Shown piece after piece: positions 1-29,848 of a stretch of 29,848 bases of DNA. Every line of letters begins with the position of its first letter. Position 1 is the stretch's first letter. This DNA is from a virus, in the IMG/VR virus record IMGVR_UViG_3300017732_000037, positions 1 through 29,848 of that record. The stretch is one strand, 5' to 3'. The position numbers and the translations under genes are program-made. The notes below the pieces were generated by a model that saw only the letters and a list, made by a program, of their open reading frames with translations, was not told the DNA's origin and made no database searches.

Positions 1-1
1 A

Positions 2-610
2 AAAGAGATTTATATTAATGACCATTATCAAAATGAAAGGCAACTTCAAGAATACCTTTATATTACTAGGAGGATTGATGCCTCAAAAGTAAATGGGAAA
101 CTCGGCGGTAGACCTAAAAAACCTAGCAATAACCCCCCTACCTCTACCCCTACCCCTACTATTACCAAAACCAAAGAAAATAAAGACCATTATTATAATC
201 TTTTTAATAGATTTTGGAAAAATATACCCAATAAAGTAAGTAAGGGAATAGCTGAAAAGAACTTTTTAAAACTAGAAGAAGAATGGCTAGGTAAACCAGA
301 AGAATTAGCTAAAATGTATAATAAATATTTTAATTCAGTAGAAGATAAACAATTTGTAAAACAACCCGCTTTCTGGTTATCAGCTAAAAAGTATCTTGAT
401 GAAGTAAAAGTCGAGGAGGTAAAAGGCAACTCTGATCCTTATTTTAATAGGTTAAAAGTCTTTACTGATGCGATTGAAAATAAAAATGGTAGTAGCTTTG
501 CCCATAAATATGCAAAACAGCACCCATACGACGTGCAAAGAGCCATAGAAGAGGGAAAATTTACGAAAGAACAAGCTATCAAATATTTAGATATGGGGAG
601 TTGGGTATAA
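2..610 (+). CDS. DUF1376-type replication protein, C-terminal part (gene split by window ends)
   Basis: The frame is open from base 2 and begins mid-protein, with YINDHYQNE followed by TRRIDASKVNGKLGGRPKK. This is the style of the end of the DUF1376 (YdaU-like) domain, including the GGRPKK basic stretch. A Pro/Thr linker follows, then a helical C-terminal domain (RFWKNIPNKVSK, WLSAKKYLDEVK) typical of phage replication initiators or helicase loaders. The N-terminal 84 residues are at 29595-29848 in the matching frame. Joining the ends directly creates a TAA exactly at the junction, so a few bases are probably lost or altered at the closure, or the gene is truly interrupted. The role, helping start phage DNA replication with the host replisome, is inferred from the family. 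The stop overlaps the next start (TAATG). Confidence 0.75.
   Translation, partial: KEIYINDHYQNERQLQEYLYITRRIDASKVNGKLGGRPKKPSNNPPTSTPTPTITKTKENKDHYYNLFNRFWKNIPNKVSKGIAEKNFLKLEEEWLGKPEELAKMYNKYFNSVEDKQFVKQPAFWLSAKKYLDEVKVEEVKGNSDPYFNRLKVFTDAIENKNGSSFAHKYAKQHPYDVQRAIEEGKFTKEQAIKYLDMGSWV
137..166 (+). repeat. Iteron-like tandem hexamers inside the replication gene
   Basis: Five tandem hexamers read cctacc, tctacc, cctacc, cctact, attacc. They encode the Pro/Thr linker between the two domains of the putative replication protein. They form a C-rich island in AT-rich DNA, with A-rich DNA on both sides. In lambda-like phages the origin iterons lie in a comparable place inside the initiator gene. 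The repeat is seen directly; an origin role is inference, and simple linker coding is the alternative. Confidence 0.4.
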
Positions 611-828
611 TGATGAGTTTAATAAAAGGTTATAATACAGTTTTTCAATGTATCGGAGATGCTTATACTAAACAAGATATACAAAGGTTTTATTATGGTT
701 ATCAGCTTTGTATAAGAGCCAAAACAAATATGAGTAATTTGCATAAATATTTAATAAACAGGTGCGATTTTAACAGGAAAAAATGTTCTGAAATGTTAAA
801 AGAAGCAAGAAATAAAACTTTAAAATAA
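610..828 (+). CDS. Small hypothetical protein
   Basis: This 72-residue protein (MMSLIKGYNT...) is one I do not recognise. I chose the ATG at 610 because it overlaps the upstream TAA (TAATG), as many genes here do; the frame also stays open upstream from a TTG at 601. The product is mixed-charge with two cysteines near the middle and end (QLCIRAKTN, INRCDFNRKKC) and a lysine-rich tail. It shows no signal peptide or membrane segment. It follows the replication gene and precedes two more small genes leading to the modification cassette, so it is probably an early or middle accessory gene. Confidence 0.6.
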   Translation: MMSLIKGYNTVFQCIGDAYTKQDIQRFYYGYQLCIRAKTNMSNLHKYLINRCDFNRKKCSEMLKEARNKTLK

Positions 829-844
829 ATTTTGGAGTGCAATA

Positions 845-1060
845 ATGATTACACCATTGGAAAAAAAAAGAGCATCATATTTAACATTTTATTTTGATGG
901 GATATTTGATGTAATTTGTAATGAAAAGGAAAACCCCATTAAAAATTCAAGTGCATATTATAAAAGGGGGTTTGAAGATGGTGTAAAAATTAAACAACAT
1001 ATTGAAAAATATGGCATTAGTAATATTGGAGCAGATAATGGCAAGAAAATACGAAGCTAA
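845..1060 (+). CDS. Small hypothetical protein
   Basis: A 71-residue protein with a clear ribosome binding site (TTGGAG) about 8 bases before the ATG. The stretch SAYYKRGFEDGVKIKQHIEKYG resembles the short aromatic-Gly helices (YxRGYxDG) found in many small phage proteins, but I cannot assign a function. It contains no membrane segment or known catalytic motif. Its 3' end overlaps the next gene by 23 bases, and that gene's ribosome binding site lies inside it, which suggests coupled translation. Confidence 0.6.
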   Translation: MITPLEKKRASYLTFYFDGIFDVICNEKENPIKNSSAYYKRGFEDGVKIKQHIEKYGISNIGADNGKKIRS

Positions 1061-1340
1061 ACAAAATTATTATGAACTTAAAAGGTTATTTAATGAAATA
1101 AAAGACACAAGTAGAAGAAGTAAAAGTTTGGATAATGAACGATTTGAAGATGTTTCAGATTCATTAGCTAATAGCGATAAAGAGGGAAAGGTAGAATTAT
1201 CAAGTTATATGGATTTTTATTTGGGTATGCGTTCAAACAGACAAATAAAAGATATTGTACCACCTGCGGGTTTAAAAGCCACTAACAGTAATTATTGCGA
1301 CTCTAAGTTTGTAAAGAGTTTAGATTTAAAGGAAAAATAA
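1038..1340 (+). CDS. Small charged hypothetical protein
   Basis: A 100-residue protein starting MARKYEAKQNYYELK. The frame is open further upstream to 1002, but the ATG at 1038 has a good GGAG about 7 bases before it, so I prefer it. The N-terminal half is strongly charged and helical (LKRLFNEIKDTSRRSKSLDNE), followed by a more polar C-terminus with SNRQIKDIVPPAGLK. I recognise no domain. The TAA overlaps the ATG of the ParB-like gene (TAATG), which places it in the same transcript as the modification cassette. Confidence 0.55.
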   Translation: MARKYEAKQNYYELKRLFNEIKDTSRRSKSLDNERFEDVSDSLANSDKEGKVELSSYMDFYLGMRSNRQIKDIVPPAGLKATNSNYCDSKFVKSLDLKEK

Positions 1341-1942
1341 TGAATATAATACAAACAGACATTGAAAAAGTTATTCCATATCAAAATAACCCAAGAAAAA
1401 ACCAATCAATTGAAAAGGTTTCAAGGTCAATAAAAGATTTTGGCTTCCAACAACCGATCGTAGTGGATAAAAAAATGGTGGTCATTGTAGGTCATACTAG
1501 GTTATTAGGTGCCAAAAAACTTGGATTAAAACAAGTGCCAGTCGTTATAGCGGATTTAAGCGACACAAAGGCAAAAGCCTATAGAATAGCTGATAATAGA
1601 GTTAATGAAGACTCTGGGTGGGATAATAAGCTATTACAAGATGAATTAAATAAATTACTAGATTTTGATATTGATTTAAATATCACTGGTTTTAGTAATG
1701 ATGAATTAGATAGTTTATTCGCAAAAGAGGAGGTAAGTTTTACCGATCCAATCGGAGAAATAGTACAAGACGATAACCATTTATTAAATGACGTCAAAAT
1801 GATACAGTTATTTTATGAACCAGAAAATGAAAAAAAATTTAGAGAAATAATTGAGAAAGTAAGAGAACAGCATAATATTGATAATATATCAGATGCAGTT
1901 TTACATTGTGTTTTTAAAGAGGAAAAAAACCTAAAGGTATAA
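1340..1942 (+). CDS. ParB N-terminal-domain (ParB/sulfiredoxin-like) protein
   Basis: A 200-residue protein with a typical ParB-like N-terminal domain. It shows PYQNNPRKN at residues 13-21, then SRSIKDFGFQQPIVVD, then VIVGHTRLLGAKKLG, where GHTR (51-54) matches the GHxR nucleotide-binding motif, and then VPVVIADLSDTKAKAYRIADNR. In phages such domains are often fused or adjacent to DNA methyltransferases and other DNA-modifying genes. Here the rest of the protein (from about residue 125) is a short acidic region, not a methyltransferase. It sits directly upstream of the dioxygenase and glycosyltransferase genes, so a DNA-related role in modification is inferred. It is not a plasmid-type ParB with a central HTH; no parS or ParA is visible. 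Confidence 0.85.
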   Translation: MNIIQTDIEKVIPYQNNPRKNQSIEKVSRSIKDFGFQQPIVVDKKMVVIVGHTRLLGAKKLGLKQVPVVIADLSDTKAKAYRIADNRVNEDSGWDNKLLQDELNKLLDFDIDLNITGFSNDELDSLFAKEEVSFTDPIGEIVQDDNHLLNDVKMIQLFYEPENEKKFREIIEKVREQHNIDNISDAVLHCVFKEEKNLKV

Positions 1943-1944
1943 TT

Positions 1945-2919
1945 ATGAAAACCATTAAATTACAACCAGTTATGACAGAAAAAGAAGCTGATAGTTTAAT
2001 AGGTGCTTTTTTAACTGAAAAACATATTAAGCATTTAATTACAGAAGATACCGAAGTTTTTAAAGAAAATGGGGATTTATTATGTGTTTTAAAAAAAAAT
2101 GCAGTTTCGAATAATATATTAGAAAACGCAAGAATACCATTTAGGAAGTCAGCAAAACAATCAAACAACAGAGGTTCAGCATCTGGCGATATTGATAAAT
2201 TATATAAAATTGGGGATAAAATTGATGGTCGAGTTATTGGCAAAATTAATGGCAGTAAATATATTCCAATATTGAGTAATGGTAAACTTTCTAAAACTTG
2301 TTATTCGTTACCCGTCAACAGTTCTGTTATAGGTTTTATGGATAGATACCCAAGAATACCATATTGTAGAACAACAGCATTTTCACAATCACATTTCAAT
2401 GAATATAAACTTTGTATACCCTATATTCAAAGCATTAATGAAGTTTTTAAAAGGTATGCCCCTCATAGGTATAAAATACAACAAGCTATGGCTGATTCAT
2501 CTTCTCAAGATTTTATAATAAATAATACTGCATTTACAACTGTAACTGTTAATAAAAATTTTAGAACTGCGGGTCATAAAGATCAAGGCGATTTAAAAGA
2601 GGGGTTTGGTAATTTAGGTGTTATTTCAAGGGGTAAGTATAAAGGGTTTCAAACTGTTTTACCAAGGTATGGTGTCGGATTGGATATAGGGCATGGAGAT
2701 GTTGCTTTATTTGATGTTCACGAAGTACATGGTAACACAGACGTTGAAAAAATTAGTTATTTTGAAAGAATATCAATAGTTTGTTATTATAGGGAAAAAA
2801 TGATTTATTGCGGAACTAAAGAGTACGAACTTAATAGAGCTAAAACGGAAACGAAAAAAATAGCTTTACCAGAGGAACTAAAAAAAGCAGAAGAAATAAG
2901 AAAAAGCATATTTAATTAA
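1945..2919 (+). CDS. TET/JBP-like 2-oxoglutarate/Fe(II) DNA-base dioxygenase
   Basis: A 324-residue protein whose second half carries the TET/JBP double-stranded beta-helix signature. H211 and D213 form the HxD motif (FRTAGHKDQGD), a long insert leads to DIGHGDVALFDVHEVHG with the distal iron ligand H262, and R275 (SYFERISIVCYY) fits the 2-oxoglutarate-binding arginine. Spacings of 51 and 64 residues from the first His are close to those I recall for JBP1. Members oxidise 5-methylcytosine or thymine in DNA to the hydroxymethyl base. The next gene, overlapping by one base, is a glycosyltransferase of the type known to follow phage TET genes, which supports a DNA hypermodification role. The substrate is uncertain because no cytosine-5 methyltransferase is present in the window. 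Confidence 0.87.
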   Translation: MKTIKLQPVMTEKEADSLIGAFLTEKHIKHLITEDTEVFKENGDLLCVLKKNAVSNNILENARIPFRKSAKQSNNRGSASGDIDKLYKIGDKIDGRVIGKINGSKYIPILSNGKLSKTCYSLPVNSSVIGFMDRYPRIPYCRTTAFSQSHFNEYKLCIPYIQSINEVFKRYAPHRYKIQQAMADSSSQDFIINNTAFTTVTVNKNFRTAGHKDQGDLKEGFGNLGVISRGKYKGFQTVLPRYGVGLDIGHGDVALFDVHEVHGNTDVEKISYFERISIVCYYREKMIYCGTKEYELNRAKTETKKIALPEELKKAEEIRKSIFN

Positions 2920-3680
2920 TGTATTACCCAATTTATATTCCAAGTAAAAATAGACCAGAGGGTAAATCCTTTGATTTATTGAAAGATATTGATACTGAAA
3001 AATATATAATTGTTGAACCTCAAGATATAGAAAAATATGAACATTTTAAAGATAATTTTAATATTCTAGTTTTAGAAAAAAATGATCAAGGTTTGTATTA
3101 TGTAAGGGATTTTACAAAAAACTATGCGGAAAAAACTAAAACTAAATGGTATTGGGTTATTGATGACGATATATCAAAGTTTTACAGAACAGAAAATAAA
3201 AAAAATAAACCCATTACACCAAACGAAGCATTAACAAGTGCAGAAGAACTTTTTAGTTCTATGCCTATAGCTTTAGGTGCTTTGGAATACCAACAATATG
3301 CTTGGAGTCAAACTAAACTTTTTAAAATAAATTCTTATGCAGATTGTGTGGTTTGTTTCAATGTTGAAAAAACTAAAAAATATAATTATGACTTACAATT
3401 TAAGTTAAAGGGAGATAGAGATATAACATTACAAATTATGGCAGATAAGCAATATGTAATGAGAGCTTTACAAATATCTTTCTCTTGCCCTAAATTTGGG
3501 AGTAATAAAGGCGGTCTTTTTGAAGTTTATAATAAGGAAAAATTAGAAAAGGATATGGCAGAATTACTTATGAATAAATGGGGTAATAGATACGTTATTA
3601 TTCAAAAGAAAAAAACAAATGATGGCATTAGATATGACGCAAAAATAAATTGGAAGGCATTTAGTGTTAAAATAAATTAA
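2919..3680 (+). CDS. TET-associated GT-A glycosyltransferase (TAGT-like)
   Basis: A 253-residue protein with a GT-A fold pattern. The N-terminus IYIPSKNRPEGKSFDLL is the usual entry strand and loop, followed by YIIVEPQDIEKY, then the strand WYWVIDDDIS with the metal/nucleotide-sugar DDD at residues 82-84. A later acidic motif, LKGDRDITLQIM (163-174), fits the acceptor or catalytic region. In phages such enzymes add a sugar to the hydroxymethyl group made by an adjacent TET/JBP enzyme. Its ATG overlaps the dioxygenase stop (TAATG), which argues for coordinated expression. The sugar donor cannot be told from sequence. The terminase genes follow 31 bases downstream. Confidence 0.8.
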   Translation: MYYPIYIPSKNRPEGKSFDLLKDIDTEKYIIVEPQDIEKYEHFKDNFNILVLEKNDQGLYYVRDFTKNYAEKTKTKWYWVIDDDISKFYRTENKKNKPITPNEALTSAEELFSSMPIALGALEYQQYAWSQTKLFKINSYADCVVCFNVEKTKKYNYDLQFKLKGDRDITLQIMADKQYVMRALQISFSCPKFGSNKGGLFEVYNKEKLEKDMAELLMNKWGNRYVIIQKKKTNDGIRYDAKINWKAFSVKIN

Positions 3681-3710
3681 AAACTTTTACTCAAAGGAAA
3701 AAAGAGGATT

Positions 3711-4013
3711 ATGGCTAGACCAAAGAAATATCAAATAGATACAAATCAACTTACAAATTTAGCAAAATTAGGGTGTACGAATTTAGAAATGGCAGATTTT
3801 TTCGGTTGTTCAGCAGACCTTTTAGAAAAGAGTTATTCGGAATATCTGACAAAAGGGAGAGCAGAGCAAAAAATGAGGTTAAGACAGCTCCAATGGAGAG
3901 CTTGTGAAAACGGAAATGTAAGTATGCTTATATTCTTAGGAAAAAATATGTTGGGTCAACAAGATAGACTTGAGGAATCAGCATCAGAAGAACCTTTGCC
4001 ATGGACTAATTAA
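3711..4013 (+). CDS. Terminase small subunit
   Basis: A 100-residue protein placed directly before the large terminase and overlapping it by one base. The N-terminus MARPKKYQID, the helix-turn-helix-like LAKLGCTNLEMADFFGCSADLLEK, and the later MLIFLGKNMLGQQDR are typical of small terminase subunits of siphoviruses. This subunit recognises the packaging site on phage DNA and feeds it to the large subunit. A purine-rich ribosome binding site (AAGAGGA) lies just before the ATG. The ID is based on pattern and context. Confidence 0.85.
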   Translation: MARPKKYQIDTNQLTNLAKLGCTNLEMADFFGCSADLLEKSYSEYLTKGRAEQKMRLRQLQWRACENGNVSMLIFLGKNMLGQQDRLEESASEEPLPWTN

Positions 4014-5230
4014 TGCCCTTAACCAAACCGCAAACACAAGTTATAAAAGATAATTCAAGGTTTCGAGTTCTTATTACTGGTAGAAGATTTGGTAAAACGT
4101 ATCTAGCAATAAATGAATTAGCAAAATTTGCAAGTAGATCAAATCAAAAGGTATGGTATGTAGCACCAACTTATAGACAAGCCAAACAAATATGTTGGAC
4201 TGAACTAAAAGAAAGATTAATAGATCATAAGTGGGTAAAAAATATCAATAACAGCGATTTAACTATTACCTTAAAAAATAATTCAAAAATAACATTAAGG
4301 GGTGCTGATAATGAGCAATCTTTAAGGGGTGTTGGTTTAGATTTTATTGTACTAGATGAGTTTGCAGATATTCATAAAGAAGCATGGTATGAAGTATTAA
4401 GACCCACATTATCAGATACTGGCGGTCATGCTTTGTTTTGTGGAAGTCCTAGAGGGTTTGGTAACTGGTCATATGAATTATTTAAACAAGGCGAAACTAA
4501 CAATGAATGGTCATCATTTAAATATACAACTTTAGAGGGTGGTCAAGTAAGTGATGCAGAAGTAGAGCAAGCCAAACAAGACCTTGATATTAGAACATTC
4601 CAACAAGAGTATGAAGCCACGTTTGTAAATTACTCTGGAATGATTTATTATAATTTTAATAGACAAAAAAACATTATTGATAAATTTGAAAAAAATACCT
4701 TATCGTTGCACATAGGTTTAGATTTTAACGTCGACCCAATGACTGCGGTTGTTTCTATTATTGAAAGAGATATAATTATTGTTGTAGATGAAATACAAAT
4801 TTATTCCTCAAATACTCAAGAAATGTGCGAGGAAATAGGAAATAGATATAAAAATAAAAATATAATTGTTTACCCAGACCCAAGTGCTAGACAAAGAAAA
4901 ACGTCTGCGGGAGGCTTTACTGATATATCTATTTTGAAAAATGCAGGTTTTGATGTAAGATGTAGAAATACAGCACCTTTGGTAAGGGATAGAATAAACG
5001 CAGTAAATTCAAAACTAAAAAATGTAAATGGGAAAAATAACTTGTTTATTGTAAAGTCTTGTAAAAATGTAATTAAAAGCATAGAGAGACAGATTTATAA
5101 AGAAGGAACACATATTCCAGATAAAGATAGTGGTTACGACCACATGAATGATGCGTTAGGTTATTTAGTCGAATTTAATTTTCCATTAAAAAGGAATTTT
5201 ATTTCAAAACCACAACAAAGGTGGAGTTAA
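4013..5230 (+). CDS. Terminase large subunit (ATPase and nuclease)
   Basis: A 405-residue packaging motor. The ATPase half shows Walker A GRRFGKT (residues 23-29), Walker B FIVLDEF (111-117, with D115 and E116) and the coupling motif CGSPRG (143-148). The RNase H-like nuclease half shows GLDFNVDP with D237, VYPDPS with D289, and YDHMNDALGYL with D376 and D380, which fit the three acidic metal sites. It pumps DNA into the prohead and cuts the concatemer. The length is on the short side but both domains are complete. It overlaps the small subunit and the portal gene by one base each. Confidence 0.96.
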   Translation: MPLTKPQTQVIKDNSRFRVLITGRRFGKTYLAINELAKFASRSNQKVWYVAPTYRQAKQICWTELKERLIDHKWVKNINNSDLTITLKNNSKITLRGADNEQSLRGVGLDFIVLDEFADIHKEAWYEVLRPTLSDTGGHALFCGSPRGFGNWSYELFKQGETNNEWSSFKYTTLEGGQVSDAEVEQAKQDLDIRTFQQEYEATFVNYSGMIYYNFNRQKNIIDKFEKNTLSLHIGLDFNVDPMTAVVSIIERDIIIVVDEIQIYSSNTQEMCEEIGNRYKNKNIIVYPDPSARQRKTSAGGFTDISILKNAGFDVRCRNTAPLVRDRINAVNSKLKNVNGKNNLFIVKSCKNVIKSIERQIYKEGTHIPDKDSGYDHMNDALGYLVEFNFPLKRNFISKPQQRWS

Positions 5231-6645
5231 TGAACAGGGAATTTTTACAAAGCAAACATGATTTATGGCACTCAAATATAAGTAATTGGGAGTTCTATAT
5301 CCGAAGTTATTTAGGTGGTAATGATTATAAAAATGGTTATTATCTTCACAGATACGTTTTAGAATCTCCAGAAGATTATGAGCAAAGGATAAGGCATACA
5401 CCATTAGATAATCACTGTAAAAATGTTGTTCAGATATATACAAGTTTTTTATGGAGAGTTCCACCAACAAGAGATTATGGTTCTTTAGATGGAGATTTAC
5501 AACTTCAATCATTTATTCAAGATGCAGATTTAGATGGTAGAGCCTTTAATACTGTAATGCGTGAAGTTCAAATGAATGCTAGTATTTATGGTAATTGTTG
5601 GGTAATAGTTGATAAACCTCAATCAAATGCGAATACAAGAGCAGAAGAGCTTGCACAGGATATTAGACCATACATATCAATTTATACACCAGAGAATGTT
5701 GTTAATTGGAATTATGCTAGGTCATCAAGTGGGCGGTTTTACTTAGATTTATTGGTTATCGTTGAAGATATAAATTCCGAAAGAGCAATCGTTAAAGTTT
5801 TCACAGAGGAAACTATAAGCACATATGAAGTTGAAGAATACGACAAAGATTACACTGAGGGTGATTCAAAGCTATTAGAAGAGATACCTAACCCATTAGG
5901 AGTAATCCCCGCTGTTAATGTTTTTAATTTAAGAGGAAATAAAAGACCAATAGGAATAAGCGACTTAGCTGACGTCGCATTCTTACAGCAATCTATCTAT
6001 AATGATTATTCTGAAAAAGAACAGTTAATCAGATTAGCAAATCACCCAAGTTTAGTTAAGACTCCTAATGTAGAAGCAAGTGCGGGTGCGGGTGCTATAA
6101 TAGAAATACCAGAAGATTTAGATTCGGCTTTAAAGCCTTATATAATTCAACCCAGTGGTCAAAACCTTGATGGAATAATGAAGTGTATACAAAATAAAGT
6201 TGATGCTATTGATAGGATTACTCATATGGGTTCTGTAAGGGCAACAGGTTCTCAAATAGCAAGTGGCATAGCCTTACAAACAGAGTTTCAATTATTAAAT
6301 GCCAGATTATCAGAAAAAGCCGATTATTTAGAAAACTCAGAAGAACAAATATGGGCATTGTTTGCTAGGTGGCAAGATAAAGAATGGGACGGAAAAGTTA
6401 ACTATCCAGATACATTTGATATTAGAGATTGGGCAAACGATTTACAATATTTACAAATGGCTAAAGCAAGTGGCATTAAATCCGAAACATTTAATAAGGA
6501 AATAGATAAACAGATAGCTGAAACAGTAATAGACGATAATGAAACCATTAAAACTATAAATGATGAAATAGATGCTATGAGAACAGTAAGAGGGCAGTTT
6601 CAAACGACAGAAGTTGAGGGAGAAACAGTTGGCGAAGAAAGTTAA
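5230..6645 (+). CDS. Portal protein
   Basis: A 471-residue protein right after the large terminase, in the portal position. The N-terminal region (SKHDLWHSNISNWEFYIRSYLGG) and the block YEQRIRHTPLDNHCKNVVQIYTSFLWR resemble DUF4055-type siphovirus portals. The mid region has the typical IYTPENVVNW and IGISDLADVAFLQQSIYNDYSEKEQ helix. It forms the dodecameric ring through which DNA passes. I start it at the ATG at 5230, which overlaps the terminase stop and has a strong AAGGTGGAG before it; the frame also extends to a GTG at 5221. It is followed by a gene overlapping its 3' end. Confidence 0.9.
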   Translation: MNREFLQSKHDLWHSNISNWEFYIRSYLGGNDYKNGYYLHRYVLESPEDYEQRIRHTPLDNHCKNVVQIYTSFLWRVPPTRDYGSLDGDLQLQSFIQDADLDGRAFNTVMREVQMNASIYGNCWVIVDKPQSNANTRAEELAQDIRPYISIYTPENVVNWNYARSSSGRFYLDLLVIVEDINSERAIVKVFTEETISTYEVEEYDKDYTEGDSKLLEEIPNPLGVIPAVNVFNLRGNKRPIGISDLADVAFLQQSIYNDYSEKEQLIRLANHPSLVKTPNVEASAGAGAIIEIPEDLDSALKPYIIQPSGQNLDGIMKCIQNKVDAIDRITHMGSVRATGSQIASGIALQTEFQLLNARLSEKADYLENSEEQIWALFARWQDKEWDGKVNYPDTFDIRDWANDLQYLQMAKASGIKSETFNKEIDKQIAETVIDDNETIKTINDEIDAMRTVRGQFQTTEVEGETVGEES

Positions 6646-6802
6646 AAAGGATAAAAAAACCAAGATACCAAAAAAATATTTATCTGGGTTAAAAGGTGCT
6701 AAAAGAACAAGGAGAGCGAATCTACTAAAAAAGGTAAGTTCTTTATATAAATCGGGTGCTTATATTCCAATGGGTTTATTAAGAAAAAGGACTAAAGCAT
6801 AA
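6629..6802 (+). CDS. Small, very basic protein in the head cluster
   Basis: A roughly 57-residue protein (AKKVKKDKKTKIPKKYLSGLKGAKR...). The likely start is TTG at 6629, with GAGGGAG about 10 bases before it; another in-frame TTG lies at 6614. It is rich in Lys and Arg and overlaps the end of the portal gene. The pattern IPKKYLSGLKGAKRTRRANLL plus YIPMGLLRKR belongs to a family I have seen in marine phages beside head genes. Its function is unknown; binding to packaged DNA or to a head protein is possible. Confidence 0.6.
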   Translation: MAKKVKKDKKTKIPKKYLSGLKGAKRTRRANLLKKVSSLYKSGAYIPMGLLRKRTKA

Positions 6803-7068
6803 TGGCTAGTAAATTTAGGAAACCTTTATCGGCTAAAACAGTTTCGACTTTAAGGGCAAAAGCTAAAAAATCAAAATTGTTTAACCTAACAGATTTGAAA
6901 GCAAGTTTTCGTAGAGGGCAAGGTGCCTTTCTTAGTGCGGGTTCTAGACCTAAAATTCCAATGAATGCTTGGGCTATGGCAAGAGTAAATAAACTTATAA
7001 GTCGTGGAAGGTCTGGTTCTTTTGATAAAGATTTAATAAAACGAGCTACTAAAAGAAAAAGAAAATAA
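6802..7068 (+). CDS. Basic conserved marine-phage protein
   Basis: An 88-residue basic protein. The core FRRGQGAFLSAGSRPKIPMNAWAMARVN matches a short conserved domain I know from marine phages and some algal viruses (xRRGQGAxLSSGSRP...WAMARVN). The N-terminus (KPLSAKTVSTLRAKAKKSK) and the C-terminus (RATKRKRK) are strongly basic. It overlaps the preceding gene by one base and sits in the head module between portal and MuF-like genes. No function is established to my knowledge; a structural or DNA-associated virion role is inferred. Confidence 0.7.
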   Translation: MASKFRKPLSAKTVSTLRAKAKKSKLFNLTDLKASFRRGQGAFLSAGSRPKIPMNAWAMARVNKLISRGRSGSFDKDLIKRATKRKRK

Positions 7069-7078
7069 TGCGTATGTT

Positions 7079-7228
7079 ATGGAAAAGCCTAAAAAAATAT
7101 GTGTGGTTTGTAAGGTGTATCTGATAGAGAAACTCAAAGACGTTTATCAATGCCCAGTATGTAAGGCAATAGTAAATGAAAGGTTAGATGGTAAAAGTAA
7201 ATGGCAGAATATCAAGGAAGAAAAGTAA
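7079..7228 (+). CDS. Zinc-ribbon micro-protein
   Basis: A 49-residue reading frame filling the gap between two basic head-cluster genes and overlapping the next one by 28 bases. It encodes MEKPKKICVVCKVYLIEKLK, then VYQCPVCKAIVNERLDGKSK. The two CxxC knuckles about 17 residues apart form a convincing zinc ribbon. No strong ribosome binding site is seen, so translation may be coupled to the upstream gene, whose stop is 11 bases before this ATG. Its function is unknown, but the cysteine spacing makes chance coding unlikely. Confidence 0.6.
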   Translation: MEKPKKICVVCKVYLIEKLKDVYQCPVCKAIVNERLDGKSKWQNIKEEK

Positions 7229-7488
7229 ATTTAAATAAACCTTTTAGATTATCAACGTCAGAATCAAAAAATAAAAAATTTGGTGTTTATGTAAAAAATA
7301 AAGAAACTGGTCGCATAAAAAAAGTTACTTATGGGGCGAGGGGAATGTCTATAAAGAAAAATATTCCTGCAAGGCAAAAATCTTTTTTAGCTAGAATGGG
7401 TGGTGTTCTAAAAAAAGTAAAAGGTCAAAAAACACTTTCCCCCGCTTACTGGTCTATTAGAGCTTGGCAAAAAAGTTCAACTTTATAA
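7201..7488 (+). CDS. Basic conserved marine-phage protein
   Basis: A 95-residue basic protein. YQGRKVNLNKPFRL, then KKFGVYVKNKETGRIKKVTYG, then PARQKSFLARMGG, and YWSIRAWQ near the end match a short family common in marine phages (GRKVxLNKPFR...KFAVYVKN...RRKSFRAR...YWSCRMW). It lies directly upstream of the MuF-like gene with no spacer. In this member the usual cysteines of the C-terminal half appear to be absent. The function is unknown; the position suggests the head or prohead. Confidence 0.72.
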   Translation: MAEYQGRKVNLNKPFRLSTSESKNKKFGVYVKNKETGRIKKVTYGARGMSIKKNIPARQKSFLARMGGVLKKVKGQKTLSPAYWSIRAWQKSSTL

Positions 7489-8391
7489 ATGTCAAAAATA
7501 TTAGAAAAATTAGCAGATCAACATGAAGAACGTATAATCAATGTATTATACCGCTTGGAAGAAGATATAATAAAAGAAGTAACTAGGGCAACCAAAGGTC
7601 AATTAGTTTCTCAAAGATTAGCCATACAATTACAACCAAAATTAAGGACAATTATTGAATCAACCTTTTTAAATGAAGCTGATCTTATAATTAATGAAGA
7701 ATATAATAAAATTGCCAAAGTTGTTTTAGATACATTTGGTAAAATGCCAATTCCAAATAAATTTAAAAACCTAACCGAAGTTGACCTTGCAACAATAAAT
7801 GCTTTAAAAACGCAATCATTTAGTGGGTTTGAAGATATAGCTGAAAGATTTTTAAAAATAATAAATGACGAGGTTCACCAAAGCACTATCGCAGGTAGAC
7901 CTTTTGAAGATATGGTTAAAAATATAAGACAACATATTAATGGTGTTTATCAACGTTCAAATACTCGGGAGATAAATGAATTAGTTGATTTTATTAACGA
8001 GAATAAATTTAATATATCAAAAAAGGTTGAAGTTGAAGAAGCGGTAAGGAAATTACATACACAATACGCATCAGACAGAGCGGGAAATAATTTAAGAAGA
8101 TACAGCGGTCAAATAGCACATGACTCAGTTATGCAGTTCCATGGGCAGTTTACAGTAGCAAAAGCTAAAAATAGTGGTTTAAATCATTTTAGGTACACTG
8201 GCACTCTTGTAAGGGACAGTAGACCTTTCTGTCAAAACATGTTAAATAAAACATTAACCGAAAAAGAAATTCGGGATATTTGGAATAATCAAGGTTGGGC
8301 GGGTAAATCTACTGGCGATCCTTTTATTGTTAGAGGTGGTTATAGATGTCGCCATACTTGGATTCCAACAAACCCAGACTGGGATATTTAA
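7489..8391 (+). CDS. MuF-like minor head protein
   Basis: A 300-residue protein placed between portal and scaffold. The first 230 residues are mainly helical and charged. The C-terminal block is typical of the phage Mu protein F domain: TGTLVRDSRPFCQNMLNK, then IWNNQGWAGKSTGDPFIVRGG, then YRCRHTWIP. Such proteins are minor capsid components, sometimes ejected with the DNA. The ATG follows the upstream stop without a gap and has no obvious own ribosome binding site, so coupling is likely. No toxin domain is fused after the MuF domain; the protein ends soon after it. Confidence 0.85.
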   Translation: MSKILEKLADQHEERIINVLYRLEEDIIKEVTRATKGQLVSQRLAIQLQPKLRTIIESTFLNEADLIINEEYNKIAKVVLDTFGKMPIPNKFKNLTEVDLATINALKTQSFSGFEDIAERFLKIINDEVHQSTIAGRPFEDMVKNIRQHINGVYQRSNTREINELVDFINENKFNISKKVEVEEAVRKLHTQYASDRAGNNLRRYSGQIAHDSVMQFHGQFTVAKAKNSGLNHFRYTGTLVRDSRPFCQNMLNKTLTEKEIRDIWNNQGWAGKSTGDPFIVRGGYRCRHTWIPTNPDWDI

Positions 8392-8401
8392 GGAGTGAGA
8401 A

Positions 8402-9109
8402 ATGGCTGAAGAAAATCAAGTAGAACAAACTGCTGAAATAAAAGAAGAAGCACCACAACCAAAATTACAAGAAACAGAGCAAACATTTACCCAAGACGAG
8501 GTAAATAATATTGTTGAAAGGCGATTAGCCAAAGAAAGAGGTTCTATGTATAAAAAACTAGGTGTTGATGATTTAGATATAGCTGTAACTGCTGTAAAAA
8601 CACAAAAAGATTTAGAAGAAAAACAACGTATTCAAAAGGGTGAGTTTGAGGAAATACTGAAAACAAGAACCCAAGAACATCAAAAAGAAAAATCACAATT
8701 AGAAAATCAACTAAAAGATATTAAGATAAATAAGTCTTTATTATCTTCAGCATCAAAGAATAAAGCTATAAACCCAGACCAAGTTGTTGAGCTTTTAAAG
8801 AGTAATATAAAGCTAAATGAAACAGGTAATGTAGAAATACTTGATAAATCTGGATTAGCAAGATACAATAAAATGGGTGAACTCTTAACGACAGACGAAT
8901 TAGTCCAAGAGTTCTTGACACAAAACCCTCACTTTGTCAGTGCCACCCCTAGTGGTTCTGGTTCGGTGTCAAATGTGGATAGGACAGAACTCAATAAACC
9001 TTTAAATTTGAGTGATTTAGATATGAATAATCCAAAAGATAAGGAAGCCTATAGAGAATATAGGAAAAATAAAAAATCCCAACCTTATGTGATTAATTCA
9101 AAATTATAA
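8402..9109 (+). CDS. Head scaffolding protein
   Basis: A 235-residue, highly charged protein directly upstream of the major capsid gene. FTQDEVNNIVERRLAKERG at about residues 29-47 is a hallmark of phage scaffold proteins, followed by a long coiled coil (residues ~60-120, EEKQRIQKGEFEEILKT). The C-terminus is polar with a Lys-rich end (YREYRKNKK), as expected for contact with the coat. No protease gene is seen nearby, so it may leave the prohead intact. It has a good ribosome binding site (AAGGAGTGAG). Confidence 0.85.
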   Translation: MAEENQVEQTAEIKEEAPQPKLQETEQTFTQDEVNNIVERRLAKERGSMYKKLGVDDLDIAVTAVKTQKDLEEKQRIQKGEFEEILKTRTQEHQKEKSQLENQLKDIKINKSLLSSASKNKAINPDQVVELLKSNIKLNETGNVEILDKSGLARYNKMGELLTTDELVQEFLTQNPHFVSATPSGSGSVSNVDRTELNKPLNLSDLDMNNPKDKEAYREYRKNKKSQPYVINSKL

Positions 9110-9128
9110 TTTTTTAAAGGAGTCTTAA

Positions 9129-9971
9129 ATGGCAAACGAAACTACCAGTTCAACCATTTCGGAACTATATACCGAGATAGTTGCAGAAGCTATGTTCACA
9201 GCTAGTGAGCAATCAATAATGAAAGGTTTAGTTAGAAACTACACTATTGCGGGTGGTGGAAAATCAGTAGAAGTGCCGATTTATCCAACAGTTTCAGCAA
9301 GTGCAGTAAGTGAAGCATCTGATCTTTCAAATACAGCGATTAATCCAAGTTCTGTTACAATAACAGCATCAGAAGTTGGTATTATGACAACATTAACCGA
9401 TTTAGCTAGAAATTCAGCATCAAGGAATGTAGCTCAAGATATTGGGCGAGTTTTTGGTGAAGCTATAGCTAGAAAGATTGATTTAGACCTAACAGCTTTA
9501 TTTGATGGGTTTTCAACAGCAGTTGGCGGTGCAAGTGCAGTATTAACAGCAGATACAGTTGCACAGGCACACGCAAATCTAAGAAATAGTTCAGTACCAA
9601 TGAATGACTTAGCTTTAGTTATTCACCCAATGGTGGCACATGACCTTAAAAGAGGTATGACTAACACCTATGCGGGTTTAGATACTGATATTTCTAATGA
9701 AGCATTACGTTCTGGATTTATAGGAACTTTATTTGGTGTTCCAGTATTTGAAACTGCTAATATGGCAAACACAGGTACAGCGGGTGACTATAAGGGTGCT
9801 ATGTTCCATAGAGATGCTTTAGGGTTAGCTATGATGCAAGACCTTAAAATAGAAATCCAAAGAGATGCTAGTTTAAGAGCAGATGAAATTGTAGCAACAG
9901 CGGTTTATGGTGTTGGAGAACTACAAGATAGCTATGGAATAGAAATCGTAGCAGATTCATCAATCCAATAA
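9129..9971 (+). CDS. Major capsid protein
   Basis: A 280-residue protein with the strongest ribosome binding site in the head cluster (AAAGGAG, 6 bases before ATG). The sequence is Ala/Thr/Ser-rich, with SEASDLSNTAINPSSVTIT, LTDLARNSASRNVAQDIGR, and ALVIHPMVAHDLK followed by GTLFGVPVFETANM. These match HK97-fold capsid proteins of siphoviruses, including the typical A-domain end (AVYGVGELQDSYGIEIVAD). It would build the icosahedral shell. A stable hairpin directly follows the stop codon. Confidence 0.93.
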   Translation: MANETTSSTISELYTEIVAEAMFTASEQSIMKGLVRNYTIAGGGKSVEVPIYPTVSASAVSEASDLSNTAINPSSVTITASEVGIMTTLTDLARNSASRNVAQDIGRVFGEAIARKIDLDLTALFDGFSTAVGGASAVLTADTVAQAHANLRNSSVPMNDLALVIHPMVAHDLKRGMTNTYAGLDTDISNEALRSGFIGTLFGVPVFETANMANTGTAGDYKGAMFHRDALGLAMMQDLKIEIQRDASLRADEIVATAVYGVGELQDSYGIEIVADSSIQ

Positions 9972-9984
9972 TCAACTAAACTAT

Positions 9985-10002
9985 GGGGTGGGAAACCACC
10001 CC
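9985..10002 (+). promoter_or_regulatory. Stable GNRA-tetraloop hairpin after the capsid gene
   Basis: GGGGTGG, then GAAA, then CCACCCC form a 7-bp, almost pure G:C stem capped by a GAAA tetraloop, 14 bases after the capsid stop. In such AT-rich DNA this is striking. No T-run follows (CTATAACTAA), so it is not a classic intrinsic terminator. It may protect the capsid mRNA 3' end, mark a processing site, or slow transcription so that downstream genes are made less. Confidence 0.7.
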
Positions 10003-10021
10003 TATAACTAAAGGATTATTT

Positions 10022-10249
10022 ATGGACACGATTAAATTAGAAAGAAATGGTAAGGTCATAGAACGATCAAAAGCAGATTATGAAATGAATAAGTCAGCTT
10101 ATGATTTAAGAGGTTTTAAAGAAGCTGTTGCAAAGCCTAAACCAAAGCCAGAACCTAAAGTTGAAAAACCCAAAGTAGAACCAAAAGCAGAAGTAAAAAA
10201 GGATTCTGAATGGGAAAAAGAAGAACCTAAAACAAAAAAGGTTGAATAA
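10022..10249 (+). CDS. Small Lys/Pro/Glu-rich protein
   Basis: A 75-residue protein. An upstream ATG at 9983 lies within the capsid hairpin and gives an unlikely start, so I use the ATG at 10022, preceded by AAAGGA. The N-terminus MDTIKLERNGKVIERSKADYE looks like a short beta domain; SAYDLRGFKEA follows, then a long low-complexity KPKPKPEPKVEKPKVE tail. Its function is not known. Proteins of this build sit after capsid genes in many siphoviruses. The small protein at 11630 has a similar layout (short folded part, charged tail). Confidence 0.6.
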   Translation: MDTIKLERNGKVIERSKADYEMNKSAYDLRGFKEAVAKPKPKPEPKVEKPKVEPKAEVKKDSEWEKEEPKTKKVE

Positions 10250-10725
10250 TGGCTACATCTGAATTTGCGGTTGCTAATAGTGATTTACAAAAGATACAAC
10301 CAGATATTCTAGGTTTTGGGGTTACTGATTTTGGCGATCAATTACAATTTGCTGAAAATGATGTTCTTAGACGTATTCGTGAGGAATGGTGGGAAAGATA
10401 CAGGCATCAAGTTAGATACAAAGATATAACTAAAATAACATCTGTTGAAATGACCAATAGTAAGTTAACTAATTCACAATGGACACAATCAGTTGTTTAT
10501 TTAACTTTATGGAAATATGCTTATCCAATTTTAACTAAATGGCGTGACCCAGACACAGGCGAGGGTAAAGACACATTCCAAGTTCAAATAGACTTTTATA
10601 GGGATAGATACGAAGAAGAATTTCAAGCTATTCTGCGTGATGGGGTGGAATATGACGAAGATGGTGGAGGTTCGATTAGTGACTCCGAGAAAGAGCCATT
10701 ACATTATTTAAGATTAGTTAGATAA
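10249..10725 (+). CDS. Head-tail connector / head completion protein
   Basis: A 158-residue protein at the position of gp6-like adaptor genes, between capsid and gp10-like genes. It contains an aromatic, acidic core (VLRRIREEWWERYRHQVRYKD, then SVVYLTLWKYAYPILTKW, and FYRDRYEEEFQAILRDGVEY) that resembles helical adaptors that bind below the portal. Identification is by pattern and gene order, not by a diagnostic motif. It overlaps its upstream neighbour by one base. Confidence 0.65.
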   Translation: MATSEFAVANSDLQKIQPDILGFGVTDFGDQLQFAENDVLRRIREEWWERYRHQVRYKDITKITSVEMTNSKLTNSQWTQSVVYLTLWKYAYPILTKWRDPDTGEGKDTFQVQIDFYRDRYEEEFQAILRDGVEYDEDGGGSISDSEKEPLHYLRLVR

Positions 10726-11190
10726 ATGGAAGTTGGTGTTAACATCAATAATATAGAGGTGAAAAACCTTTTAAAAAACATTTCGAGAAAACAAAAAGCA
10801 GTAATAACCAAATCCCTAAATAGAGTTTCCAATATGGCGGTTCTTATGATTACAAAGAGGACACAGGGCGGTAAACTACCAGATGGGGGTAATATGAGGT
10901 CTTACGCATCTTCTACTGTCAAAAGCCGAAAAAAGCGAGGTAGACAAACAGGTTTTGTAGATTTAACTGATACTGGGAAAATGTTTAGAAGTTTAGACTT
11001 TAAAACTGGTGGATTAAAAAGCACATTATTTTTTGCAAACAAAGAAAGAGAAAAAATAGCCAGTTATCATGACACATTTGGTGTAGGTAAAAGAAAAGTA
11101 AAACGACCTTTTTTTGCTATTGGGAATAAAGAAGAAGATAAAATAATAAAAGAATTTCAAAATTTTTATTTTAAAGAAATGAGATTATGA
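10726..11190 (+). CDS. HK97 gp10-like / virion morphogenesis protein
   Basis: A 154-residue basic protein. MEVGVNINNIEVKNLLKNI, then TKSLNRVSNMAVLMITKRT, then a charged turn, then LTDTGKMFRSLDF and YHDTFGVGKRKVKRPFFAIG resemble HK97 gp10-like and phage virion morphogenesis (gpG/S-like) proteins that complete the head-tail joint. KRPFFAIG near the end is a common signature in that family (RPFLG-like). The start directly follows the previous stop. The end overlaps the next gene (ATGA). Confidence 0.78.
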   Translation: MEVGVNINNIEVKNLLKNISRKQKAVITKSLNRVSNMAVLMITKRTQGGKLPDGGNMRSYASSTVKSRKKRGRQTGFVDLTDTGKMFRSLDFKTGGLKSTLFFANKEREKIASYHDTFGVGKRKVKRPFFAIGNKEEDKIIKEFQNFYFKEMRL

Positions 11191-11630
11191 GCAAAAGGGA
11201 AAACATAGCTAGTGATATAATTACTAAACTTGATGCTGTTACAAGTCCTATTGAGTTTAAAAAAATTACTAGAGAACCTTTTGAGGTAGAAGAATTATCA
11301 GACGCACAATTTCCCGCTTTATTTGTTCAAAGTGGTGATGAAACAAGAGAAGTATCAAGTATAGGCGATACTGGTTCTGGTTCTTATAGGGGAACAATAG
11401 ATTTTTTAATAGTTGCTTTTGGTAAAGGTACAACATCAAATATAGATACTGTTAGAAATCAAATTATAGAAGTTGTTGAAGAAACCTTAGATAATGATAT
11501 AACTAGAAATGGTAATGCGATAGATACCCAAATAATAGACGCATCATCAGACGAGGGAACTATATTTCCTTATGGTGGTGTAAGAATAACAGCAAGGGTT
11601 ATTTATGAATTTACTAGAGGGAGTGCATAA
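11187..11630 (+). CDS. Tail terminator / completion protein
   Basis: A 147-residue protein at the tail-terminator position, after the gp10-like and before the tube gene. DIITKLDAVTSP, then PALFVQSGDE, then SYRGTIDFLIVAFGK, then TVRNQIIEVVEETLDND and ITARVIYEFTRG match the alternating helix and beta layout of gpU/DUF3168-like proteins. It would cap the tail tube and connect it to the head. The assignment rests on layout and order, so subfamily naming is uncertain. Confidence 0.72.
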   Translation: MSKRENIASDIITKLDAVTSPIEFKKITREPFEVEELSDAQFPALFVQSGDETREVSSIGDTGSGSYRGTIDFLIVAFGKGTTSNIDTVRNQIIEVVEETLDNDITRNGNAIDTQIIDASSDEGTIFPYGGVRITARVIYEFTRGSA

Positions 11631-11785
11631 TGGCTAAAAATGTTACTATGAAAAAAGGCGAAACTATTATAAAATGTTCAGAAGATCACATAGAGCATTT
11701 TGAAAACAATGGTTTTACTTTAGGCGATCTAAAACCAGTAATTAAAAAAGCTGAAAAAACTAAAGAAACTAAAGAGAAGGAGTAA
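11630..11785 (+). CDS. Small hypothetical protein in the tail cluster
   Basis: A 51-residue protein (MAKNVTMKKGETIIKCSEDH...) filling the space between terminator and tube genes. It overlaps its neighbour by one base (TAATG), and a ribosome binding site (AGAGGGAG) lies before it. The first half looks like short beta strands and a helix (HIEHFENNGFTLGDLKPV); the second half is a Lys/Glu tail. No function is known. It resembles the build of the protein at 10022. The AAGGAG near its end is the ribosome binding site of the tube gene. Confidence 0.6.
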   Translation: MAKNVTMKKGETIIKCSEDHIEHFENNGFTLGDLKPVIKKAEKTKETKEKE

Positions 11786-11788
11786 TAA

Positions 11789-12175
11789 ATGGCTACACAT
11801 CATGGTAAAGAAGGAGTTGTAACTATCGGTGGAACTACACTAGGTAATGCAACAGGTTTTACAGTTGATACCACCCATGACGTTGTTGAAGATACCCCAT
11901 TAGGTAATTCAATGAAGTCATATATAGTTGGTAGAGGTACATATACAGCTAGTATTGATATGAACTTTGACGAAACTGATAGTGGACAAACTGCATTGGT
12001 ACAAGGTGCTGAATTAACTTTTGCATTTTTACCAGAAGGTAACGCATCTGGAGATAGAAAATTCTCTGGAAATGCTATTGTTACTGGAATGTCAGTTGGT
12101 GTTACATTAGATGGAGTTACAACTAGAACTGTATCAGTACAGGGCAATGGTGGATTAACTATCGGTACTGTGTAA
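11789..12175 (+). CDS. Major tail tube protein
   Basis: A 128-residue, Gly/Thr-rich, beta-rich protein with a strong ribosome binding site (AAGGAG), as expected for an abundant structural protein. The start EGVVTIGGTTLGNATGFTVDT, then VGRGTYTASIDMNFDE, then a late ITGM-like strand and RTVSVQGNGGLTIG resemble TP901-1/gpV-like tail tube proteins. It would polymerise into the non-contractile tail tube whose length the tape measure sets. The adjacent frameshifted chaperone gene supports the call. Confidence 0.86.
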   Translation: MATHHGKEGVVTIGGTTLGNATGFTVDTTHDVVEDTPLGNSMKSYIVGRGTYTASIDMNFDETDSGQTALVQGAELTFAFLPEGNASGDRKFSGNAIVTGMSVGVTLDGVTTRTVSVQGNGGLTIGTV

Positions 12176-12529
12176 ATGGCAGACCAAAAAATTGATTATT
12201 TTGATGGTATTAGAGACCATTTCAGTACCCTTGACACTCAAATAATTGAAGTACCAGAATGGGATTTAGTAGGCGATAAAGCTATATTTTGTAAACCTTT
12301 CAACATGCTTGAAAAACAAAAGATTTTTAAAGGTGCTAGTGGCACAGATTTAATTGTTTTGATTGATGTTATTATTGAAAAGGCATTAACAAAAGATGGT
12401 GAAAAAATGTTTAATGGAACTCATGTTTTAGCCTTTAAGACTAAAGCTGATACTAATGTTATTGCAGATGTTGCCACAAAGATAATGGGAACAGGAAACA
12501 CAGATATAGAAGATAATAAAAAAAACTAA
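12176..12529 (+). CDS. Tail assembly chaperone, short (G-like) form
   Basis: A 117-residue protein between tube and tape-measure genes. It starts immediately after the tube stop. EVPEWDLVGDKAIFCKPFN and MLEKQKIFKGASGTDLIVLIDVIIEKAL match tail assembly chaperones. Its end is ...IEDNKKN, read from a run of A residues that contains a canonical -1 slippery site just before the stop. A slip gives the longer form described at 12526. Chaperones of this type coat the tape-measure protein before tube assembly. Confidence 0.85.
   Translation: MADQKIDYFDGIRDHFSTLDTQIIEVPEWDLVGDKAIFCKPFNMLEKQKIFKGASGTDLIVLIDVIIEKALTKDGEKMFNGTHVLAFKTKADTNVIADVATKIMGTGNTDIEDNKKN
12520..12526 (+). promoter_or_regulatory. 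Programmed -1 frameshift slippery heptamer A_AAA_AAC
   Basis: In the zero frame the codons are AAT AAA AAA AAC TAA, so A_AAA_AAC is correctly phased as X_XXY_YYZ and is followed at once by the zero-frame stop. Slipping back one base reads CTA AAG AAT AAT and opens a 57-codon extension. A_AAA_AAC is an efficient site in many viruses. No strong downstream stem-loop is obvious to me; the adjacent stop codon may contribute to pausing. Confidence 0.88.
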
Positions 12530-12699
12530 AGAATAATGTAGAATTACATAATGTTTTTGGGTTAGCAGAAAAATTACATAAGACAGTTTCCGAAATCTTG
12601 CAAATGTCAGTATATGAGTTTAATATGTGGTTAGCATACTTTCAGATTCAGCATGACGAATTAGAAAGGCAACAAAGACTAGCAAAGGCTCAAAGATAG
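12526..12699 (+). CDS. Tail assembly chaperone, frameshift extension (GT-like)
   Basis: This is the -1-frame part of the chaperone gene, not an independently started gene. It continues as LKNNVELHNVFGLAEKLHK, then EILQMSVYEFNMWLAYFQIQ, then HDELERQQRLAKAQR, and ends at TAG 12697-12699. The fusion product would be 174 residues. The W-L-A-Y block and charged helical end are what T-domain extensions of lambda GT-like chaperones show; the T part binds the tube protein while G binds the tape measure. The first base of the tape-measure GTG overlaps the TAG. Confidence 0.85.
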   Translation, partial: LKNNVELHNVFGLAEKLHKTVSEILQMSVYEFNMWLAYFQIQHDELERQQRLAKAQR

Positions 12700-14666
12700 T
12701 GGCAACAAAACAAGTCAACATAGATATAATAGCCAAAGATAAGACCACAAAGGCTATGAACTCGGCTACAAAAGGTGTTAATAGACTTAAAGATAATGTC
12801 CAACAATCAGTAGCAACACAACAAAAATCATTTAATGCTTTAGGTAATACCATCAGAAATGTTGTTGGTGGTGTCATTGTTTTTCAAACATTGCGATTTA
12901 GTAAACAAATGGTTGATATGGCGAGTTCTGTTGAAGAAATGCGTTCTAAATCATCTGTTGTTTTTGGGCAATTTGTTACAGATGTAAGAAAACAACTTGA
13001 ATCATTTGGAAATGAAGTTGGAAGAAGTACATTTGAACTAGAAAAAATGGCATCTTCTATACAAGATACGTTTGTTCCTATGGGTTTTGCTAGAGGTGAA
13101 GCATCTAAATTATCAGTACAATTAACAAAATTAGCGGTAGATGTAGCATCATTTAATAATGCAAGTGATGTTGATACTATGATGGCTTTTCAAAGTGCAT
13201 TAGTTGGTAATCACGAAACAGTTAGAAGATTTGGTGTTGTAATTACAGAAGCAACATTGAAACAAGAATTATTAAGAATGGGCATTAATAAAAATGCTAA
13301 AGATGTTACTAATGCTGAAAAGGTACAAGCCAGATTAAATTTGATTATTGCGGGTACATCAGACGCACATAATGACGCAACTAAAACATCTGGTAGTTTT
13401 GCAAACACTTCAAAGGCATTAGGTTCAGCATTAAATGAATTATCAGTAGATGTTATAACCCCTATGTTACCTAAACTTACCAAAATGGTAGAGGGATTTA
13501 TAGGTGCTACGGATTCTGCTAGAAATTTCTTTGTTGCGATTGGAATGTTAAACAGAGATTTATCCACAAGTGCATTAAGACAAGAAAGAGTTGCAGAAAT
13601 TGAAGATAAGCTAATTGAAATAAGAGGTGGCTTATTAACTAAAGTATTTGGTCTTAATAAAGTTGAAAAAATACATATTCAGAATTTAGAAGCTGAACTT
13701 GGTCATTTACAAAAAATGCCAGAATTAATGGCTATGGTTTCAGACGCAGAAGTTATAGCAACAAAAACTATAGAAAACGAAAATAAAGCTAGAAAAGCCA
13801 AAAATAAAATTTTAGCCGAAGAAATAAAACTTAAAAATATAGGTTTAGAAGCATTTCCAAAAGCAAGACCAGATATAATAGGTTTTCAACAACCAACAGG
13901 TGCAGAATTAGGTTTAGGAAATCAAATTGATGCAAGTATGACAGGTTCAGAATTATTAGAAGCAGAAGCTAATAAAATGACACAACTTCAACAAATGGCA
14001 GATATGGAAGTTGAAATAGCACAAATAACAGCCGATAAAACTTTAAAGATTGCAGAAGAAACAGCACAAAAAGAAAAGCAAATAAGAGAAAAATTTATAA
14101 GTGAAAATCTTGGTTTAATGCGAGAAGGCAAATTTAACGAACTCAAACTTGAAAGTATGAGTGCGGAACAAAGAGCAGATTTAACAAAAGCATCATTAAA
14201 AGATACATTAGGAGAATTGGCTAAACATAATAAAACAGCTTTTGCCCTTAACAAAGCCTTTAATATTGCACAAGCTATACAGAACACAGCAACAGGAATA
14301 TCAAAAGCACTAGCAATGGGACCAATAGGTATTCCTTTAGCAATAGCCATAGGTGCTATGGGTGCTGTTCAAATTGCTACTATTGCAAGTTCAAAATATC
14401 AGGGTAGACGTTTGGGCGGTAGAATGAATCAAGGTGAGCCTTATATGGTAGGTGAAGCGGGTGCAGAATTAGTTGTACCAGATAGACCATCAAATGTTGT
14501 ACCAAATAATAAATTAGGTGGAATGAGCCAACCAGTTACAGTAAACTTTAATATAAGCACAGTTGATGCTAGAGGGTTTAATGAATTATTAGTTAATTCA
14601 AGGGGTACTATAGTTAATCTTATAAATAGTGCTGTAAATGAAAAGGGTAAAATGGCAATAGTATGA
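12699..14666 (+). CDS. Tail tape-measure protein
   Basis: A 655-residue protein after the frameshifted chaperone. It starts with GTG at 12699 (taGTG overlap with the chaperone extension). It is helical through most of its length, with a typical opening (VNIDIIAKDKTTKAMNSATKG), then hydrophobic segments including GGVIVFQTLRF near residue 52 and GIPLAIAIGAMGAVQIATIA near residues 545-565. Toward the C-terminus are coiled coils, RLGGRMNQGEPYMVGEAGAELVVP, which is a recurrent tape-measure ending, and a polar tail. By the rule of about 1.5 angstrom per residue the tail would be near 100 nm, typical for a siphovirus. Confidence 0.9.
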   Translation: MATKQVNIDIIAKDKTTKAMNSATKGVNRLKDNVQQSVATQQKSFNALGNTIRNVVGGVIVFQTLRFSKQMVDMASSVEEMRSKSSVVFGQFVTDVRKQLESFGNEVGRSTFELEKMASSIQDTFVPMGFARGEASKLSVQLTKLAVDVASFNNASDVDTMMAFQSALVGNHETVRRFGVVITEATLKQELLRMGINKNAKDVTNAEKVQARLNLIIAGTSDAHNDATKTSGSFANTSKALGSALNELSVDVITPMLPKLTKMVEGFIGATDSARNFFVAIGMLNRDLSTSALRQERVAEIEDKLIEIRGGLLTKVFGLNKVEKIHIQNLEAELGHLQKMPELMAMVSDAEVIATKTIENENKARKAKNKILAEEIKLKNIGLEAFPKARPDIIGFQQPTGAELGLGNQIDASMTGSELLEAEANKMTQLQQMADMEVEIAQITADKTLKIAEETAQKEKQIREKFISENLGLMREGKFNELKLESMSAEQRADLTKASLKDTLGELAKHNKTAFALNKAFNIAQAIQNTATGISKALAMGPIGIPLAIAIGAMGAVQIATIASSKYQGRRLGGRMNQGEPYMVGEAGAELVVPDRPSNVVPNNKLGGMSQPVTVNFNISTVDARGFNELLVNSRGTIVNLINSAVNEKGKMAIV

Positions 14667-15271
14667 GTGGAGCATTACCAAACACTAACTTTACTGCTGT
14701 TAATTTTAAGAGCAATCAAAAGACTTTGTTATCCCAAACAGATAGCGGAAAGACTTTTAGAAGGCAAGTTCAAGGACAAAAGTTTAGTTTTACAGTTCAA
14801 TATCCGCCTATGAAAAGGTCAGAATTTGCACCTATCATGGCATTTATTATGAAACAACGATCAAGACAAGAAAACTTTACTATTACATTTCCAAGCTATT
14901 TAAACGCACAGGGCAACGAAACTGGAACTTTGTTAGTTAATGGAGTTCATGCTGTAGCCGATACCACAATAGCTATAAATGGTTTTGCGGGTGATGGTGC
15001 GGGAAGATTAAAAGCGGGTGATTTAATAAAATTTGCACATGATAAGGTTTATATGGTTGTTGAAGATGTAACAAGTTCAAGTAATGCTTCAACAGTTACT
15101 ATAGAGCCACCATTAAGAACCGCTTTAGCAGATGATAGTTCGGTTACTTATGATTCAGTTCCATTTAATGTTCATTTAACAAGTGATGCCCAAGAGTTTG
15201 CAACAGGTCAAAATGATAATGATGGAAATTTATTATTTACTTATGAGTTTGATGTTGTAGAGGCATTGTAA
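14663..15271 (+). CDS. Minor tail protein (gpM-like position)
   Basis: A 202-residue protein that overlaps the tape-measure stop (ATGA). MSGALPNTNFTAVNFKSNQK, then FSFTVQYPPMKRSEFAPIMAF, then RQENFTITFPSYLNAQG are beta-rich. A middle insert (GDGAGRLKAGDLIKFAHDKVYMVVEDVT) looks like a small beta-barrel, before SVPFNVHLTSDAQEF and YEFDVVEAL. Proteins at this place form the distal tail or the first ring of the tip. I recognise it as a marine-phage type but cannot name a specific family. Confidence 0.68.
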   Translation: MSGALPNTNFTAVNFKSNQKTLLSQTDSGKTFRRQVQGQKFSFTVQYPPMKRSEFAPIMAFIMKQRSRQENFTITFPSYLNAQGNETGTLLVNGVHAVADTTIAINGFAGDGAGRLKAGDLIKFAHDKVYMVVEDVTSSSNASTVTIEPPLRTALADDSSVTYDSVPFNVHLTSDAQEFATGQNDNDGNLLFTYEFDVVEAL

Positions 15272-15838
15272 ATGGCAAGGGGTTTAACAAGTGCAGTAAA
15301 AACAGAACTAGCCACAGGAATAATAGAACCAGTTATTTTAGTAGAAATAGGTTTTTCAACCCCAATATATTTAACTAATGCAAGTTTTGATTTAACATCT
15401 AGTGTTTCTGGAACTTCAAGAACATACCTATCTAATGGGCATTTAAGAGGTATTACAGGGGTGCAAGAAACAAACGCACCAACTAAGAATAGTTTGTCTG
15501 TTAGCTTATCTGGGGTAGATCAAACTTACATAGCACTAGCATTAACCGAGAATATAATTAATGATGATGTTTTTATTTATAGAGGGTATTTAAATTCTAG
15601 TTTAGCATTAATAGCAGACCCATTTTTATTATTTTATGGTAATATTGACGAATTTAGAATATCCGATAACACATCAACAGCAACATTAGTTTTGGTTGTT
15701 AGTTCACATTGGGGTAATTTTAGCAAAACAAGTGGAAGAACAACTACAAATAATTCACAACAAAGATTTTTTAGTGATGATGTTGGTATGGTATTTAGTG
15801 CTTTAACTGTTAGGGATATTAAGTGGGGTAGAGAATGA
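15272..15838 (+). CDS. Tail hub-like minor tail protein (DUF2163-like)
   Basis: A 188-residue protein beginning MARGLTSAVKTELATGIIEPVILVEIGFSTP, which is close in style to the N-terminus of DUF2163/gpL-like tail proteins, with strands for LTNASFDLTSS, YLSNGHLRGITGV and VSLSGVDQTYIALAL. It would sit in the tail tip between the distal tail ring and the J-like protein. No C-terminal cysteines for an iron-sulfur site (as in lambda gpL) are visible, so it may be a simplified form. It overlaps the next gene by 4 bases. Confidence 0.65.
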   Translation: MARGLTSAVKTELATGIIEPVILVEIGFSTPIYLTNASFDLTSSVSGTSRTYLSNGHLRGITGVQETNAPTKNSLSVSLSGVDQTYIALALTENIINDDVFIYRGYLNSSLALIADPFLLFYGNIDEFRISDNTSTATLVLVVSSHWGNFSKTSGRTTTNNSQQRFFSDDVGMVFSALTVRDIKWGRE

Positions 15839-16278
15839 CAAGTATTCATTTATTTCAAGCGGAAAAAAAAGATTTTGAAAATATTTATAATTTATTAATT
15901 GAATTTAAAGATATTGATTTAGCTGATTTAAATTTCCCAGATGTAGATAAGCCTAAATTAACTAAATTTATAAATACAATATTACAAAAAGGTAAAATAA
16001 TTCTTGCAAAAGATTTAGATAAAAATGAATTAGTTGGTTGTTGTATATTTCATAAATCAGAATTTTGGTTTAGCAAAGGGCAAATATTTAATATTGATGT
16101 AATATATATTAAGAAAAATTTTAGAAATTATAAACTTGTAAAAACAATTATTGAAAGTGTTAAGAAACTTGCAGATGGTTTGCCTATTGTTTTGGGTGTA
16201 ACAACTTCATTAAAAATAGACCCAGTTTTCCAAAAATTAGGGTTTGAAAATGTCGGTAGTAACTGGAGATTAAACTAA
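15835..16278 (+). CDS. GNAT-like acetyltransferase domain protein
   Basis: A 147-residue protein with GNAT fold features. The N-terminus IHLFQAEKKDFENIYNLLIEF is the usual first strand and helix. ELVGCCIFHKSEFWF is the central hairpin, IFNIDVIYIKKNFRNYKLVKTIIE is the acetyl-CoA region, and VFQKLGFENVGSNW the usual C-terminal end. The acetyl-CoA loop, normally Q/RxxGxG/A, reads RNYKLV and lacks the glycines, so activity is doubtful. It sits in the tail operon where lambda-like phages carry the gpK peptidase gene. Acetylation of a tail protein is possible; a structural use of the fold is the alternative. Confidence 0.75.
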   Translation: MTSIHLFQAEKKDFENIYNLLIEFKDIDLADLNFPDVDKPKLTKFINTILQKGKIILAKDLDKNELVGCCIFHKSEFWFSKGQIFNIDVIYIKKNFRNYKLVKTIIESVKKLADGLPIVLGVTTSLKIDPVFQKLGFENVGSNWRLN

Positions 16279-19245
16279 ATGTGTAATTTTGGCGATATAA
16301 TTGATGATATAGTTGATATTATTGATGATGTTGTTGATATAATTGTTGATATTGTAGATGATGTTATAGGTTGGTTAGTACCTATGCCAGATATTCCAGA
16401 TTTCGGAGCATTAAGACCAGACCAAAATGCTAAAGGAATATTAGTAAACAAATTTAGTTCAAATGCTCACATACCGATTATTTATGGAACACGAAAAGTT
16501 GGCGGTAATGTTGTCTTTTTAAGAACATCTGGAACAGATAATAAATATTTATATATGGCGGTTGTATTAGGTGAAGGAGAAATTAGTGGAGTTAATGCGT
16601 TATATGTTAATGATAAAAGAGTTGGATTATCTGCTACAATAACTGATAATGCACAAATAACTGTTAGAGATTCAGACTTGAATTTTTATGATACAGATAA
16701 TTCACAAAGTTTAATAACAGTTGAAGCACATTTTGGAACAGATACACAATCTTCTTCATCTTTACTTCAAGAGGTTGAGGGGTGGTCTACAGTACATAAA
16801 TTATCTGGTTTAGCTTATTTGGCTCTAAGGTTTGAGTGGAACGCAGATAAATTTGGCTCTATACCAAACGTACAGGCATTAGTTGCGGGTAGAAAGGTAT
16901 ATAACCCTAATTTAGATGGAACTCTTACAGGTGGAAGCGGTAGCCACAGGAAAGACACAAGTTCAACTTGGGCATATTCAGATAACCCTATATTGCAATT
17001 ATTAGATTATTTAAGAAATGATAGATTTGGAATGGGTATAACAGATACTTATTTTGATAGTAATTTTGCAGATTGGCAAACTGCGACAGATGTATGTGAT
17101 ACAACTTTTCAACCTTTAGGAGGTTCTATATTTGAACTTCATCCATTTGGAGTTGGATATGGTGATAGTGTAATCGGTGTAGTAGTAGCTTTAATGAATA
17201 GTCATACTGTTGTTGATACAGCAAAAAAAGCTATAGATAATGTTAAAGATTTTGTTAGGGGTTCTAGGTCTTATCTTAATTTTTCTGGTGGTAAATATAA
17301 TATATTAGTTGAAACAACAGGTTCAGCATCAATAACCCTAACAGAGGATAATATCTTAGGTGGTATAACTATTGTCAGTAAAAATAAAAATTCCAGATAT
17401 AATCGAGTAATTGCAAACTTTATAAACCCAGATAAAAATTATCAATCTGATTCCGCACAATTTCCACCAGTTGATGAAGATTTATTAGATACAGCAGATA
17501 AACACGCAACATTATTAGCTGAAGATGGTGGAATATTGTTAGAGGGTAGATTTGATTTTTCTATGCTTACAAATAAATTTCAAGCACAGGAAATGGCAGA
17601 AATAATTTTAAGGCGGTCAAGGTCAAGTTTAGATGTATCATTAAAAGCAGATGCAACAGCATTAGATTTATCTATTGGAGATATTGTCAACATAACCCAT
17701 GCAACACCCGCATTTTCTGCAAAACCTTTTAGGGTTCAAGGATTGGCAATAAATGCAGACCATTCAATTAGTTTGACATTATCAGAACATCAAGATTCAT
17801 TTTATACTATTGGAACTCAAGACCCAATACCAGTAATAGCCGATACAGTATTACCAAATCCATTTATAGTTCAAACACCCACAGTTTCAGCAGTTGATGA
17901 ATTAAGGGCAAGAAATGAAGAAGCTATAGCTGTATTATTGGTAAATGTTACAGCAACCGATCTATTTATTACTGATTTTGAAGTTCAAGCTAAGAAATCA
18001 ACCGATTCTGTGTTTATTAATTTAGGTCGTGGAAGTTCATCACAATTTGAATTAGTCAATGTTGAAGATAATGTTATTTATGATATTAGAGCAAGGTCTG
18101 TAACTTCTGTTAGTCGTTCATCATTTGTAAGTATTCAACATCAAGTAGTAGGTAAAACAGAGCCACCAGAAGATGTAACAAATTTTAGTGTTAATATTAT
18201 TGGAACAGAAGCACATTTAAGTTGGACACCAGTAACAGATTTAGATTTATCACATTATAGAATAAGGCATTGTAGGGAAACTAGCGGGGGTACATATGCA
18301 AATTCAGTTGATTTAGCTGATAAAGTATCAAGACCCGCAAATACTGTAATTGTACCCGCTATGACAGGCACATATTTTATTAAGGCTGTGGATAAAGTTG
18401 GTAATCCTTCAAGAAATGCTGTTAGTAAAGTTGCTATTATTGAGAATATAAAAGGGTTAAATTTAGTTGCAACATCTACACAAAGTCCTAGTTTTACAGG
18501 TTCAAAAACAAATACTATAGTTGTGGATAATAAACTTCAATTAGGAACATCTAATTTATTTGATAGTGTTTCTGGAAACTTTGATGATGCTTCTGGATTA
18601 TTTGATGCGGGAGTTGGTAATATTGCTAGTTCTGGCACATATGAATTTGATACACATATTGATTTAGGTTCTGTTTATACTAGCCGAGTAACAGCAAATA
18701 TGAATGTTGCAAACTTTAGTTCTGTGGATTTATTTGATAGTGCAACAGGTAATTTTGATGATAGAGATGGAGACTTTGACGGAGACCCATCAGAATTTGA
18801 TGACACTAATTCAGAATTATTAGTTGCTACCACAGAAGGCGATCCATCTGGTTCACCTACATATACTGATTTTAGAAAGTTTTTTGTTGGAGATTATAAA
18901 GCAAGAGCATTTAAGTTTAAGGTACAAATGACAAGTACAAAAGGCACAGCAACCCACCAAATATCAGCATTATCGGTTACTGTTGATATGCCAGATAGAG
19001 TTGTAGCAGAAGCCGATATAGTAAGTGGCACAAGTGCTAGTGGAAAGGCAGTAACTTATTCACCCGCATTTAAAGTTCTTCAAGGTGTAGGAATTTCAGC
19101 ACAGAACTTAACAAGTGGTGATTACTATGCTATAACAAATAAAAGTGCTACAGGATTTACAATTGAGTTTTTTAATAGTTCCAATGCAACAGTTAGTAGA
19201 ACATTTGATTATGTTGCTAGAGGATATGGTGAATTAGCAAGTTAG
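16279..19245 (+). CDS. Tail tip / host-specificity protein (lambda J-like)
   Basis: A 988-residue protein at the tail-tip position. The N-terminus carries acidic-hydrophobic repeats of Asp/Ile/Val (residues 5-30). Then come HIPIIYGTRKVGGNVVFLRTS and LYMAVVLGEGEISGVNALYVND, the classic J-type opening, followed by DYLRNDRFGMGI and the DILGGITIVSKNKNSRYNRV-type beta region. An FnIII-like domain lies at about residues 627-722 (SWTPVTDLDLSHYRIRH). Two Asp-rich LFDSxxGNFDD repeats start near residues 760 and 818. The protein would recognise the host surface and start infection. Confidence 0.88.
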   Translation: MCNFGDIIDDIVDIIDDVVDIIVDIVDDVIGWLVPMPDIPDFGALRPDQNAKGILVNKFSSNAHIPIIYGTRKVGGNVVFLRTSGTDNKYLYMAVVLGEGEISGVNALYVNDKRVGLSATITDNAQITVRDSDLNFYDTDNSQSLITVEAHFGTDTQSSSSLLQEVEGWSTVHKLSGLAYLALRFEWNADKFGSIPNVQALVAGRKVYNPNLDGTLTGGSGSHRKDTSSTWAYSDNPILQLLDYLRNDRFGMGITDTYFDSNFADWQTATDVCDTTFQPLGGSIFELHPFGVGYGDSVIGVVVALMNSHTVVDTAKKAIDNVKDFVRGSRSYLNFSGGKYNILVETTGSASITLTEDNILGGITIVSKNKNSRYNRVIANFINPDKNYQSDSAQFPPVDEDLLDTADKHATLLAEDGGILLEGRFDFSMLTNKFQAQEMAEIILRRSRSSLDVSLKADATALDLSIGDIVNITHATPAFSAKPFRVQGLAINADHSISLTLSEHQDSFYTIGTQDPIPVIADTVLPNPFIVQTPTVSAVDELRARNEEAIAVLLVNVTATDLFITDFEVQAKKSTDSVFINLGRGSSSQFELVNVEDNVIYDIRARSVTSVSRSSFVSIQHQVVGKTEPPEDVTNFSVNIIGTEAHLSWTPVTDLDLSHYRIRHCRETSGGTYANSVDLADKVSRPANTVIVPAMTGTYFIKAVDKVGNPSRNAVSKVAIIENIKGLNLVATSTQSPSFTGSKTNTIVVDNKLQLGTSNLFDSVSGNFDDASGLFDAGVGNIASSGTYEFDTHIDLGSVYTSRVTANMNVANFSSVDLFDSATGNFDDRDGDFDGDPSEFDDTNSELLVATTEGDPSGSPTYTDFRKFFVGDYKARAFKFKVQMTSTKGTATHQISALSVTVDMPDRVVAEADIVSGTSASGKAVTYSPAFKVLQGVGISAQNLTSGDYYAITNKSATGFTIEFFNSSNATVSRTFDYVARGYGELAS
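16294..16365 (+). repeat. Degenerate gat-att repeat encoding acidic-hydrophobic track
   Basis: This stretch at the start of the tail-tip gene is almost only gat, att, ata, gtt and gta codons, with imperfect repeats such as GATGATxxxGTTGATATTATT. It encodes alternating Asp and branched aliphatic residues. Seen directly. Repeat slippage may vary its length between relatives. Confidence 0.6.
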
Positions 19246-19254
19246 GAGTAACAA

Positions 19255-20982
19255 ATGTCGCAAAATGATTTAACAATAGCTAATCAAGGATTTGCATCTT
19301 TTAGATCAGATTTAAATAGTGCCTTACAAGCATTGGGTTCAACAAATTCTGGAACGTCAGCACCTTCAACGACTTTTGCAAATCAGTTGTTTTATGACAC
19401 TGCAAACAATATTTTAAAAATTAGGAATGAAGATAATGATGCTTTTATTTCTCTTTTTACCTTAGACCAAACTAATGATTTAATAAGCGGATTTACTTCA
19501 CCTATAACAATAACTCTTGCTGATAATTCAACACAATTACAACTTATATCTACAGATGCAGATGCAAATACAGCACCAGTTTTAGATTTATTTAGAAATT
19601 CTGGAAGTCCCGCAGATAATGATGCTTTAGGTAGGTTATTATTTTCTGCTGATAATGATGCGGGAGAAGTTGAAGAATTTGGTTATATTCAAGCCTTTGC
19701 AAATGATGTCAGTAATGGTTCAGAAGATGGCACATTATTTTTCTTTACTAAAACAGCGGGAGCAGATGTAGATAGATTTAACATAGCACCTACTGAATCT
19801 GTTTTTAATGATGGTAGTGTAGACGTAGACTTTCGTGTTGAGTCTAATGGTCAAGCAAATATGTTGTTTGTTGATGGTGGTAATAACCGAGTTGGTATTA
19901 ATACAGGAAGTCCAGCTTCAGGTTATATGCTTCATGTTGGTGGTTCTTCAGGTGTCCACACTAAAGTAAAGATTGAAGCAACTACTGCTACTGGACAAGC
20001 AGAATTAGATTTATCGGCTGACACAGCAGGTGTTTCTTACCTTAATTTAGGCGATGAAGATGCGTATAATATTGGTCGTATAGGTTATTTCCATTCTGAT
20101 AACTCAATGAGATTTAATACTAATTCATCAGAACGTCTGAGAATTGACAATGCAGGCAATATCTATTCTAATGTAACTGTAAACCCAGTATCTCAAAGTG
20201 GCACAACAACGACTGGACAAATCTTATTGGCTAATAGTTATGTTGCATTTGGAAGAGTTGGTGGTATTACTGCTTATTTTAATCGTCAACACAGTGATGG
20301 CGATGTAATAGCAATAAGACAAGATGGGTCAGATGAAGGTACTATATCAGTAAGTGGTACGACTGTTTCATATAATGCTTTTAGTGGTTCTCACTGGTCA
20401 AGACTTACAGATAATTCAAAACCTACAATATTAAAAGGCACAGTAATTGAAACCATTGATGAAATGTGTGATTGGTATCAAGCTAAATTTACTATACCTG
20501 CTACTACTAGCAAAGATGACGATGGAAACGAAATACAAGATACTCCTGAACAGACAATAAAAGATTCTATTGCCTTACCAAGTGGAAAAAAAGTAGGTGA
20601 TACAATATCACATACATATGAGGGTGTGACTTATGACAATGCTGTTATTATAAAAGAAGGTGATAACAAACACCCTAAATGTAAAATATCAGATACAGCA
20701 GATAGTAAGATAATATATGGTGTTCATGCTGATTGGGATAATGATGACGATACAGTAAATGATATGTATGTCACTGCCGTTGGTACTCATGTAGTGAGAA
20801 TAAACAAAGACGTAACAGTTTCAGCAGGTGACTTGCTTTCATCTAATGGTGATGGCACAGCTAAAGTACAAGATGATGACATCATAAGAAGCAAGACTAT
20901 AGGTAAAGTATTAACAAACATTAAACAAGAAACATATAGTGACGGAAGCTATACTGTTCCTTGTGCATTATATTGTGGATAG
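19255..20982 (+). CDS. Tail fibre protein
   Basis: A 575-residue protein after the tail tip, with a clear ribosome binding site (TAGGAGT). The N-terminus (DLTIANQGFASFRSDLNSAL and ANQLFYDTANNILKIRNED) is a common marine-phage fibre head. Then come DLFRNSGSPADNDALGRLLF repeats, VGINTGSPASGYMLHVGG, and SERLRIDNAGNIYS, which form beta-fibre repeats. The C-terminal part (from YNAFSGSHWSRLTDN to the last residue) looks like a fibre tip or an intramolecular chaperone-like region with SAGDLLSSNGDGTAKVQDDD and SKTIGKVL. It would bind host receptors. Self-cleavage is possible but not shown. Confidence 0.85.
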   Translation: MSQNDLTIANQGFASFRSDLNSALQALGSTNSGTSAPSTTFANQLFYDTANNILKIRNEDNDAFISLFTLDQTNDLISGFTSPITITLADNSTQLQLISTDADANTAPVLDLFRNSGSPADNDALGRLLFSADNDAGEVEEFGYIQAFANDVSNGSEDGTLFFFTKTAGADVDRFNIAPTESVFNDGSVDVDFRVESNGQANMLFVDGGNNRVGINTGSPASGYMLHVGGSSGVHTKVKIEATTATGQAELDLSADTAGVSYLNLGDEDAYNIGRIGYFHSDNSMRFNTNSSERLRIDNAGNIYSNVTVNPVSQSGTTTTGQILLANSYVAFGRVGGITAYFNRQHSDGDVIAIRQDGSDEGTISVSGTTVSYNAFSGSHWSRLTDNSKPTILKGTVIETIDEMCDWYQAKFTIPATTSKDDDGNEIQDTPEQTIKDSIALPSGKKVGDTISHTYEGVTYDNAVIIKEGDNKHPKCKISDTADSKIIYGVHADWDNDDDTVNDMYVTAVGTHVVRINKDVTVSAGDLLSSNGDGTAKVQDDDIIRSKTIGKVLTNIKQETYSDGSYTVPCALYCG

Positions 20983-20991
20983 GAGCATAAA

Positions 20992-21306
20992 ATGGCAGTA
21001 ACATGGACAATAGCATCAATGGATAGAGATATCACACAAGATGGCAAAGCTAATGTAGTAACGACTATTCATTGGAGAGCAAGTGTAACAGACAGTAATG
21101 GGAATAGTGGCTCATCATATGGCTCTGTAGGTGTAACATTGGGGTCAGGTGCTTTTGTAGCATATGCAGATATTACACATGATAAGGCTTTGGAGTGGTG
21201 TAAAGATGCTCTTGGTACTGATGAAGTTACAGCAATAGAAACAAGTATTGCTAATCAAATAGCAGAAATGAAAACACCAACAACAGCAAGTGGAGTATCG
21301 TGGTAA
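20992..21306 (+). CDS. Small conserved marine-phage structural-region protein
   Basis: A 104-residue protein beginning MAVTWTIASMDRDITQDGK. The block HWRASVTDSNGNSGSSYGSVGV, then FVAYADITHDKALEWCKDALG, and the end TPTTASGVSW match a short family I recall from marine phages (I think DUF7936, not certain). It lies behind the fibre gene with a good GGAGCA ribosome binding site. Members often sit next to tail-fibre genes, so an accessory virion or fibre role is inferred. Confidence 0.65.
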   Translation: MAVTWTIASMDRDITQDGKANVVTTIHWRASVTDSNGNSGSSYGSVGVTLGSGAFVAYADITHDKALEWCKDALGTDEVTAIETSIANQIAEMKTPTTASGVSW

Positions 21307-21554
21307 TGACTGAACAAAAATCAAATATTCTTAGTATTGATGGGAAAGAATACCCAACAGATAATCTTAAAGATGAACAAAAGGTTTTAATTGACCAAAT
21401 AACTATTTGCCAAAATGAAATTAATGAACTTTCAAAATTAATTAGAAAACTTGATATTTTTGAGATAGCTAAAAAAGATTATATTCAAAGGTTGTCAACA
21501 TCTTTACAAAATGACGAAACTATAAAAACTATGGATAATTCTAAGGCGGGTTAA
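21306..21554 (+). CDS. Small coiled-coil protein (DUF6447-like)
   Basis: An 82-residue protein. I place the start at ATG 21306, overlapping the upstream TAA; the frame also has a GTG at 21300. ILSIDGKEYPTDNLKDEQK, then LIDQITICQNEINELSKLIRK, then YIQRLSTSLQ fit the short DUF6447 pattern (one beta hairpin plus two helices) that I recall from marine phages and bacteria. The function is unknown. It precedes the membrane and lysis genes. Confidence 0.62.
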   Translation: MTEQKSNILSIDGKEYPTDNLKDEQKVLIDQITICQNEINELSKLIRKLDIFEIAKKDYIQRLSTSLQNDETIKTMDNSKAG

Positions 21555-21710
21555 ATGTCAAAACCAACTATGACAAGTTTACAAAGTGAAATTAATAGTT
21601 TGAAGGTTATTATGGAAGATTTGAGTTCCAGAACTCGTAGATTAGAAAATGGTCTTTATGCGGGTATGGGTTCAATAATCTTATTATTAATAGGTTTACT
21701 TGTGAGATAG
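21555..21710 (+). CDS. Small coiled-coil plus transmembrane protein (XhlA-like holin candidate)
   Basis: A 51-residue protein: an amphipathic helix (SLQSEINSLKVIMEDLSSRTRRLENG), then a single membrane segment (LYAGMGSIILLLIGLLVR). This is the build of XhlA-type accessory holins, which have a coiled-coil region followed by one transmembrane helix. It follows the previous stop directly and stands at the head of the membrane-lysis cluster. A role in membrane lesion formation is inferred. Confidence 0.6.
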   Translation: MSKPTMTSLQSEINSLKVIMEDLSSRTRRLENGLYAGMGSIILLLIGLLVR

Positions 21711-21713
21711 CGA

Positions 21714-22466
21714 ATGGAAATAATTACAGCTACCCTAACTGGTATTGCTCTTATTAAGAAATCGGTAGACTTTGTAAAACAAAATATTTCCACAGTAAAC
21801 GATATAAAAGACATAGCCACACAAATTGATGGGTTCTTCACAGGTGAGGAACAAATGAATAAACGTCAAGGAAAAGGCATGTCTATAGCTGAACAATTTG
21901 GTTCGGTAGAAAGCACAGCTAGTGATTTTATTGATAGGAAACTTTTAGAAGAACAGCGGTATGAGTTAAAGTTACTTATAGATAATCGTTTTGGTCATGG
22001 AACGTGGGAGCAGATTTTATCAGAAAGATCAGAAAAGATTAAACAGGTAAAAGAAGCCAAAAGACAAGCCAAGATAAAAGCAAAAAAACAACAAGAAGAA
22101 ATACTAGATGTAATTAAATGGGTTGCATTTGGATTTATAGGCATTGGGGTGACGTTTATACTGCTACTGATAGGGGTTAAAGCCTTTGCATATGAATATA
22201 AAAGCAAACAATTAACCAGACAACAAAAGCTAAATAATGGTACTACAATTCCACCAAAATTAACAACTTGCCGATTAAAAAAACAAAAGGTTTATAAGGA
22301 TAAAATGGCTTGTATTTATGAGGGTGCTAATAAAAGATTTGATTTAGACTTTGCAGATATTAGAATTGGTTGTCCTAAACAATATAAATGTGAATATGAT
22401 AAATTAAATAGTAAAGAACCCTCAATAGATCAAATTATGGAAAGTTTGAGGAGCATAGCAAAATGA
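21714..22466 (+). CDS. Single-pass envelope protein with cysteine-rich C-terminal domain
   Basis: A 250-residue protein. The N-terminal region is helical with a Lys/Gln-rich coiled coil (residues ~100-130, EKIKQVKEAKRQAKIKAKK), followed by one strong membrane helix (residues ~136-159, VAFGFIGIGVTFILLLIGVK). The C-terminal 90 residues hold four cysteines (186, 200, 220, 226), which suggest disulfides in the periplasm. The positively charged side before the helix fits a cytoplasmic N-terminus. I do not recognise the family. The position before the endolysin suggests a lysis or envelope role, or a virion protein. Confidence 0.6.
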   Translation: MEIITATLTGIALIKKSVDFVKQNISTVNDIKDIATQIDGFFTGEEQMNKRQGKGMSIAEQFGSVESTASDFIDRKLLEEQRYELKLLIDNRFGHGTWEQILSERSEKIKQVKEAKRQAKIKAKKQQEEILDVIKWVAFGFIGIGVTFILLLIGVKAFAYEYKSKQLTRQQKLNNGTTIPPKLTTCRLKKQKVYKDKMACIYEGANKRFDLDFADIRIGCPKQYKCEYDKLNSKEPSIDQIMESLRSIAK

Positions 22467-22660
22467 CTGCATTTATGTTAGCTTGTTATATGAATGGTGC
22501 TTTACAGGGTGCCATTTATTTTAAATCTGCGGTGGATTGCACCTTTTATTCAGAAGAATTAAGCGGTCAAAGATTTGATACACCTACAGGTAGTGAAGAA
22601 TATAATTGTATGTGTAAATTAGTTCCAAGTGTTAACCCAGATAAAGTTAGGGTATATTGA
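22463..22660 (+). CDS. Small cysteine-containing protein
   Basis: A 65-residue protein overlapping the upstream gene (ATGA). The first 20 residues (MTAFMLACYMNGALQGAIYF) are hydrophobic and could be a signal or membrane segment; then CTFYSEELSGQRFDTPTGSE and YNCMCKLVPSV follow, with five cysteines in total. The cysteine pattern suggests an exported, disulfide-linked protein. The family is not recognised, but short proteins like this recur in marine phage lysis regions. Confidence 0.55.
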   Translation: MTAFMLACYMNGALQGAIYFKSAVDCTFYSEELSGQRFDTPTGSEEYNCMCKLVPSVNPDKVRVY

Positions 22661-22866
22661 TGGAAAAAGATAAAAAAATAGTTAATTTAGATATAGGGCA
22701 AAATAGCTTTGAATTATCACTTAGAATTTTAGGAAATGAATTTGTTGCAATAAAGATTGGTTCAACAAACTTTTCTGGTAAACTTATAGCGGGTGGTATT
22801 TTATTATTGTTTTTTACTTTGGTTTTATTAGAGGGTTTTGGATTAAATGAGATTTTAATACAATGA
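22660..22866 (+). CDS. Small single-membrane-segment protein
   Basis: A 68-residue protein; the start ATG at 22660 overlaps the upstream TGA (the frame extends to a TTG at 22657). The N-terminal half is polar and beta-like (IVNLDIGQNSFELSLRILG), followed by a membrane segment (LIAGGILLLFFTLVLLEGF, about residues 41-60). It sits between other membrane genes and the endolysin. It may be an accessory lysis or membrane protein; no specific family is known to me. Confidence 0.55.
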   Translation: MEKDKKIVNLDIGQNSFELSLRILGNEFVAIKIGSTNFSGKLIAGGILLLFFTLVLLEGFGLNEILIQ

Positions 22867-23069
22867 ATGTAGAAACTTTTTTAAAATGGAAAATATTACC
22901 AAGACTAATGATGTTAGCTAGTACAGTAATGTCGTGGAGATGTGCTGAATGGTTTATGGGTTTAGATACACCTACAGCTAGTCAATCAGCATTTGTTTCG
23001 GTTGTTATGGGTGTAATGACTGGTGTATTTGGTATTTGGATGGGACACGAACATAAAGGTGAAAAATAA
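22863..23069 (+). CDS. Two-segment membrane protein, holin candidate
   Basis: A 68-residue protein with two hydrophobic segments: ILPRLMMLASTVMSWRCAEW (about 11-30) and AFVSVVMGVMTGVFGIWMGH (about 43-62), and a charged end HEHKGEK. It lies immediately before the endolysin gene and overlaps it by one base. A small two-helix membrane protein just before a lysozyme fits a class II-type holin. The alternative is that the 125-residue protein after the endolysin is the holin. Confidence 0.6.
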   Translation: MNVETFLKWKILPRLMMLASTVMSWRCAEWFMGLDTPTASQSAFVSVVMGVMTGVFGIWMGHEHKGEK

Positions 23070-23512
23070 TGAACTTTGTTAAACTTAAACAAGATTTAAT
23101 TAGAGAAGAAGGTTTAAAACATGAAATATACCGATGCAGTGAGGGTTATCCAACCGCAGGAGTCGGGCATTTAATAACAGAATGGGAAGAAGAATATTAT
23201 AGTATGCCGATAGGTGCAAAAGTTCCAGAAGAGCAAGTTGATAAATGGTTTGAAGATGATTTATCCACAGCCGTAAATGATATGGCAAATTTTACCGAGG
23301 GATTTGTAGTAGATGAAAATGTAAAAGAATGTATTACACAAATGGCATTTCAATTAGGTTTACCAAGATTAAATAAATTCAAGAATTTTAAACAAGCATT
23401 AAAAGATGGGGATATAGCAAAGGCACAAGCTGAAATGAAAGATTCACTTTGGTATAGGCAAACCACTAACAGGGCTGAAAGATTAATAGAAAAAATGGGA
23501 CAAAGCAGATGA
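23069..23512 (+). CDS. Endolysin, GH24 (T4-type) lysozyme
   Basis: A 147-residue muramidase. EEGLKHEIYRCSEGYPTAGVGH (residues 13-34) aligns with T4 lysozyme [21 protein letters not shown]. Catalytic E14 equals T4 E11 and T29 equals T4 T26, while the T4 D20 position is C23. Cys at this place is a known variant in the E-D/C-T lysozyme group and keeps activity in T4 mutants as I recall. QMAFQLGLPRLNKFKNF and the SLWYRQTTNRAERL end are typical. No signal peptide is seen, so export needs a holin. Confidence 0.93.
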   Translation: MNFVKLKQDLIREEGLKHEIYRCSEGYPTAGVGHLITEWEEEYYSMPIGAKVPEEQVDKWFEDDLSTAVNDMANFTEGFVVDENVKECITQMAFQLGLPRLNKFKNFKQALKDGDIAKAQAEMKDSLWYRQTTNRAERLIEKMGQSR

Positions 23513-23886
23513 TTGCTAGTTTATTACCAGTTGCATCTAAATTATTAGGTAAATTTATTGAGGATAAGGACACAAAAAATAAACTTGCTCATGAAATAGC
23601 GACAATGGCAGAAAAACATGCACAGCAGATAGCATTAGAGCAAATAAAGGTAAATCAAGAAGAAGCAAAAGGTAATTGGTTTCAAAGTTCATGGAGACCT
23701 TTAATCGGTTGGATTTGTGGGTTATCACTTGCCATAAATTATATGGTCAGTCCTATGTTAGCGGGATTTGATATAATCATACCACAAGCTGATATGTCGG
23801 TCATGATGCCTTTATTATTTGGTATGTTGGGCATATCTGGAATGAGAAGTTTTGATAAATATAAAAAAACGGACACAAAAAAATGA
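23509..23886 (+). CDS. Three-segment membrane protein (GTA_holin_3TM-like)
   Basis: A 125-residue protein. After a polar N-terminal part with a coiled coil (residues ~24-55), it has SSWRPLIGWICGLSLAINYM, then a hydrophobic segment around MLAGFDIIIPQ, then MSVMMPLLFGMLGISGMRSFDKY. SWRPxxGW is a hallmark of the 3TM holin family known from gene transfer agents and many alphaproteobacterial phages. It overlaps the endolysin gene (ATGA). It is the best-supported holin of the cluster, although the 68-residue protein before the endolysin could be a second one. Confidence 0.78.
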   Translation: MIASLLPVASKLLGKFIEDKDTKNKLAHEIATMAEKHAQQIALEQIKVNQEEAKGNWFQSSWRPLIGWICGLSLAINYMVSPMLAGFDIIIPQADMSVMMPLLFGMLGISGMRSFDKYKKTDTKK

Positions 23887-24080
23887 GCAAATTTTATATG
23901 AAGTTATACGATATTTTTAATAGTATTGCGGGTTATTTCTGGAAAAAAGCATTACAACCAAGAAAAAAGGAGAATGAAGTGAAAAAAGGATTAACACCTA
24001 AACAAAAAAAATTGCCTAAAGGTTTACAGGAAGCTATCCTAAAAAAACAAAAGTCAACAAAGAAAAAGAAAGGAAAGTAA
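23883..24080 (+). CDS. Small Lys-rich protein
   Basis: A 65-residue protein. The first 20 residues (SKFYMKLYDIFNSIAGYFWKK) form an amphipathic helix, then a strongly basic tail follows (GLTPKQKKLPKGLQEAILKKQ and KKKKGK). GLTPKQKKLP is a motif I have seen in small proteins of marine phages. Overlaps the holin gene by 4 bases. The function is unknown; binding of nucleic acid or membrane is possible. Confidence 0.6.
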   Translation: MSKFYMKLYDIFNSIAGYFWKKALQPRKKENEVKKGLTPKQKKLPKGLQEAILKKQKSTKKKKGK

Positions 24081-24170
24081 ATGCCATATCATTACGGAAA
24101 AGGCAGTCATTCTAAGGGAATGAAGAAAAAGAAGAAGAATAAAAAAATGAAAATGAAGAAAAAAAAATAA
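24081..24170 (+). CDS. 29-residue basic micro-protein
   Basis: A very short frame, MPYHYGKGSHSKGMKKKKK, followed by more Lys and Met. It begins directly after the upstream stop, with AAAGGAAAG before the ATG. MPYHYGK is a recurring start in marine phage micro-proteins next to lysis genes, so I take it as real. Function unknown. Half of the residues are lysine. Confidence 0.6.
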   Translation: MPYHYGKGSHSKGMKKKKKNKKMKMKKKK

Positions 24171-24353
24171 ATGGTTTTAGTAAAATCTATTAAAAAGTTT
24201 ACTTCAAAGCTGAATAAAACTCAAAAAAAGGCTATGAATAAACACGCTAAGCATCATTCATTAAAACATATGAAAGAAATGGCTAAGGATTTACAAGATG
24301 GAAAAACTTTTGGACTTGCTCATAGACGAGCTTTTAAGAAAGTTGGTAAATGA
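24171..24353 (+). CDS. Small basic His/Lys-rich protein
   Basis: A 60-residue protein: MVLVKSIKKFTSKLNKTQKKA, then KHAKHHSLKHMKEMAKDLQDG and SFGL-like FGLAHRRAFKKVGK. It is one of four basic genes in a row at the end of the late operon. Members of this type (HSLKHMKxM...AHxxAxKxVGK) occur in marine phages. The function is not known. It starts right after the previous stop. Confidence 0.62.
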   Translation: MVLVKSIKKFTSKLNKTQKKAMNKHAKHHSLKHMKEMAKDLQDGKTFGLAHRRAFKKVGK

Positions 24354-24502
24354 TTGGATTTACAACAACAGCTACTATTAGTGAATTAATAGACAAAAGA
24401 CCTATGAGGAAAAGAAAAACTAGGACAAGAAAGAACAAGATGCCCTTTACAGGGCGATTAAAGGCGGTACAGAGACTTTTGCCCACTAGAAGTATAAAGT
24501 AA
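24350..24502 (+). CDS. Small Arg/Lys-rich protein, last gene of the late operon
   Basis: A 50-residue frame overlapping the upstream gene by 4 bases (ATGA). It encodes MIGFTTTATISELIDKRPMR, then RKRKTRTRKNKMPFTGRLKA and VQRLLPTRSIK. It is very basic and has no other feature. The overlap and absence of another frame support it as a gene. The stop is 11 bases from the stop of the convergent nuclease gene. Confidence 0.5.
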   Translation: MIGFTTTATISELIDKRPMRKRKTRTRKNKMPFTGRLKAVQRLLPTRSIK

Positions 24503-24513
24503 TAGGCATTTCC

Positions 24514-24891
24514 TCAACACCTCACAGGAATGTTAATTTCAATGATTTTTTTTATTTGATCTAAACATTCGGTCAAACCCCCCTTGACTATAAAATGCGG
24601 TGTACCTAATACTTTTGACTGTACCGCCCACAACTTTTGATTATCTGATAATCTGCCTTTTTCATTTTTGAGTTCTATATAAAGTATGCGACCTTGTGGG
24701 TATTCAATAATTATGTCGGGGCAACCAGATTTTAACCCCATCTTTTTCATTTTAGCATGGTACCAAATAGACCTTTTACCCTCGTTGGGAACGTGGAAGT
24801 GTCTAAAAACATAAGTGTTGGATAATAAATTTAAATATTCATTACAAGCTATTTGAATGTCTGATTCTTTGGTAGTAGAGGGCAAACCCAT
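24514..24891 (-). CDS. VRR-NUC domain nuclease
   Basis: A 125-residue protein and the only clear gene on the minus strand. It shows the VRR-NUC core: SDIQIACNEYLN at the N-terminus, then SGCPDIIIEYPQGRILYIELKNEKGRLS, where D59, E73 and K75 fit the PD-(D/E)XK-type active site, then QKLWAVQSKVLGTPHFIVKG. Such stand-alone domains are found in many phages, probably cutting branched or single-strand-containing DNA. It has its own ribosome binding site (AGGGGG before the ATG). It faces away from the early genes and converges on the late operon. Confidence 0.92.
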   Translation of the reverse strand: MGLPSTTKESDIQIACNEYLNLLSNTYVFRHFHVPNEGKRSIWYHAKMKKMGLKSGCPDIIIEYPQGRILYIELKNEKGRLSDNQKLWAVQSKVLGTPHFIVKGGLTECLDQIKKIIEINIPVRC

Positions 24892-25094
24892 GATTTACCC
24901 CCTACAAATACAATAAGTTTGGAGCATATTGTATATTTTTTTCCAAAAAATTTAACTTAACTTGGTGTTGCCTATGAAAACAACAATATATATATATCAG
25001 ACAAAAAATATTTCTGCAACAATAATACATTAATGGTTTACTTTTATAAACCTACTTGATATGCTAGGTTAATATTAATAAATGGAGCATAAAA
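24892..25094. promoter_or_regulatory. Divergent regulatory region between the nuclease and early genes
   Basis: This 203-base gap is the longest in the window. It is very AT-rich, with a TA repeat near 24985-24996 and a T/A-rich stretch near 24930-24955. It carries the rightward early promoter (see 25037). For leftward transcription, TACAAT on the minus strand (24928-24933) could be a -10 site for the nuclease gene, but no good -35 is visible. An origin or regulator site could also lie here; nothing further is recognised. Confidence 0.6.
25037..25071 (+). promoter_or_regulatory. Early promoter 1 with embedded inverted repeat
   Basis: TTTACT (25037-25042), a 17-base spacer and TATGCT (25060-25065) preceded by TGA make a sigma70-like promoter with an extended -10 (TGnTATGCT). 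An inverted repeat AACCTA...TAGGTT (25049-25070) overlaps the spacer and -10. A copy matching at 30 of 35 positions lies at 25368. Such overlap is typical for an operator. It would drive the ArdC-like gene, whose GGAGCA and ATG follow at 25083-25097. Confidence 0.75.
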
Positions 25095-25364
25095 ATGTAT
25101 TATAACGAAGAAACTAAAAGACCCTATTCTGGTAAAAATATAGAAATTTTAGAATCAACTGGTTTTAAAGGTGGTTTTATGACTTTTAGACAAGCTATCA
25201 AATTAGGTTATAAAGTCCCAAAGGGAACTAAAGCGGTTGCTAAAATTATCAGACCTATGGAAGAATTTAAAGAGCAAAGCGATGGTTCTTCAAAGGTAGA
25301 AATGTCTGGAAGAAAGTTTCCAGTTTTTCATAAATCACAATTAGAGGCACAATCTCCACAATAG
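25095..25364 (+). CDS. ArdC N-terminal-domain-like protein (antirestriction candidate)
   Basis: An 89-residue protein, the first gene after early promoter 1. RPYSGKNIEIL (9-19), FMTFRQAIKLGYKVPKGTKAV (28-48), then FPVFHKSQLE (75-84) match the ArdC N-terminal pattern (YxGxN, WLTFKQAxxLGxxVxKGEKG, VFNxxQ). In full ArdC this domain binds single-stranded DNA and is followed by a metalloprotease domain, absent here. A stand-alone version could shield incoming DNA from restriction or serve as a DNA-binding protein. Its own promoter and first position fit early antidefence use. Confidence 0.75.
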   Translation: MYYNEETKRPYSGKNIEILESTGFKGGFMTFRQAIKLGYKVPKGTKAVAKIIRPMEEFKEQSDGSSKVEMSGRKFPVFHKSQLEAQSPQ

Positions 25365-25367
25365 TGC

Positions 25368-25402
25368 TTTACTTTCTGTAACCTAGTTGATATGCTAGGT
25401 TA
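25368..25402 (+). promoter_or_regulatory. Early promoter 2 with perfect 7-bp inverted repeat
   Basis: TTTACT (25368-25373), a 17-base spacer and TATGCT (25391-25396) with the TGA extended -10. The inverted repeat AACCTAG...CTAGGTT (25380-25386 and 25395-25401) is perfect, with an 8-base centre. It differs from promoter 1 at only five of 35 bases. Transcription would start near 25403, placing the start codon of the next gene at 25441 rather than at the ATG at 25402. Confidence 0.75.
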
Positions 25403-25440
25403 TGGAAGTTAATAATAATAATAATAATAAGGATAATAAA

Positions 25441-25683
25441 ATGCAAAATATAAATAACTCAGTCGAATATGACGAATATCTTAAAAGCTATGTAAATTAT
25501 TTTATAGTAACTATTTTCAAAGGCAGGGGCAAATACTCTAAGGTTGCTTTTGAAACTCTTAATGGTGCAGTTACTTATAGGGATTCTGTAAAATCTGCTA
25601 ACCCTACTGCTAGATGTATTGTATATGGTATCTCTCAGCCACCCCATACCACTCAACAAGTAACTATTGCGATGGGGGTTTAA
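25441..25683 (+). CDS. Small early hypothetical protein
   Basis: An 80-residue protein. An upstream in-frame ATG at 25402 lies within promoter 2, so I choose ATG 25441, preceded by AAGGAT. YFIVTIFKGRGKYSKVAFETL, then GAVTYRDSVKSANPTARCIVYG is beta-alpha-beta in character and resembles a short conserved early protein of marine phages (xYIVTIFxGxGKY...A...RxVIYGI). The function is not known. The untranslated leader carries an AAT repeat (25411-25430). Confidence 0.65.
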   Translation: MQNINNSVEYDEYLKSYVNYFIVTIFKGRGKYSKVAFETLNGAVTYRDSVKSANPTARCIVYGISQPPHTTQQVTIAMGV

Positions 25684-25685
25684 TT

Positions 25686-25922
25686 ATGAAAATTAATAAA
25701 GAAAAAAAAGGACTTATCTTACTCGCTCTAAATACTAAAATGGCAGTTATCCAAGACCAAATAGATAATTTATATAAAATTGGTGGTGCTGAAAATTTAG
25801 AGCATAGGAAAAAAATGGTTCGTAAGTTTATTAAGTATAATGATTTGCTAATTGAGTTTGGTGGTTTCGGTTATACAAAAGAATCATTTAATAAAGTTCA
25901 CAAAGGAGGTGGTTGGTCATGA
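25686..25922 (+). CDS. Small early hypothetical protein
   Basis: A 78-residue protein from ATG 25686 (the frame also runs upstream inside the preceding gene, which I reject). It is Lys-rich and helical: KEKKGLILLALNTKMAVIQDQ and EHRKKMVRKFIKYNDLL, with a glycine-rich end (FNKVHKGGGWS). No family recognised. Its GGAGGT near the end serves as the next gene's ribosome binding site, so the two are coupled. Confidence 0.6.
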   Translation: MKINKEKKGLILLALNTKMAVIQDQIDNLYKIGGAENLEHRKKMVRKFIKYNDLLIEFGGFGYTKESFNKVHKGGGWS

Positions 25923-26134
25923 ACGATACAATTTATGAAATAAATAAACTTCAAAAAATTACAGATACTATTTCAAAAAATATTCCTTGGAATTTACAAG
26001 TTGCTTCTGCCCTTTCAGAATTAAGGGAACTTATTAACGAAAAACAAAAGCAATTATCAAAGTTTGAAATAGATAATATGTCATATGAACAATACGAAGA
26101 ACATATGAAAGGGAGGGGATTCAATGATAGATAA
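25919..26134 (+). CDS. Small early coiled-coil protein
   Basis: A 71-residue protein with a strong AAAGGAGGT ribosome binding site 8 bases before ATG 25919, overlapping the preceding stop by 4 bases. The product is helical and charged (EINKLQKITDTISKNIPWNLQ and ALSELRELINEKQKQLSKFE). The end MSYEQYEEHMKGRGF is polar. Function unknown; no membrane segment. It overlaps the next gene by 11 bases. Confidence 0.6.
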   Translation: MNDTIYEINKLQKITDTISKNIPWNLQVASALSELRELINEKQKQLSKFEIDNMSYEQYEEHMKGRGFNDR

Positions 26135-26318
26135 ATCAACTTCAATCGGTAATAGATACTTAGAATTAGATTACCAACATAAAAGAAATATTGATAGTTT
26201 TATTAATCAAATAGCATCACATCAAGGCACATATAAAATGGACAAAGCGATTATGATTGCTATTCATGATGCTATGGAAAAACTTTATAATAGTTATACA
26301 AAGGGAGATTCAAAATGA
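26124..26318 (+). CDS. Small early hypothetical protein
   Basis: A 64-residue protein with a purine-rich GGGAGGGG before the ATG. LELDYQHKRNIDSFINQIASH and MDKAIMIAIHDAMEKLYNSY are helical. I recognise no motif. It overlaps both neighbours (11 bases upstream, 4 bases downstream), as is usual in this operon. Confidence 0.58.
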   Translation: MIDKSTSIGNRYLELDYQHKRNIDSFINQIASHQGTYKMDKAIMIAIHDAMEKLYNSYTKGDSK

Positions 26319-26560
26319 TTGAAGAACCTAAAAAAATCGGAAACACCGAACTTTATAATGCAAGGGTTCTTAATATGGGTGTTGCCAAATATTATGGTTT
26401 GGTAAAAGAGTATGTTCAAATATTAACTGATACCAGAGAACTTAATAAAAAAGTAATAGAAAAAGGGGGAGAAGAGGCAGAACTTAATCTCTATTATTCA
26501 GTTAGATATAATTTAAATTTATTGGTCGCTGAAAAAATAAAGGAGTCAAATAATGGTTAG
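26315..26560 (+). CDS. Small early hypothetical protein
   Basis: An 81-residue protein overlapping its neighbour (ATGA), with AAAGGGAG before the start. LYNARVLNMGVAKYYGLVKEY and the helical TDTRELNKKVIEKGGEEAELN, YSVRYNLNLLVAEKIKES suggest a mainly alpha-helical protein. No family recognised and no function proposed. Its last codons hold the ribosome binding site of the small membrane protein that follows. Confidence 0.58.
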   Translation: MIEEPKKIGNTELYNARVLNMGVAKYYGLVKEYVQILTDTRELNKKVIEKGGEEAELNLYYSVRYNLNLLVAEKIKESNNG

Positions 26561-26645
26561 ATTCCTTAAAGAGTATGGTGTTTATCTTTTAGAATTTATG
26601 GTCTTTGGGACTATAGGTTTTTGTTTAATAATGTTTATTTTATAA
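26553..26645 (+). CDS. 30-residue single-pass membrane micro-protein
   Basis: A tiny frame, MVRFLKEYGVYLLEFMVFGT, then IGFCLIMFIL, preceded by a very good ribosome binding site (AAAGGAG, 9 bases before the ATG). After a short positively charged start the rest is hydrophobic, so it should insert in the inner membrane. It overlaps the previous gene by 8 bases and precedes the lipoprotein gene by 10 bases. A possible role in membrane-based exclusion or support of the lipoprotein is only inference. Confidence 0.6.
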   Translation: MVRFLKEYGVYLLEFMVFGTIGFCLIMFIL

Positions 26646-26655
26646 GGAGCAATAA

Positions 26656-26967
26656 ATGAACAATCTTAAAGTAATTCCCTTTGTTATATTATTTGCGGTG
26701 GTAAGCGGTTGCTCAAGCACTCCAATAGTTGACTCAAGGGGTAAATCATCGGCAAATATTAAAGGCGATATGAACCGATATCACGATGACTTATTTACTT
26801 GTAAACATTTGGTAGCTGACCAAACAAATATGCTATGGAATGGGGGTAAAATAGTTTATAATATGTTACGTTTTAAAGTGTTATGGCTAAGTCCTAAAGC
26901 ACAAACTAGGCAGGATTTAATTAATAATTGCCTAGAGGGGCGAGGCTATAGTGTTCTTAATAAATAA
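26656..26967 (+). CDS. Phage-encoded lipoprotein
   Basis: A 103-residue protein with a lipoprotein signal peptide: MNNLKVIPFVILFAVVSGC, where VSGC is the lipobox and Cys19 would be lipidated; then SSTPIVDSRGK. The mature part (GDMNRYHDDLFTCKHLVADQ, then LSPKAQTRQDLINNCLEGRGY) has two cysteines and resembles lipoproteins I know from marine bacteria and phages (NCLxGRGYxVL). Likely outer- or inner-membrane bound. In the early region a superinfection exclusion role is plausible; it is too far from the lysis genes to be a spanin partner by position. Confidence 0.8.
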   Translation: MNNLKVIPFVILFAVVSGCSSTPIVDSRGKSSANIKGDMNRYHDDLFTCKHLVADQTNMLWNGGKIVYNMLRFKVLWLSPKAQTRQDLINNCLEGRGYSVLNK

Positions 26968-26987
26968 TAATAAATTTGGAGTATAAA

Positions 26988-27449
26988 ATGACGAATATAA
27001 TAGATAAAATTTACGATAATACAAAAGATGGTGTTCCTAACTATTCAATAGATTTAATTGATGGGCGAAGATTATATTATAGAGGTATGGTTATGAATCC
27101 AATCCCTAGTTCTGGCGATGCGATTAATTATACCGAAGTAAATACTAAAACATCAGCTAATGGCAATCAATATACCAATATAAAAGATGTATCGGTTGCT
27201 TATAATCCAGATGGTCAAAATGATGCACCAAGTAACAATGCACCCCAAAGTTTAGGGAATGTTGTTAGTAATGCTAATTTTACACCTAGTAAACCCATGG
27301 GAAATAAAAACGATACCCAAAGATTAGATATATTTGTTACTGGGGTTGTTGGTCGTTCTATGGGGTCTGGTCATTTCTCGGTAAATGATATTGAAGCATT
27401 AACTAAAAATGCTGTAGATGCTTTTAATGAAAACCTTAAAAAATTATAA
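26988..27449 (+). CDS. OB-fold-like early protein (single-strand DNA-binding candidate)
   Basis: A 153-residue protein with TTGGAGT before ATG 26988 (another in-frame start is a TTG at 26976). The N-terminal third, YSIDLIDGRRLYYRGMVMN, then SGDAINYTEVNTK and GNQYTNIKDVSVAY, has the alternation expected of a minimal OB-fold, with Asn-rich linker (PDGQNDAPSNNAPQS). The C-terminal helices are DIFVTGVVGRSMG and IEALTKNAVDAFNENLKKL. Early position beside nuclease genes supports a single-strand DNA-binding or recombination role, but the fold is only inferred. Confidence 0.55.
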   Translation: MTNIIDKIYDNTKDGVPNYSIDLIDGRRLYYRGMVMNPIPSSGDAINYTEVNTKTSANGNQYTNIKDVSVAYNPDGQNDAPSNNAPQSLGNVVSNANFTPSKPMGNKNDTQRLDIFVTGVVGRSMGSGHFSVNDIEALTKNAVDAFNENLKKL

Positions 27450-27726
27450 AAAACTATTTGCTGACTTTTGGGGGTATCACGAAACTGATATTCCCATTTG
27501 TTGGGGTTGTTATAGGCAACAGGCGGTAGACATACACCATTTAATACCTAAAGGCATGGGTGGGGTAAAAAATAATCGTTTAAATAGAATTGATAATTTA
27601 TTTCCAGTTTGTAGGTCTTGCCATAATTTGGCTCATAAAGATAAATCTATAAATGAGGAATGGAGAGTTAAATTAAAAGAAAAAATATATCATAAAGAGT
27701 GGGAAAATTTACATGATAAAAAATGA
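27418..27726 (+). CDS. HNH endonuclease family protein
   Basis: A 102-residue protein with a clear HNH core: CWGCYRQQAVDIHHLIPKGMGG, then RIDNLFPVCRSCHNLAHK. Two CxxC pairs bind a structural zinc, and H-H ... N ... H make the active site. An alternative start at 27427 gives 99 residues; no ribosome binding site stands out for either. It overlaps the upstream gene by 32 bases. HNH proteins in phages nick DNA, help terminase, or are homing nucleases; an early position argues against a pure packaging role. Confidence 0.85.
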   Translation: MLLMKTLKNYKKLFADFWGYHETDIPICWGCYRQQAVDIHHLIPKGMGGVKNNRLNRIDNLFPVCRSCHNLAHKDKSINEEWRVKLKEKIYHKEWENLHDKK

Positions 27727-27904
27727 GATACCATTAAATAAATATGTAATCCATTGTAAAGAAACAAAATACTACAATGTCACAATAAATGCCTTAAATT
27801 ATGAGGTTGCTGAAAAAAAATGGCAGAATATAGCCAAAAAAAGGGATTATACAACATTACAAAATGATTTAGAAGTAATTAGTATAAGAGAAGAAAATGA
27901 CTGA
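27713..27904 (+). CDS. Small hypothetical protein
   Basis: A 63-residue protein overlapping both neighbours. LNKYVIHCKETKYYNVTINAL, then NYEVAEKKWQNIAKKRDYTTL, then LEVISIREEND suggests a beta-alpha-beta fold. I do not recognise it. The ribosome binding site is weak, and coupling to the HNH gene is likely. Confidence 0.5.
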   Translation: MIKNEIPLNKYVIHCKETKYYNVTINALNYEVAEKKWQNIAKKRDYTTLQNDLEVISIREEND

Positions 27905-28250
27905 TATATATGCTTTGCAGTTTGACCCAAATGTAATATCTCATCAGCAAGAGCAGTTAGGAATGCGTTTCGCTGACCTAGATACTGCGGTTGAATTAAT
28001 GAAAAAAGAAGAAAAAATGATAATTGCAGAATTAACCATTTACTTCTCCCGACAAAAAAATTATAAAAATATGACGGAGTTAAACGGATTAATCTACTCC
28101 GATACTAAATTTAAGGACTATCTTGATAGATACGAGAGAACCCTTAAACAAAGGAATCAAGCCAAGATAAGGTTTGAAACCTTTAAAGCCTTCAGAGATG
28201 ACTTAAGAACTAAAGTCGTTAATGAAAGGGAAATGGCAAAAAACTTATAG
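27897..28250 (+). CDS. Helical conserved early hypothetical protein
   Basis: A 117-residue protein, overlapping the upstream gene by 8 bases with AGAAGA before the ATG. The product is nearly all helical and charged (FADLDTAVELMKKEEKMIIAE, then KFKDYLDRYERTLKQRNQAKI, and RFETFKAFRDDLRTKVVNE). The arrangement of the long helices with Q...A...RF/YETFKA...DDLRT is one I have seen in early proteins of marine phages. Its role is unknown. Confidence 0.62.
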   Translation: MTDIYALQFDPNVISHQQEQLGMRFADLDTAVELMKKEEKMIIAELTIYFSRQKNYKNMTELNGLIYSDTKFKDYLDRYERTLKQRNQAKIRFETFKAFRDDLRTKVVNEREMAKNL

Positions 28251-28263
28251 AAAGGAGTTTAAA

Positions 28264-28506
28264 ATGTCACATCAAGGAGTTAATTTTAAATTAACACAAA
28301 ATAAACAAATCTTAGAACACCTTAAAAAAGGTAATTCTATAACCCCCCTTACAGCTTTAAATTTATTCGGGTGCTTTAGGTTAAGTGCTAGAATATATAA
28401 TTTAAGGCAAGATGGTCATGATATAATCAAAAGAACTATTACTTCAGATCATGGCGATAAACATTTTGCTGAATATACTCTTTTAAAACTAAAGGAGGGC
28501 GAATAA
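28264..28506 (+). CDS. Winged helix-turn-helix protein
   Basis: An 80-residue protein with a strong AAAGGAGT before ATG 28264; the frame also runs upstream into the previous gene, which I reject. KQILEHLKKGNSITPLTALNL is the classic start, followed by FGCFRLSARIYNLRQDGHDII and the wing with HFAEYTLLKL. This is the phage HTH_39-type winged helix. It may be a transcription factor of the early region, a plausible reader of the inverted-repeat operators at 25037 and 25368. That link is inference. Confidence 0.8.
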   Translation: MSHQGVNFKLTQNKQILEHLKKGNSITPLTALNLFGCFRLSARIYNLRQDGHDIIKRTITSDHGDKHFAEYTLLKLKEGE

Positions 28507-28739
28507 TGTCAGATGAATTAATAACAGATTTAGATATTGCTGAAATTGAAAAAGCAAAAGAACAGGCAATTGCTAAGCATATGAGTGATATAAAAGTTAT
28601 GAGCAAATTAATATTATCAATAAATGAATATATAATTAGGTTTGGCAGAACAAGTAATATTCACGATCAATTATTTGATTTAAAGGCTCAAGTTATTGTA
28701 AATAGAGAAAGTTTACAAAACTGGATTAAAAACATATGA
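28506..28739 (+). CDS. Small hypothetical protein
   Basis: A 77-residue helical protein overlapping the upstream gene by one base (TAATG), with AAAGGAGGG before the start. ITDLDIAEIEKAKEQAIAKHM, then LILSINEYIIRFGRTSN and FDLKAQVIVNRESLQNWIKN. I do not recognise it. It lies immediately before the PD-(D/E)XK nuclease (ATGA overlap) and may be its partner, but nothing else shows that. Confidence 0.58.
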   Translation: MSDELITDLDIAEIEKAKEQAIAKHMSDIKVMSKLILSINEYIIRFGRTSNIHDQLFDLKAQVIVNRESLQNWIKNI

Positions 28740-29527
28740 TTAAGCATTTTAAAAAATTTGATGATTATGGAAAGGGTTTACTTCCATTGTCATTTAGTCA
28801 TCTTAATGAGTTCGCTTTTTATCGTGAAAGGTGGGCATTAAGAAGAATATTTGGCTATCAGTTCCCAACATCTGCACCCGCTATAAGAGGTCAAGTTGTA
28901 GAATCTGGTATTAATATGTTTTTAAATGGCATACCCATTGAAGAAGCAACTGAAAAAATGATTAGTGAATATGATGCTAATTGTTCAAATATAAATGACC
29001 CAAAAGTTGATGATGAAAGGAAAAATTTAATTCCTTTGTTAGAACTAGGGACTAAAACTTTTCAAGAATATGCTTATCGGTGGTCACTTCTAGAGTATCA
29101 AAAAAAAATTGAAGTAGATATAAATGGTATTCCGTTTATAGGTTATACTGACTTTCACTTTGAAGATAAAAATACTAAAGAAGATTTTTTTATTGATTTA
29201 AAAACCTCTAAAAATATGCCATCTAAAATAAGTATATCCCATGCTATGCAACAATCTATTTATCAAAAGGCAACTAATTCTAAGCAAATATTATGGTATC
29301 TTAAAAATCCTACGAAAACTAAAGATGCAGAATATATAGCTATGTCTCTTGATGATTATTCACAGCCTATGAAAATATGTGAACATATTGTTAAAGTTAT
29401 GGGAAATTATTTAAAAAGTGTAAACACCCCAGAAGAAATTAGAGATTCTTTGGTACCCAATCCCGATAATTGGATTTGGAAAGAAGATACTGTTTTAAAG
29501 GCAAGAAAAGAAGTTTGGGGTTATTAA
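28736..29527 (+). CDS. PD-(D/E)XK superfamily nuclease (RecB/Cas4-like exonuclease)
   Basis: A 263-residue protein with all PDDEXK_1 hallmarks. LSFSHLNEFAFYRERWALRR (18-37), APAIRGQVVESGINMFLNG (47-65), IPFIGYTDFHF with D139, FFIDLKTSKN with D154 and K156, and MQQSIYQKA with Q172/Q173 (the QxxxY-type end motif). Such phage enzymes are 5'-3' exonucleases or RecB-like nucleases serving recombination, often with a single-strand annealing or DNA-binding protein. It is the last gene of the early operon before the hairpin at 29536. Confidence 0.88.
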   Translation: MIKHFKKFDDYGKGLLPLSFSHLNEFAFYRERWALRRIFGYQFPTSAPAIRGQVVESGINMFLNGIPIEEATEKMISEYDANCSNINDPKVDDERKNLIPLLELGTKTFQEYAYRWSLLEYQKKIEVDINGIPFIGYTDFHFEDKNTKEDFFIDLKTSKNMPSKISISHAMQQSIYQKATNSKQILWYLKNPTKTKDAEYIAMSLDDYSQPMKICEHIVKVMGNYLKSVNTPEEIRDSLVPNPDNWIWKEDTVLKARKEVWGY

Positions 29528-29535
29528 CCAAAAAA

Positions 29536-29561
29536 TCCCTTTGGGTTTCTGCTCAAAGGGG
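29536..29561. terminator. Hairpin between the nuclease and replication genes
   Basis: CCCTTTG (29537-29543) and CAAAGGG (29554-29560) pair over 7 bp, with a possible extra wobble pair at the base and a 10-base loop. On the plus strand no U-run follows (GTTATAAGAA). On the minus strand the hairpin is followed by ATTTTTTGG, the form of an intrinsic terminator, but no gene here reads left. It could stop stray leftward transcripts, or act as a plus-strand attenuator or processing site. Confidence 0.4.
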
Positions 29562-29594
29562 TTATAAGAAAATAAGTATATTATGGAGCATATA

Positions 29595-29848
29595 ATGATT
29601 ATAGACGAAAATTCAAAACCAAAAGAAAAATTAAAAGCATGGTATTTATTTACCGAAGATTTTATTGCGGGGACTCAGCACCTCTCTAACGAGCAGATAG
29701 GTGTGTATATTAGGTTGCTTTGCTTTAACTGGAATAAAAGGTGTAGAGGTTTACCAAGTAATAATATGGAACTTTATAGGATTGCTAATTGTTTTACTGA
29801 TGATGAAAAGCAATCATGTAATCTAATAATAAAAGAGTTTTTTATTTA
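29595..29848 (+). CDS. DUF1376-type replication protein, N-terminal part (runs off the window)
   Basis: The first 84 residues of a DUF1376 (YdaU-like) domain: KAWYLFTEDFIAGTQHLSNEQ, then IGVYIRLLCFNWNKRCRGLPS, then ELYRIANCFTDDEKQ and IIKEFF. W-Y...D...T..L...Q.G.Y.RLL...W is the family signature. The frame reaches the last base of the window as partial codon TA; the first base of the window plus the following codons continue the same frame and domain. Spacing from EFF to the YIND strand then fits the family, so almost nothing is missing. It has TATGGAGCATATA before the ATG. Confidence 0.88.
   Translation, partial: MIIDENSKPKEKLKAWYLFTEDFIAGTQHLSNEQIGVYIRLLCFNWNKRCRGLPSNNMELYRIANCFTDDEKQSCNLIIKEFFI

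Follow-up and report, generated by a model that had tools for sequence, protein, structure and literature searches.

How a phage of about 30 kb could hypermodify its DNA, and which base it would alter, is the question raised by three genes that stand before the terminase genes in the stretch studied here, a viral sequence record 29,848 bases long (the window). The original prediction read them as a compact cassette that puts a sugar on a hydroxymethylated base before packaging. We favour, with moderate confidence, the reading that these genes form a minimal cassette for modifying thymine after replication, carried by a small tailed phage of the SAR11 type, with chemistry resembling that of base J. 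The genes and their right-hand neighbours are as follows.

1340–1942, plus strand: ParB-like protein (ParB_N domain), 200 aa; PF02195, E 2.9e-10; phrog_620, E 1.2e-48.
1945–2919, plus strand: TET/JBP 2-oxoglutarate/Fe(II) dioxygenase, 324 aa, predicted thymine hydroxylase; PF12851, E 3.5e-25.
2919–3680, plus strand: TAGT (TET-associated glycosyltransferase), 253 aa, with DDD; PF20691, E 1.9e-17; phrog_842, E 4.4e-23.
3711–4013, plus strand: terminase small-subunit-like gene, adjoining TerL and forming the right border of the exchangeable slot described below; phrog_309, E 2.9e-4.
4013–5230, plus strand: terminase large subunit (TerL), 57% identical to that of Pelagibacter phage HTVC112P; PF03237, E 6.8e-12.

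The three genes lie where they had been placed, all on the plus strand, and their assignment to the ParB_N, Tet_JBP and TAGT families was correct. The ParB and TET genes are 2 bases apart, and the TET and TAGT genes share one base. Profile searches had been proposed as a check, and the Tet_JBP and TAGT profiles both scored above the Pfam curated cut-offs (88.6 bits against 34.9 and 64.3 bits against 27.5, respectively); ParB_N reached 40.5 bits against a cut-off of 26.3. The same genes are conserved in dozens of contigs, which rules out chance. In the dioxygenase, the Fe ligands H211-x-D213 and H262 and the 2-oxoglutarate residue R275 are invariant across 38 relatives, and the closest solved folds to its AlphaFold model (pLDDT 93.6) are CcTet, TET2, NgTET1 and CMD1 (PDB search, E 1e-11 to 1e-9), with FTO next. 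A direct single-sequence search of TET and TAGT against solved structures gave no match, and a profile search reached TET2 (E 2.4e-5). Family, motif and fold therefore all agree with the predicted TET/JBP dioxygenase with an intact HxD...H...R, and the model lands nearest to the DNA TETs. In the glycosyltransferase, the DDD motif noted from the letters (D82-D83-D84) is invariant across 15 TAGT relatives; the model is poor (pLDDT 63), and the solved structures closest to it are weak matches (E 1e-5 to 1e-3), for the most part GT-A enzymes. These profile and fold searches suggest that the addition of a sugar to a hydroxymethylated base would be the right class of reaction.

A contig 99.95% identical to the window (L005) spans base 22765 to the window end and continues from base 8 to base 9382; as it joins both ends, the window amounts in effect to a complete genome in circularly permuted form. 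The capsid protein shares 69–75% identity with those of four Pelagibacter phages, namely HTVC026P, HTVC112P (74%), HTVC111P and HTVC202P. Together with the TerL identity to HTVC112P, this makes a SAR11-type host likely for this small tailed ocean phage. The genome had been described as being without its own polymerase, and indeed no DNA polymerase was found among the larger open reading frames, those above 400 aa being the terminase, portal, tape measure and tail proteins. Elsewhere in the window, a 45-base repeat (25027–25071 and 25358–25402, 82% identical) lies on either side of a small gene (25095–25364) with a weak match to the anti-restriction family phrog_7245; the repeat may represent two copies of a promoter or operator. 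A GNAT-type acetyltransferase-like gene (15835–16278) lies within the tail module, directly before the central tail fibre gene.

The window was compared with 80 viral contigs encoding TET relatives, many of the related records being fragments, and the genes downstream of TET were catalogued at 83 loci in total, including the window, HTVC112P and the Nonlabens (Persicivirga) phage P12024L. This slot holds TAGT, by itself or together with a second enzyme, at 21 loci, an FkbM methyltransferase at 20, ADDT-containing sets at 34 and a lone P-loop kinase at 3; the remaining loci are mostly cut by contig ends. The exchange can be seen in one contig (L006), whose DNA matches the window at 94.5% identity as far as base 2903 and again, at 97.1%, from base 3681 onwards. 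Its ParB, TET, TerS and TerL proteins are 96–100% identical to those of the window, whereas its slot protein shares 19% identity with the window TAGT and matches the TAGT profile over the first half only. Since the TET and TAGT stops are at 2919 and 3680, these breakpoints indicate that a single gene was swapped, edge to edge. The L006-type slot gene is also found in L008 and L011, and the window-type gene in L009 and L010. On the TET tree, the slot type changes at least 18 times, an estimate drawn from a quick tree with several open forks. The ParB-TET core is constant, and TAGT is one of several interchangeable decorators. Of the three-gene set first proposed, the ParB-TET pair stands as a fixed unit, but TAGT does not belong to it as a fixed member. 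The decorator is probably exchanged between close relatives to keep ahead of host DNA-cutting defences. The distance from the TAGT gene to the terminase small-subunit-like gene is 30 bases, and this nearness had been taken to mean that modification precedes packaging; the argument is weak, because other relatives have their terminase elsewhere and on the other strand. A methyltransferase-like protein with a YFAGAG motif, which we call MTx, was observed downstream of ParB-TET at L020:2502-3263 and about 18 other loci, where it is paired with ADDT and usually also with the kinase.

TET/JBP enzymes act on a 5-methyl pyrimidine, either 5mC or thymine. In profile searches, the cytosine-C5 methyltransferase family (PF00145) was absent from the window and from 50 of 50 related records, many of them fragments, with HTVC112P and P12024L complete; a C5-methyltransferase query also gave no match in 89 loci. 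A TET phage of the cytosine type would be expected to encode this enzyme, and the original prediction had not remarked on its absence. Likewise, the thymidylate synthase/hydroxymethylase family (PF00303), which would include a hydroxymethylase of the ViI/M6 type, was absent from the window and from 50 of 50 related records, HTVC112P and P12024L among them. The slot of relatives contains ADDT (PF18724, E 1.1e-19; phrog_3271, E 1e-54 to 1e-68), 16 of the 34 ADDT loci have no methyltransferase-like gene at all, and ADDT relatives occur in phages annotated with thymine pyrophosphorylase. It is reported that phages M6, ViI and phiW-14 build their modified thymidines from 5hmdU by a kinase and a transferase (PMC6449724). 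The window TET is 76% identical to the TET of a GATase-ADDT-kinase locus (L023), so a shared substrate is likely. The missing C5-methyltransferase and the gene content of the relatives favour thymine, and we suggest that the TET most likely hydroxylates thymine rather than 5mC. A thymidylate synthase homologue is present in Cr30, a TET phage that likewise encodes ADDT, and this counts against the thymine reading. Two other candidate markers were set aside. The slot-type kinase is also found beside the C5-methyltransferase/TET pair of Melnitz phages and was rejected as a sign of thymine, which leaves ADDT and the missing methyltransferase to carry the argument, and the base-pocket residues were uninformative as a discriminator of thymine and 5mC, D216 being present also in the C5-methyltransferase-associated Melnitz TET. 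HTVC111P gp17 (L165:5853-6470) is annotated as a cytosine methyltransferase at the equivalent genome position but had no Pfam match.

The alternative that survives best, which we nevertheless consider unlikely, is that a C5-methyltransferase of the host, or an undetected divergent one of the phage, makes 5mC, which the TET then oxidises, and that TAGT glycosylates the resulting 5hmC. The one phage TET lineage for which activity has reportedly been shown (Burke et al., 2021) works in C5-cytosine hypermodification. In such cytosine TET phages, to which the Melnitz-type loci also belong, the TET makes a hydroxymethyl pyrimidine in DNA and other enzymes elaborate it, as we propose for the window; however, they need a phage C5-methyltransferase, and an HhaI-like one is adjacent in 63 of 63 loci of the separate Melnitz-type lineage with room upstream, while the window has none. 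Host C5-methylation could supply 5mC, a weak point of the thymine reading, but would be expected to yield only sparse, site-specific 5mC; a scan of genome contigs bearing on this supply returned three loci, none from SAR11. Nor are TAGT enzymes tied to one base, as T6-type phages probably employ one to attach a further glucose to glucosylated hmC, so that their TAGT acts on a modified cytosine (PMC13390438). In contrast, the ADDT of the relatives is linked to hmdU chemistry, and the MTx protein that some of them carry showed no Pfam match and no obvious PCQ motif and is absent from the window. Together with the PF00145 and C5-methyltransferase searches, these last points argue against the cytosine route.

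The ParB-like gene lies directly upstream of TET in 74 of the 74 loci with room for it, often overlapping the TET start codon, and the pair is kept across different genome backbones. The translation contains a GxxRxxA-like stretch (GHTRLLGA), of interest for a possible CTP-dependent clamp activity on DNA, and the protein is similar to the ParB-like domain at the N terminus of type II methyltransferases (PADLOC PDLC03229, E 3.9e-33). From this likeness, the TET may here be served in trans by a DNA-handling domain that usually comes fused to methyltransferases, and we propose the ParB-like protein as a putative DNA loader or targeting partner of the dioxygenase. More unlikely still than the cytosine alternative is that this protein has no part in modification, being for instance a remnant of a ParB-methyltransferase, and that the system consists of TET and the slot gene only. 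Small phages frequently encode ParB_N domains, in many cases fused to or beside methyltransferases, and the more distant TET-TAGT phage P12024L has no ParB upstream; against this stand the 74 of 74 loci with ParB directly upstream and its retention in different backbones.

In the mechanism that we propose, the ParB-like protein would load on or track along the phage DNA and deliver the TET. With Fe(II) and 2-oxoglutarate, the TET, placed in its class by homology, would hydroxylate the 5-methyl group of thymine, the predicted base, within DNA and give 5-hydroxymethyluracil as JBP does. TAGT, also classed by homology, would then add a nucleotide sugar supplied by the host to the hydroxyl, and the product would be a base-J-like glycosyl-hydroxymethyluracil, with sugar and acceptor both presumed. 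The modified DNA would be expected to resist host nucleases. The TAGT step would be a plug-in, as relatives appear to replace the decorator by recombination at the gene edges, and such a change would alter the modification and could aid escape from modification-specific defences. Because the TET would act on the polymer, neither a hydroxymethylase nor an own polymerase would be needed by this phage. The least probable of the alternatives is that TET and TAGT target the DNA or tRNA of the host, or mark a few sites for regulation, rather than modify phage DNA in bulk: ParB proteins usually act at specific sites, and phrog_6059, a weak match to the TET, is annotated as queuine tRNA-ribosyltransferase, but the closest folds of the dioxygenase are DNA TETs, its slot partners ADDT and TAGT are DNA-modification families, and the rapid allelic swapping of the slot gene fits an arms race.

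TET-TAGT systems have been found or predicted in phages before, small ones included; Iyer et al. reportedly predicted phage TET/JBP-glycosyltransferase systems in 2013. P12024L, with a genome of 35.7 kb, has a TET (38.6% identical) directly followed by a TAGT (36.2%) and resembles the window in having neither PF00145 nor PF00303, but an N6/N4 methyltransferase follows its TAGT. HTVC112P (32.5 kb) shares the backbone and the ParB-TET pair (42% and 52% identical), likewise with no C5-methyltransferase, but has the FkbM-type methyltransferase in place of TAGT; no mention of this phage was found in the literature searched. As these two phages and dozens of related contigs all have TET, the original remark that such systems are better known from larger phages is only partly right. 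Base J is formed by JBP and the UDP-glucose-dependent JGT (PMC10057400). The kinetoplastid system resembles our proposal, since JBP1/2 hydroxylate thymine and one glycosyltransferase then glucosylates it; however, base J is a eukaryotic epigenetic mark, whereas the window has a phage operon with ParB, an exchangeable third gene and a predicted base. Phages ViI, M6 and phiW-14 carry out thymidine hypermodification with a hydroxymethylase, a 5hmdU DNA kinase and ADDT, and relatives of the window hold these kinase and ADDT families in the slot. In those phages, 5hmdU enters via the nucleotide pool, whereas the TET of the window would make it in the polymer.

What appears to be new is a ParB-TET core free of methyltransferase with an allelically swapped decorator slot; no description of such a core, or of allelic replacement of the decorator between near-identical phages, was found in the literature searched. 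We put forward, as a tentative wider possibility, phage base-J-like DNA in which a thymine TET guided by a ParB clamp feeds swappable decorators (sugar, O-methyl, phosphate or amino-acid conjugates), so that one core might yield many thymine modifications in close marine phages. The family gives a clean and tractable prediction on the substrate of a phage TET, namely thymine, with neither a methyltransferase nor a nucleotide-pool enzyme. If true, phages would have a polymer-level route to modified thymine, which would explain how genomes of about 30 kb without a polymerase afford DNA hypermodification. Decorator genes would then be traded as alleles among phages of near-species relatedness, the expected outcome where host defences evolve to target particular modifications, and thymine-hydroxylating TETs would serve as useful reagents.

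Other contents of the slot were also observed. In L016, L017 and L018, the P-loop kinase stands alone after ParB-TET, between TET and TerS (for example, L017:4855-5379), and a phosphorylated hydroxymethyl base would be predicted as the end product. In PHROGs, this kinase family carries the label 'terminase small subunit' (phrog_800), probably in error. The slot of L029, L032, L033, L036, L051, L064 and L066 contains a set of glutamine amidotransferase, amidoligase-like protein, GNAT and ADDT, from which an acylated amino-acid conjugate on the base is a possible product. One contig assigned to a Winogradskyella MAG (L161) carries a TET of the ParB-TET type and is probably a mis-binned phage contig.
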